Assembly: GCA_905612495.1 (NCBI GenBank)
Contig: CAJQSF010000042.1
Span: 1-56,718, forward strand
From: an uncultured Candidatus Pelagibacter sp.
GTDB lineage: Bacteria; Pseudomonadota; Alphaproteobacteria; Pelagibacterales; Pelagibacteraceae
Direction: 5' to 3'
Length of the DNA stretch: 56,718 nt
This document shows, in pieces, positions 1 through 56,718 of this stretch. Each line of letters starts with the position of its first letter. Within the stretch, counting starts at the first letter, position 1. The position numbers were made by a program, and so were the translations under genes. Below the pieces are notes generated by a model. It was not told the DNA's origin and did not search any database. It worked only from the letters and a program-made list of their open reading frames with translations.

Positions 1-52
1 CAATTATGATTCCAACGATATAAATTATAGTAATAATTGTTGTCTTGTTCAT
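1..52 (-). CDS. N-terminal fragment of a membrane-anchored protein (runs off window edge)
   Basis: Reverse strand from ATG at 52: MNKTTIITIIYIVGIII..., hydrophobic; only 17 codons visible. Confidence 0.3.
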   Translation of the reverse strand, partial: MNKTTIITIIYIVGIII

Positions 53-297
53 TTTATCAAATTTTTTTTAAAAAGAGAAATACCATTTTTTAATTTATGT
101 CTATATGAATCTTTAAAACTTTCTAACTGCCATCCAGCAAGCCTTTTTTGAATATTGGTCAAATTATCATTTTTCCACTGATCAGTAGTGTCTTCTAATT
201 TCCATAATTTTTTTTCATCATTATTTCTTCCACACCCGTAGCAATAACCAGTCTGTGGGTCAGTTTTACATATACTTATGCAAGGAGAAATAATCAT
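49..297 (-). CDS. DUF1289 family protein
   Basis: SPCISICKTDPQTGYCYGCGRN...W motif typical of DUF1289. Confidence 0.85.
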   Translation of the reverse strand: MIISPCISICKTDPQTGYCYGCGRNNDEKKLWKLEDTTDQWKNDNLTNIQKRLAGWQLESFKDSYRHKLKNGISLFKKNLIK

Positions 298-396
298 TTT
301 TTAAATTAATACTAATTATAATTGATTATTAATATATTTCATAATTATTCTCATTGGACAAATGATATCAATAATATATAAAACCCCAAGAATTGT

Positions 397-436
397 GGGC
401 GAATGGCGGAATTGGTAGACGCGCTGGTCTTAGGAA
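397..436 (+). pseudogene. 5' half of host tRNA-Leu(UAG), interrupted by prophage
   Basis: GGGCGAA-TG-GCGG-AATTGGTAGACGC-G-CTGGT-CTTAGGA; pairs with the 3' half at 39903-39957 (ACCAG stem, TTCGCCT acceptor, CCA). Confidence 0.93.
427..436 (+). repeat. attL core (gtcttaggaa)
   Basis: Identical to 39903-39912; at anticodon stem-loop of tRNA-Leu. Confidence 0.85.
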
Positions 437-534
437 AGAACCACCCCACACACATACATTCACTTCTGCATATTCTTCTTCAACACCAACGTCTTTTTTT
501 TAAACAATCAATGTATGCACTAGTGGATAGTTTC

Positions 535-661
535 TGCAACAAATGCAACAAAACTACTTCTTTGCTGTATTTTTATTGCAACAAGAACCACAAGTGCATG
601 TACTTAACTTTAAGGACAAGAACACTATGAGTACATCAGAACAAAAGACTTTACTGCAACA
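535..661 (+). promoter_or_regulatory. Putative integrase arm-type sites, left (TGCAACA at 535, 544, 577, 655)
   Basis: Clustered heptamers, inverted relative to the three copies near attR. Confidence 0.45.
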
Positions 662-1610
662 ACAACTAGAGGAATTAGTTAAGGTTGGAGTAGGTGGTAA
701 GTTTAAGAATGAGAACACTGAAGATTATGTAGCTAAGATTGAGGAAGAAATTGCCTTCGAAGAAGCCATGATTAGAGGTGGAATAACTAGGTATCAAAAG
801 CTCATCAAAGATGCAGTTGTTGATAGTCAAGAAAGTACGACCCTATATGGAATAGTACTACAGCAGAAATATATCACTGAATTATCGGCTATGATTAATG
901 ATGAGGTTAAGACAATGACTTCAGGAGTAGCAGGTAATAGGCAGACAGCTTTAAAGCTATTATGCCAGTGTTTGCCCAAATCAGCATTTATCAACGAGGA
1001 GTTCATAACGAATAATCCTAATGTATGGGACACAGTAAGTCTTATTGCATTGAAGAATGTGATTGATGGTATCTCTGCAGAAACCACCCTTAACAAATTA
1101 GCTATCAAATTAGGTACAGCACTTATGTTGGAAGCTAAAATAACCATCTTCAAAGATGAGGAAAAGGACAAGTATAATCAGGTAGCTAAAAGACTTACTG
1201 GTAAGAACATTCCACAGAACGCAAATAGATACCTCTATAAACGTAAGGTTTGGACTTACTGTATGAATAAGCACAACCTGCAATTTGATGATTGGTCTAA
1301 AGAAAACCAGTTACATCTTGGTGTTAAGATTGTTTCCTTATGTGAAAAGCTAGGGTTGGTTAAACATCAGAATAGAAAATCTAATAAGATTAAAACTATT
1401 TGTTATGTTGAAGCTACACCTAAAATCATAGAGGAAATCAAGAACTTCAATATTAAGAATGAAGCTCTTTTCCCTAAATACCTACCAATGTTGATGCCAC
1501 CAAGAGAATGGGAAAATCCTTTTGTCGGTGGATATTATGGCAAGAAACATAACTACAAACAATCAACAGCTAAAGAAATCAGTCAATCACTTAATAAGGA
1601 GAATATCTAA
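627..1610 (+). CDS. T7-type RNA polymerase, N-terminal domain subunit
   Basis: Start moved to ATG 627 (MSTSEQ..., upstream SD-like aagga). C-terminal part (LHLGVKIVSLCEKLGLV...; PPREWENPFVGGYYG) matches T7 RNAP ~240-300. Confidence 0.85.
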   Translation: MSTSEQKTLLQQQLEELVKVGVGGKFKNENTEDYVAKIEEEIAFEEAMIRGGITRYQKLIKDAVVDSQESTTLYGIVLQQKYITELSAMINDEVKTMTSGVAGNRQTALKLLCQCLPKSAFINEEFITNNPNVWDTVSLIALKNVIDGISAETTLNKLAIKLGTALMLEAKITIFKDEEKDKYNQVAKRLTGKNIPQNANRYLYKRKVWTYCMNKHNLQFDDWSKENQLHLGVKIVSLCEKLGLVKHQNRKSNKIKTICYVEATPKIIEEIKNFNIKNEALFPKYLPMLMPPREWENPFVGGYYGKKHNYKQSTAKEISQSLNKENI

Positions 1611-3277
1611 TGCACTACAATTTAGTCAAAGCAAGTAATAGAAGATACCTAGAAGAACTTAAAAACCTAGCTAAGGAAATGCCTGTCGTTTACCAATCGG
1701 TAAATATCATGCAACATACTGAGTGGGTTATTAATAAACCTGTATATGAGGTTATTAAACAATGTATGGATAATGACTTTCCATTAGGTAAGTTACCAGT
1801 AAATCCACAGGCAATAGAACTTCCTATTAAGCCTGTAGATATTTCTACAAATCCTGAAGCTCTAGTTAAATGGAAAAGAGAAGCATCTAAAGTTTACTCT
1901 AATAGGTCTAAACAAAACTCTAAATTTATTCAGGTTAGACAAATAATGGCAGAAGCTAAAATGTTATTAGAGAAAAAAGGTTTCTTCTATCCATATCAAT
2001 TAGACTTTAGAAGTAGAGTATATCCTAAACCTGCAATGTTAAGTCCACAGTCAGCAGATTATAGTAGAGCTTTATTAACTTTTAAATTTGGAAAAAGAAT
2101 TGGAGATAATTTTGATATACTTGCAGTAGCAGGTGCAGGATTATTTGGAGAGGTTGATAAAGAAGAACTTGATGTAAGAGTTGGTTGGATAAAAGCACAC
2201 ATGGATAAAATTATTGAATGTGCAACAGCTCCATTAGAACATACTTGGTGGTGTGATGCAGATAAGCCTTTTTGTTTCCTAGCATTTTGTTATGAGATGA
2301 AAGCGTACAGTGATAGTAATTTTGATAGTAGTTTTATAACCACTCTACCAATACAAGCAGACTGTAGTAACAGTGGACTGCAACACTATTCAGCTATGAT
2401 GCGAGATGAAGTAGGTGGTAAAGCTACTAATCTAGTACCAAGTAATAAACCCAGTGATGTATATAATTTAGTAGCAATAGAGGTTACTAAAAAACTTCAA
2501 GCAAGAACTGATGAGTTAGCAACCAAATGGTTAGCTTATAAAATAGACAGAAAGATATGTAAGAAACCTGTGATGTGTTTACCTTATTCACTTACAAGGT
2601 ATTCCTGCAGACAATATCTAGAAGACCATGTTGCTAAAGAGTTTACTGAAAGAGGTACACAGCATGAGTTTGGAGATGACCTGTTTAAAGCTACTGCTTA
2701 CTTAACGCCTATAGTTTGGGAAGCCATAAATGATGTAGTTGTTAAAGCTAGAGACATTATGGATTTTCTGAAAAATATAGCAAGGCTAGTTGCTTCAGAG
2801 AACTTACCTGTATGTTGGTCTACACCACTAAACTTTCCAGTTCAGATGATGTGTTACAAAAAGGAAAGTAAAAGAGTTAAAACTAAAATGGGTGATAGCA
2901 TTGTTAAGTTATCTATTGCATCAGAAACTAATATTATAGATAAAAGAAAAACTGCACAAAGTGTATGTCCTAATTTTATTCATTCATTAGATGCAAGTGT
3001 TTTACAATTAGCTGTAGTGAAAGCTAAAGAAGCAGGAGTTGATAACTTCAGTATGATACATGACAGCTTTGGCTGTACCACACCTGACAATAGGATTATG
3101 GCAGATGCTATTAGAGATGCTTTCTGTGAAATTTATAATGAAGATGTTTTATTAAATTTTGCAAATGAGATGAAAGCTATGCTGTCTGAAAAGAACCTAA
3201 AGAAATTTCCTACTATGCCAATTAAAGGAAATTTAGATTTACAAGAAGTCAAGAAGTCTGTATTTTTTTGTATCTAG
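1610..3277 (+). CDS. T7-type RNA polymerase, catalytic (palm/fingers) subunit
   Basis: DFRSRVYP, ADCSNSGLQHYSAMMRDEVGG (motif A), RKICKKPVMCLPYS (motif B K/Y), MIHDSFG (motif C). Own SD AAGGAG at 1596-1601. Confidence 0.95.
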   Translation: MHYNLVKASNRRYLEELKNLAKEMPVVYQSVNIMQHTEWVINKPVYEVIKQCMDNDFPLGKLPVNPQAIELPIKPVDISTNPEALVKWKREASKVYSNRSKQNSKFIQVRQIMAEAKMLLEKKGFFYPYQLDFRSRVYPKPAMLSPQSADYSRALLTFKFGKRIGDNFDILAVAGAGLFGEVDKEELDVRVGWIKAHMDKIIECATAPLEHTWWCDADKPFCFLAFCYEMKAYSDSNFDSSFITTLPIQADCSNSGLQHYSAMMRDEVGGKATNLVPSNKPSDVYNLVAIEVTKKLQARTDELATKWLAYKIDRKICKKPVMCLPYSLTRYSCRQYLEDHVAKEFTERGTQHEFGDDLFKATAYLTPIVWEAINDVVVKARDIMDFLKNIARLVASENLPVCWSTPLNFPVQMMCYKKESKRVKTKMGDSIVKLSIASETNIIDKRKTAQSVCPNFIHSLDASVLQLAVVKAKEAGVDNFSMIHDSFGCTTPDNRIMADAIRDAFCEIYNEDVLLNFANEMKAMLSEKNLKKFPTMPIKGNLDLQEVKKSVFFCI

Positions 3278-3314
3278 GTATATGCAGTAGTGCATGATTA
3301 AGTTCCCCTTATAG

Positions 3315-3334
3315 CTAACTGAACGAACAGTTAG
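3315..3334 (+). other. Hairpin ctaactg-aacgaa-cagttag in RNAP-ssb intergenic
   Basis: Perfect 7-bp stem, 6-nt loop. Confidence 0.5.
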
Positions 3335-3360
3335 TACTCAACAAATATAAGGAGAAATCT

Positions 3361-3954
3361 ATGAGTGAAATAACAACAAAGGTTAGTGTTGCTTCGGAAG
3401 CAATTTACCCACACCTTGTAAAACCAGATGTTCGTTTTAATGAACTTGGAGAATACAAGGTTACTTTAAAGATTAGCAAATCAGACGCTACGGATATGGT
3501 TAGAAGTGTAAACCAATCTATACTAGACAGTCTTGCTAAAGCTGAAAAAGATAACAAAGGTAAAAAAGTTAAAGAAGCACCTAAACCTTATACTGAAGAA
3601 GGCGATTTTGTTTTCTTCAAATTAAAAATGAAAGCGTCAGGTGTTAATAGAAAAACCCAAGAGAAATTTTCTCAGAGACCTACGCTATTTGATGCCAAGA
3701 AAAATCCATTACCTACTGATGTAAGTATATGGGGTGGTTCAACACTTAAATGTGCTTATCAAGAAATTCCTTACTTCACACCAATGTTAGGTGCAGGAGT
3801 GAGTTTAAGATTGAAAGCTGTTCAAGTTATTAAACTAGTTCAAGGCAAATCAGACACTAACATCTTCAAAGAAGAAGATGGTTTTGAAAGCAAATCCAAC
3901 AGTGAAAGCGAAAACTCAGATGCACCCAAAGTACAAGAGAGTTCGGATTTCTAA
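3361..3954 (+). CDS. Phage single-stranded DNA-binding protein (T7 gp2.5-like)
   Basis: Position after RNAP; gp2.5-like core; acidic C-terminal tail ending in aromatic F. Confidence 0.85.
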   Translation: MSEITTKVSVASEAIYPHLVKPDVRFNELGEYKVTLKISKSDATDMVRSVNQSILDSLAKAEKDNKGKKVKEAPKPYTEEGDFVFFKLKMKASGVNRKTQEKFSQRPTLFDAKKNPLPTDVSIWGGSTLKCAYQEIPYFTPMLGAGVSLRLKAVQVIKLVQGKSDTNIFKEEDGFESKSNSESENSDAPKVQESSDF

Positions 3955-4360
3955 AACTGTTGAATTAAAGAGTGGTTTAGAAGAAGTAATTTATAATTAT
4001 CTCAAAGACAATAAAGTACATTTTGTCTATGAGGGTATGAAGATTAAGTTCGAATTACCTACACAGAAAAAATCATATACCCCAGACTTCCCAATAAACG
4101 ATAGGTTTATTGTGGAAGCAAAGGGTGCTTTTAATTCAGCAGATAGGAAGAAGCACAAACTCATTAAAGAACAACACCCAGAATTAGATATTAGATTTAT
4201 CTTTTCAAATTCAAAAACAAAAATTGGAAAAAAATCTTTAACTACCTATGGAAAGTGGTGTGACTTATTTAAGTTTAAGTACCACTGCATACAAACAACT
4301 AAACAACCATTCCCAGAAGAATGGCTTAACGAAATAAAGGCGAAAAAAAATGCGAGATGA
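3920..4360 (+). CDS. Endonuclease I (T7 gp3-like Holliday junction resolvase)
   Basis: SGLEEVIYNYLK...YTPDFPINDRFIVEAKGAF...; likely start at 3920 within ORF 3878-4360. Confidence 0.88.
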   Translation: MHPKYKRVRISKTVELKSGLEEVIYNYLKDNKVHFVYEGMKIKFELPTQKKSYTPDFPINDRFIVEAKGAFNSADRKKHKLIKEQHPELDIRFIFSNSKTKIGKKSLTTYGKWCDLFKFKYHCIQTTKQPFPEEWLNEIKAKKNAR

Positions 4361-4853
4361 AACTACATACATAGTCATTCACTGTAGTCAGACTAGACCA
4401 TCACAAAAAGATGTTGATGCTAGAATGATAGACAGATGGCACAGAGAAAGAGGGTGGCTAAAGATTGGTTATGGTGGAGTAATCAAGCGTGATGGTACTT
4501 ATGAACAAGGTCGTAAAGATGATGCAATCCAAGCTCATGTCAAAGGATATAACCATACAAGTTTTGGATTATGTTTAGTTGGTGGAGCATTAGAAGAAGA
4601 TTGGAAATTACCTGATGATAATTTTACAGCAGAACAATGGGAAAGTTTAAAAGAACAATTAACAAGATTAGTTAAATTATATCCTGACGCAAGAATAGTT
4701 GGACATTATGATTTAGATAAAAATAAAACTTGTCCTAACTTTGATGTTCAAGATTATTTACTTCACGAAGATATACCTAATTACAAATTTCAAGATGCAC
4801 TAACAGATGATGCTGACCTAATGGAACTTCAATCAGATGAAGAACCAAATTAG
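4350..4853 (+). CDS. N-acetylmuramoyl-L-alanine amidase (T7 lysozyme gp3.5-like)
   Basis: IVIHCSQTRPSQ..WHRERGW..IGYGGVIKRDG...GHYDLDKNKTCPNFD. Confidence 0.93.
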   Translation: MRDETTYIVIHCSQTRPSQKDVDARMIDRWHRERGWLKIGYGGVIKRDGTYEQGRKDDAIQAHVKGYNHTSFGLCLVGGALEEDWKLPDDNFTAEQWESLKEQLTRLVKLYPDARIVGHYDLDKNKTCPNFDVQDYLLHEDIPNYKFQDALTDDADLMELQSDEEPN

Positions 4854-6456
4854 AGCAGATGAAAAATTTGTTCGTCATGCACCTTGCAATAATTGCAATA
4901 GCCAAAACAATTTAGCCATATACGAATTTCATTCGTACTGTTTTGGTTGTTTACAATGGACTTCACTAGCAGGTTTCAAATCAGTTGTACCTGCTAATGG
5001 AGAGCAACCTATTCAAAAAATACAAAGGAAAGAAATGTTAGACTTAATAGAAGGGTCAGTGAACGCATTACCTAAGAGACAAATAAACTCTGAAACATGT
5101 AAGAAATTTAATTATGAGACTGGAATATATAATGGCAGGAATTGCCATATATCTAATTACTACGACAAACAATATAGTTTGGTAGCACAACACATTCGTT
5201 TTGCTGACAAATCATTTAAGTGGTTAGGAGATACAGACAAGATTAGTTTGTTTGGTCAGAACCTATGGAGAGATGGTGGTAAGCAAGTAGTTATCACTGA
5301 AGGAGAAATTGATTGTATGTCAGTTTCACAAGTTCAAGGTAATAAATACCCAGTAGTATCAGTTCCATCAGGAGCTAGTTCTGCAAAGAAATACATTAAA
5401 AGAGAATTGGAATGGTTAAGTAAATTTGAAAAAATTATACTTATGTTTGATAATGATGAAGCAGGTACAAAGGCTTCAGTAGAATGTGCAAATATCCTAC
5501 CAGTTAAAAAGGCTTATATATCTAAGCTACCAATGAAAGATGCTAATGATTTATTAGTATCAAATTTAGGTGCAAAAATTATTGATAGTATGTGGGAAGC
5601 GAAAGCGTTCTCTCCTGCAGGTATCATTGAAGGTGTAGATACAAAAGATTTATTATTAAAAGATGCTTATGCTGAAAGTATTCCTTATCAATGGAATGGA
5701 TTAAATTCAAAACTAAATGGAATAAGACTTGGAGAATTAAATTTATTATGTGCAGGTTCAGGTACAGGTAAGTCACAAGTCTGTAGAGAAATAGCTCATC
5801 ACTTAATTAGTAACAAACATAAAGTTGGTTACATTGCTTTAGAAGAAAGTGTTAAGAGAAGTATTAGAGGAATTGTTTCAGTTGGTTTAAATAAATTAAT
5901 ACATATACCTGAAGTAAGAAAAGAAACTTCTGATGAAGAAATAGTTACAGAGTGGGAAAAGATAAAAGACTATGTTACTTTTTATGACCACTTCGGTTCA
6001 ACTAGTTCAGATGATTTATTAAATAAAATTCGTTACATGGTTAAAGGTTTAGACTGCAAGGTTATATTCCTAGACCATATTTCAATAGTAGTTTCAGGAC
6101 AAGCAGATGGAGATGAAAGAAGATTAATAGACAACACAATGACTTCGCTAAGACAATTAGTTGAAGAATTAAATTGTGCATTGTTTGTTGTTTCACATTT
6201 GAAAAGACCAGAAGGAAAGTTCGGACATGAAGAAGGAACACAAACTTCGTTATCACATTTAAGAGGTTCACATTCTTTAGCACAGTTATCAGATGCAGTA
6301 ATAGGTTTTGAAAGAGACCAACAGTCTGTTGATGAAGGTAACATGATGATTTGTAGAGTTCTTAAAAATAGATTTAGTGGAGAAACAGGAATTGCATCAA
6401 CATTAATTTATAACAAAGAGACAGGTCGTTTGTCTGAAGGAGACTTTGATGAATGA
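4837..6456 (+). CDS. DNA primase/helicase (T7 gp4-like)
   Basis: Zn-ribbon CNNCNSQ...CFGC; TOPRIM ITEGEIDCMS; Walker A CAGSGTGKS; FLDHISIVVSG. Confidence 0.95.
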   Translation: MKNQIRADEKFVRHAPCNNCNSQNNLAIYEFHSYCFGCLQWTSLAGFKSVVPANGEQPIQKIQRKEMLDLIEGSVNALPKRQINSETCKKFNYETGIYNGRNCHISNYYDKQYSLVAQHIRFADKSFKWLGDTDKISLFGQNLWRDGGKQVVITEGEIDCMSVSQVQGNKYPVVSVPSGASSAKKYIKRELEWLSKFEKIILMFDNDEAGTKASVECANILPVKKAYISKLPMKDANDLLVSNLGAKIIDSMWEAKAFSPAGIIEGVDTKDLLLKDAYAESIPYQWNGLNSKLNGIRLGELNLLCAGSGTGKSQVCREIAHHLISNKHKVGYIALEESVKRSIRGIVSVGLNKLIHIPEVRKETSDEEIVTEWEKIKDYVTFYDHFGSTSSDDLLNKIRYMVKGLDCKVIFLDHISIVVSGQADGDERRLIDNTMTSLRQLVEELNCALFVVSHLKRPEGKFGHEEGTQTSLSHLRGSHSLAQLSDAVIGFERDQQSVDEGNMMICRVLKNRFSGETGIASTLIYNKETGRLSEGDFDE

Positions 6457-6718
6457 AAAAATATTAACTAAATTTATTCTAGCTTTCTTAATTGATAAGC
6501 CAGACTATTTAGAATTATCACAAGTACAACAACAGTTAGTTTTTGAAACTTCCAAAACTATTATGACTGCGATTTACAACGCAATTAAATATGAGAATGT
6601 TTATCCAGTTATTATGTGTGGAGATGTAGAAGCTAAAAAAATAATAACAAATGCTATTGAGAGTGTGGGTCACATTCTTCCAAGCACCAATAAAATCACA
6701 GTAACACAAATACATTAA
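6446..6718 (+). CDS. Hypothetical phage protein (90 aa)
   Basis: ORF between helicase and DNA polymerase, overlapping the upstream stop. Confidence 0.6.
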   Translation: MMNEKILTKFILAFLIDKPDYLELSQVQQQLVFETSKTIMTAIYNAIKYENVYPVIMCGDVEAKKIITNAIESVGHILPSTNKITVTQIH

Positions 6719-8485
6719 ATGAAATTAATACTAGATATAGAGACCAATGGGTTTCTTGATGTCCTAGATAAAATTCATTGTATGGTCTTCAGAGATGTAG
6801 ATACTCAAAAAGTATATTCCTATAATCCTGACCAAATCAATGAAGGTCTAAACTTACTAAAGAAAGCTACCTTAATTATAGGTCATTCAGTAATGGGCTT
6901 TGATTTACCAGCTATTGAGAAAGTAACTGGCTACAAATATGAAGGAGCAATCCTTGATACATTACTATGTTCTAGGCTTATTTGGTCAAACATGGTGGAA
7001 GTTGATTACATTAAGAAGGACTTACCACCCAAACTAATAGGTAAACATTCAATAGAAAGTTGGGGTTACAGATTAGGTCTTCGTAAAGGGGACTTTGCAC
7101 AAACAGCTACATTTGATGTTTGGACACAAGATATGCAGGACTACTGTGAAAGAGATGTTGAAGTAACTTATCTTTTATACAAACAAATTGAGAAGAAAAA
7201 TTATTCTAAAAAAGCTATCAAATTAGAACATGACTTTGCACACTGGATTATAAAACAAGAGCAAGGTGGTGTGGACTTTGACGAGACGACTGCTCAGTCG
7301 CTTTTCTTGTCCTTGACTAAACAAAGACTGGAGATTGAACAAAAACTTTCTGCAGTCTTTGGTAGTTGGAATAAGTCTATTGGTTTTAAAACTTATAAAA
7401 GAGATAATAAGAAAAGAGGAATAGTAGCAGGAGTACCTGTTGAACAATTCAGAACTGAAATATTTAATCCTAATTCTAGAGACCACATTGCAGATAGATT
7501 AAAGACATTAGGTTGGAAGCCAAAATCATTTACAGCTACAGGGAAACCTGAAGTAAATGAGAAGGTTTTAAAATCATTACATTATGATGAAGCAAAATTA
7601 ATATCAGAACACTTACTAATACAAAAAAGACTTGGTCAGCTAAGTGAAGGCGAACAAGCATATTTAAAATTAATCACAAAGGAGAAAAAAATTCATGGAA
7701 AAGTTATCACAAACGGAGCTGTTACAGGTCGCTGTACGCACTTTAATCCAAACCTTGCACAGGTCGTTGCAAAGGGTTCAAAGTATGGCACTGAGATGCG
7801 TAGCCTTTTCGTTGCTCCTACCAATATGGTTATGTGTGGTATTGATTTTTCTGGTTTGGAGCTTCGTGTGTTGGCAAGTTACTTGTGTAATTATGACAAT
7901 GGAGATTTTGCGAAAACATTACTTGAAGCAGATATACATTCCAAAAATCAGCAAATACTCGGATTGGAAACTCGTGCTAAAGCTAAAACTTTTATTTATG
8001 CTTACATCTATTCTGCAGGAAATGAACGCATCTCTGAAATACTTGAAGTCTCTCTTACAGAAGCCAAAAGAATAAGACAAACTTTTGAGAAAGCATTACC
8101 TGCATTAATCAATTTAAAAAATGCAGTAGCAGTAAAGTATAGAAATCAAAAATGGATATATGGTTTAGACAAAAGAAAACTAATGTGTAGAGCTGAGTAC
8201 AGTTCTTTAAATACATTAATACAATCAGCAGGAGCTTTACTAGTTAAAGCAGGAACAGTGATAGTTAATAATGATTTACAACAAGCAGGTTTTGTTTGGG
8301 GTAAGGATTATAGAATGGTCTTACATGTGCATGATGAAATGCAGTTTGTAGTTCATAAAGATAAAATTGAAGAATTTAAAAGTATAGCCAGTGGGTTATT
8401 TAATAAGACTAAAGATTACTTTGGTTTCAAATGCGATTTAGCAGGAGAAATTAAAGTCGGTAGAAATTGGAGTGAAACACACTAA
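6719..8485 (+). CDS. DNA polymerase, family A (T7 gp5-like) with 3'-5' exonuclease
   Basis: LILDIETNGF exo motif, CERDVEVTY; MCGIDFSGLELRVLA (A), RAKAKTFIYAYIYSAG (B), LHVHDEMQF (C). Confidence 0.97.
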   Translation: MKLILDIETNGFLDVLDKIHCMVFRDVDTQKVYSYNPDQINEGLNLLKKATLIIGHSVMGFDLPAIEKVTGYKYEGAILDTLLCSRLIWSNMVEVDYIKKDLPPKLIGKHSIESWGYRLGLRKGDFAQTATFDVWTQDMQDYCERDVEVTYLLYKQIEKKNYSKKAIKLEHDFAHWIIKQEQGGVDFDETTAQSLFLSLTKQRLEIEQKLSAVFGSWNKSIGFKTYKRDNKKRGIVAGVPVEQFRTEIFNPNSRDHIADRLKTLGWKPKSFTATGKPEVNEKVLKSLHYDEAKLISEHLLIQKRLGQLSEGEQAYLKLITKEKKIHGKVITNGAVTGRCTHFNPNLAQVVAKGSKYGTEMRSLFVAPTNMVMCGIDFSGLELRVLASYLCNYDNGDFAKTLLEADIHSKNQQILGLETRAKAKTFIYAYIYSAGNERISEILEVSLTEAKRIRQTFEKALPALINLKNAVAVKYRNQKWIYGLDKRKLMCRAEYSSLNTLIQSAGALLVKAGTVIVNNDLQQAGFVWGKDYRMVLHVHDEMQFVVHKDKIEEFKSIASGLFNKTKDYFGFKCDLAGEIKVGRNWSETH

Positions 8486-8831
8486 TAAGTTTGACCTTGA
8501 CCTAAAGTTTGGTCAAAAACACGAAAACATATTACAGAAAGCTATCGAAGGTCAGATTGAATGTAAGGCAGATAGGCTAGTTGTTAAGTATGGCAATGTA
8601 TATGTAGAGATTGAGAGCAGAGGAAAGCCATCAGGTATTATGGTCAGTACTGCAAAGTTTTACGCAATTTGTTTAGTCGTTGAGAAACGCACAAACAATG
8701 TGTGGGTTTTGATACCCACAAAAATTCTAAAGAAACTAATGAAGTCTTATCCCATTAAAGCAGGTGGAGATAATTGGACTTCCAAAGGTCACATCATTCC
8801 CAAAGAGGATTTACTTAATTTAAAAATATGA
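8472..8831 (+). CDS. Putative PD-(D/E)XK-like nuclease
   Basis: FDLDLKFGQKHE...ECKAD...NVYVEIESRGKPSGI pattern seen in small marine podovirus nuclease-like proteins. Confidence 0.5.
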   Translation: MKHTNKFDLDLKFGQKHENILQKAIEGQIECKADRLVVKYGNVYVEIESRGKPSGIMVSTAKFYAICLVVEKRTNNVWVLIPTKILKKLMKSYPIKAGGDNWTSKGHIIPKEDLLNLKI

Positions 8832-9133
8832 AGAAGCTACTTAAAACAAAAATTATCTTACCAGATATAGATGAGAATGATTTTCCATACAAATTTTATA
8901 AAGTTTGGTGGAGTGATATTATTTCAAGTCCAAATTGGGAAACAATTCCACAATTAAAGAAATCAAAAACAGCAGTGTGCGTAACAATGGGTTGGTTGTT
9001 ATCAACAAATAAAAACACTTATGTTTTCATTGGCGACATTAACTTCAATGAAGATGGAACAATCAATGAGGGTGGTAACTCAACAGTAATACCAAAATCA
9101 AACATACTAAAACTAAAGGAGATTAAAATATGA
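8828..9133 (+). CDS. Hypothetical phage protein
   Basis: ORF, translationally coupled to neighbours. Confidence 0.6.
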   Translation: MKKLLKTKIILPDIDENDFPYKFYKVWWSDIISSPNWETIPQLKKSKTAVCVTMGWLLSTNKNTYVFIGDINFNEDGTINEGGNSTVIPKSNILKLKEIKI

Positions 9134-10017
9134 CGGAGTTAAATGAAGAACACTTTGAATTGCATAGTGCAAACAAAGCACGACTACATGAAAAGAAAAA
9201 GATGACAAATATAAATGACTTCTTTGCTAACACAAATAAAAAAATGTTAGTTGATGGAGACCTACTAGTTTACAAGATTACTTCCTCTTTGGAAGAACCT
9301 ATTGACTGGGGTAATGATATTTGGACTTTAAGTTCAGACCTTCACAAAGGTAAACAATTATTTACACAGTGTATTGCTTTTTATTGGAAGCTCACAAAAG
9401 CTAAAGACGCAATCATTGTATTTTCAGACAAAGAAAATTTTAGAAAAAAAATTGATAGCCTATATAAATCACATAGAAAGAAAATTAGAAAACCAATTTC
9501 TTATTCTGCTATGAGGAAGTGGATTGAAGAAACACATCACACTATTTGCTATCCAAATTTAGAAGCTGATGATGCAATAGGTTTATTAGCTACAGGCGAA
9601 TACAAAAATAATTGTGTAATCGTTTCTGGCGATAAAGATATGAGAACAATACCTGCATGGCAGTGTTGTATTATTGATGACCAAATAGAATATGTAGATG
9701 AAAATTTAGCAGATTATAATTTCTGTACTCAAACATTAACTGGAGACCAAACAGATGGTTACAAAGGTTGTGTTGGTGTGGGAGCTGTTAAAGCATCTAG
9801 AGTTCTAAATGAAAAGAAAAACATAAATGAATGTTGGGAAGCAGTAGTTGAAGAATATAAAAGAAATAAATATTCTACTGATGATGCTTACCACCAAGCA
9901 AGACTTGCCAGAATATTAAGAGAAGGCGAGTACGATTATAAAACAAACAAAGTAAAACTATGGGATTACAAATATGAACAGTTCAGAAATACTGAAGAAA
10001 ACAGAAAAGCTAGTTAG
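9130..10017 (+). CDS. 5'-3' exonuclease (T7 gp6-like)
   Basis: MLVDGDLLVYK; YPNLEADDAIGLLA; VSGDKDMRTIP; LTGDQTDGYKGCVGVG. Confidence 0.93.
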   Translation: MTELNEEHFELHSANKARLHEKKKMTNINDFFANTNKKMLVDGDLLVYKITSSLEEPIDWGNDIWTLSSDLHKGKQLFTQCIAFYWKLTKAKDAIIVFSDKENFRKKIDSLYKSHRKKIRKPISYSAMRKWIEETHHTICYPNLEADDAIGLLATGEYKNNCVIVSGDKDMRTIPAWQCCIIDDQIEYVDENLADYNFCTQTLTGDQTDGYKGCVGVGAVKASRVLNEKKNINECWEAVVEEYKRNKYSTDDAYHQARLARILREGEYDYKTNKVKLWDYKYEQFRNTEENRKAS

Positions 10018-10324
10018 TACAGATAGAGCAGATAAGCATGGGGACAAGGTAGAGAACCATGAAAACATTGCTAGAATGTGGAGTTCTTATCTACAGAATA
10101 AGACCAAACTTAACCTAATAATATTGCCAGAAGACGTAGCAAACTTAATGTCCCTGCTAAAGATAGCCAGAACACAGGCAGGAAACTTCAATCTAGATGA
10201 TTACATTGATGCTTGTGGGTACTTGGCAATATCTGGCGAAATCAGAAACAAGAGGGAAAACATAAAAAGTGCCACTTTAGGAGTATCTAAGAATGAAAAG
10301 AGAAGTACCAAAGCCAATAATTAG
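9974..10324 (+). CDS. DUF6378-like phage protein
   Basis: DRADKHGDKVENHENIARMWSSYL...LLKIARTQAG...DDYIDACGYLAI. Confidence 0.65.
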   Translation: MNSSEILKKTEKLVSTDRADKHGDKVENHENIARMWSSYLQNKTKLNLIILPEDVANLMSLLKIARTQAGNFNLDDYIDACGYLAISGEIRNKRENIKSATLGVSKNEKRSTKANN

Positions 10325-10469
10325 TAAAGAGCTAATAGATTATTTGGACAGTATTTTCCCAGAGAAATCTGCTGACCTAAAAGATACTGAAAAAGAAGTC
10401 TTCTTTAGAGGAGGACAAAGGTCAGTTGTTAATCATTTAATAAATCAAAAACAACAACAAGAGGAATAA
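10293..10469 (+). CDS. Hypothetical small phage protein (58 aa), not in ORF track
   Basis: ATG 10293 after taggag; MKREVPKPIISKELIDYLDSIFPEKSADLKDTEKEVFFRGGQRSVVNHLINQKQQQEE*. Confidence 0.65.
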   Translation: MKREVPKPIISKELIDYLDSIFPEKSADLKDTEKEVFFRGGQRSVVNHLINQKQQQEE

Positions 10470-10474
10470 CAGAT

Positions 10475-10714
10475 ATGTGTCTAGCCCCAAGAATGCCTAG
10501 TCCGCCACCTGCACCAGAGCCAATCCCTAGTACACCACCAAGTGTATCAGGTGCTACTACAAAGCAAAATGCTCCTGCAATGGCAGACAGTTCAGGTAGA
10601 GATATTAATGTCGCTTCGTCAGCTTCAAGAAGAAGAACTGGCAGAGGTTCATTAAGAATACCATTAGCTAGTTCAGGACTTACTTCAAGTGGTCTTAACT
10701 TACCAAGTGCGTAA
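10475..10714 (+). CDS. T7 gp7.3-like small virion/tail assembly protein
   Basis: Pro-rich N-terminus (MPSPPPAPEPIPSTPPS), directly before portal. Confidence 0.55.
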   Translation: MCLAPRMPSPPPAPEPIPSTPPSVSGATTKQNAPAMADSSGRDINVASSASRRRTGRGSLRIPLASSGLTSSGLNLPSA

Positions 10715-10718
10715 TTAA

Positions 10719-12332
10719 ATGGAACGATATGTTTTAGGAGATAAAAAAGTTACTGAAGATAAAACTTCAATACAGTCACAATACAATAAGCTAGAGATGA
10801 ATAGAGAAGTTTATCTACAAAGAGCAAGAGATTGTGCCAAGCTAACTATTCCAACTTTATTCCCAGATGTAGGAAATAACGAAGCTACAGAATATCAAAC
10901 ACCATATCAATCAGTTGGTGCAAGAGGTGTTATGAATTTAGCATCTAAATTAATGTTAGCTTTATTCCCACCACATGCTCCATTCTTTAGATTGAGTGTA
11001 GATGATTTAGTATTCAAACAAGTTCAAGGAGACCCAAAGACTAAGAGTTCTATAGAAGCAGGTTTATCAGGAATTGAAAAAGCAATCATGGATAATATGG
11101 AAGTATCTAATGACAGAGTTGCAGTTTATGAAGCACTGAAAAATTTGATAGTTAGTGGGAATGTTTTATTAAAAGTTACAGAAACAGGATTAAGAGTTTA
11201 TAGATTAGAGAACTATGTAATCAAAAGAGACAATCAAGGGAATGTTTTAAAAATTATTATTAAAGAAGTAGTTAATTTAGATACATTACCTGAACAAGTT
11301 AGAAATGCGATTATAGAAAATAAGTCAAAAGAAGAATACGAAGATAAAGAATTAGATTTATATACTTGTGTAACAAGAGAAGCAAAAGGCTTCACATTAA
11401 TGCAAGAATGTGGAAAGAAAATTATTTTAAGAACTAAATATAAATTAGATGAGTTACCATTTATCGCTTTAAGATTTAATAGAGTAGATGGAATGGACTA
11501 TGGTCGTTCACATTGTGAAAGTTATTTAGGAGACCTTAAATCTTTAGAAGGATTAACTAGGTCTATATTAGAAGGTTCATCAGCATCAGCTAAAATGCTT
11601 TTCTTAGTAGCACCTAATGGAACTACTAGAGCATCAGCTATAGCTAAAGCACCAAATGGTGCAATTATTGAAGGTTCTGCAGGAGATGTAACAGTCTTAC
11701 AAGCTAACAAGTTTGCTGATTTTAGAGTGTCTTTTGAAGTAATGAATAGAGTAGAGCAAAGATTACAGTATGCTTTCTTATTAAATTCATCAGTACAAAG
11801 ACAAGCAGAAAGAGTTACAGCAACAGAAGTGCAGTTAGTTGCACAAGAATTACAAGATGCACTTGGTGGAGTTTATGGAATTTTAACAACAGAATTTCAA
11901 TTACCTTACATCAATGCAAAGATAAATATTTTAAGAGACCAAAAACTATTACCAGATTTACCTAAGAAAATAGTACGCCCTAAAATCATTGTTGGTTTAG
12001 AAGCGTTAGGTAGAGCAAGTGACAGAGTTAGACTTCTACAGTTCATGCAAGATTTGACAGGAACGCTAGGAGCTGAAGTACTTGGACAACATATAAACAT
12101 TGATGATGCCATTAAGAAATTTGCAATAGCAAATGGTGTGGACACACAAGGTTTACTTAAAGACCAAGAGCAAATCCAACAGGAACAACAACAGGCACAA
12201 CAACAACAGTTTGCACAAAAAGCCTTAGCTGACCCAAGAGTAGCAATAGAAGCAGGTAATGCTCTAACTAACTCTAATGTCGGTGTAGGTGTAAACGAAG
12301 ATGGACAACCTGAACTAACCCAAGAGGAATAA
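10719..12332 (+). CDS. Portal / head-tail connector (T7 gp8-like)
   Basis: YQSVGARGVMNLASKLMLALFPP; GRSHCESYLGDLKSLEGL; RVTATEVQLVAQEL. Confidence 0.95.
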   Translation: MERYVLGDKKVTEDKTSIQSQYNKLEMNREVYLQRARDCAKLTIPTLFPDVGNNEATEYQTPYQSVGARGVMNLASKLMLALFPPHAPFFRLSVDDLVFKQVQGDPKTKSSIEAGLSGIEKAIMDNMEVSNDRVAVYEALKNLIVSGNVLLKVTETGLRVYRLENYVIKRDNQGNVLKIIIKEVVNLDTLPEQVRNAIIENKSKEEYEDKELDLYTCVTREAKGFTLMQECGKKIILRTKYKLDELPFIALRFNRVDGMDYGRSHCESYLGDLKSLEGLTRSILEGSSASAKMLFLVAPNGTTRASAIAKAPNGAIIEGSAGDVTVLQANKFADFRVSFEVMNRVEQRLQYAFLLNSSVQRQAERVTATEVQLVAQELQDALGGVYGILTTEFQLPYINAKINILRDQKLLPDLPKKIVRPKIIVGLEALGRASDRVRLLQFMQDLTGTLGAEVLGQHINIDDAIKKFAIANGVDTQGLLKDQEQIQQEQQQAQQQQFAQKALADPRVAIEAGNALTNSNVGVGVNEDGQPELTQEE

Positions 12333-12335
12333 TAA

Positions 12336-13139
12336 ATGAGTACAGATAGATTAGAAGTAAAACCAGATGACAGTAACAATGAAACACTTGAACAGTCAGC
12401 AGAAAAATTAAAGGAACAAGGTGTTGATATTAATAAAGACCTTAGCGTCAATCCAAATGGAGAAGGAATTGAAGTTAGAGAGCCGAAAGTTGAGACGGAA
12501 AGTACAGAAAAAAGACCAGAGTGGTTGCCAGAAAAATTTCAAAATGCAGAAGAATTGGCTAAAGCGTATGGGACTTTGGAAAAAGAATTTTCAGGTAGGA
12601 CTAAAGAAGAAGTTAAACCTACTGAAGAAGTAAAAGCTGATGAAGCTCCACAAACAGGTTTAGATAAATACTATGAGGAGTTTGCTGATAAAGGAGAACT
12701 TGCAGAAAAGAGTTATTCAGAATTAGCTAAATTAGGTTTAGATAAAAACTTAGTTGATACTTATATTGAAGGACAAAAATTAGTTTCAGAAACAAACACT
12801 AAAGCAATCCAAGATATTGCAGGTGGTAAAGAAGAATATACTGAACTAGTTGAATGGGCAGGTAAGAATTTATCTGAAGCAGAAACTAAAGTCTTTAATG
12901 ACATGGTTGATGGTGGAGATATTGAGACAGCTAAATTTGCTGTTCAAGGTCTTATGGCTAAATCAGGTGCAAATCCAAAACAACCTTCTTTATATGAAGG
13001 TACTAGCGATACAGTTTCTAAAGATGCTTTTGCTAGTGTTGCACAAGTTACAGAAGCAATGAATGACCCAAGATATGACAGCGACCCTGCATATAGACAA
13101 CTAGTAGAAGACAAAATTGGGAGAAGCACTGTTCTTTAA
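12336..13139 (+). CDS. Capsid assembly scaffold (T7 gp9-like)
   Basis: Acidic, helical; between portal and capsid; RPEWLPEKFQNAEELAKAYGTLEKEF. Confidence 0.85.
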   Translation: MSTDRLEVKPDDSNNETLEQSAEKLKEQGVDINKDLSVNPNGEGIEVREPKVETESTEKRPEWLPEKFQNAEELAKAYGTLEKEFSGRTKEEVKPTEEVKADEAPQTGLDKYYEEFADKGELAEKSYSELAKLGLDKNLVDTYIEGQKLVSETNTKAIQDIAGGKEEYTELVEWAGKNLSEAETKVFNDMVDGGDIETAKFAVQGLMAKSGANPKQPSLYEGTSDTVSKDAFASVAQVTEAMNDPRYDSDPAYRQLVEDKIGRSTVL

Positions 13140-13363
13140 TGGCTAGAGATTATGGGCGTGAATACGCTAATTATCATTCTAAACCAGAACAGAGAAAAAA
13201 CAGGTCTTCTAGAAATTTAGCTAGAAGATTAATGAAGAAGAAACTTGGGGTTAAAGCCATTGCAGGTAAAGACATTGACCACAAGGATAAGAACCCAAGA
13301 AACAATTCTAGAAAAAATCTTAGAGTTCGTTCTAAATCAAGCAACAGGTCAGACAATTACTAA
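13139..13363 (+). CDS. Small HNH-like protein
   Basis: DIDHKDKNPRNNSRKNLRVRSKSSNRSDN resembles HNH core of phage homing-type proteins. Confidence 0.5.
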   Translation: MARDYGREYANYHSKPEQRKNRSSRNLARRLMKKKLGVKAIAGKDIDHKDKNPRNNSRKNLRVRSKSSNRSDNY

Positions 13364-13740
13364 TGTGGTTATCACTAGCTAGGTTAGCATTAAAGACTGG
13401 TTCTGAAGTTTATAAGAATAGAAAAGAAACCAAAGTACTTCAGAGTATTGCAGAGAAAAAACAAATGCAAAGGGTCATTGATGGAGAAATAGAGATGGTT
13501 CAAACAGTAAAAAACTATCAAAAAAATGACTTAAAAGATGAAATCGTTTTAATAATTATTTCAATTCCATTATTGGTCTGTGCGTGGGGTATTTTTTCAA
13601 ATGATGCTGAAATTATTTTTAAACTTGATGCCTTCTTTGACCAAGTAAATAAATTTCCATTATGGTTACAAGGTTTAATAATTGGTGGCTATTCTTCTGT
13701 ACTAGGAATTAAAGGTGTTTCTGCATTTAAGAAAAAGTAA
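13363..13740 (+). CDS. Phage membrane protein (holin candidate)
   Basis: Two hydrophobic segments (IVLIIISIPLLVCAWGIF; FPLWLQGLIIGGYSSVLGIKG). Confidence 0.4.
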   Translation: MWLSLARLALKTGSEVYKNRKETKVLQSIAEKKQMQRVIDGEIEMVQTVKNYQKNDLKDEIVLIIISIPLLVCAWGIFSNDAEIIFKLDAFFDQVNKFPLWLQGLIIGGYSSVLGIKGVSAFKKK

Positions 13741-13862
13741 TGGCAAAACAAACTGGCTTTAATTATGAAAAGAAAACTAGACCTAAAGTTGGAAGACATA
13801 AAAAGAATTTAAACAAAGACGAAAAACGAAGTTACAAAAAATATAACCGACAAGGAAAATGA
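13740..13862 (+). CDS. Small basic protein (40 aa), not in ORF track
   Basis: TAATG overlap; MAKQTGFNYEKKTRPKVGRHKKNLNKDEKRSYKKYNRQGK*. Confidence 0.5.
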   Translation: MAKQTGFNYEKKTRPKVGRHKKNLNKDEKRSYKKYNRQGK

Positions 13863-13978
13863 AACATATAATATTATTTATAAATCACTACTCTAGTAAA
13901 ATTCAAGTTTGGTCATGGCAAAAGCTATGGGGAAATAAGAAAACAGGGTTAGGGTATAAAACAAAAGTCCAAAAATAA
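13859..13978 (+). CDS. Small basic protein (39 aa), not in ORF track
   Basis: ATGA overlap; MKHIILFINHYSSKIQVWSWQKLWGNKKTGLGYKTKVQK*. Confidence 0.4.
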   Translation: MKHIILFINHYSSKIQVWSWQKLWGNKKTGLGYKTKVQK

Positions 13979-13980
13979 TC

Positions 13981-14004
13981 TCATCTTTTTTAAAAGAGAG
14001 ATGA
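13981..14004 (+). other. Hairpin upstream of capsid gene
   Basis: tcatcttttt-taaa-agagagatga: 10-bp stem with two GU pairs. Confidence 0.4.
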
Positions 14005-14104
14005 CTAATTTAAAATCAATGGTTGCCAGTTACGACTGATAACTTCCTGACGAAAGTAAGATTAGGTTTAAATCAATAACAACAATAACAGAGGAGACAT
14101 TAAC

Positions 14105-15055
14105 ATGTCAAACGCAACAGTATCGAGACTTGGTCTCGTTAATAACTCTGGAACTGGTGTAAACGATTTATTTCTCAAGGTCTTCAGTGGCGAAGTACTT
14201 AGTACTTTTGGGAGAGAAAATCTTATGTTGAATATGACTACTACTAGAACTATTGGTTCAGGTAAGTCAGCTCAATTTCCAGTTACAGGAACAATCGCAA
14301 GTGGTTATCATACAGTAGGTAATGAAATCGTTGGAACGCAAGTTAAGCACAATGAAAAAATTATCAACATTGATGATATGCTATTAGCCCACGCCTTTCT
14401 TGGCGAAATAGATGAACTGAAGAATCATTATGATGTCCGTTCTATTTATTCAAAAGAAATGGGACAGGCACTTGCAAAAAAAGTAGACCAACATCTACTT
14501 CAGCTAACTGTATTAGCTTCACAAGCATCAGCAACAATTACTGGTGGTTCAGGTGGAACTCAAATTACAGATAGTGATGCAAAAACAAACGCAACATCTA
14601 TGATTGGTTCAGTATTTGAAGCAGTCCAAGCACTAGATGAGAAAGATGTACCATCTTCAGACAGATATTGCATAGTAACACCAGATGTTTACTACCAATT
14701 ATCTAATGTAGATAAACTTGTTTCTAGAGACTTCTCTAGCAACAATGGAGACTTCTCAAAAGGTCAAGTTGTAATGATTGGTGGAGTTAGAATAATTAAA
14801 TCTAACACTGCTGTAACAGCTTTCGCTAACAACTCGTCAGCGATTGCAGGTACAAACAATACTTACAATGTAAATGCTTCAACTATTGCAGGTGTGGTAT
14901 TCCACAAATCAGCAGTTGGAACAGTAAAACTTAAAGACCTAGTTTTAGAAAATACTTACGACCCTAGAAGATTAGGAAATCTTATGACAGCTAGACTAGC
15001 CTTAGGACACGGCGTTCTGAGACCTGAAAGTGCAGTTTCAATTAAAACAGCATAG
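14105..15055 (+). CDS. Major capsid protein (T7 gp10-like)
   Basis: FSGEVLSTFGRENLM..TRTIGSGKSAQFPVTGTIASGYHTVGNEI; NTYDPRRLGNLMTARLALGHGVLRPESA. Confidence 0.95.
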   Translation: MSNATVSRLGLVNNSGTGVNDLFLKVFSGEVLSTFGRENLMLNMTTTRTIGSGKSAQFPVTGTIASGYHTVGNEIVGTQVKHNEKIINIDDMLLAHAFLGEIDELKNHYDVRSIYSKEMGQALAKKVDQHLLQLTVLASQASATITGGSGGTQITDSDAKTNATSMIGSVFEAVQALDEKDVPSSDRYCIVTPDVYYQLSNVDKLVSRDFSSNNGDFSKGQVVMIGGVRIIKSNTAVTAFANNSSAIAGTNNTYNVNASTIAGVVFHKSAVGTVKLKDLVLENTYDPRRLGNLMTARLALGHGVLRPESAVSIKTA

Positions 15056-15071
15056 TCAATTACAATATTAT

Positions 15072-15093
15072 AGGCGTGGAGAAATCTACGCCT
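15072..15093 (+). terminator. Hairpin after capsid gene (T7 T-phi position)
   Basis: aggcgtgga-gaaa-tctacgcct: 9-bp stem, GNRA-type loop. Confidence 0.7.
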
Positions 15094-15104
15094 GTAGTTT
15101 AAAT

Positions 15105-15182
15105 ATGAAATATATAAAAAAATTTATAGAGAAGATTAATAAAAAAATTGATAGTTTTTTTGATAACCTCTTTCCATTCTAA
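15105..15182 (+). CDS. Tiny peptide (25 aa) overlapping tail tube A start
   Basis: MKYIKKFIEKINKKIDSFFDNLFPF*, stop overlaps next start (TAATG). Confidence 0.3.
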   Translation: MKYIKKFIEKINKKIDSFFDNLFPF

Positions 15183-15769
15183 TGACAATCACAACAAGAA
15201 CGACTGAACTAGAAGCAGTCAACACAATTTTAAGTACTATTGGAGAAGCTCCATTATCAACCTTAACAGGGTCTTTACCTGTAGATGGTACAACAGCAAA
15301 GAATATTCTAAATGAAATAAGTAGAGAAGTTCAATCAGCAGGTTGGCACTTCAATACACAATATAAAGTAGATTTAACTAGAGATACAGATAACAAAGTT
15401 CCAATAGGAACAGATGTTGTAAGAGTACAATTAAATGACAAGTATGATAAGTCTTCTTATGATGTAGTACAAAGAGGAAGCTATCTTTTTAATTTAGCAA
15501 AAAATTCAAATATATTTGACCAAGATTTTACAGAAAATACTTTAATATATCTTTTAGGTTTTGATGACATACCTGAACAAGCAAGAAGATATATTACAAT
15601 TAGAAGTGCTAGAGTTTTCCACGACAGAACTTTAGGTGCAAACACTTTACATAAATTTTCTTCAGAAGATGAAGCAAGAAGTCTAGCTGTTATGAAACAA
15701 GCAGAAATGCAAACAGGGGACAACACAATCTTTGATAATTATTTACAAGCGTACACAGTCAATAGATAA
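15182..15769 (+). CDS. Tail tubular protein A (T7 gp11-like)
   Basis: ELEAVNTILSTIGEAPLSTL...EVQSAGWHFNT; PEQARRYITIRSARVF. Confidence 0.92.
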   Translation: MTITTRTTELEAVNTILSTIGEAPLSTLTGSLPVDGTTAKNILNEISREVQSAGWHFNTQYKVDLTRDTDNKVPIGTDVVRVQLNDKYDKSSYDVVQRGSYLFNLAKNSNIFDQDFTENTLIYLLGFDDIPEQARRYITIRSARVFHDRTLGANTLHKFSSEDEARSLAVMKQAEMQTGDNTIFDNYLQAYTVNR

Positions 15770-18144
15770 TGCCACTTATATCAAGAACCATACCAAACTT
15801 GGTTCAGGGAGTAAGTCAGCAACCAGAAATTTTAAGATTAAATTCCCAAGCCACATCTCAGGTTAATGGATTTTCTAGTGTTGTTGAGGGTCTCAAAAAA
15901 AGACCACCAACTAATTACCTAGCAACAATTTCAACATCAGCATTAAACAATGCTTCTATTCATACAATCAATAGAGATGTGAATGAGAGATATATTGTAA
16001 TTATTACTAATGGGGCAATCCAAGTTAAAACAATAGCAGGAGCAACTAAATCAGTTGTGATGCAGACAAACGCATCTAACTATTTATCTTCATCAGACCC
16101 TAGAGGGGATTTTGTAGCTGTAACTGTTGCTGATTTTACCTATATTTTAAACAAGACTAAAGTCTCTGCTATGGCTTCAACTACTAGTACAGCTAAAGTA
16201 GAACAAGCTATTTATTCAGTATTACAGGGAGTTAATTCAACAAAGTACACAGTTACTATTGATGGAGCTGTTAAATCATTCACAAGTTCAAACACAGATA
16301 CAGAAGCTATTAGAAATGGCGTTAAGTCTGCATGTGGAAGTATATCAAATATTACATTTGCAAATGTAGGAACTTCAAGTTTCTCAATAATCAAATCAAG
16401 TGGAACTTTAGCAGTAAGTGCCAGTGATGGTTATGGAGATGATGCTTCACAAATAGTTGCATCTAAAGTTCAGAATTTTTCCGATTTGCCCAGTCCTGCA
16501 ATTAACGACATGGTCGTAGAAATCACAGGAGACGCAACAAACTCATTTGATAACTACTATGTAAAATATAGTAGCTCAGATGATGTTTGGGAAGAAACAA
16601 TAGCACCTTCAACTAAAACAACTCTTAATAAAGATTTGATGCCACATGTTTTAATTAGAACAGCAGATGGTAATTTTAGATTTACACAAGTTGATGGAAC
16701 AACTTACACACTTTCAGGTACAGATTATACTACACCAGAGTGGGGACAGAGAGTTTGTGGAGATGTTAAGTCTGCACCAGACCCAAGTTTTATAGGTAAG
16801 AAGATAAATGATATTTTCTTTCATAGAAATAGATTAGGATTTTTAGCAGATGAAAATGTTATCATGTCTAGAAGTGGAGAGTTTTTTCAATTCTTTCCTG
16901 AAACAGTTACAGACAGTTTAGATACAGACCCAGTAGATGTAGCATCAACAGCAAAAAAAGTTTCTATTTTAAGAAGTGCAATTTCTTTTGATGAAGATTT
17001 ATTATTATTTACAGACCAAACACAATTCATGCTTACAGGTGGAACTACATTAACAGCAGGAAATGTTTCAATTAATACTTCAACAGAGTATGAAACTTCA
17101 ACTGGTTGTAAACCTATAGGAGCAGGTAGTAATGTATTTTTTCCTTTTAACAAAGGTAGCTATACAGGAATTAGAGAATTTTTTGTTAAAGACGATACAG
17201 GAACTAAACAAGCAGATGATACAACAGCGAATATTCCAAAGTATATTCCATCAGGTGTTTTCAAATTAGCTTCTGCAACAAATGAAAATATTTTAGTAGC
17301 TTTATCTTCTGACGCAACAAAACATAATTGTTTGTATGTTTATCAATATTATTTACAAGATGGTAGAAGACTACAAAGTGCATGGCACAAATGGGATTTT
17401 GGAACTTCAAGTACAGATAAAATTCTAAATATAGATTTTATAGAAAACACTTTATATATAGTTAATCAAAGAGGAACTAATGTCTTCCTAGAAAGTTTAG
17501 ACATATCTCCTGCAGTAGTAGATGCAGGTGCAACTTACTTAACTTATTTAGATAGAAAATTTAAAGATGACGATACAGGAGTGTCTTCTTCATTTAATGC
17601 AGGAACAAACAGAACTACATTTACTATTCCTTATACAAAAACTAATACAATGAAAGTTGTAGGTCGTGTTGGTGGAAGTAATACTGCAGGACAAGAAATA
17701 TCTACTGTTTCACAATCTGGTACATCTATCGTAGTAGCAGGTAATTTAACTAGTGCTAATCTATGGTTTGGAGAACAATATGAATTTTCATTTCAATTTT
17801 CTCAACAATTTATTCAAATAGCAGACAGTGGTGGTTCTAGAATTTCAGTAAGAGAAGGAAGATTACAGATAAGAAATTGGAATGTTTCCTATAACGATAC
17901 TGGCTATTTCACTTCAGAAGTAGTGCCTGTAGGTAGAAGTACTTCAACTGCATCATTTACAGGAACAACAACAGGTTCAGGTGCATTGGGTACAGTTAAT
18001 TTATCTGATGGCGATTTCACTTTCGCAGTTCAATCAGAGAACGACAAGCTAACTATAACTTTAAAAAACGATAGCCATTTACCTTCAAATTTTATTAACG
18101 CAAACTGGCAAGGCTATTATGTTACAGCATCATCAAGAGAGTAA
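15769..18144 (+). CDS. Tail tubular protein B (T7 gp12-like)
   Basis: LISRTIPNLVQGVSQQPEILR; FFHRNRLGFLADENVIMSRSGEFFQFFP. Confidence 0.95.
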   Translation: MPLISRTIPNLVQGVSQQPEILRLNSQATSQVNGFSSVVEGLKKRPPTNYLATISTSALNNASIHTINRDVNERYIVIITNGAIQVKTIAGATKSVVMQTNASNYLSSSDPRGDFVAVTVADFTYILNKTKVSAMASTTSTAKVEQAIYSVLQGVNSTKYTVTIDGAVKSFTSSNTDTEAIRNGVKSACGSISNITFANVGTSSFSIIKSSGTLAVSASDGYGDDASQIVASKVQNFSDLPSPAINDMVVEITGDATNSFDNYYVKYSSSDDVWEETIAPSTKTTLNKDLMPHVLIRTADGNFRFTQVDGTTYTLSGTDYTTPEWGQRVCGDVKSAPDPSFIGKKINDIFFHRNRLGFLADENVIMSRSGEFFQFFPETVTDSLDTDPVDVASTAKKVSILRSAISFDEDLLLFTDQTQFMLTGGTTLTAGNVSINTSTEYETSTGCKPIGAGSNVFFPFNKGSYTGIREFFVKDDTGTKQADDTTANIPKYIPSGVFKLASATNENILVALSSDATKHNCLYVYQYYLQDGRRLQSAWHKWDFGTSSTDKILNIDFIENTLYIVNQRGTNVFLESLDISPAVVDAGATYLTYLDRKFKDDDTGVSSSFNAGTNRTTFTIPYTKTNTMKVVGRVGGSNTAGQEISTVSQSGTSIVVAGNLTSANLWFGEQYEFSFQFSQQFIQIADSGGSRISVREGRLQIRNWNVSYNDTGYFTSEVVPVGRSTSTASFTGTTTGSGALGTVNLSDGDFTFAVQSENDKLTITLKNDSHLPSNFINANWQGYYVTASSRE

Positions 18145-18589
18145 TCATTTTAGATTATCAACTCTAGAAGACATTAAGTATTTAGCACCAAGATTAAGAT
18201 ACGAAGACAAAAGAGAAATTTTAGCAAATAGTGGTTTAGCACCTTATGAAGCATTATATTTTAGTTATAGATATGCAGACATTTCTTTTACAATAGTAAA
18301 CAAACAAAATGAACCTGTAGCAATATTTGGAATTAATGATGCAGGTAATAATGTTGGAGCTATATGGTTATTAGCAACAGACAAATTAAAAGATATTCAA
18401 TATTCCTTTTTAAGAGAAAATAAAAAAGTTATAGATTTTCTAAATACTAAATACAAAATTTTATGGAACTTTGTGGATTGTAGAAATTCACTACACATCA
18501 AATGGTTAAAGTGGTGTGGTTTCAAATTTATTAACAAACAAAACTATGGAGTTTTAAATGAACCCTTTTATGAGTTCATCAGAATATAA
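18119..18589 (+). CDS. Internal core / GNAT-like protein (T7 gp13 position)
   Basis: Synteny between gp12- and gp14-like genes; GNAT-like layout. Confidence 0.55.
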   Translation: MLQHHQESNHFRLSTLEDIKYLAPRLRYEDKREILANSGLAPYEALYFSYRYADISFTIVNKQNEPVAIFGINDAGNNVGAIWLLATDKLKDIQYSFLRENKKVIDFLNTKYKILWNFVDCRNSLHIKWLKWCGFKFINKQNYGVLNEPFYEFIRI

Positions 18590-18591
18590 TT

Positions 18592-19176
18592 ATGTGTGAC
18601 CCAGTAACAATGGCAGTGGTATCAGTTGCAAATGCAGGTATGCAATACAAACAGCAGAAAGCACAAGCAAAAGCTAGATACGCCCAACAAAAAAGACAAA
18701 ACGAATTAGCAAAGAAAAATGCTCAACAGCGTTATGCGTCAGCAGGTTTAAAAATTAGACAAGAATTAAAAAAGTCAGCACAAGCAGATTTAAGAGGAAC
18801 TTTAAAAGCTAGAAAAGCTAGAGCTACATATATTGCAGGAGCAGGAGATGCAGGTGGATTAGCTATATCAGGTTCTACAAATGCTTTATTAGCAAACTAC
18901 TACAGAACTGAAGGTAACTACAAAACAGCTATTCAAAACAATATGGGTATAAATATTTCACAGTATGAAAGAAATTTAGAAGCAATACAATTTGGTCAAG
19001 AAAGCCAATCAACTTATTTAACACCACCAGATAGTAAAATGTTATTTGCTACACAAGCATTTAATGTTGCCAACACTTACATGTCTTTAGAATTTCAAAG
19101 ACAAAACGCAGGGCTACAAACTAGAAAAGAAAAGACGCAACAAAAAAAGAGTGCTTCTACTAAGGGATATATTTAA
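18592..19176 (+). CDS. Internal virion protein B (T7 gp14-like)
   Basis: MCDPVTMAVVSVANAGMQYKQQKAQAKARYAQQKRQNE..; synteny. Confidence 0.8.
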   Translation: MCDPVTMAVVSVANAGMQYKQQKAQAKARYAQQKRQNELAKKNAQQRYASAGLKIRQELKKSAQADLRGTLKARKARATYIAGAGDAGGLAISGSTNALLANYYRTEGNYKTAIQNNMGINISQYERNLEAIQFGQESQSTYLTPPDSKMLFATQAFNVANTYMSLEFQRQNAGLQTRKEKTQQKKSASTKGYI

Positions 19177-20957
19177 TGGCTAAAAGAGAAAGACGAAACC
19201 CAGAGTTAAATCTGCAACCTGAAGAACAGAAAGTTTTATCACAAGACTTCAACTTATTTTATGTTCCACAGGAAGCTCCATTACCTGCAGGTATGAAAGA
19301 ATTTACAGCTTCACTAGATAGCTTTGTTAATGGTGGCTTGATGAAAGCGTCACTTGGTAAAGAAGTTAAAATGAAGAAGTCTGAAAGAGCTAAAGCATTA
19401 GAAGACTATAATAAAATGAAGGGTAAGTTTAGAGATGCAGTTAAAAATGGAGAAATTGATAAAACTGCCAATCCTTATTACCTAGAGAAATACAAGGAAT
19501 TAACACTTAATTCGTTTGCTAATCAGTTTACTGAAAGAGTATTAGAAAAATACAATAGTAGTGGTGTTAAGAAAGATATTACAGAAGGTGCTTTTGAGAA
19601 GTTTTATAAAGAGCAATTAGGTCTATTTGTTAAAGAAAAAGAATTAGGTTTCTTTCAACCAGAAGAACTGGAAAAGAGCTTCTTTCAAGAAACATCAGTT
19701 TATAGACAACAACTAGAAGCTACTCACAAACAAAACTTACTTAACGAATTTAATAAAGACTTTGATAATAAAATTAAAGACAGAGTTGTTGGAACAGTTG
19801 AGACATTTAAAAACTGGGACACAAGCATGTTATCTGAAGCAGAAGCTCAAAGTGGTATTACCAAATGGGATAAAATTTCCGAAGTATTACAAAAAGAAAT
19901 AGGAAGTTTATTAGATGTTACTGGAAGTGGTAGAATAGCTATTGATACAATTTTTGATGGTATAGAACTTTATGTAACTACAACAGATGATTATGAATTT
20001 GCTTTACAATTAATTCAAGAAATTCCAAAAAGATTATTAGGTGGCACAGGTTCTATCGCAGATATAGGTAGACTTAAAAACAAACAACAAGAATTAAAAG
20101 ATTTACTTATTTCTAAACAAAATGAAAAACTAAATGAAATAATTAAGTTTGATGCAAACAAAGATAAAATAACAGTAGTAGAAACTCATAACTTTTTAGA
20201 AAAAGCAAAAAAAGATAACCCTGATTTTAATATTATTCAATGGACTAAAGATAAATCAAGAAGTGATGCTGAAAGAATTGCAGGAGAACAATATTTAGAA
20301 AGTTTAAAATATAGTGGTGGTACTAAAGATGATGGAGAAATTCTTTTACGAATAGAAGACCATCTTAGTAACCAAGAATATAAAGAAGCATCAGATTTAG
20401 CTTTACTAGCATTGAAAGATGGAGACATAAGAATGTCTACTTATAGGTCTTACAAAACAACTGTAATTCCTAATTCACAAAAATTAGTAGGTAATGTTTA
20501 TTTTAGCGATATTTATATTGAAGGAAGTTTTAAAGCATTTGATACAATAATTACTTCAGGCGTATCAACAAATAGAAGTGATGCCATTGTTGTTAGAGCT
20601 TCAATGAGAAAGAAACTTTTACTATGGTTAAGAGAAAATGAAGCTAATCCAAAATATGAAGGTAATGAAACTTTAAAGCAAGAAGACTTCAATACACAGT
20701 TTGATAAAGAAATGGCATTAATTAAAAAGACAGGTGCTTATAGTTCTTTATTTGGTTCAGGTCAGTTTAAGACAGACATAACTAAAAACTCAGTTCAAGT
20801 TTTAGAAGAAAAGGTTGATAAGGTTAAAAAAGATATAGCTGATGAACCTAATGATTTAGCACAAAAGATTGCTGACTGGTCAGTATTAAAATCAGTTCCC
20901 TTTAGAGAAAAATACGGAATTACAAAAGAACAATTTGCAAAGGAAAATAACTTATAA
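19176..20957 (+). CDS. Internal virion protein C (T7 gp15-like)
   Basis: Size and synteny; long helical protein. Confidence 0.7.
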   Translation: MAKRERRNPELNLQPEEQKVLSQDFNLFYVPQEAPLPAGMKEFTASLDSFVNGGLMKASLGKEVKMKKSERAKALEDYNKMKGKFRDAVKNGEIDKTANPYYLEKYKELTLNSFANQFTERVLEKYNSSGVKKDITEGAFEKFYKEQLGLFVKEKELGFFQPEELEKSFFQETSVYRQQLEATHKQNLLNEFNKDFDNKIKDRVVGTVETFKNWDTSMLSEAEAQSGITKWDKISEVLQKEIGSLLDVTGSGRIAIDTIFDGIELYVTTTDDYEFALQLIQEIPKRLLGGTGSIADIGRLKNKQQELKDLLISKQNEKLNEIIKFDANKDKITVVETHNFLEKAKKDNPDFNIIQWTKDKSRSDAERIAGEQYLESLKYSGGTKDDGEILLRIEDHLSNQEYKEASDLALLALKDGDIRMSTYRSYKTTVIPNSQKLVGNVYFSDIYIEGSFKAFDTIITSGVSTNRSDAIVVRASMRKKLLLWLRENEANPKYEGNETLKQEDFNTQFDKEMALIKKTGAYSSLFGSGQFKTDITKNSVQVLEEKVDKVKKDIADEPNDLAQKIADWSVLKSVPFREKYGITKEQFAKENNL

Positions 20958-23900
20958 TGAAATTAGATTTACCTAACGGAACAACTATTGATATTCCTGA
21001 TGATACTACTGAAGAACAGAAACAAGAGATATTAAACAATATTTCTAATAGTTCCAAGTATCAGGAAGAAGAAACTCAAAAGAACGAAGCCAGTGCAGAA
21101 CAATCAGGAATGATTGGCGACTGGAGACCTGAAGGTTCAGCAACAAGTTGGTTGTTCGATAATGCAGTAGTTGCACCATATGAAGGTAGTAGAAAAGCCA
21201 TAAATAGTGCGAGTAGTCTCGTAGAGGGATTAGGGGACACTTTAGGAGAAAAGACTAATTTAGGTGGCTTCAGATATGGTAGCGAAGCATCAAATGGAAT
21301 GATGGAATATGTTCCTTTTGATGAAGCAGTCAAACTAGGAAATGTTAAAGGTATATTAGCTCCAATTACAGGAAACATAGGTCAAAAAGATTATAGTAAG
21401 ATTAAAGGTTTCTTTTATGACCCTGACAAAATTAATCCTGAAGACAACACTGAGAGCTTAACAGCAAGTTTTGTAGAAGGTGGAGTTCAATTCGTATTGG
21501 GTTGGGTTACTGGTGGAAAAATTTTAAAAGGTTTAAAAGTAGGAACACAACTAACAAGAACAGGTCAATTTACTAAAGCAACAGTACAAGGTGCTATTGC
21601 AGATTTTATAGGTTTTGATGAAATGTCAGGAAGATTAACTGACATGGTTGTAGAACATTCTCCTGCTATGGCAGACACTTGGTTAGGTTATTTACAATCA
21701 GACCCTAATGATGAGTGGTGGGAAGCTAGAATGAAAAACACTATTGAAGGTGCAGGTATAGGTGGCTTTGCAGATGTGTTAATGGCAGGTTTAAGAATTT
21801 CTAAAGGTTACATTGGAAACAACATAAATGAAAAGTTAGTTGCTAATGATATTAAGATTATAGAAGAAGCTCAGAACAATATTAAAAATGCACAAACATT
21901 ATTAGATGGTGCAACTTCTATTGGCGATAAAATGAAAATTTTAAGTGACGCTGTAGAAAATACAAAAAGTAAACCTAAATCAAAGATTTCAAAAGAGAAA
22001 AGAATTATTCTCTACAACAAAATTGCAAGTGATGACTTAAATGTTAATTACGATAAATGGAAAAAAGGAGAACTAGATGCAGAGGAAGCATTTAGCATAC
22101 CACATAACTTCTTAAACATAGATGTTATGGAAAGTGGAATTGTAACTAAAAGTTTTATTCAAACAGTTAAGGCAATGCACGAAGCTGTATACAATGGATT
22201 TAGTAAAGTAGATGGACAATTTAGTGATGAAGTAATTAAAAGAAAAGCCATTAAAGATTATGGTGGAGACTTAAATAAAATTTATCAAGAATTTGGTTCA
22301 TTAAGTAAAGGTACTAAAAATGTATCTTCTTTAATTTACGCACATGAGATGATGCTTCATTCATTGATTAAAGCATTACCTGCTTTTCAAAGACAAGTTA
22401 AAATGAAAGTAGGAAACAGAACACAGACAGATGTAGATGATACTTTAAATTACATACTTGGCATGATGAAGAACAAAATGAATTATGGTTCAACAAGTGG
22501 TGGTAATTTTAGAACTTTAGGAATAGTTAAAAAAGAATTAGCAGACAAAACAGTAGTTTCTGAAAATTTAGAAAGTGCTTTAAGAGAATATGAAGAATTT
22601 GGAAAGATTAATGGCAAAGAGATAAAGGGTGCAAAAGAGAAGTTAATGCAAAAATTAACTGATTTAGATAACCCAACTGTAACTAGACAAGTTCTAGAGT
22701 TTGCATTTAAGAACAAAACTTGGGACATATTAAATGAAATATGGATTAATGCTCTTTTATCTAATCCTAAAACTCAATTAGTTAATGCTATTGGTAATGG
22801 TATTACTGCAATGATTAAACCTCTTGAAGATAAAATGGGTGCAAAATTATCCTCATTGTTATCAGGAGACGATATAGGCAGAGTTACAAAGTATAATCGA
22901 TTATCCCAAGAAGCAGGTTCTACATTCGCAGGACTATTTAGATATATGGGCGAAGCTCTTAAAATGGGTGGTAAAGCATTTAGAACTGGAGAGTTAATTT
23001 TAGAAGGAGCAGGTGGTGCATCTAAACTTGATACAGTAACAAATCAATCTACTGGACAAGGTGTATTTGGACAAACAGTACGTCTACCTTCAAGAGCATT
23101 GAACGCAGGAGATGAAGCATTTAAACAAATTAATTATCGTTCTAAACTAGAAGCGATTGCTACAAGAAAAGCACAAGAGTTAGGTTTAAAAGGAAAAGAA
23201 TTTCAAGATTTTATAGAAAAATATTATAAAGATGGTTTTGATGATGTTGGTAGAGGACTTGATGAAGAAGCATTAATTTATGCAAGAGAAGCTACTTACA
23301 CAAATGAACTAACAGGTTTCACTAAACAGTTTCAAAATGCAGTAAATACATATCCAATTTTAAAACAACTGTTTCCATTTATTAGAACACCATTTCAATT
23401 AGCTAAATCTATAGTGGACAGAAGTCCTGTCGCTATGAGTTATAGAATGAAACATTTATTAGGTCAGAGTAATGACCCAAAAATGATTGCAAAAGCTAGA
23501 GGTCAAATGGCTATGGGTACAATGTTATTCAGTACAGCTTATATATTTGAGAAGATGGGAATTTTACAATCAGCAACAAATAAAGTTGATGATGTAGAAA
23601 CAGGTAAAGGTGCTATTTTAGATAAGTTTAAAGATAGTGAATTAATGAGATTTAAAAAATCTGAATTAAACTTTAAGCCTTATTCTTTTGTAGTTAATGG
23701 AGTTCAAATACCTTTTGGAAGATTAGACCCTTATGGAGCTTTCTTTGGTATCGTTGCAGATATTTCTACTAACTATCAAAAATTAACACAAGATGAGATT
23801 GAGAGATTAGGTGCAGACATGCAAATGTTTTTATTTAATATGTCAGAAGATAATCCTCTGTCGTTAATGGACAAAGGTGCTATTGCAGTTAAATCAGTAT

Positions 23901-24712
23901 TTAGAGCAGGTAGAGATAATTTATTAAGTAAAACTTATTTACAAACAGTTCACGAAATTGTGAACGCTATGTATAGCCAAGATGAAAGAGCAGTTAAAAG
24001 ATACTTCGCTAATAAGATAGGAAGTTATTATCCAAATATTTTAACTAAAATTCTTAATGATAAGTATTTAAGAAATGCGACTACATTTATAGACCAAGTT
24101 AAAAACAGAACTGGTATGGGCGACCCTTCAGAACCTAAGTTTAATTTTCTAGGTAAAGCTCATTTTAATAAAGAAGGAGATATTGAAAGATTATTTAACA
24201 ATCTAGTTTCTCCAGTTACAGCAACCCCTTTAGAAGAAGGAAGAATTGTTGCAGAAGAAATTTTAAGAATAGGTAAAGCACCAGAAGTATTAAAAAGATT
24301 TCAAAATAATGTTGATTACAGTGAATATGAATACAAAGGTAAATCAGCTCTTTGGAGAATGAATACTTTATTAAGTACAGTTAAAATTGAAGACATGACT
24401 TTAGAACAAAAGCTAGAGAAAGAGTTTCAATCAGATAATTACAAAAACCTTACTGACCCATTGAAAACAGATAAATCAATTTCTGATGTAGGTGGAAAGT
24501 ACACAAGAATACAAGAAATTTACTCAATGTATAAAGCTGAAGCTGAAGGAAAATTCAGAATGGAGTGGGCATTGTTTAAACATAAAGACGACAAGAACAG
24601 AAACTTAACAATAGATATTGGTAAGCAAAGCACCAACAAATCAGCAATCAATAACATCAACAGAACAGATAAGTCCCTAATGGAGACTTTACAAATTTTA
24701 AGGAATTATTAA
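20957..24712 (+). CDS. Internal virion protein D (T7 gp16-like)
   Basis: 1251 aa, last large gene before fibers. Confidence 0.75.
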   Translation: MKLDLPNGTTIDIPDDTTEEQKQEILNNISNSSKYQEEETQKNEASAEQSGMIGDWRPEGSATSWLFDNAVVAPYEGSRKAINSASSLVEGLGDTLGEKTNLGGFRYGSEASNGMMEYVPFDEAVKLGNVKGILAPITGNIGQKDYSKIKGFFYDPDKINPEDNTESLTASFVEGGVQFVLGWVTGGKILKGLKVGTQLTRTGQFTKATVQGAIADFIGFDEMSGRLTDMVVEHSPAMADTWLGYLQSDPNDEWWEARMKNTIEGAGIGGFADVLMAGLRISKGYIGNNINEKLVANDIKIIEEAQNNIKNAQTLLDGATSIGDKMKILSDAVENTKSKPKSKISKEKRIILYNKIASDDLNVNYDKWKKGELDAEEAFSIPHNFLNIDVMESGIVTKSFIQTVKAMHEAVYNGFSKVDGQFSDEVIKRKAIKDYGGDLNKIYQEFGSLSKGTKNVSSLIYAHEMMLHSLIKALPAFQRQVKMKVGNRTQTDVDDTLNYILGMMKNKMNYGSTSGGNFRTLGIVKKELADKTVVSENLESALREYEEFGKINGKEIKGAKEKLMQKLTDLDNPTVTRQVLEFAFKNKTWDILNEIWINALLSNPKTQLVNAIGNGITAMIKPLEDKMGAKLSSLLSGDDIGRVTKYNRLSQEAGSTFAGLFRYMGEALKMGGKAFRTGELILEGAGGASKLDTVTNQSTGQGVFGQTVRLPSRALNAGDEAFKQINYRSKLEAIATRKAQELGLKGKEFQDFIEKYYKDGFDDVGRGLDEEALIYAREATYTNELTGFTKQFQNAVNTYPILKQLFPFIRTPFQLAKSIVDRSPVAMSYRMKHLLGQSNDPKMIAKARGQMAMGTMLFSTAYIFEKMGILQSATNKVDDVETGKGAILDKFKDSELMRFKKSELNFKPYSFVVNGVQIPFGRLDPYGAFFGIVADISTNYQKLTQDEIERLGADMQMFLFNMSEDNPLSLMDKGAIAVKSVFRAGRDNLLSKTYLQTVHEIVNAMYSQDERAVKRYFANKIGSYYPNILTKILNDKYLRNATTFIDQVKNRTGMGDPSEPKFNFLGKAHFNKEGDIERLFNNLVSPVTATPLEEGRIVAEEILRIGKAPEVLKRFQNNVDYSEYEYKGKSALWRMNTLLSTVKIEDMTLEQKLEKEFQSDNYKNLTDPLKTDKSISDVGGKYTRIQEIYSMYKAEAEGKFRMEWALFKHKDDKNRNLTIDIGKQSTNKSAINNINRTDKSLMETLQILRNY

Positions 24713-24715
24713 TAA

Positions 24716-26827
24716 ATGTCATATCTAGCACAAGTAACCTATACAGGTAATGGAAGTACAACAGGCTACGCTTTACCATTTTCGTATATTGCCAGTTCAC
24801 ATGTAAAAGCATTTATAAACAATGTATCAAATACAGCATTTACTATTTCAGGAAGTACATTAACATTTACTTCTGCACCTGCTAACTCAGCAGTTATTAG
24901 ATTAGAAAGACAAACACCTACAGATGCAAGATTAGTTGATTTCACAGATGGTTCAGTTTTAACTGAAGCTGACTTAGACCAATCAGCAGACCAAAACTTT
25001 TTTATAGCACAAGAAACATCAGACAGTAACCAGTCAGCAATGACTATAGGTACAGATGATAAGTTTGATGCTCAATCTAAAGTAATTAAGAATGTAGCAA
25101 ATCCTACTAATAATAATGATGCAGTTAATAAAACTTATTTAGAAAACACTTGGTTATCGACAGCTAACAAAACAGCTCTAACAACAGTAGCTTCAAATAT
25201 TTCAGCTATAAATACTGTGAACAGCAGTGCGACAGCTATAAATACTGTAAACTCAAATTCTACAAATGTAAATTTAGTTGCAGGTTCTATAGCTAATGTA
25301 AACACAGTAGCAGGAGATATTGCAAAAGTAATTGCAGTAGCAAATGATTTAGCAGAAGCAGTTAGTGAAGTAGAAACAGTTGCAGATGATTTAAATGAAA
25401 GTACTTCAGAAATTCACACAGTTGGAACTAATATTGCTAATGTAAATATAGTTGGACTAGCTATTGCTAATGTAAATACAGTAGCAGGATTAAGTTCAGC
25501 TATTGGTACAGTAAATGGTAATGCTTCTAATATAAATATAGTAGCAGGAAATAATTCAAATATTAATACTGTAGCAGGAGCAAATTCGAACATAACAGCA
25601 GTTGCAGGTATTGCTTCTGATATATCTGCAGTAGAAAATATTAAAGCTAATGTAACTACAGTTGCAGGAATGTCTTCAGCTATTAATACTGTAAATGGTA
25701 ATTCATCAAATATAAATGCAGTAGGTGGTGCAATAGCAAATATTAATACAGTTGCAGGTGCTAACTCTAATATTTCTACAGTTGTAACTAATTTAGCTTC
25801 AATAAATAACTTTGCTAATATTTATAGAATTTCAAGTTCAGCACCAACTAGTTCACTTAATACTGGAGATTTATGGTGGGACAGTACAAACAATATTTTA
25901 AAAGTTTATGGTGCTTCAGGATTTCAAAGTGCAGGTTCTTCAGTTAATGGAACTTCAGCTAGATTTAAATATATAGCTACAAACAACCAAACAACTTTTA
26001 CAGGTTCAGATGCTAGTTCAAATACTTTAGCTTATGACCCTTTATATTTAGATGTTTATTTGAATGGTGTTCACTTAGACCCTACAGATTTTACAGCTAC
26101 AAATGGTAGTTCAGTAGTATTAGCATCAGGTGCTTCTACAGGAGATATTCTTTATATAGTTGGATTTGGTACATTTAATGTAGCCAGTATCAATGCTTCA
26201 ACAGCTTTAACTAGTGGTAAAGTACCAGTAAATAAAGGTGGTACAAATTTAACTTCTTTAGGTTCAGCAGGACAAGTTTTAAAAGTAAATGCAGGTGCAA
26301 ATGCTTTAGAATATGGACAAGCTAGTTCATCAGAAGTTTATGGTTTTGAAAAATATTATAATCCATCTACTTTAGTTAAAACAGTAACAGTAGTTTCAGT
26401 TGGTGGAGCAAATAAATATTTTATAGATGGTGTTCAACAAGATACTTTAGATTTATATGAAGGTAATACTTATGTATTTAATTATCCTTCAGCACACCCA
26501 TTTAAGTTCTCAACAACTTCAAACGGAACTCATGCAAGTGGTTCTGAATATACAACAGGTGTAACTCATAATAGTTCAACACAAGTAACAATCGTAGTAG
26601 CTACTAATGCACCTACGCTTTATTACTATTGTTCTTCTCACTCAGGAATGGGTGGAACAGCAAACACACCAAATCCTGCTTTAAATAGTGTGAGATATAT
26701 TACGACCAATCAAGGTCAAGATAACATCAGTGAAAGTCAATATGCCAACTTCTTTGATGTTTTATTTAGTGCTTCAGGCTTTGTCTTTAGCATTAATTCA
26801 AATGGCAATTTAATATCAACAATATAA
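24716..26827 (+). CDS. Tail fiber (T7 gp17-like N-terminus)
   Basis: MSYLAQVTYTGNGSTTGYALPFSYI..HVKAFINN; repeated INTVAG/SNI heptad-like units. Confidence 0.9.
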   Translation: MSYLAQVTYTGNGSTTGYALPFSYIASSHVKAFINNVSNTAFTISGSTLTFTSAPANSAVIRLERQTPTDARLVDFTDGSVLTEADLDQSADQNFFIAQETSDSNQSAMTIGTDDKFDAQSKVIKNVANPTNNNDAVNKTYLENTWLSTANKTALTTVASNISAINTVNSSATAINTVNSNSTNVNLVAGSIANVNTVAGDIAKVIAVANDLAEAVSEVETVADDLNESTSEIHTVGTNIANVNIVGLAIANVNTVAGLSSAIGTVNGNASNINIVAGNNSNINTVAGANSNITAVAGIASDISAVENIKANVTTVAGMSSAINTVNGNSSNINAVGGAIANINTVAGANSNISTVVTNLASINNFANIYRISSSAPTSSLNTGDLWWDSTNNILKVYGASGFQSAGSSVNGTSARFKYIATNNQTTFTGSDASSNTLAYDPLYLDVYLNGVHLDPTDFTATNGSSVVLASGASTGDILYIVGFGTFNVASINASTALTSGKVPVNKGGTNLTSLGSAGQVLKVNAGANALEYGQASSSEVYGFEKYYNPSTLVKTVTVVSVGGANKYFIDGVQQDTLDLYEGNTYVFNYPSAHPFKFSTTSNGTHASGSEYTTGVTHNSSTQVTIVVATNAPTLYYYCSSHSGMGGTANTPNPALNSVRYITTNQGQDNISESQYANFFDVLFSASGFVFSINSNGNLISTI

Positions 26828-26838
26828 GGAAATAAAAC

Positions 26839-27420
26839 ATGGCAACAATCAATCTGGGTGCTATCAAATTTAACTGGAAGGGTGCTTACAATAGTGGCAC
26901 TGCATATTCCATTGATGATGTAGTTTCATCTGGTGGAAACAGTTATGTTTGTATTCAAGCACATTCAAATCAAGCAGTAGGCAACGCAACAGCTTACTGG
27001 AATATAATGAGTTCGGCAGGTACTAATGGAACTGATTTAACATCAACACTTTCGACTAGAGGAGACATTGTCTACAAAGGTGCAAGTGCATTAACTAGAC
27101 TACCAAAAGGTACGAATGGTTATTACCTTAAACAAGGTGCTAATGACCCTGAATGGGCGGTAGTAGCACAACCAAATTTAAGTGCTTACGCAGGTCACAT
27201 TCTTCCAAGTGCAGATGATACTTACAATTTAGGAAGTGCATCTAAACAATGGGCTAATATTTATACTGGAGATTTACATCTCTCTAATGAAAGTAAAACA
27301 GAAGGTAATTCTATAGATGGTACAAAAGGAGATTGGACTATTCAAGAGGGTGCTTCTGACCTTTACATTCTTAATAACAAAAATGGTAAAAAATATAAAT
27401 TTAAATTAGAGGAAATTTAA
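26839..27420 (+). CDS. Tail fiber-associated protein with carbohydrate-binding-like motif
   Basis: FNWKGAYNSGTAYSIDDVVSSGGNSYVC motif. Confidence 0.65.
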   Translation: MATINLGAIKFNWKGAYNSGTAYSIDDVVSSGGNSYVCIQAHSNQAVGNATAYWNIMSSAGTNGTDLTSTLSTRGDIVYKGASALTRLPKGTNGYYLKQGANDPEWAVVAQPNLSAYAGHILPSADDTYNLGSASKQWANIYTGDLHLSNESKTEGNSIDGTKGDWTIQEGASDLYILNNKNGKKYKFKLEEI

Positions 27421-27422
27421 TA

Positions 27423-28055
27423 ATGGCAATTATTTCTAATGCTACAACCATTGCAGACAATGGAGCATTTTCAGTTAGTCTAGGGGCTTTAGTTCATATT
27501 AAAACTTTAACTGCAAGTAATTCTGGAACATTGTCATTCGTACATGGTTCATCATCAGTAATTTTTGATAATACTTATCCAATTTATAAGTTTGAATTTA
27601 TTAACTGTCACCCAACTGCACATGATGCAAATGCGGTTGGTGGATTAAATTTTAATGTAACAACAGATGGTAGTAATTATAATATAGCAAAAACAAGTTC
27701 AGCTTTTACTGCTTATCATAAGGAAACTGGTGGTTCTGCTGGAATGGGTTATAATGTTGGAAATGATTCCGCTCAAGTAACTGGTGCAATACCTCTATCT
27801 GGTCAAATTATTAATGACAATGATGCTAGTGTAAGTGGAGAATTATATATTTTCAATCCGAGTAGCACAACTTTCTTAAAACACTTTATAACCTCTACTA
27901 ACAGAATGGATATGAGTGGTGGGCATAGATACCAAAATCTTTATCATATTGCTGGTTATGCAAATACTACAAGTGCTTTAACTGGAGTTCAGTTTTCTAT
28001 GTGGTCAGGAAATATAGGTGCTGGAAAAATAAAATTATATGGAGTGAAAGATTAA
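27423..28055 (+). CDS. Putative receptor-binding/fiber protein, paralog 1
   Basis: Shares LTASNSG.LSFVHG...INCHP...SSTTFLKHF...GYANTT core with next two ORFs. Confidence 0.65.
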   Translation: MAIISNATTIADNGAFSVSLGALVHIKTLTASNSGTLSFVHGSSSVIFDNTYPIYKFEFINCHPTAHDANAVGGLNFNVTTDGSNYNIAKTSSAFTAYHKETGGSAGMGYNVGNDSAQVTGAIPLSGQIINDNDASVSGELYIFNPSSTTFLKHFITSTNRMDMSGGHRYQNLYHIAGYANTTSALTGVQFSMWSGNIGAGKIKLYGVKD

Positions 28056-28056
28056 T

Positions 28057-28671
28057 ATGACAGTTATATCAAATGGAACAAATTTAATAAACAATGGTGC
28101 TTTAGATAGTGCAATACCAGTCGGTAAGATGACTTTAATTAAAACCTTAACTGCTTCTAATAGTGCAAATTTATCATTCGTACATGGTGCAAGTGGAGTT
28201 GTTTTAGATGGTACTTATGACACCTATGTATTTAAGTTTATTAATTGTCACCCAGTAACAGATAACCATTATTTTTTAGTTAATTTTAGAGATGGTGGTT
28301 CAGCATATGATGCTTTAAAAGCAACAACTTTTTTTAGAGCAAGACATAATGAAGGTGATGGCGGTGATGCATTAGAATATGTTGGTGGTGATGATTTAAG
28401 TAATACATCTGATTACCAACGGATAGGAAATGGAGTAGGTAATGATAATGATGAAAGTATTTGTGGAGAACTTACGTTAATTTCTCCAAGTTCCACAACT
28501 TTTGTAAAACATTTTATGGTAACAACTTCAATGAGTGAAGCAACCCCAGCACATAATCAAACATTTGTTGCTGGTTATTGTAATACCACAACAGCTATTG
28601 ATGGTGTTCAATTTAAATTTGGAAGTGGAAACTTTGACGGAGTAATAAAATTATATGGAATAGGAGGATAA
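28057..28671 (+). CDS. Putative receptor-binding/fiber protein, paralog 2
   Basis: Same shared core. Confidence 0.65.
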   Translation: MTVISNGTNLINNGALDSAIPVGKMTLIKTLTASNSANLSFVHGASGVVLDGTYDTYVFKFINCHPVTDNHYFLVNFRDGGSAYDALKATTFFRARHNEGDGGDALEYVGGDDLSNTSDYQRIGNGVGNDNDESICGELTLISPSSTTFVKHFMVTTSMSEATPAHNQTFVAGYCNTTTAIDGVQFKFGSGNFDGVIKLYGIGG

Positions 28672-28715
28672 ATGGTTTTTAATAAATTAAAAGAAATTCA
28701 CAAAGGAGTTTTCAC

Positions 28716-29333
28716 ATGGCATTAATTAGTAACGGTACATCAATATTTGACAATGGTTCTATGGCGACTGGACTTGCTAGTAGCATGGTACATATTAAAA
28801 AGCTAACAGCTAGTAACTCTGGTAGTTTATCTTTTGTTCATGGTAGTGGTGGTGTAGATTTTTCTACTCACAAAGAATATTTATTTACATTTAATAATAT
28901 TCACCCAGCAACTAACGGTTCACATTTTAGTTTTAATTTAAGTATAGATGGTGGAAGTAATTACAATGTAGCTAAAACAACTACTGCTTTTAGACCATTT
29001 CATTATGAAACTGCAAGTGACACACCAGAGTTAGCTTATCAAGCTGGTTCAGATTTAGCACAAGGCACAGGCTTTCAAAACATTGCTGAAAATTTAGGTT
29101 CTGCAAATGATGAATGTTCAGCTGGTCATTTAACTCTTTATAATCCTAGTAGCACAACTTTTACTAAACATTTTATGTCAAGAATTAATCTTAATCATTC
29201 TTCATCTTCTCCAGCAACTGTAAATTGGTATATTTCAGGATATGGAAACACAACAAGTGATGTTGATGCAGTCCAATTTAAAATGACAAGCGGAAATTTT
29301 GATGGAGTTATTTCTCTTTATGGTATCGCTTAA
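28716..29333 (+). CDS. Putative receptor-binding/fiber protein, paralog 3
   Basis: Same shared core. Confidence 0.65.
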   Translation: MALISNGTSIFDNGSMATGLASSMVHIKKLTASNSGSLSFVHGSGGVDFSTHKEYLFTFNNIHPATNGSHFSFNLSIDGGSNYNVAKTTTAFRPFHYETASDTPELAYQAGSDLAQGTGFQNIAENLGSANDECSAGHLTLYNPSSTTFTKHFMSRINLNHSSSSPATVNWYISGYGNTTSDVDAVQFKMTSGNFDGVISLYGIA

Positions 29334-29386
29334 CAATCAACAACAACAATAACAATCAACAACAATAACAATCAAGGAAAATAATT

Positions 29387-29674
29387 ATGCCAAGACATCA
29401 TAATATAAATGGAACTAACGTACAGTTCACAGCAGAAGAAGAAACAGCTAGAGACAACGAAGAAGCAATTTATGCTAATGGAGCTTTCGATAGAGCCATT
29501 GCAAATTTAAGAGTTCAAAGAAATAGATTACTTGCTGAAACTGATTACCTAGCTTTATCTGACAACACATTAAGTAGTGATATGGAAACATACAGAACTA
29601 ATTTAAGAAACTTAACAGTTGGTTTGACTACTGTTGCTCATGTAGATGCAGTTACATATCCAATTAAACCCTAG
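29387..29674 (+). CDS. Tail assembly chaperone-like small protein
   Basis: IANLRVQRNRLLAETDYLALSDNTLSSDMETYRTNLRNL motif. Confidence 0.6.
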   Translation: MPRHHNINGTNVQFTAEEETARDNEEAIYANGAFDRAIANLRVQRNRLLAETDYLALSDNTLSSDMETYRTNLRNLTVGLTTVAHVDAVTYPIKP

Positions 29675-29692
29675 TAATTTAAGGAATTAACA

Positions 29693-30556
29693 ATGACAAA
29701 AGCAAGAAACCTAGCAAATTTACTAGATGGTAATGGAGATGTAAATTCAGCTAATTTAGATAATGTACCTGCAAGTAATAATGCAAGTGCTTTAACTACA
29801 GGAACAATACCTAATGCTAGAATTTCTCTTGATGCTAATGAGATACCAAATTTAGATACAGCAAAAATTACTACTGGTACTCTCGCAGACGCAAGAATAC
29901 CAAATTTAAATGCAAGTAAAATTAATGCAGGAACTCTTGCAGACGCAAGAATACCGAATTTAAATGCAAGTAAAATTAATGCAGGAACTATTGCAACAGC
30001 TAGACTTGGAACTGGTACAGCTTCATCTTCTACATTTTTAAGAGGAGATAGTACATACGCTACTGTTGGTGGTGGTGGTAAAATTTTACAAGTAAAATCT
30101 GTGACATGGAAAGATGCTTTTTCTAGCACTACAGGTGGTGGTTCTTTTGTAAATATAACTGGAGCTACTTTAGCAATTACGCCAAGTGCGACTTCAAGCA
30201 AAATTTTATTTCAAGCTATGATTTCAACTGGTGGGGAAACTTATGGAGTAGTTATGAAAATACAAAGAGGTGGTTCAGATATATCTGGTGCTTTAGGTAC
30301 AGTTTCAGGTAATAGAATTGCAAGTACAGCTTATTCATCTGGACATAGTTCTGATGGTGCAGAACTGCAATCAACTTATATGAGTTATTTAGATTCTCCA
30401 TCAAGCACAAGTGCATTAACTTACACAGTTCAAGGTAGTGCAAGATACCAACCTGCATCTTTAACTTGGACAGTAAATTATCCTTTTGAAGATACTAACG
30501 CAAATTATACTTCACATAGTGTATCTACAATAACTTTAATGGAAGTAGGAGTTTAA
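29693..30556 (+). CDS. Tail fiber protein with collagen-like/phased repeats
   Basis: MTKARNLANLLDGNGDVNSANLDNV...; repeated ADARIPNLNASKINAGT; LRGDSTYATV. Confidence 0.75.
   Translation: MTKARNLANLLDGNGDVNSANLDNVPASNNASALTTGTIPNARISLDANEIPNLDTAKITTGTLADARIPNLNASKINAGTLADARIPNLNASKINAGTIATARLGTGTASSSTFLRGDSTYATVGGGGKILQVKSVTWKDAFSSTTGGGSFVNITGATLAITPSATSSKILFQAMISTGGETYGVVMKIQRGGSDISGALGTVSGNRIASTAYSSGHSSDGAELQSTYMSYLDSPSSTSALTYTVQGSARYQPASLTWTVNYPFEDTNANYTSHSVSTITLMEVGV
29885..29992 (+). repeat. Two near-identical tandem 54-bp units inside tail fiber gene
   Basis: gcagacgcaagaatacc(a/g)aatttaaatgcaagtaaaattaatgcaggaact(c/a)tt. Confidence 0.8.
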
Positions 30557-30557
30557 T

Positions 30558-30818
30558 ATGAGTAATATTACTAAAGCAATTTTAAAAATAAATCCAAACG
30601 CACAAGTTAGTGTTAGCAATAATGATATAGATAATATTCAATGGCACAATGGGACAACACCTATTTCTAAATCAGATATAGAAGCACAAATACCAACTGT
30701 TGAACAAGAAACAATAGATAAAGCACAAGCTAAAATAAATAAAAAAGCATCTGGCAAACAAAAACTTTTAGACTTAGGATTATCTGAAGAAGAAGTTAAG
30801 GCATTAATAGGAATATAA
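30558..30818 (+). CDS. Hypothetical phage protein downstream of fibers
   Basis: ORF; SGKQKLLDLGLSEEEVKALIGI C-terminus common in phage tail-adjacent proteins. Confidence 0.6.
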   Translation: MSNITKAILKINPNAQVSVSNNDIDNIQWHNGTTPISKSDIEAQIPTVEQETIDKAQAKINKKASGKQKLLDLGLSEEEVKALIGI

Positions 30819-31060
30819 TGTCTAGAAAAAAAGCCAATCCAATACAGATGTATACAGAACAAACAACTGGGGTAAGACTTTCAAGCCATGAGAAACTTTG
30901 TGCATATCGTATGAAGGAACTTCACGACAGCATTAAAGAATTAAATAAAGAAGTAAAAGCATTAAGAACAGATGTTTCTACAGGTAAAGGTATGGTTAAA
31001 ATAATCGTATTTTTAGGAACAATAATAGCAACAGTTATAGGCGTTATAAATTTTAAGTGA
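30818..31060 (+). CDS. Small membrane protein
   Basis: C-terminal hydrophobic segment IIVFLGTIIATVIGVINF. Confidence 0.5.
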   Translation: MSRKKANPIQMYTEQTTGVRLSSHEKLCAYRMKELHDSIKELNKEVKALRTDVSTGKGMVKIIVFLGTIIATVIGVINFK

Positions 31061-31278
31061 TTAAGTTCGTGTTAATCATGCACTTATGTTCACAAATCAC
31101 AGGTAATTGCTTCTCTCAAAAACTAGGTGGTTCTGAATACGCTGATTATTATTCATGTGTAAGAGATGGTTATTTGCAGTCATACAAAAGTTTAGACGCA
31201 TTACCAGTAGAAGAAATCAATACATCAAAACTAGCAGTCAGATTTGAGTGCATAGAATTAAAAATAGAAACAACATAA
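31057..31278 (+). CDS. Hypothetical secreted/Cys-containing protein (GTG start)
   Basis: Coupled ORF; four cysteines. Confidence 0.45.
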   Translation: MIKFVLIMHLCSQITGNCFSQKLGGSEYADYYSCVRDGYLQSYKSLDALPVEEINTSKLAVRFECIELKIETT

Positions 31279-31439
31279 TGAGAGACACAAAATTATTAGA
31301 GAAATTTTTAAAAGATAATTATAAAAAAATTGTGGAAATGAGATTGTTTAGAACTCTTAAAAAAGAGGTAGAGACAGGAGCTAATGGAACACAAGGTTAC
31401 ATAATTAAAAAAGGAATTAATAAAAACAAAAAAATATGA
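31278..31439 (+). CDS. Hypothetical basic protein (53 aa)
   Basis: ATG 31278 in ORF 31248-31439. Confidence 0.4.
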   Translation: MRDTKLLEKFLKDNYKKIVEMRLFRTLKKEVETGANGTQGYIIKKGINKNKKI

Positions 31440-31537
31440 CATTACCAGACACATTAGATTTACTTTGGTTTCACAGAAGTAAGTATTACAAAAATTTGAT
31501 AGTTTTTTTAGGGCTTATCATTTTATATTGGTTGTAA
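31436..31537 (+). CDS. Single-TM peptide (33 aa), holin candidate by position
   Basis: MTLPDTLDLLWFHRSKYYKNLIVFLGLIILYWL*; T7 holin gp17.5 occupies a similar position. Confidence 0.35.
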   Translation: MTLPDTLDLLWFHRSKYYKNLIVFLGLIILYWL

Positions 31538-31541
31538 GGTA

Positions 31542-31907
31542 ATGAAAATATCACAAGACACTGCAGTAAGTATGCCTGTTAAGAATATGATTGGTATTGT
31601 TATGGCAGTAGCTATGGGTGTCTTTGCCTATACAGAAGTTACATCAAGATTAACTTCATTAGAAACTTCAAGAGAATTAATGAACTCAGATTTATTAAAA
31701 AAGTCTGAACAGACAACTACAGACAGTGAGCAGTTTATGCTTTTAGAGGATTTATATAAGTCTACAGAAAAATTAGAAACAAGGATTGATAATATGATGC
31801 ACAATAAAATTAACATAGAATTTTTAAAGAAACAGACTGAAAAACTTTTAGAAGATGTAGAAAAACTAAAAGATAAGGTAAGACAAAATGGTAATGGTAC
31901 TCACTAA
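31542..31907 (+). CDS. i-spanin (Rz)-like candidate
   Basis: N-terminal TM followed by coiled coil, just before terminase genes as T7 gp18.5. Confidence 0.45.
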   Translation: MKISQDTAVSMPVKNMIGIVMAVAMGVFAYTEVTSRLTSLETSRELMNSDLLKKSEQTTTDSEQFMLLEDLYKSTEKLETRIDNMMHNKINIEFLKKQTEKLLEDVEKLKDKVRQNGNGTH

Positions 31908-32125
31908 TGATTGAGATTGTTGTAGCTCTTATTTTAACAGTACAAGGAAATATATTAGAACACACCTACAAAGAAAAATTAAGTGACTGTTTAAAATCCA
32001 AAAGAATAGCTGAAAGAGAAGTAAACCCAGAACGAATAAAGTTTATATGTAAGAAAGTTAAAGCTGAAACAGAAATTTATATGGGTGCAAAGAAAATAGT
32101 TAAAATATTGAGTATGACTAAATGA
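31907..32125 (+). CDS. Small exported protein (possible spanin partner)
   Basis: TAATG overlap with preceding ORF; N-terminal hydrophobic segment; no lipobox seen. Confidence 0.35.
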   Translation: MIEIVVALILTVQGNILEHTYKEKLSDCLKSKRIAEREVNPERIKFICKKVKAETEIYMGAKKIVKILSMTK

Positions 32126-32277
32126 GTTCTTGTAATACTTGCTTCCACCCTTGTCATTGTGGAGAAGATAAAGAATTACATGCAGATGAGTATGGAATTT
32201 GTACTTGTGAGAAGTGCGATTGTAAAAAAATTAAAGAAGTAGATAAAACATGGGAGAACGAAGTTAAATATGAGTAA
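32122..32277 (+). CDS. Cys-rich mini-protein (51 aa), not in ORF track
   Basis: MSSCNTCFHPCHCGEDKELHADEYGICTCEKCDCKKIKEVDKTWENEVKYE*; ATGA overlap with upstream ORF; 8 Cys in two clusters. Confidence 0.55.
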   Translation: MSSCNTCFHPCHCGEDKELHADEYGICTCEKCDCKKIKEVDKTWENEVKYE

Positions 32278-32488
32278 TGATAAATTAAGAGACCTTCATT
32301 CAATATTATGTGAAAAATTACTTGAAAAAATTACCGACCCTGACGCAAAGTCAGCAGATTTGAATGTGGCTAGACAGTTTTTAAGAGATAATGGAATAGA
32401 TGCAGTACCTACTGACGACAGTCCATTACATAAACTAATAGAAGAAATGCCATTTGATGCAAAACCAAAAGTTATTATCAAAAATTAG
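32270..32488 (+). CDS. Terminase small subunit (T7 gp18-like)
   Basis: Position and DLNVARQFLRDNGID motif typical of small terminase-like proteins. Confidence 0.75.
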   Translation: MSNDKLRDLHSILCEKLLEKITDPDAKSADLNVARQFLRDNGIDAVPTDDSPLHKLIEEMPFDAKPKVIIKN

Positions 32489-34124
32489 TGATTTCAGGAA
32501 TTTCCTGTATATGGCATGGAAACACCTTAGATTACCAGAACCCACACCCATACAATATGATATTGCTGACTATTTACAGCATGGTTCACAAAGACAGATA
32601 ATTAGTGCCTTTAGAGGTTGTGGAAAATCTTGGATAACTAGTGCTTATGTATTGTGGAGACTTTTATTAGACCCACAGCTCAATATCCTTGTTGTATCAG
32701 GAAGTAAGAATAGAGCTGATGATTTTAGTACGTTTTGTTTAAGACTACTACACGAGATGCCAATACTGGCACATCTATATCCAAAGGAAAGTCAAAGACA
32801 ATCCAAGATTAGTTTTGATGTTGCACCTGCTTTAGCATCACATCAACCTAGTGTTAAAAGTTTAGGAATTACATCACAGCTTACAGGAAGTAGAGCTGAC
32901 TTAATCATTGCAGATGATGTTGAAACTTCAGGAAATACTCAAACTCAAACAATGAGAGAAAAGTTATCTGAAGGTATTAAAGAATTTGAAGCAATAATAA
33001 AACCAGAAGGTCAATCTAGAATTATATTTTTAGGCACACCACAATCGGAATTTTCTATATATAACAAACTTCAAGAAAGAGGTTACAAGGTTCGTTTTTG
33101 GTCTGCAAGATACCCAACTGAAAATCAGTTAAAGTCTTATGGTACAAGTTTAGCACCTATTATAGCTAACACTTGGACACATGAAAGAATAGGAAACCCT
33201 ACAGACCCTATAAGATTTAATGATGAAGATTTATTAAAGAGAGAAGCAAGTTATGGAAGACTGTCTTTCAACATGCAATTTATGTTGGACACAACTTTAA
33301 ATGACTTAAATAAATATCCTTTAAAATTATCAGACTTAACAGTTATGTCTTTAAATCCAGACAATGCTCCTGAAAAAATTATATGGGCTTCTAGTCCTGA
33401 ATTAAAACAAGAAGGTTTACCTAATGTAGGTCTTCAAGGAGATGCCTATTACAGACCTATGCAGACGCAAGGAGAGTGGTTGGAGTACACAGGTAGTGTG
33501 ATGTCTATAGACCCTGCAGGTAAGGGTAAAGATGAGACAGCTTATTGTGTTACTAAGTTTTTAAATGGTAATATATTTATTTTAGATGCAGGTGGATTTA
33601 GTGCAGGTTACACAGAACATGTCTTAAATAAATTAACTAAAATAGCTAAAAAGAATAAAGTTCACAAAATCTTAATTGAGGAAAACTTTGGGCAAGGTAT
33701 GTTTGAAGCATTATTACAACCTTACTTAAATAAAGAATATAAATGCACAACAGAATTAATAAGACAAACAACAAATAAACACAGAAGAATATTAGACACT
33801 TTAGAACCTTTAATATCTCAACACAGAATTATAGTAGATGCGAATGTTATTAAGAATGACTATGAAGGTACGAATGAATTGTACCCACCAGAACAAGCAT
33901 TAAAATACCAATTATTTTATCAAATAAGTAGGCTTCAAAAAGGAGCTAATACTTTGGCACAAGATGACCGAATAGATGCAATGCAAATAGCCTGTCAGTA
34001 CTGGCAGAAGCAATTAGCTAAAGACCAAGACCAAGCATATAGAGATAGAAAAGATGATATGCTTAATGCTGAATTGGATAAGTACTATGGTACTGAAACA
34101 AGCAATTCTTGGATTAAATTCTAA
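32454..34124 (+). CDS. Terminase large subunit (T7 gp19-like)
   Basis: AFRGCGKSW Walker A; VKSLGITSQLTGSRADLIIADDVE; FLGTPQSE; SIDPAGKGKDETAY. Confidence 0.96.
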   Translation: MMQNQKLLSKISDFRNFLYMAWKHLRLPEPTPIQYDIADYLQHGSQRQIISAFRGCGKSWITSAYVLWRLLLDPQLNILVVSGSKNRADDFSTFCLRLLHEMPILAHLYPKESQRQSKISFDVAPALASHQPSVKSLGITSQLTGSRADLIIADDVETSGNTQTQTMREKLSEGIKEFEAIIKPEGQSRIIFLGTPQSEFSIYNKLQERGYKVRFWSARYPTENQLKSYGTSLAPIIANTWTHERIGNPTDPIRFNDEDLLKREASYGRLSFNMQFMLDTTLNDLNKYPLKLSDLTVMSLNPDNAPEKIIWASSPELKQEGLPNVGLQGDAYYRPMQTQGEWLEYTGSVMSIDPAGKGKDETAYCVTKFLNGNIFILDAGGFSAGYTEHVLNKLTKIAKKNKVHKILIEENFGQGMFEALLQPYLNKEYKCTTELIRQTTNKHRRILDTLEPLISQHRIIVDANVIKNDYEGTNELYPPEQALKYQLFYQISRLQKGANTLAQDDRIDAMQIACQYWQKQLAKDQDQAYRDRKDDMLNAELDKYYGTETSNSWIKF

Positions 34125-34347
34125 CAATATCCTAGTAAACTGCAGGTAATCTAGGGGTTCTAGATTGGGAGACTACTCTAGAGCCACATATATAAAGAGA
34201 GACCAAAAAAGTAAGATAAATCAATAAAGTGCCACTACTGTAGTACTGACTACTACTTAAAGTTAAACTTAAAGATATAAGAGCTTTAGTAAGACATAAT
34301 CATGTTCATATAAGTAATATGTTTATGATGAGACTTACGCTGTCCTC

Positions 34348-34635
34348 TTGTTTCTACCAAATTACATGAACAAAGTGATATACCTTAAATCTATTATTAA
34401 GAACTATAAGCCCAAGACTAAAGGCTTTGATAAAGAAATAATAAAGGAGCTAAAGGCTCTTGGAGTTGACCTTACAAAACCTAAAGTAAAACCAATAAAG
34501 AAGAATGAAGTTTTAGCAGGTAGGGACTTTATCTTATCTCACACAGAAGAATTTTTGCAGTATGCAGTTGATTATAGTTTAGACGAAAAGATTGGCGATA
34601 TTATCAATCCAAAAAAATTAGAAGAAAAAATCTGA
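34348..34635 (+). CDS. Hypothetical phage protein
   Basis: ORF; alternative start 34366. Confidence 0.4.
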   Translation: MFLPNYMNKVIYLKSIIKNYKPKTKGFDKEIIKELKALGVDLTKPKVKPIKKNEVLAGRDFILSHTEEFLQYAVDYSLDEKIGDIINPKKLEEKI

Positions 34636-34692
34636 CAACTACACGCATATAGGGTTAATTTTTTTTACCCCCATAGGCTCGAAATAAATATA

Positions 34693-34706
34693 GGGGTGGG
34701 GGGGTG
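34693..34706 (+). other. G-run (ggggtgggggggtg) with upstream C-run, AT-rich context
   Basis: ttttttttaccccc at 34663-34672 and ggggtgggggggtg 34693-34706. Confidence 0.5.
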
Positions 34707-34722
34707 TCTCTAAATATATGAT

Positions 34723-34738
34723 TGCAACAAATGTTGCA
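34723..34738 (+). promoter_or_regulatory. 16-bp palindrome TGCAACAAATGTTGCA
   Basis: Two inverted copies of the heptamer clustered at both att arms. Confidence 0.5.
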
Positions 34739-34914
34739 CCAGTAAGTATTATTATTTATATCTACCAACAATACTTGTTAGTCTTAGAGACTAATCTTAT
34801 AGTTTTTCTAGATTTTCTAAAAAGTTTTACAGTTTTTTCCACAATAAAAAATTCACGAGCTTGTCTCTCATTATCTGTTTTGAATTTATAATCTGAATGT
34901 GATATAAGTTTCAC

Positions 34915-35079
34915 ATGGAACATGAAACTAAAAGAGAACTACTTGAACAAGCGTTAGACTTATTATGTAAGGTAGCAGGTAGAGACATAACTATATTCTT
35001 ACCTGAAGATAAAGCTGAACAGACACCTTATTTAAAAAGAGAAATCATTAAGACAACAGAAGCAATTAAGAATGGTTAA
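34915..35079 (+). CDS. Hypothetical small phage protein (54 aa), not in ORF track
   Basis: MEHETKRELLEQALDLLCKVAGRDITIFLPEDKAEQTPYLKREIIKTTEAIKNG*, overlaps next ORF. Confidence 0.45.
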   Translation: MEHETKRELLEQALDLLCKVAGRDITIFLPEDKAEQTPYLKREIIKTTEAIKNG

Positions 35080-36298
35080 GATGATTAGGAAGAAGGCTAA
35101 AGCTATAGTCAACTCAAAGACTAAACCAGTAGTAAGACTTGGTGCTACAAAAAGATATACTAAGACACATTGGATTACACCACTGTCAGATACCCAGAAG
35201 TTCTTCATAGCTACGACCACAGATTTGCCACACACTTACAAAGGAATGCCATTATCTAAAGGTAATGCTGAAGCCTTAGAGTTATATAAAAGATTTAGTG
35301 AGGACTTTCATATCAATGCTAAGAGACAGCAAGAACTAATGCAGAAGGCACAGAACAATATAAATGATAGTAAGTTTAAACGTATTAAATTAGCAATAGA
35401 ACGAGAGAATGAAAAGTTACAATACTCTAAAGAGTTTGCTCAAAAAGCAGGGTTGATACAAGAGCAGAGATTAAAAGAACTTTATAACAAAACAGAAGCA
35501 GTTAGGAAAGATTTAGCTTTAGATGAAGTTTATAAAAAAGAGATTGAATACAGAACAGAACATGCAAGTAAAACCTTACAAGCACAGATAGCTAATAACA
35601 AAAAGAAGATGGCATTAGAGTATCAAGAGCTTGGTAAGCAATTAAGAATGAGAGGTGGTATAGCAAGTCTACCTCAGGCACAGGGTTTCCCAAAATTTAG
35701 AGGAGTTCCTGCTACACAAATATTTCCAAGACTTCAGGCAGACAAAATAGCCAAACAGATTAACAAGGAAAGAAAAGTTGCAGTAGGTAATGGACTTAAT
35801 GCTGTACTTAAAGATAACAAATTAAAGCGACCATTGGATATAGCTGATGCTTACTTAAATGCTAAAAGTAAACCAGATTTTTATATAGTTGATAGTATGG
35901 ATAACCATGTAGCATTAGCTGAAGCTACTGGAATATCTCCAGTGAGACTATTCGAGATGGTATGTAATGAACTTAAAGGTTCAAAAAAGAAATACGAAAA
36001 GTTTGAATTAGAACGAAGGGGTATAGGTATTGAAGACTTAATTAATACATATAACCAAAAAGTAGCATCAAATAATAATAAGAAACAGGCTCTTAAATAT
36101 ACCAAGAAAGCCTTTTATATATCCAAAGAAAGAAAAGCATGGAGTGAACTTTATAATTACGATTGGCAAGATTATAAAAGATTTAATGATGACTTTAACA
36201 GTTGGATAAAACTTTTTAGTGCAAGAGCAACTGAAAGAGCCGAGAGTGATGCAGATATGATAGCTACTTTTGCATACGAAAAAGAATTAGGTAAATAA
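35072..36298 (+). CDS. Hypothetical phage protein (408 aa), first large gene right of terminase
   Basis: Long ORF, highly basic N-terminus; no family recognised. Confidence 0.75.
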   Translation: MVKMIRKKAKAIVNSKTKPVVRLGATKRYTKTHWITPLSDTQKFFIATTTDLPHTYKGMPLSKGNAEALELYKRFSEDFHINAKRQQELMQKAQNNINDSKFKRIKLAIERENEKLQYSKEFAQKAGLIQEQRLKELYNKTEAVRKDLALDEVYKKEIEYRTEHASKTLQAQIANNKKKMALEYQELGKQLRMRGGIASLPQAQGFPKFRGVPATQIFPRLQADKIAKQINKERKVAVGNGLNAVLKDNKLKRPLDIADAYLNAKSKPDFYIVDSMDNHVALAEATGISPVRLFEMVCNELKGSKKKYEKFELERRGIGIEDLINTYNQKVASNNNKKQALKYTKKAFYISKERKAWSELYNYDWQDYKRFNDDFNSWIKLFSARATERAESDADMIATFAYEKELGK

Positions 36299-36374
36299 AA
36301 AAATCCTAACTCATTTAGGACAGTGTTGATTTTACTGTAATAATGTAGGTAAAAAAATCCTATCTCAAAGAGGA
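36297..36374 (+). repeat. Two imperfect direct repeats (a7-tccta-(a/t)-ctca...-ggact), hairpin-capable
   Basis: aaaaaaatcctaactcatttaggac (36297-36321) and aaaaaaatcctatctcaaagaggac (36351-36375). Confidence 0.55.
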
Positions 36375-36429
36375 CTGCAAGTAGTGGTCGTTCCATTGTT
36401 AAATAATAATTAATCTCTAAATTAAATAC

Positions 36430-36533
36430 AGACGAAGAAATTTAATTAAGGGTTTTATACTTGTTTCTTTCTACCTTGATTGAGTTCTTCGTCTAAAAGG
36501 CAAAGTCTTTTTAGACATAACCAAAGAAACAAG
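36430..36533 (+). promoter_or_regulatory. Structured leader with overlapping/crossing inverted repeats
   Basis: agacgaagaa 36430-39/ttcttcgtct 36485-94; cttgtttcttt 36460-70/aaagaaacaag 36523-33; gtctaaaa 36491-98/ttttagac 36509-16. Confidence 0.6.
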
Positions 36534-36547
36534 ATTAGGAGAAGAAA

Positions 36548-36739
36548 ATGCCAAAGAAGAAAAAAGTTGATAGTCCTTACGAGACTATACAAATACTAAA
36601 AACAGACACAGCAAAATTGATGGAAATAGCTATGGATATAAGTGTAGCTAATGGACATGAATTTAGAAATCCACCACCACCTGCTACAATGGTTAATCTA
36701 GCAGTTGATGCTTTACTAGCGAAGGGGGTAACACACTAA
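36548..36739 (+). CDS. Small RHH-like regulator candidate (63 aa)
   Basis: ETIQILKTDTAKLMEIAMDISVANG..PPPATMVNLAVDALL, ribbon-helix-helix-like layout; SD taggag. Confidence 0.45.
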   Translation: MPKKKKVDSPYETIQILKTDTAKLMEIAMDISVANGHEFRNPPPPATMVNLAVDALLAKGVTH

Positions 36740-37209
36740 TGAACCCCTTGAAATTCAAATCTGTTTCCATGAGAACTAGCTCATGGGAACTATGCACTGC
36801 AATATCAAAACAAATGTTTAATGGTGTTATATTAAGTAAGTCTCAAATTGTGGAGTTAGCTTTAAGAAGAATGGTTAATACAATGGAGACTGATAATCCA
36901 AACCTTACAACTAAACAGTTTGAGGAAATACAGCAGTTAAGAATAAAACAACCTGACTTACCAGTAGTAGGTAATGCTGTTACGCATGACCAAGTGATAG
37001 CTAGGAATAAAGCAATAGTTCATCATAGAATATATGCTGATAATAAGCTGACCTTACAGCAGTTGGGTACAATGTATAATATCACTAGAGAAAGAGTGAG
37101 ACAAATCGAGGAAAGATTTAGAGATGAAGTTTCTTCGAAGTTAGGAATTGAGGTGTCTTCTAAGACACTCAAACAAACCAATAAGGAAAAACATGCAAGT
37201 AATAACTAG
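36739..37209 (+). CDS. RHH-like N-terminus plus sigma70 region-4-like HTH
   Basis: FKSVSMRTSSWELCTAISKQM..LSKSQIVELALRRMV and LTLQQLGTMYNITRERVRQIEERF. Confidence 0.65.
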   Translation: MNPLKFKSVSMRTSSWELCTAISKQMFNGVILSKSQIVELALRRMVNTMETDNPNLTTKQFEEIQQLRIKQPDLPVVGNAVTHDQVIARNKAIVHHRIYADNKLTLQQLGTMYNITRERVRQIEERFRDEVSSKLGIEVSSKTLKQTNKEKHASNN

Positions 37210-37381
37210 AATGTTGTGGAGTGGTCTTGACCAACCTGCACCTGTTGAAGCAACTGACGCTGTGCCTACAGTATTAGATAAGAAACTAAAACAAAGTGTT
37301 GATAGTTTTTTGTCTTTTGCAGAAGCACCTTTTAAGGCAGAAGTTGTTGTGTATGAAACACCAGAAGATTATCTAGAGTAA
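37193..37381 (+). CDS. Hypothetical phage protein (62 aa)
   Basis: ATG 37193 with SD aaggaa; MQVITRMLWSGLDQPAPVE.... Confidence 0.5.
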   Translation: MQVITRMLWSGLDQPAPVEATDAVPTVLDKKLKQSVDSFLSFAEAPFKAEVVVYETPEDYLE

Positions 37382-37430
37382 TCATACATGGAAGTTCTTT
37401 TTAGAGTTTTACTAAACAGGGTCAATACGC

Positions 37431-37459
37431 AGATAAGTAGATACTTTATCTATTTTTTC
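37431..37459 (+). terminator. Putative terminator
   Basis: agataa-gtagatact-ttatct stem followed by attttttc. Confidence 0.4.
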
Positions 37460-37515
37460 GCAGATAGCCATAAACCACTAGTATTTGCACTTGTGCATAG
37501 GAAGGAAATAACATA

Positions 37516-37950
37516 ATGTTTATGAAGAACGAGTATAAAAAAATGGCTAAATTAGAAACACAGATAATATCGGTACTAGCACATGGAGTATGTAAAGTGT
37601 GGGCGTTATGTCGTAATGATAAAAATAATTTTGATTATTTTATTAGAGCAGTTAGACAATCTCCAACACCATTTCCATACATCAAGAAGCAAGTATTCGA
37701 AGATGATTATGAGAGGTCTGTATCTTTGAAAATTGGCGAAGTTGTTATTGAATATTCCTTTAGTAAAACACTAGAAGAAGTTGATAGTAACATATGTCCA
37801 TTATTTAAAGATGAGTATGATGCAGGAGATGAAGTAGTAAAAGCTCTTGTGTCTATTACCAGACAGTCCCATCATAATAATTCTGTTTTGCAATTTAGCA
37901 ATAACAGGAAGGAGAAAGATGGCTCTAAGTATAGAGAAGGTAATTCATAA
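37516..37950 (+). CDS. Hypothetical phage protein (144 aa)
   Basis: ORF in lysogeny region. Confidence 0.55.
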   Translation: MFMKNEYKKMAKLETQIISVLAHGVCKVWALCRNDKNNFDYFIRAVRQSPTPFPYIKKQVFEDDYERSVSLKIGEVVIEYSFSKTLEEVDSNICPLFKDEYDAGDEVVKALVSITRQSHHNNSVLQFSNNRKEKDGSKYREGNS

Positions 37951-38362
37951 CCTTCACTTCGACAGACTATTTCTAGATAAGATTAGTGCAGTCGAAGAAG
38001 CCCAAAGAAAAAACCTGCATGGTAATGGAATACCATTTCACTACATTGCAGTTTTTAAGACACTACTTTGCATGAATGAAAATGCAATGAACACAAGAAA
38101 CATCTCAACGAACTACGAAAAGATATTCGGTAGACATATACTGCAATCATCATTGAGTAGAACATTGAGTTATTTGTCGGAGACTTTAAATCTATGCACT
38201 TATGTAGACAGTCAGTATTCGCCAGATAGAAGATTTACTTGGTTGAAGTTAAGCACAGCAGGTAAAAAATTTCAGAAGCATTTAATTGGTTCAACAGATG
38301 TAGACCAAGTACATGCCAAAGAAATAAGAAATGTAATCAACATAAAACAAGGAGTGAAATAA
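37919..38362 (+). CDS. Winged-helix (MarR-like) DNA-binding protein candidate
   Basis: ATG 37919 with aggagaaag SD; KTLLCMNENAMNTRNISTNYEKIFGRHILQSSLSRTLSYLSE..LKLSTAGKKF. Confidence 0.55.
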   Translation: MALSIEKVIHNLHFDRLFLDKISAVEEAQRKNLHGNGIPFHYIAVFKTLLCMNENAMNTRNISTNYEKIFGRHILQSSLSRTLSYLSETLNLCTYVDSQYSPDRRFTWLKLSTAGKKFQKHLIGSTDVDQVHAKEIRNVINIKQGVK

Positions 38363-38363
38363 T

Positions 38364-39641
38364 ATGGTACAAGTTGCACTTACTAGTATGTTGCCATCAG
38401 GTATTAGACTTCGTAAAGGAAAGAAGTTTGATAGTTTGATTGTGCAGACTAGGAAAAAAGTAGTTGATGCAGGTGGTAAGGAACATACGATTGCTGATGC
38501 TAGAACTGTTAAGTTCAGTGTTAAAAATCCTGCAACAGATGCTGACTATACAGAAGCGTTTAAGTTAGCATTAGAAGAAGCTAAAAAAGAAAAACTTTTA
38601 GCTATTCAACATATCGCTGTTCATGGAGTAGAGAGTACAAAAGCTCCTAAACAAAAAAGTGTTGGAACAATAGGAGAGGTCTACGATTTAGTTTTTAAAT
38701 CTAGATGGCAGGGTACACCACAAGAAAAAGGTGTAAACATTTATGCCAGTGACCTGTTCGCATTTTTTCCTAAAAGTATGACAATGGAAGAACTGCACCA
38801 AAGAGTAAACTACGATAATTTTATTTTGTTCATGGAGAAAAGAATTACTGAACGAAAAATGAATAATCGTGGCACTTACAACAACTCTAGTACCAACAGA
38901 AGGTTCATGATAGTTAGAGTGTGTACGTCTTATGCTATTGAGTATGGCTTGATGCACAAAGATAAAGTGATGAACACTGACCCTAGAGAAGTTGCTAACT
39001 ATGGTTGGAAGAACCTTAAAGTTAAGGCAATTAAGAAAAAGAATGTCTTAAATAAAGAGGAAGAAAACAACATGATTGAGGAAATGAAAAAGCGTGGAGA
39101 CCATGAGTTCGCTGATGAGTTTGCTTGGAATGTTGATGTTGGTATGAGATATGAAACAGAGATGCTTAATTTTACAATTAAAGATATTAATTGGAAGAAA
39201 AAGACAATCTGTTTTTGGAGAGAAAAAACCAAAGAGTATAGTGAAAACATTCCTTTATCTAAAAGAGCATGGAGTATTGCTACAAGATATAAAGATGTTG
39301 CACTTTCAAAAACAAGTCAAAGAATGTTTGGTCATTCCAAGCATAAGATAGAAGCCTTGTTCAAAAAGTATAGAGACATATTCAGTGTTGCAGATTTTAC
39401 ACCTTATGTAACCAGACGAATGTTTGGAACTAGACTTGCTGAAAGAGGTGTTAATCCAAAAATCATAGCAAGAATGATGGGACATGCGTGTACTGAAACA
39501 GCACAAAAATACTACATTCAAACTACTGATAAGGGTATGGAACGAGCTGTTAAATTAACTGAAATATCAGATGAACAGTTTGATAGTTATTTAGATAATC
39601 AAAACAGTAACTATGGTCACAACTCTAAAGGGTTGATATAA
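38364..39641 (+). CDS. int: Tyrosine-type integrase
   Basis: VDVGMRYETEMLNFTIKDI; YVTRRMFGTRLAERGVNPKIIARMMGHACTETAQKYY. Confidence 0.93.
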   Translation: MVQVALTSMLPSGIRLRKGKKFDSLIVQTRKKVVDAGGKEHTIADARTVKFSVKNPATDADYTEAFKLALEEAKKEKLLAIQHIAVHGVESTKAPKQKSVGTIGEVYDLVFKSRWQGTPQEKGVNIYASDLFAFFPKSMTMEELHQRVNYDNFILFMEKRITERKMNNRGTYNNSSTNRRFMIVRVCTSYAIEYGLMHKDKVMNTDPREVANYGWKNLKVKAIKKKNVLNKEEENNMIEEMKKRGDHEFADEFAWNVDVGMRYETEMLNFTIKDINWKKKTICFWREKTKEYSENIPLSKRAWSIATRYKDVALSKTSQRMFGHSKHKIEALFKKYRDIFSVADFTPYVTRRMFGTRLAERGVNPKIIARMMGHACTETAQKYYIQTTDKGMERAVKLTEISDEQFDSYLDNQNSNYGHNSKGLI

Positions 39642-39692
39642 AAGATGAACACTGTTAATTACTCACAACCAGATAAATGTTTATTTGCAAGT

Positions 39693-39777
39693 GGGGGATT
39701 GGCGGAACTGGTAGACGCATACGCCTTAGGAGCGTACGACTTCGGTCATGAGAGTTCGAGTCTCTTGTCCCCTACCA
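39693..39777 (+). tRNA. Prophage-borne tRNA-Leu(UAG), CCA encoded
   Basis: GGGGGAT/GTCCCCT acceptor, D arm GCGGAACTGGTAGACGC, TACGC-CTTAGGA-GCGTA anticodon arm (TAG 39727-39729), long variable arm, GAGAG-TTCGAGT-CTCTT T arm. Confidence 0.95.
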
Positions 39778-39816
39778 TAAAGACTAGTGAAGTAACAATA
39801 CTAGACGGAAAAAATT

Positions 39817-39854
39817 TGTTGCACGAGATGTTGCATTTGCTAAAAGATGTTGCA
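39817..39854 (+). promoter_or_regulatory. Putative integrase arm-type sites, right (TGTTGCA at 39817, 39829, 39848)
   Basis: Three heptamers in 38 nt, opposite orientation to left cluster. Confidence 0.5.
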
Positions 39855-39902
39855 GAAAGTTTAAGAAAAGTAAAGTGGGTGTGGTTTATTCGAGATTGGT
39901 TA

Positions 39903-39912
39903 GTCTTAGGAA
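39903..39912 (+). repeat. attR core (gtcttaggaa)
   Basis: Identical to 427-436. Confidence 0.85.
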
Positions 39913-39957
39913 CCAGTATTGAAAGATGTGAAGGTTCGAGTCCTTTTTCGCCTACCA
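39903..39957 (+). pseudogene. 3' half of host tRNA-Leu(UAG)
   Basis: CTTAGGA-ACCAG-TATTGAAAGATGT-GAAGG-TTCGAGT-CCTTT-TTCGCCT-A-CCA complements 397-436. Confidence 0.93.
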
Positions 39958-39972
39958 GAAAGTTTTAAAATT

Positions 39973-41382
39973 ATGAAAGTAACAGTAGAAAATATAAAAG
40001 GTTTAAATAAAGAAGTTAAAGTATTCATAGATAAGAAAACTATGAACGCTCATATGGACGAAAAGTATGAGGAAATTAAAAATACTGTTAACCTAAAAGG
40101 ATTTAGACCTGGAAAAGTTCCAAAAGAAATTTTAAAAAGACAATTTGGACAGGCAATTTTTAGTGAAGTCTTAGATAAAGTTCTTAAAGACACATCCGTT
40201 AAGGCATTAGATGATAATAAGATAAAGCCAGCAGGCCAGCCTAAGCTTGATTTAAAAACTTATGGCGTGGATAAAGATTTAGAATATGTAATTTCTGTAA
40301 CAGAGCTTCCCAAGGTTGAGCTTAAGTCAGTAGATAATATAAAATTTGATGAATATTCAGTTAAAATTGATGCAAGTGAAACTGATAAAAGAATTAAAGA
40401 AATAGCAAAGAGTCAGAATAACTTCAAAGATGTTGCTGATGATGTTAAGGCTGCTGATGGTAACTCAGTTATTTTTGATTACAAAGCTACAATCGATGGA
40501 AAAGATTTTACTGGTAATGAAGGAAAAAGCACACAATTGATCCTGGGTAAAGATTTATTTATTAAAGGATTTGATAAACAGTTGATTGGTGTTAAAAAAA
40601 ATGATGAAAAATTAGTAGAGGCATTACTTCCAGAAAATTATCCACAAAAAGAATTTGCAAAGAAAAAAGCTAACTTTGTCTGCAAAATTATAGCTGTAAA
40701 AAAATCTGAAGATGTAAAAATTGATGAGGATTTTGCAAAGAACTTAGGGGCAAAAGACCTTGCTGATCTAAAATCCTTAGTTACGAAACAGATCAATGAT
40801 GAGTATAAAAATTCTTTAGATAAATTAGCCAAAACTCAAATTTTAAAAGAAATTGAAAATTTTAAAGTTGATGAAATTCCAGCTAATTTAGTAGATGAAG
40901 AAGTTAAGATATTAGCTCAAGGCATGAGTGAAGAGGATGCTAAAAAAAATAGAAAAAATTTTGAGAATGTGGCAAAGAAAAGAATTAAAGTTGGATTAAT
41001 TCTAAATGAATTTGGTGAGCAGAATAAAATAAAAGTTACTGAGCAAGAAATTCAAGCAGAAGTTCAAAAGCAACTTAGAATGATGCCTGGCCAAGAGAAA
41101 ATGGTTATGGAGTTCTATCAAAAAAACCCATCTGCGTTAGCAAGCTTAAGGGGAACTGTTTACGAGGAAAAAATTATTGATTTAATTAAAACAAAAGCAA
41201 AGCCCAATAAGAAAGAAATATCGAAAGAAGAAGCTGAAAAAATTTTAAAAGAACATCAAAAACAAGAGCTCAACCACGATCACAACCATGATCATGACCA
41301 TCCCGAAGAAAAAAAATTAGATGCTAAAAAAGATACAGCTAAGCCAAAAACTACAAAATCCAAAGAAACTAAAGCAAAATAA
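39973..41382 (+). CDS. tig: Trigger factor
   Basis: MKVTVENIKGLNKEVKV...LKGFRPGKVPKEILKRQFG; FKBP domain; next to clpP-clpX-lon. Confidence 0.97.
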   Translation: MKVTVENIKGLNKEVKVFIDKKTMNAHMDEKYEEIKNTVNLKGFRPGKVPKEILKRQFGQAIFSEVLDKVLKDTSVKALDDNKIKPAGQPKLDLKTYGVDKDLEYVISVTELPKVELKSVDNIKFDEYSVKIDASETDKRIKEIAKSQNNFKDVADDVKAADGNSVIFDYKATIDGKDFTGNEGKSTQLILGKDLFIKGFDKQLIGVKKNDEKLVEALLPENYPQKEFAKKKANFVCKIIAVKKSEDVKIDEDFAKNLGAKDLADLKSLVTKQINDEYKNSLDKLAKTQILKEIENFKVDEIPANLVDEEVKILAQGMSEEDAKKNRKNFENVAKKRIKVGLILNEFGEQNKIKVTEQEIQAEVQKQLRMMPGQEKMVMEFYQKNPSALASLRGTVYEEKIIDLIKTKAKPNKKEISKEEAEKILKEHQKQELNHDHNHDHDHPEEKKLDAKKDTAKPKTTKSKETKAK

Positions 41383-41429
41383 GTTAGCATAAAGTAATCA
41401 CAAGTTGTATAAGTTAAGAGAATCAACTC

Positions 41430-42041
41430 ATGACAATAAAATTTTCTGAACAGATGAACAACTTAGTCCCTATGGTGGTGGAGCAAACCAACAAAGGTGA
41501 AAGAGCTTATGATATTTATTCAAGACTTCTAAAAGAAAGAATAATTTTTTTAGTTGGTCCCATTAATGACAATGTAGCATCTTTGGTTACTGCTCAGCTT
41601 TTATTTTTAGAATCTGAAGATCCAAAAAAAGAAATTAATTTATATATTAATAGTCCTGGAGGACTGGTTACTGCTGGCTTAGGTATTTATGATACAATGC
41701 AATATATCAAACCAGATGTTTCAACTTTATGCATTGGTCAAGCAGCTTCAATGGGTTCTTTTTTATTAGCAGCAGGAAAAAAAGGTAAAAGATTTTCTTT
41801 ACCTAACTCTAGAATAATGGTCCATCAACCATCGGCTGGTTTTCAAGGTCAAGCAACAGATATCGAAATACATGCTAACGAAGTTTTAGCATTAAAAAAA
41901 AGACTTAATGAAATTTATTCTAAACATACTGGTAAATCTGTTGATGATGTCAAAAAAGCACTTGAGAGAGATAATTTCATGACACCGGAAGTCGCTAAAG
42001 ACTTTGGTTTAATAGACGCAGTAGTAGAAAACAGGTCTTAA
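41430..42041 (+). CDS. clpP: ATP-dependent Clp protease proteolytic subunit
   Basis: [34 protein letters not shown]. Confidence 0.98.
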
Positions 42042-42131
42042 CACACAACATCTTGAGGAACTACCAAACCTACACTTGATTAGTATTGCTCTTCTATATT
42101 AAAGTACCTTAATTGATTCGTTATAAAATTT

Positions 42132-43400
42132 ATGACTACTAATAATAAAAATATTCTTTACTGTTCATTTTGTGGCAAGAGTCAACATGAGGTTAGAAAA
42201 TTAATTGCAGGACCCACAGTATTTATTTGTGATGAGTGTGTTGAGCTTTGCATGGATATTATTAAAGAAGAAAGTAAAGACAACTTTGTTAAACATCAAG
42301 ATGGACTACCACCACCCAAAGAAATTTGCGCTGTGCTAGATGATTATGTTATTGGTCAACCGCATGCTAAACAAGTCTTATCAGTTGCAGTACATAATCA
42401 CTACAAGAGACTCAATTATGAAAGTAAAACTAGTAAAACAGTCGAGCTTTCTAAATCTAACATTCTTCTAGTTGGCCCAACAGGTTGTGGTAAAACTTTA
42501 TTAGCCCAAACATTAGCTAGAATTCTAGATGTACCTTTTACCATGGCGGATGCAACCACATTAACTGAAGCGGGTTATGTTGGTGAGGATGTGGAAAATA
42601 TTATTTTAAAACTATTACAGGCTGCAGATTACAATGTTGAAAAAGCTCAAAGAGGAATTGTTTACATTGATGAAGTTGATAAGATTAGTAGAAAGTCTGA
42701 AAATCCATCAATTACTAGAGACGTTTCAGGTGAAGGTGTTCAACAAGCTTTATTAAAGATCATGGAAGGAACTGTTGCAAGTGTTCCACCTCAAGGTGGA
42801 AGGAAACATCCCCAACAAGAATTTTTGCAGGTAGATACAACTAATATTTTATTTATTTGTGGTGGAGCTTTTGCTGGTCTAGATAAAATAATTTCTCAAA
42901 GAGACAAAGGTACTTCGATTGGATTTGGCGCGAATGTGAAAAAAACAGATGACAAAAAAACAGGTGAATGGATGAAAAGTTTAGAGCCCGAAGATCTATT
43001 AAGATATGGTCTCATACCTGAGTTTATTGGAAGACTACCCATGATAGCAACCCTAGAAGATCTTGATGAAAAATCATTAGTTAAAATACTACAAGAACCA
43101 AAAAATTCATTAATTAAGCAATATCAAGAATTATTTAAACTAGATGGAGCGAAGCTAAATTTTAAAGATAACGCTATTAAAGAAATTGCTCAAAAAGCAA
43201 TTAACAAAAAAACTGGAGCAAGAGGGCTTAGATCAATTTTAGAAAATATTTTATTAAAAACTATGTATGATTTACCAAGCCAAGATAACGTTGAAGAAGT
43301 GATCGTTGATGCTAGTGCAGCCAAAGGTATAACTCAGCCCATATTAGTTCACTCAAAAAATAATACCAAAACAAAGACAGACAAAACATCTGCGGCTTAA
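42132..43400 (+). CDS. clpX: ATP-dependent Clp protease ATP-binding subunit ClpX
   Basis: [18 protein letters not shown] Zn domain; [28 protein letters not shown]. Confidence 0.98.
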
Positions 43401-43462
43401 TTTAGCGTTAATAACCCATAAATAGCTATTGCAATATTAGATTTAATATCCATATTTAAATA

Positions 43463-45844
43463 ATGGATGTTAAAATTGAAAAACCATTATTACCTTTAAG
43501 AGATATTGTTGTATTCCCTAATATGGTTATACCGCTATTTGTCGGGAGAGATAAATCTATCTCAGCTTTAAATGAGGTAATGAAAAAGGACAAAAAAATA
43601 GTTCTTGTTACACAAAAAAATTCAGAAGTAGATGATCCAAAAAAAACAGATCTCTTTACGTATGGCTGTGAAGGGAATATTCTACAGTTATTAAAATTAC
43701 CTGATGGCACAGTAAAAGTGCTAGTTGAAGGAAGTAAAAGAGTTAAGATTTTAGATTTTAAAGATAATGATAAGTTTATTGTGTGTGAATATGCCCATCT
43801 ACACGATGTCGTTACAAAAGATGAAGATTTAATTCCATTAGCGATGACAGCAGTTAGAAGACTTGAAAAACTAACATCAATCAATAAAAAAGTTTCAAGT
43901 GAAACTATTAATAATATTAAAAAGTTAATGTTGGCATCTCATATTGCTGATAATATTGCCTCTCATCTAACAGCAACGATTTCTGAAAAACAACAAATCT
44001 TCGAAACAATCGATGTTAAAAAAAGACTAAATTCTATAATTAAAATTATGGAAAACGAAACAAGTATTATTGGAGTTGAAAAAAGAATTAGAGGTAGGGT
44101 TAAAACTCAAATGGAAAAAACGCAACGAGAATATTATTTAAATGAACAACTTAAAGCCATTCAAAAAGAGCTAGGTGAGATTGAAGATGGTAAAGATGAA
44201 ACATCAAGCCTGAATAAATCTATTTTAAAATGTAAAATGCCAAAAGATGTGGAAAAAAAATGTATGGCAGAACTTAAAAAATTAAAAAACATGAGCCCCA
44301 TGTCAGCAGAAGCTACTGTTATTAGAAACTACCTTGATTGGATGATAGACCTTCCTTGGTTTAAAAAAAGTGAAGTTGCCATGGATCTTAAGAAAGCGCT
44401 AGCAGTACTAGATGCGGATCACTTTGGTTTGGAGAAAGTAAAAGAAAGAATTATTGAGTTTTTAGCGGTTCAAAAAAGAATGGAAAAGATTAAAGGTCCA
44501 ATTCTATGCCTAGTTGGCCCACCAGGTGTTGGAAAGACATCTTTAGGTAAATCAATTGCTAAAGCTACAAACAGAGAGTTTGTGAGAGTTTCTGTTGGTG
44601 GTATGCGTGATGAAGCTGAAATTAGAGGTCACAGAAGAACGTATATCGGATCTTTACCAGGAAAAATTATTCAAATGATGAAGAAAGCAGGAACTAAAAA
44701 CCCTTTAATTCTTCTTGATGAAATAGATAAAATTGGGAATGATTATAGAGGTGATCCATCTTCGGCTTTATTAGAAGCGTTAGACCCAGAACAAAATGCA
44801 ACATTTAACGATCATTATCTAGAAGTAGATTATGATTTATCTGATGTTATGTTTGTAACTACAGCAAATACATTAAATATACTACCACCGCTATTAGACA
44901 GAATGGAAGTTATCCGATTAGCTGGATATACCGAAGATGAAAAAATTAATATTGCAAACAAATACCTTCTACCAAAACAAATTAAAGACAACGGTGTTAA
45001 AGAAAAAGAAATGACACTATCTGCAGATATTATTAAAGAAATTATTAGAAGCTACACCAAAGAGTCTGGTGTAAGAAACTTAGAACGAGAAATTTCAAAG
45101 ATCGCAAGAAAAGTTGTTAAAAAAGTTGTTACTGGTGAAGAAAAAGAAGTTAAAATTGATTTAAAAAACTTGTCAGACTATCTTGGTATACAAAAATTTA
45201 AATTTGGTGAGCTTGAAAACGAAGATAAAATTGGTGTTGTTACTGGTTTAGCCTGGACAGAGTATGGTGGTGAAATTTTAAAAATTGAAACTGTGATTAT
45301 GCCGGGTAAAGGTAGAATGCAAATCACAGGGAAACTTGGTGAAGTAATGCAAGAATCAATTAAAGCAGCCAAATCATTTATTAGATCTAAGAGTTTAGAC
45401 TATGGAATTATTCCACCTTTATTTGAAAAAAAAGATTTTCATATCCATGTCCCAGAAGGTGCCACACCTAAAGATGGACCATCTGCAGGTATCGGAATGG
45501 TCACATCTATAGTTTCAGCGATCACTAACAACCCAGTAAGAAGAGATGTTGCTATGACGGGCGAAGTAACTTTGACAGGACAAGTTTTACCAATTGGTGG
45601 ACTAAAAGAGAAATTATTAGCAGCGCATAGAGCTGGAATTAAACAAGTTATTATTCCTAAAGAAAATGAAAAAGACTTAGTTGATATGCCATCAAAAATT
45701 ATTACTGATATTAAAATCACACCAGTTGAACATGCAGACGAGGTTTTAAAAATAGCTTTAACTAAAGAATTAAAAAGAGTGGAATGGGTTGAGGTAGAGA
45801 AAATTTCAAAAGTTGGTGATGAATCTCAAGCAAGCATTCAATAA
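43463..45844 (+). CDS. lon: ATP-dependent protease La
   Basis: [44 protein letters not shown] catalytic Ser. Confidence 0.98.
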
Positions 45845-45946
45845 TAAAGATCACTATTAGAAATAAAAAATACATTATCAAGAAAGAAACTAGTAATTAT
45901 TGAACTAATTATAATCAAAAAAATTGTAAAGAGTATTTTATGAAGG

Positions 45947-46697
45947 TTGAATTTATCAACATATGGAAATTTAGATAAAAAAAATATACTAGAAGTCATA
46001 AATTTATTAAAACCTCACAACCTTGGTTATGATTTAATTCATTTGGGTGGGTCGAAAGATGGGTCGTATATACTACCCAAAATTCTCAATGATATAGAAT
46101 ACTGTTTTTCAGCAGGATATGGTGGAAATTAATCATTTGAGAAAGAGTTGGAAAAATATAATATAAAATCTTTTATAGCAGACTACAGTTACGATGCCCT
46201 AAAAGATTTAAAAAATTTCCAATATGAAAAAAAAATTTATTAAATCTTATAGTGTTGATCAGTCTATTGATGTTAATTCATGGATTGAGAATTCAGCACC
46301 AAATGCTGCCAAAAATATGATTATGCAAATTGATATTGAAGGTGGAGAGTATGAATTATTACATGCAATCACTGAAAAAAATTTAGATAAGTTTAAAATT
46401 TTAGTTATTGAATTACACAATTTAACTGCAGTTAATAATCAAGTCTTTCACAAATATTTTATTTCATGCTTAAAAAAAATAAAAAAAAATTTTGATGTTT
46501 TTTATTTACACCCAAATAATTGTTGTGGTGTGTCAAATTTTCAAGGAATAGTTTTTCCAAACATTTTATAAGTAACACTACTTAATAAGTCAATTGCTAA
46601 AAAAAAAGAAAATTTTGATGATAGTAAAAGAGATTTGGTAATAAAAAATATTGAGAATAATAAAAAAATTGTTTTACCAGAATATTGGTTTAAATAA
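45947..46697 (+). pseudogene. Degraded FkbM-like methyltransferase
   Basis: Fragments in several frames: LGGSKDGSYILP..., ENSAPNAAKNMIMQIDIEGGEYELLHAITEKNL..., SIAKKKENFDDSKRDLVIKNIENNKKIVLPEYWFK, separated by stops/frameshifts. Confidence 0.7.
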
Positions 46698-46718
46698 TCT
46701 GTGGCAATTTTATTCATA

Positions 46719-46876
46719 GATCAAAATTGTAGTTACCAGATATTTTAAAGATATACAATCCTCATAAAAATTTCACGCTCTACAGGTACGATAGTTATTT
46801 TTGATACTTACCGAATGTATTCAGCAACTAATAATGGAAACAAAGATAGTTTTATAATTGGAATAAATTTTTATAG
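46719..46876 (+). pseudogene. Decayed fragment of the 3' end of the oxygenase gene at 50032-51087
   Basis: gatcaaaattgtagt...ggtac(g/a)atagttat...cagcaact.ataa.ggaaacaaa.atag...aataaatttttatag aligns with 50911-51072. Confidence 0.75.
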
Positions 46877-47034
46877 ACTTACGCAAAAATAATCCTAAAA
46901 ACTATCTTTAGAATTAATTATGAAAAAAATTATATATAAAACAATTATTTTTGTAACTTCCAAAATATCTTTAATAAAGTTTGCTGGCAGAGTCTTCAAT
47001 TTTAGAAAAAGAAGTGAGATAACAGTAAGAATTA

Positions 47035-48423
47035 ATGATTAAAAATATTATTAAAAAAATTATAAACAAATTAAAAACAAAAAAAAAAATTGAAACTATT
47101 TCTGTTGATAAATTCTATCCTGCAAAAAAAAAAATAAAATCAAAAAAAATAGAATTTAATTTTTTTCAAACTTATAAGTCAAGTAAGGTTGATATTTCAC
47201 ATGATCACAAATATTCGATATTTAGAAAAAAAAATCCTGAATTTAATTTCTATTTTTTTGACGATTTAGATATGGACGAATATATGGAAAAAAATTGGAG
47301 TCATAGAAAAATTTATAAAATTTATAAGGATAGTATTTTTGGCGCATCTAAAGCAGACATTTGGAGATATTGTATTCTTTATCATTATGGTGGTGTATAT
47401 CTTGATTTTGACTCTTCTATAGAATTTGATTTAAATTCTATTCCAGATGATGCAGATGAAGTTATTTCATATGAAAAAAATACAATTAGCTCACAAATAT
47501 TCGAAGAATATACGCCAGATTATAGTTTTTTAAAAAATTTACCTAAAGATAATAAAGAAATAATGCATCCGGAAAATTTAGTTATTCAATGGTTGCTTAT
47601 ATACAAAAAAAATCACCCAATATTGATGTCTGCGATAGAGCTAATTGAAAAAAATTATGCATTTTTTTTAAATAAAGAATTTAAATCTGCTCATTTAGCA
47701 ATAGTAAACTTTACTGCGCCAGTTCTTTTGACTAAAGCTGTTTGGGATTATGTTCTAGCGCATAATAAAATATATCAAAAATCTATAGATTATGAAAATA
47801 AAGTTACTTTTAAAAATATTTCAAAAGATGGTGTATATTTCAATGACTCAAGTTATTACAAAAAATTTACCAATACTCCAATAATCATACATAATCCTGT
47901 AAGATTAAATTTAGGATGTGGTGAGTATATAAAAAAAGAATATTTAAACATAGATGCTGTTACTGAAAATAAGGATATAATTTCAATGGATATTTCTAAT
48001 CTTAAAAATAAATTTTTAAATTCTAGTATTGATGAAATTTATGCAAAAGATGTATTAGAGCATGTTGGATTGCCTACAGCTAAAAATTGGATTAAAGATT
48101 GGTCAGATCTACTAAAATCTAATGGAATTCTAGTAATTACAACTCCTTGTCTTGAATTAATAATTGATGCTTTTACAAAAAAAATAATAAATGAAGAAAA
48201 ATTAAACTATTTATTGTTTGCTGGTGTTTTTTGGGAAAAAGGAAAATCTTTATGGGATACGAAAAAAACTTCTCAGTATGATTGGCACAAAGTATGCTTT
48301 TCTATGAGATTGCTGAAAAATTTATTAAGTGAAAATGATATGTCAATTATATGTGAAAAATATGATCAAATAACTAAAAATAGTAATGGTTTAAATATGA
48401 CTATAAAGGCAAAAAAGAATTAA
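47035..48423 (+). CDS. Glycosyltransferase (GT32-like, DXD) fused to class I SAM methyltransferase
   Basis: GASKADIWRYCILYHYGGVYLDFDSS; C-terminal RLNLGCGEYIKKEYLNIDA...EIYAKDVLEHV. Confidence 0.85.
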   Translation: MIKNIIKKIINKLKTKKKIETISVDKFYPAKKKIKSKKIEFNFFQTYKSSKVDISHDHKYSIFRKKNPEFNFYFFDDLDMDEYMEKNWSHRKIYKIYKDSIFGASKADIWRYCILYHYGGVYLDFDSSIEFDLNSIPDDADEVISYEKNTISSQIFEEYTPDYSFLKNLPKDNKEIMHPENLVIQWLLIYKKNHPILMSAIELIEKNYAFFLNKEFKSAHLAIVNFTAPVLLTKAVWDYVLAHNKIYQKSIDYENKVTFKNISKDGVYFNDSSYYKKFTNTPIIIHNPVRLNLGCGEYIKKEYLNIDAVTENKDIISMDISNLKNKFLNSSIDEIYAKDVLEHVGLPTAKNWIKDWSDLLKSNGILVITTPCLELIIDAFTKKIINEEKLNYLLFAGVFWEKGKSLWDTKKTSQYDWHKVCFSMRLLKNLLSENDMSIICEKYDQITKNSNGLNMTIKAKKN

Positions 48424-48425
48424 TA

Positions 48426-49682
48426 ATGGAATATTTTACTAATATTATAAAAAAATATAATAAATTAAAAACACACAAAAGACTATCAATCATCTATAAT
48501 ACAAATTTTAATACATTCGAATTTATAAAAATAAAATCTTTTTTTAAAAGGTTATCAAATCCTAATAAAATATTAATTAGCCCAAACACTTGGACAGAAC
48601 TTTTTCCACCCAGTGAATTAAAATTATCTAAAGTAGATTATTATATAAATGATGAAAACTATAAAAAGTTTATTTCGCATGACACTATTGGTAGAAGCTT
48701 CGAATCTTTAACAAAACAAAAAAATAATATTGAAGGGTCAATAATTATAAATTTAAAAAATGTAACAATAAAAGATAATTCCCTCTTAACTTTAATAAAT
48801 AAAAATTTATCGATAGCAGAAATATATGGAGATGACTCATGGTTTAATTTTAGATTGAATAGGTGGCCCTTACGCCATAATTTTCATTTAGCAAAAATTA
48901 AAATTAAAAATACCAATATTTATAAAAGAATAAAAATTTACTCTATCGAAAAAAAATTATTAAATATTAAAGAAAAAGCAATCCTTCTCAGTCCCATCGT
49001 TGAAGATAATTTTTTTCATTGGATATTTGATACAATGTCTAAATTATATTTTATTGAAAAAATTCCTAAACTTAAAAATTATCCACTTATACTTAGGAAG
49101 CCACTAAATAAATACCAAAAAGATATGTTTAAAATATTTGAGATAAAAAATAAGATTATTTATACAAATGGAAAATCATTCAATGCAAAAAATATTTTAA
49201 TTCCAACTATACCTTCTCCACCGGCTTATTCTAAACCTTTGATTAATTGGTTAAGAAAAAAATTTTTAAATAATATTCAGAAAAAAAATACAAGAATTAA
49301 AAGAATTTATATTTCTAGGAGTGATGCAAGTCATAGAAAAATTATAAACGATAAAGAAATATCTAATTTCTTGGAAAAATATAATTTTAAAACTCTAATA
49401 CTAAGTGAAATGAAACTAGAGGATCAAATAAATCATTTTAGGTGTGCGGATATTATAGTTCTAACTCATGGATCGGGAGGTTCTCATTTACTTTTTGCCA
49501 AGAAAAGTTCCAAAATAATTGAACTTCAAGCACCATCTCAAATAAACAATACGTGGTGTGTTGTGTCAAAATTAATCGGGTGTAGTTATGGATTTTTAAT
49601 TGGCGATGAAAAAAAGAATCATAATTCTAACTACAAAATTGATTTATCAAAATTAAAAAAACTAATAAACAAAGCCCTATGA
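48426..49682 (+). CDS. Glycosyltransferase family 61-like (DUF563)
   Basis: FFHWIFDTMSKLYFIE; RIYISRSDASHRKIINDKEI; VLTHGSGGSHLLFA. Confidence 0.85.
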   Translation: MEYFTNIIKKYNKLKTHKRLSIIYNTNFNTFEFIKIKSFFKRLSNPNKILISPNTWTELFPPSELKLSKVDYYINDENYKKFISHDTIGRSFESLTKQKNNIEGSIIINLKNVTIKDNSLLTLINKNLSIAEIYGDDSWFNFRLNRWPLRHNFHLAKIKIKNTNIYKRIKIYSIEKKLLNIKEKAILLSPIVEDNFFHWIFDTMSKLYFIEKIPKLKNYPLILRKPLNKYQKDMFKIFEIKNKIIYTNGKSFNAKNILIPTIPSPPAYSKPLINWLRKKFLNNIQKKNTRIKRIYISRSDASHRKIINDKEISNFLEKYNFKTLILSEMKLEDQINHFRCADIIVLTHGSGGSHLLFAKKSSKIIELQAPSQINNTWCVVSKLIGCSYGFLIGDEKKNHNSNYKIDLSKLKKLINKAL

Positions 49683-49884
49683 TTAATGTTTAAGTTTTTT
49701 TTTGATTACAATAAAAAGTTTCAAATAGAGAACATCTATCGAACGGTTGGAGTTGGAAAATATATTACACTTGCAGCTATTTATACAAGTTTCACTTTTC
49801 CTCCTTGTATATTTTTGCTCTCAAATGTTCCGATCATATTTCTTTTAAAATCACTAGATTATTTAGACAGGATAATGTTTTTGA

Positions 49885-49936
49885 TGGTGCCCCAGCACGG
49901 AGTCGAACCGCCGACCTATTGATTGCAAATCAATTG
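49885..49936 (-). pseudogene. tRNA-Thr 3'-part remnant (copy C)
   Basis: tggtgccccagcacggagtcgaaccgccgacctattgattgcaaatcaattg, 3-4 mismatches to 53662-53713. Confidence 0.85.
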
Positions 49937-50031
49937 TTATTAAATAATTATTTTATATTTTATTTGTTTTTCTTTCATTGATACTGTTATTACGGTAATT
50001 ATTCCCGTAAATTTATATTTAATTTTCATAA

Positions 50032-51087
50032 ATGAGTATGGCTCCAAATAACATTACCGAACAAGTAAAATTCAATGAGGAATTAATCTCGTGTCAAAAA
50101 TTTGTAAAACTTAATTCTAATAATGCAGTAGCACATTACAATTTAGGTGTCATCTTACAAAAAGTTGGGAAATTATATGAGGCTGAAATAAGTTACAAAA
50201 AAGCTACAGAAATTAAATACAATTTTACAGCAGCTTATTACAATTTAGCTAACACGCAGAGAAAACTTGAAAAATTAGACGAAGCTGAAGTTAATTATAA
50301 AAAAACATTAAAAATTAATCCTAACTTTGCTGAAGCATACTATAATTTAGGCAATACCTTTAAAGATCTCGGAAAATTAGACGAAGCTGAAATAAATTTT
50401 ATAAAAACTTTAGAACTTAAACCTGAACTAGTCGAGGCACATAAAAATTTAGATATAATATCAAAACAAAAAAAACTATTATTAAATATTTTTCCAAAAA
50501 AAAATATTCATGAAATAAAAAAACTAATTACTTTAAGGTCTGAATTTAAATTAAAACCAAATCCATTTATATATAAAAGAAGTATAGAACCAGAGCTTCT
50601 TGCTAGACTGAATGAAATTAAAGCTGGAGAAATTGATAAAAATAATTTTCAAGATGCTCGTTTTGGAAATGGCAAACATTCCGACTTCAATTTATTTGAT
50701 GACCAGTCCTCAGTCATAAAAAATGTAAAAAAAGATTTAATTAGTATTATGAGTAAAGTTATTCAATCAGATGTCTACATCAAAGAATCTTTTTTTAATA
50801 TTTTAAGATCAGGAAGTGGTGTTACACCGCATAAACACGCAAATGCTTTCGATAAAACAAGTGGATTAATTAATCAAAAATATAGTCTTACTTACTACGT
50901 GTCTATAGGTGATCAAAATTGTAGTGAACCAGGTATTTTAAAACTTCACAATCCTGAAGAAGAAATTTTACCTTCTGAAGGTACAATAGTTATCTTTGAA
51001 GCCGGTCGGATGCATTCAGCAACTTATAACGGAAACAAAAATAGGGTTATGATAGGAGTAAATTTTTATAGTTTTATAAAAATATAA
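50032..51087 (+). CDS. TPR-repeat protein with C-terminal 2OG-Fe(II) oxygenase-like domain
   Basis: AVAHYNLGVILQKVGKLYEAE... TPR units; PHKHAN and MHSATYNGNKNRVMIGVNFYS. Confidence 0.8.
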   Translation: MSMAPNNITEQVKFNEELISCQKFVKLNSNNAVAHYNLGVILQKVGKLYEAEISYKKATEIKYNFTAAYYNLANTQRKLEKLDEAEVNYKKTLKINPNFAEAYYNLGNTFKDLGKLDEAEINFIKTLELKPELVEAHKNLDIISKQKKLLLNIFPKKNIHEIKKLITLRSEFKLKPNPFIYKRSIEPELLARLNEIKAGEIDKNNFQDARFGNGKHSDFNLFDDQSSVIKNVKKDLISIMSKVIQSDVYIKESFFNILRSGSGVTPHKHANAFDKTSGLINQKYSLTYYVSIGDQNCSEPGILKLHNPEEEILPSEGTIVIFEAGRMHSATYNGNKNRVMIGVNFYSFIKI

Positions 51088-51120
51088 TTCTAAATAATTA
51101 TTGAGATTGTTTCAAATTAT

Positions 51121-51164
51121 GCTGCCCCGCACGGAGTCGAACCGCGGACCTATTGATTACAAAT
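51121..51164 (-). pseudogene. tRNA-Thr 3'-part remnant (copy B)
   Basis: ccccgcacggagtcgaaccgcggacctattgattacaaat (51125-51164) identical over 40 nt to the intact tRNA-Thr, ends at anticodon loop. Confidence 0.92.
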
Positions 51165-51297
51165 GAACAAGCTAACAAATTATCCTTTCATTAACTATTG
51201 ATATTACTTACTTCTAGACTCCCATCAAGTTGTTCAAAGAATTTTCACTACAATTTTACTTCAACATATTTTTTATTATGTTAAATATTAACTAATT

Positions 51298-53484
51298 ATG
51301 AAAAGATTAATATTTGCGTTAGTTCTAAATATCTTTGCAAATTTTAATTACGTTACAGCCGAAACTATAACGATGCCGTCAAGTTTGACAGCTGATACCA
51401 CTGCTTTTGTTTTATTATCTTCTTCAGGAACAACACCAAGTATCAGTGGATATACGGCAACAGATTTATTAGCAACTATTGTTGCATCAGCTGGAACTTT
51501 AATTGTTACAACTACCACAGGTTTGGAACAAGCTTCTGGGTATTGTGATTATACTGCAGATAATTCCAGTGAACCTACTAATTGCAAATTAGAAGCTAGT
51601 GATCATCCTGAAATAGGATTTATAGGAACTCAGGCTGAAATAAATGCTGCTCTAGCTACTTTATCTTTTAAAGGTGATGGATCTACTGGATCACCAACTG
51701 TTACACTTTCGATAACACCTGCTGGTAATAATTATAATTCAGCAAATGGTCATTATTATAAAATAGTTAACGATGATGAGATTTCTTTTACAGATTCAAT
51801 AGCAGCAGCTGAAGGATCTACATATAATGGATTATCTGGTTATCTTGTTAGTATAACTTCAGAAGCAGAAAATAATTTTTTAAATGCAAAAGTGAATCAA
51901 AATGCTTGGATTGGTGGTTCTGACAAAGCCTCATTAACTTCAAACTCTCATTCAGTAACCGAAGGAACTTGGGAATGGATATCAGGTCCTGACAACGGAA
52001 AAACTTTTTTTTGTCAAGTAGCAATTAGCGGTAAAGCTAATGCTGCAGATAGTGATTGTACAGTAGCTACTGGTTACTCTTATAATAATTGGAGAAATGC
52101 CGAACCCAACGATCACAGCAGCAATACAACTGGAGAAGAAGATTGTGCGCACATGAGAAGTGATGGAGAGTGGAATGATTTTCCATGTAATTCAACAAGT
52201 GTAGATTATTACATTATTGAATATGGAGGAACTGCAGGTGAAACAGCAACAACTTCTGGATTAACAATATTAACAATAGAATCTTTAGAAGCAAGTGGAA
52301 GTACGCACCAAGCATTTAATGACAAACAATTATCTGGAATAGTGGAAGCTCAAACTGAGAGCATGAAAAGACATATGTTTAATTCGACTAATTCTATTAT
52401 GGATCGAATGGAACAGTTCAGAAGAACCGGGGATAACAAAGGTTTACAGTTAAATGATTTTAGATTGTCACTCATTGATCAAGGAGTAGATAATCATACT
52501 CATGCCAAACTAGCAAAACATTATCTACAAAAATACTCTAAAGAAGTTTCTGATAAAAAAGGATTTAATCTTACAGAGAAAAATATAGAAAAATTTATTA
52601 CTGAACTACCACTTTCAAAATATATGAAACAAGAATTTGGTTTAAAGCCTAAAAAATGGGTTATGTGGAGTGCAGGCTCAATATCTCAAGGAGGTCTTAA
52701 CTTTAGTGTTGGTCAATTAGGTAGAAAAAATAAATCTAATGGATTTACAGTTGGCGCAGATTTAGACTTGAGTGATAATTCCTTATTAGGGTTTGCTTTA
52801 AGGGATGAAACTGAAGATGTAGAGGTTAGTACAAATGGAACTAAGTATAAATCTGATAATTCAACATTATCATTTTATAACACTTGGAAAGCTGATGATG
52901 AAAACTATTTAGATACTTTCATAGGATTTGGGAAAACAAAACAAGCAACTACAAGAATTGTTGATGTTACAAATAAGACTAAAGTTACGGGTGAATTGAA
53001 AAGTAAACAAGCTTTTGGTGCAATTAAGTATAATTTCAAAAAAAATTATAAATTAATTAATCTTAACAATTATTCCATAGTAAATTTTGGTTATAGCATG
53101 TTTGACTCTTATTCAGAAAAAGGTGACAGTAATTTAAAATTAAAATTTGATGATCGTGATCTAAAATCTTATTCTCTTTCTATAGGATCCTTAATAGAGT
53201 CTAAAATAGATTTGAAAAATTCAAAATTTATTCCATATTTAAGAATTGATATAACGGAAGATCTGACTGAAGCTTCTAATTTAAAAGCAAATTATATCTC
53301 AAGCCCCTCTAATCAATATAGCAAAAGTATTAGTAAACATTTCTCAACTATTATTCGGGCAGAGACTGGATTTGATTGGAATTTTAGAAATGATTGGAAT
53401 ATATCATCCACTTTAGAAAGAATTGATAAAAATGGTTTAGGACATCAAAATAGTTTAAAATTTAATGCAAATAAATCTTTTTAG
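51298..53484 (+). CDS. Secreted autotransporter with C-type-lectin-like domain
   Basis: Signal peptide; GYLVSITSEAENNFL...AWIGGSD...WEWISGPDNG...YNNWRNAEPNDHSS..EDCAHM..GEWNDFPC; C-terminal beta-barrel-like domain ending KFNANKSF. Confidence 0.85.
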   Translation: MKRLIFALVLNIFANFNYVTAETITMPSSLTADTTAFVLLSSSGTTPSISGYTATDLLATIVASAGTLIVTTTTGLEQASGYCDYTADNSSEPTNCKLEASDHPEIGFIGTQAEINAALATLSFKGDGSTGSPTVTLSITPAGNNYNSANGHYYKIVNDDEISFTDSIAAAEGSTYNGLSGYLVSITSEAENNFLNAKVNQNAWIGGSDKASLTSNSHSVTEGTWEWISGPDNGKTFFCQVAISGKANAADSDCTVATGYSYNNWRNAEPNDHSSNTTGEEDCAHMRSDGEWNDFPCNSTSVDYYIIEYGGTAGETATTSGLTILTIESLEASGSTHQAFNDKQLSGIVEAQTESMKRHMFNSTNSIMDRMEQFRRTGDNKGLQLNDFRLSLIDQGVDNHTHAKLAKHYLQKYSKEVSDKKGFNLTEKNIEKFITELPLSKYMKQEFGLKPKKWVMWSAGSISQGGLNFSVGQLGRKNKSNGFTVGADLDLSDNSLLGFALRDETEDVEVSTNGTKYKSDNSTLSFYNTWKADDENYLDTFIGFGKTKQATTRIVDVTNKTKVTGELKSKQAFGAIKYNFKKNYKLINLNNYSIVNFGYSMFDSYSEKGDSNLKLKFDDRDLKSYSLSIGSLIESKIDLKNSKFIPYLRIDITEDLTEASNLKANYISSPSNQYSKSISKHFSTIIRAETGFDWNFRNDWNISSTLERIDKNGLGHQNSLKFNANKSF

Positions 53485-53661
53485 ATAAAAAACAATCTAA
53501 CTTTCTTTGTGATAAACCACCCAAACATTGGTTATTTAAAAGTAACTACAAAATAACTAAAACGAGTTCTACTTTCTTCCTTTGTATAGTCTTTGTTCTA
53601 CAATTTTTTTTTATAGATTTTTTTCTTAAGATTCAAAAAGTGAAATAAGTAAAGGATTGTG

Positions 53662-53737
53662 TGGTGCCCCCGCACGGAGTCGAACCGCGGACCTATTGAT
53701 TACAAATCAATTGCTCTACCAGCTGAGCTACAAGGGC
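53662..53737 (-). tRNA. tRNA-Thr(UGU)
   Basis: Reverse complement GCCCTTG-TA-GCTCAGCTGGTAGAGC-A-ATTGA-TTTGTAA-TCAAT-AGGTC-CGCGG-TTCGACT-CCGTG-CGGGGGC-A-CCA. Confidence 0.96.
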
Positions 53738-53998
53738 ATTAAGTTTCTTGATCAGTTTTTAGTTCAATAAGTAATAATAATCAATCCCAAATAAGAAACA
53801 GTTCTAAACGAAAGTAGAAATGTAGTTATGAAAAGTTGCTCAATGTTCACTGGTATTGGAGTTCCCATAGAGTTCCCAACGGCCAAAAAGAACATCATAG
53901 AGTTTCGTAGAGTTCTCGTTCCCGATTAAATATTTGTTAAGATGTGTATTTTCTATTAAACATTGACTATAACTGTTACAAAAATATAATTTCTTATT

Positions 53999-54682
53999 AT
54001 GTTAAAAGAATTCAATATTGATCAGGCACCATTATCACTAAACTCTCTGTTAATAAATTTAGCAGTAGGAGTTTTAGTTTCTATTCTAATAAAAATTCAC
54101 TACAGAAGATTTGGTTCAACAATTACAAATAGAGAAGAATTTAGTAATATCTTTCCATTTATAGTTTTAACAACTGTTTTAATAATTTCTGTTGTAAAGT
54201 CTTCGTTAGCTCTATCTTTGGGACTTGTTGGAGCACTTTCAATTGTTAGATTTAGAACCCCAATAAAAGAGCCTGAAGAATTAGCATATCTATTTATATG
54301 TATAGCTACTGGGTTGGGACTTGGTGCCAATCAAACAGTAGTTACTCTAGTAGCTGTGTTATTTATATTAATAGCTGTTTCAGTTACTAAATTTAAATCT
54401 AGAAATAAAATAGAAAAAAATATGTACTTAACAATAGAACTTTCAGAAATCAAAAATATAGAGAAAGACGAAATTTCAAAAAAAATAAACATCATTCTCT
54501 CTGAAGAATTAAAAAATTTTGATTTAAGACAACTTGATGTAAAAGATAATTTTTTTCAATCAACTTATATTATTGCTATAGATAATGTATCCATGCTAGA
54601 GAAGACTATAGGAAAACTTAATAAATCTTTTCCTAAAATATCTATTAATTATATAGATCAAAATCAAGTGCCAAGCATCTAA
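53999..54682 (+). CDS. DUF4956 membrane protein
   Basis: SLALSLGLVGALSIVRFRTPIKEPEELAYLFICIATGLGLGA. Confidence 0.9.
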   Translation: MLKEFNIDQAPLSLNSLLINLAVGVLVSILIKIHYRRFGSTITNREEFSNIFPFIVLTTVLIISVVKSSLALSLGLVGALSIVRFRTPIKEPEELAYLFICIATGLGLGANQTVVTLVAVLFILIAVSVTKFKSRNKIEKNMYLTIELSEIKNIEKDEISKKINIILSEELKNFDLRQLDVKDNFFQSTYIIAIDNVSMLEKTIGKLNKSFPKISINYIDQNQVPSI

Positions 54683-55371
54683 TGATTGCGATAAACCAAG
54701 GTGAAAGATGTGAAGTAAAATTTGCATCATACCATGTTAATTATCCAGTTATTATAAGTTGGTTAAAATCAAATAATTATAATTTTAAAAAAGAATATAG
54801 AGATAGAATAGTAAATAACCTCTACTTTGACACAAATAATTTAGATGCCTACAAAGATAATATTTACGGTCACTCTTCTAGAATTAAAACAAGATTTAGA
54901 TGGTTTGGTAATTTTAATGAAAATAATTTTGGCAACTTAGAGTTAAAGTTTAAAAGAAATATATATGGATGGAAAGAAAGGTATAAAATTGAAAAATTAA
55001 GATTAGAAAACAATAAAAATTTGAATACAATAAAGAGCACAATTAGTAAACATTTACCTTTTAGGACAAAAATTTTTTTTGAGAAAAATAATATTCCTCA
55101 AATAGTTAATCAATACGAAAGAGAGTACTTTATAAGTAGTGACAAGAAATACAGAATAACGATTGATAGAAATATGAAAGTATTTAACCAGAGGAATAGT
55201 GATAAAATTAACTTAAATAAAGAGGCTATGATACAAAATCATATTATTTTAGAGGTAAAATTTGAAAGATCCTCTTATAATAAAATAGAAAATCTTTTAC
55301 ATAATATACCATTTAGAGCTAGTAGAAATTCAAAATATATAAATTCCATTAAAGCTGTGATGGGGATTTAA
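54682..55371 (+). CDS. VTC-domain protein (polyphosphate polymerase-like)
   Basis: CEVKFA...VNNLYFDTNNLDAYKDNIYGHSSRIKTRFRWFG..LELKFKRN. Confidence 0.85.
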   Translation: MIAINQGERCEVKFASYHVNYPVIISWLKSNNYNFKKEYRDRIVNNLYFDTNNLDAYKDNIYGHSSRIKTRFRWFGNFNENNFGNLELKFKRNIYGWKERYKIEKLRLENNKNLNTIKSTISKHLPFRTKIFFEKNNIPQIVNQYEREYFISSDKKYRITIDRNMKVFNQRNSDKINLNKEAMIQNHIILEVKFERSSYNKIENLLHNIPFRASRNSKYINSIKAVMGI

Positions 55372-56718
55372 ATGAAAATTATATTAAAAAAAAATAAGCC
55401 AGAACAAAAAAAAGTAATCAAAAAATTAAAATTATTTTTTTATTCATTAATAATATTATTTGTTTTTGTTTTAGGTATATGGTCAGAAAGGTATGATACA
55501 AGATTATATCTCCAAAAATCGTTTAAAGAATTTATAGAATTCTCTTCAATTAAAATTTTTTCAAATTTTAATAAAATTGATAAAATTACAATAGATATAA
55601 AATATGAAAATTATCAAAAAATTATGAAATCTAGAGAAAAAGCAATTGAATACGGCAGGTTAAAAGATGAGTTTGTAAAATGGATACCAGCTAAAATTCA
55701 ACTAGATGAAAGACAGATTGATGTAAAGTTAAAACTTAAAGGGACACACGATGATCATTGGGCTCACCCATATAAATGGTCTTTTAAGATTAAGACTAAA
55801 AATAAAGATGACAATATATATGGTTTAAAAAGATTTGCCGTGCAGCACCCCGCAACAATTTCTTATTTGTATGAATGGTTGTTTCATATTGTTTTAAAAG
55901 AAGAAAAATTGATAGCTCATGAAGTAAAATTTATTAATCTTGTAGTTAATGGTAATGACCTTGGTGTTTACATCTTGATAGAACAAATTTCTAAAGAATT
56001 AATTGAAAAAAATAGAAGAAGAGAAGGTCCCATCATCGGTTTTGATAAAGAATTATGGATTGAAGAAGTCAACAATATAGATAATTTAGGTATTAATGAT
56101 ATTCATCAATTTTTTTGGACTGCAAAAATAAAACCAACTAGATTTAAGGAAAGTCAGAAAAATACTATTCAAGAAATTTATTTAAATAAAGGCATAAATC
56201 TTCTTGAAGGTTTTAGAAAAAAAGAATTAAAAGCAGAAAAAGTATTTGATCTAGATCAATTAGCAAAGCTTATGGCTATCAAAGCGGTCTTTGCATCATT
56301 AGATTTTGATTGGAAAGATATAAAATTTTATTATAACCCAATTACAGAGTTATTAGAACCAGTGTCTCGAGAAGTTCATGCTATGCATCATGATCATACT
56401 AAATTAAGTTTATGGGCGTTCAACTCAGAACCAGCTATATTTCCATGGCATAAACAATTTTTGGATCTGCTTTTTGATGACCCTATTTTCCACGAAAAAT
56501 ATTTAATAGAACTTACTAGGATTTCAAAAAAAAATTATTTAGAAAATATTATAGATAGAAATAATAAAGATTTTAAAAAATACTTATCAGCATTAAAAAA
56601 AAATTACCCCACAATTGAAATATTTTCAAAAACAAAACTTGCATCTAATAATAAATTCTTATTTGATAGCCTAAATCCAGTCTCAGGTATTAATGTAAAT
56701 TTTGCCAACTTAAATAAC
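55372..56718 (+). CDS. CotH kinase-like protein (truncated by window end)
   Basis: Open from ATG 55372 to the edge: VKLKLKGTHDDHWAHPYKWSFKIKTK...GNDLGVYILIEQISKELIEKN; operon with DUF4956 and VTC. Confidence 0.8.
   Translation, partial: MKIILKKNKPEQKKVIKKLKLFFYSLIILFVFVLGIWSERYDTRLYLQKSFKEFIEFSSIKIFSNFNKIDKITIDIKYENYQKIMKSREKAIEYGRLKDEFVKWIPAKIQLDERQIDVKLKLKGTHDDHWAHPYKWSFKIKTKNKDDNIYGLKRFAVQHPATISYLYEWLFHIVLKEEKLIAHEVKFINLVVNGNDLGVYILIEQISKELIEKNRRREGPIIGFDKELWIEEVNNIDNLGINDIHQFFWTAKIKPTRFKESQKNTIQEIYLNKGINLLEGFRKKELKAEKVFDLDQLAKLMAIKAVFASLDFDWKDIKFYYNPITELLEPVSREVHAMHHDHTKLSLWAFNSEPAIFPWHKQFLDLLFDDPIFHEKYLIELTRISKKNYLENIIDRNNKDFKKYLSALKKNYPTIEIFSKTKLASNNKFLFDSLNPVSGINVNFANLNN

Follow-up and report, generated by a model that had tools for sequence, protein, structure and literature searches.

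A T7-like RNA polymerase encoded as two adjacent genes in a SAR11 prophage and its relatives

Is a phage RNA polymerase (RNAP) gene that appears in two pieces a damaged gene, a gene read by frameshifting, or two genes whose products form one enzyme? The question is raised by two ORFs on the forward strand of a 56,718-nucleotide contig from an uncultured Candidatus Pelagibacter sp. (CAJQSF010000042.1, analyzed whole and hereafter called the window), which belongs to an 844-kb genome that is 63% complete. The first ORF (N; positions 627 to 1610, 327 aa) and the second (C; 1610 to 3277, 555 aa) lie exactly where a preliminary description had placed them. At their junction (1595 to 1612, forward strand), the last A of the N stop codon TAA (1608 to 1610) is the first base of the C start codon ATG (1610 to 1612), forming TAATG, and an AAGGAG Shine-Dalgarno (SD) sequence (1596 to 1601) ends 8 nt 5' of that ATG. 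The C frame is open from 1598, directly after a TAA at 1595 to 1597; the two frames overlap by 12 to 13 nt, and no slippery heptamer lies within this overlap. Re-reading the junction confirmed all of these details as first described. An in-frame ATG at 543 is an alternative N start that would give a 355-aa ORF, while the start at 627 is common to many relatives.

Domain searches assign the two ORFs to complementary parts of a T7-like RNAP. The Pfam family RPOL_N matches the N ORF (5e-12) and RNA_pol matches the C ORF (7e-99). The profile phrog_414 (816 positions; full-length phage RNAPs) is tiled nearly end to end, by N over positions 4 to 264 and by C over 263 to 814. When aligned to T7 RNAP, the N ORF corresponds to residues 114 to 288, within the N-terminal domain of promoter binding and RNA exit, and the C ORF to residues 312 to 880, with the thumb, palm, fingers and motifs A, B and C. 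T7 residues D537, K631, Y639, H811 and D812 are conserved in C (D251, K318, Y326 and D485 being the C counterparts of D537, K631, Y639 and D812), which bears out the earlier claim that the catalytic motifs are intact. R632 is replaced by K and G640 by S, and the DxxGR counterpart is DFRSR (C residues 132 to 136), with S replacing G. Equivalents of the AT-rich loop and the intercalating hairpin align to N, the hairpin being predicted as two strands (245 to 251 and 257 to 263), and the specificity loop aligns to C. Predicted structures agree with these assignments: the C model (pLDDT 88) matches T7 RNAP with a TM score of 0.87 to 0.89, and the only significant structural matches of the N model are T7-like RNAPs. 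The window thus has both domains, the three motifs and a matching polymerase fold, distributed over two polypeptides rather than one; it encodes a two-polypeptide variant of the family, like N4 RNAPII.

The two ORFs belong to a phage. The left 40 kb of the window is a prophage of the HTVC025P/HTVC011P group, integrated at a tRNA-Leu gene. At its left end is the 5' part of the host tRNA-Leu (402 to 439, forward strand) with a 10-nt core, GTCTTAGGAA. At its right end (38364 to 39777, forward strand) are the integrase gene (38364 to 39641) and a complete phage-borne tRNA-Leu(TAG) (39693 to 39777). The tRNA-Leu 3' part, again with the core GTCTTAGGAA (39890 to 39957, forward strand), follows, and then the genes for trigger factor, ClpP/ClpX and Lon. 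The att core, at about 10 nt too short for a k-mer search, was recognized by eye through comparison of the left end with 39904 to 39913. From left to right the prophage carries the RNAP genes, SSB, endonuclease I, amidase, primase-helicase, DNA polymerase, head-tail adaptor, tail and terminase genes before the integrase. This matches the gene order of the group III pelagiphages (RNAP, SSB, endonuclease I, lysozyme/amidase, primase and DNA polymerase, with an integrase) as well as their mode of integration (a tRNA-Leu(TAG) site beside trigger factor, with a tRNA-Leu of their own). The same lysogen layout is described for HTVC025P, HTVC011P and uv-Fonsiphage-EPL in a passage of Chen et al. 2019 (PMC6811365).

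Three other features of the window were recorded. Three tandem paralogous genes of ~205 aa each, all phrog_14820 (unknown function), lie near the tail genes (27423 to 29333). Diverged repeats in 30-nt phase (25203 to 25797) sit inside a 703-aa ORF (24716 to 26827) that is likely a repetitive tail-fibre-like protein. In the host part, a streamlined SAR11-type genome, an ORF beside tRNA-Thr combines a C-type lectin domain with an autotransporter beta-domain (51298 to 53484).

Perhaps the split merely reflects a recent mutation, or a mistake in sequencing or assembly? The fused record of HTVC011P does differ from split relatives by a single base. Against this, a second, separate metagenome contig (L001, 99 to 100% identical to the window) has the identical junction, and the split is found in 117 loci, in several cultured isolates and in single-cell genomes. 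All 117 IMG/VR and phage loci that hold both halves are split, with the HTVC011P record as the sole fused exception; since loci were picked for their resemblance to the window, to Chosvirus and to HTVC011P, these counts are not frequencies in nature. The GenBank records of relatives likewise annotate two RNA polymerase genes. Same-type RNAPs occur in other uncultured Pelagibacteraceae genomes (a strong match in 3 genomes besides the window's own, in a sample of 297 from the same family), and both single-cell and metagenome-assembled SAR11 genomes carry the split form. A split shared by separate contigs, isolates and single-cell genomes rules out an error, and we regard the chance of one as negligible. 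The preliminary description had named fusion in all relatives as the observation that would overturn it; the opposite was seen, every relative in the clade being split except HTVC011P.

The nearest phage records to the window's RNAP are HTVC025P, HTVC041P, an uncultured Mediterranean phage, Eyrgjafa/Gjalp and HTVC011P, at 65 to 69% identity. Chosvirus is ~40% identical, and the fused Autographiviridae enzymes are below 39%. HTVC019P, proposed earlier as the type for comparison, is a fused relative at 37%; because the window groups with HTVC025P, HTVC041P and Eyrgjafa, HTVC019P is not the closest one. In 22 aligned representatives, Chosvirus included, the cut falls in one alignment column, between T7 residues 291 and 292. 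A break near the boundary of the N-terminal and polymerase domains had been predicted and is indeed found there, slightly ahead of the residue (~300) first given. In the aligned representatives, H-(Y/F)-N follows the C start codon. The cut has cost no homologous residue, and N has acquired a variable tail.

The DNA at the junction is far less constant than the protein. Ten layouts occur over the 117 loci: overlaps of 1 to 32 nt, gaps of 1 to 5 nt, and inserts of 131 and 497 nt. The 1-nt overlap of the window is the layout at 35 loci, followed by overlaps of 29 nt (27 loci) and 32 nt (20 loci), a 1-nt gap (17) and an 11-nt overlap (7); a 131-nt gap and a same-frame stop are found at 3 loci each, a 5-nt gap and a 20-nt overlap at 2 each, and a 497-nt gap that holds small genes in HTVC025P. 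The earlier question of whether TAATG is conserved thus divides: the split is conserved throughout, the junction DNA is not. A cut fixed in the protein and a junction drifting in the DNA are what two separate translation products lead one to expect. Small ORFs of unknown function lie between the RNAP halves in some relatives, at L027 1208 to 1340 (one of ~45 aa) and L081 4513 to 4913; those of HTVC025P are 48 and 85 aa long. Insertion of a homing endonuclease may have caused the split; in the window the halves directly adjoin, with nothing inserted.

Might the two frames nevertheless be joined during translation, by programmed frameshifting or by readthrough of a stop, to yield one polymerase? 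The N and C frames do overlap by 13 to 35 nt in many members, and in three same-frame members (L040, L041 and L073) a single stop separates them. However, the required shift is not constant: 62 distinct junctions divide 44 to 18 between the two possible shifts. At two distinct junctions (those with the 131- and 497-nt inserts) there is no common open window, and one distinct junction has a same-frame stop. A slippery heptamer is present at 1 of 65 distinct junctions and is not conserved. In contrast, signals for separate initiation are general. At all 63 distinct C starts the start codon is accompanied by an SD-like match of 4 nt or more, compared with 24% of the same genes' internal ATGs, and a match of at least 5 nt is found at 87% of these starts versus 3.5% of the internal ATGs. 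The varying shifts, the closed windows and the near absence of a slippery heptamer rule out programmed frameshifting as a general mechanism, and a fused product made at the junction is a very improbable explanation of the locus. In the three same-frame members, a little readthrough could also yield some fused protein. Together with the 117 split loci, the conserved SD at the C start and the varying frame relation uphold the original reading of two polypeptides rather than a frameshift error.

How often did the split arise? All split phages form one clade in trees of C (support 100/100) and of N (100/98), with the fused enzymes of Pelagivirus, LUZ100, BB8, Pasto and T7 outside it, although the program warned that some outgroup branches in these trees are long. 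When HTVC011P is left out, one change on the tree explains the split. These comparisons indicate that the split is ancient and arose once, with deep-sea Chosvirus included.

HTVC011P (KC465900, junction near position 6935; L084:4984-5012) is the sole fused member, and it is nested within the split clade. Compared with 99%-identical split contigs, its junction is short of exactly one A, and ATGCACTACAA, the C start, persists there in a different frame. The fused junction had no exact match among the 2.9 million viral contigs of IMG/VR, whereas the split version of the same junction had 18. We conclude from these observations that the HTVC011P fusion is either a very recent re-fusion or a record error; its nested position, its out-of-frame ATGCACTACAA and its one missing A rule it out as the ancestral fused state. 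If the record is right, fusion would seem to be tolerated. Since the only "unsplit" member rests on a one-base difference, caution is needed before reading it as an ancestral state.

Perhaps only C works, and N is a leftover of a vestigial or partly dispensable polymerase? N is the more diverged half in distant comparisons (32 to 36% identity to Chosvirus-type proteins, against 41 to 46% for C). Both genes are under purifying selection, however, and the median dN/dS is lower for N (0.078) than for C (0.118), values that are rough because synonymous divergence is high (median ~0.75 to 0.98) and that come from 92 non-independent pairs. Moreover, N is present at every locus whose contig extends far enough upstream, and it can be aligned through the promoter-contact elements. 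We consider a vestigial N highly unlikely.

We therefore favor, and think very probable, a translationally coupled two-subunit T7-like RNAP, made from two genes that descend from a single ancient split between the equivalents of T7 residues 291 and 292. The prophage would produce the enzyme as two polypeptides: N, the counterpart of the T7 N-terminal domain with its AT-rich loop and intercalating hairpin, and C, with the active site and the specificity loop. The C start, which overlaps or adjoins the N gene and has its own SD, would be used by ribosomes re-initiating after N or by newly joining ones. N and C would then come together as a single enzyme acting at phage promoters; the promoter-contact elements are divided over both chains, and a promoter-specific enzyme should need the two together. 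The split itself occurred once, in the lineage from which both Chosvirus and the Stopavirus/Fussvirus/HTVC025P group descend. We infer translational coupling, N-C heterodimer assembly and polymerase activity, the assembly from precedent and conservation. The modest confidence of the N model (pLDDT 70) and its unstructured tail count against the two-subunit reading, as do the possible readthrough in the three same-frame members and, should its record be right, the fused HTVC011P.

In T7 RNAP, one domain refolds as the enzyme passes from initiation to elongation, and the cut falls close to the edge of that domain. This raises the idea that N is a dissociable, sigma-like initiation factor, which binds C to recognize the promoter and detaches in the course of elongation. 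The placement of promoter-contact elements on N and of the active site on C would suit such a role, and separate genes would permit independent control. Overlapping genes, on the other hand, point to near-equal production of the two proteins. The best match of the N model, albeit one of modest confidence, is the elongation-complex form of T7 RNAP (TM 0.60, versus 0.37 for the promoter complex 1cez), so N fits the elongating enzyme too. A sigma-like N is unlikely on this evidence; if true across the clade, it would let temperate phages of SAR11 control their own transcription by way of subunit assembly.

If the two-subunit enzyme is promoter specific, where might it act? Directly 3' of the C gene lies a conserved noncoding element (3281 to 3323, forward strand), which we propose as a candidate promoter of the split RNAP. 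It is conserved across Fussvirus/Stopavirus-type members and contains ATTAAGTnCCMCTTATRGCTAAC. Its end, CCACTTATAG, resembles the end of the T7 promoter. The element scores 32 bits, compared with at most 0.3 anywhere else in the prophage, and a prophage-wide search for it found a single strong copy.

The closest known counterparts are the group III pelagiphages themselves (HTVC025P and uv-Fonsiphage-EPL; PMC6811365), which belong to the same phage group and share the two-part RNAP gene and the tRNA-Leu(TAG) site beside trigger factor. One sentence of Chen et al. 2019 (PMC6811365) reports that the RNAP genes of HTVC019Pvirus group III are all fragmented into two parts except in HTVC011P, and the authors observed no unsplit reads for their phage; hence the preliminary suggestion that the split may be undescribed was wrong. 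The passages of that paper on these genes give no cut site, translation signals or mechanism, treat HTVC011P as simply unsplit, and do not link Chosvirus to the fragmentation. What we add is the exact cut site, the arrangement of the two translation starts, a single origin that takes in Chosvirus, the evidence for selection, and the reinterpretation of HTVC011P as one base away from near-identical split relatives; parts of this may have been published already.

The preliminary description had also mentioned a natural split in N4 and working engineered splits of T7 RNAP, and the literature supports both. N4 RNAPII (gp15 plus gp16, Schitoviridae) is a naturally two-polypeptide T7-like RNAP and a biochemically proven heterodimer, whose advantage is called unclear in a review (PMC4496689). 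Its cut lies after the thumb and DX2GR, which leaves these two and the N domain on gp15 and places motifs A, B and C on gp16; the enzyme has a truncated N domain and needs the gp1 and gp2 cofactors (PMC4496689). The cut in the window comes before the thumb and DX2GR rather than between DX2GR and motif A, which rules out an N4-type split. T7 RNAP (gp1) is collinear with both subunits and shares their catalytic residues and, judging from the models, their fold, but it is one chain; the window's enzyme is two, with the R632K and G640S replacements, and N is extended at its C terminus by a variable tail. Segall-Shapiro et al. 2014 (PMC4299498) describe a T7 RNAP that functions when its fragments are co-expressed, with five regions tolerating a split; those splits are artificial, and among them are sites at 67, 179 and 601. 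In the pelagiphages, by comparison, the promoter-binding domain of a T7-like RNAP is separated from the catalytic body naturally and stably over evolution, at a position unlike that of N4; the SAR11 bacteria that these phages infect are very abundant. Dozens of diverged N/C pairs are available for asking whether the domains act in trans, how specific their pairing is, and why splitting has been tolerated or selected.
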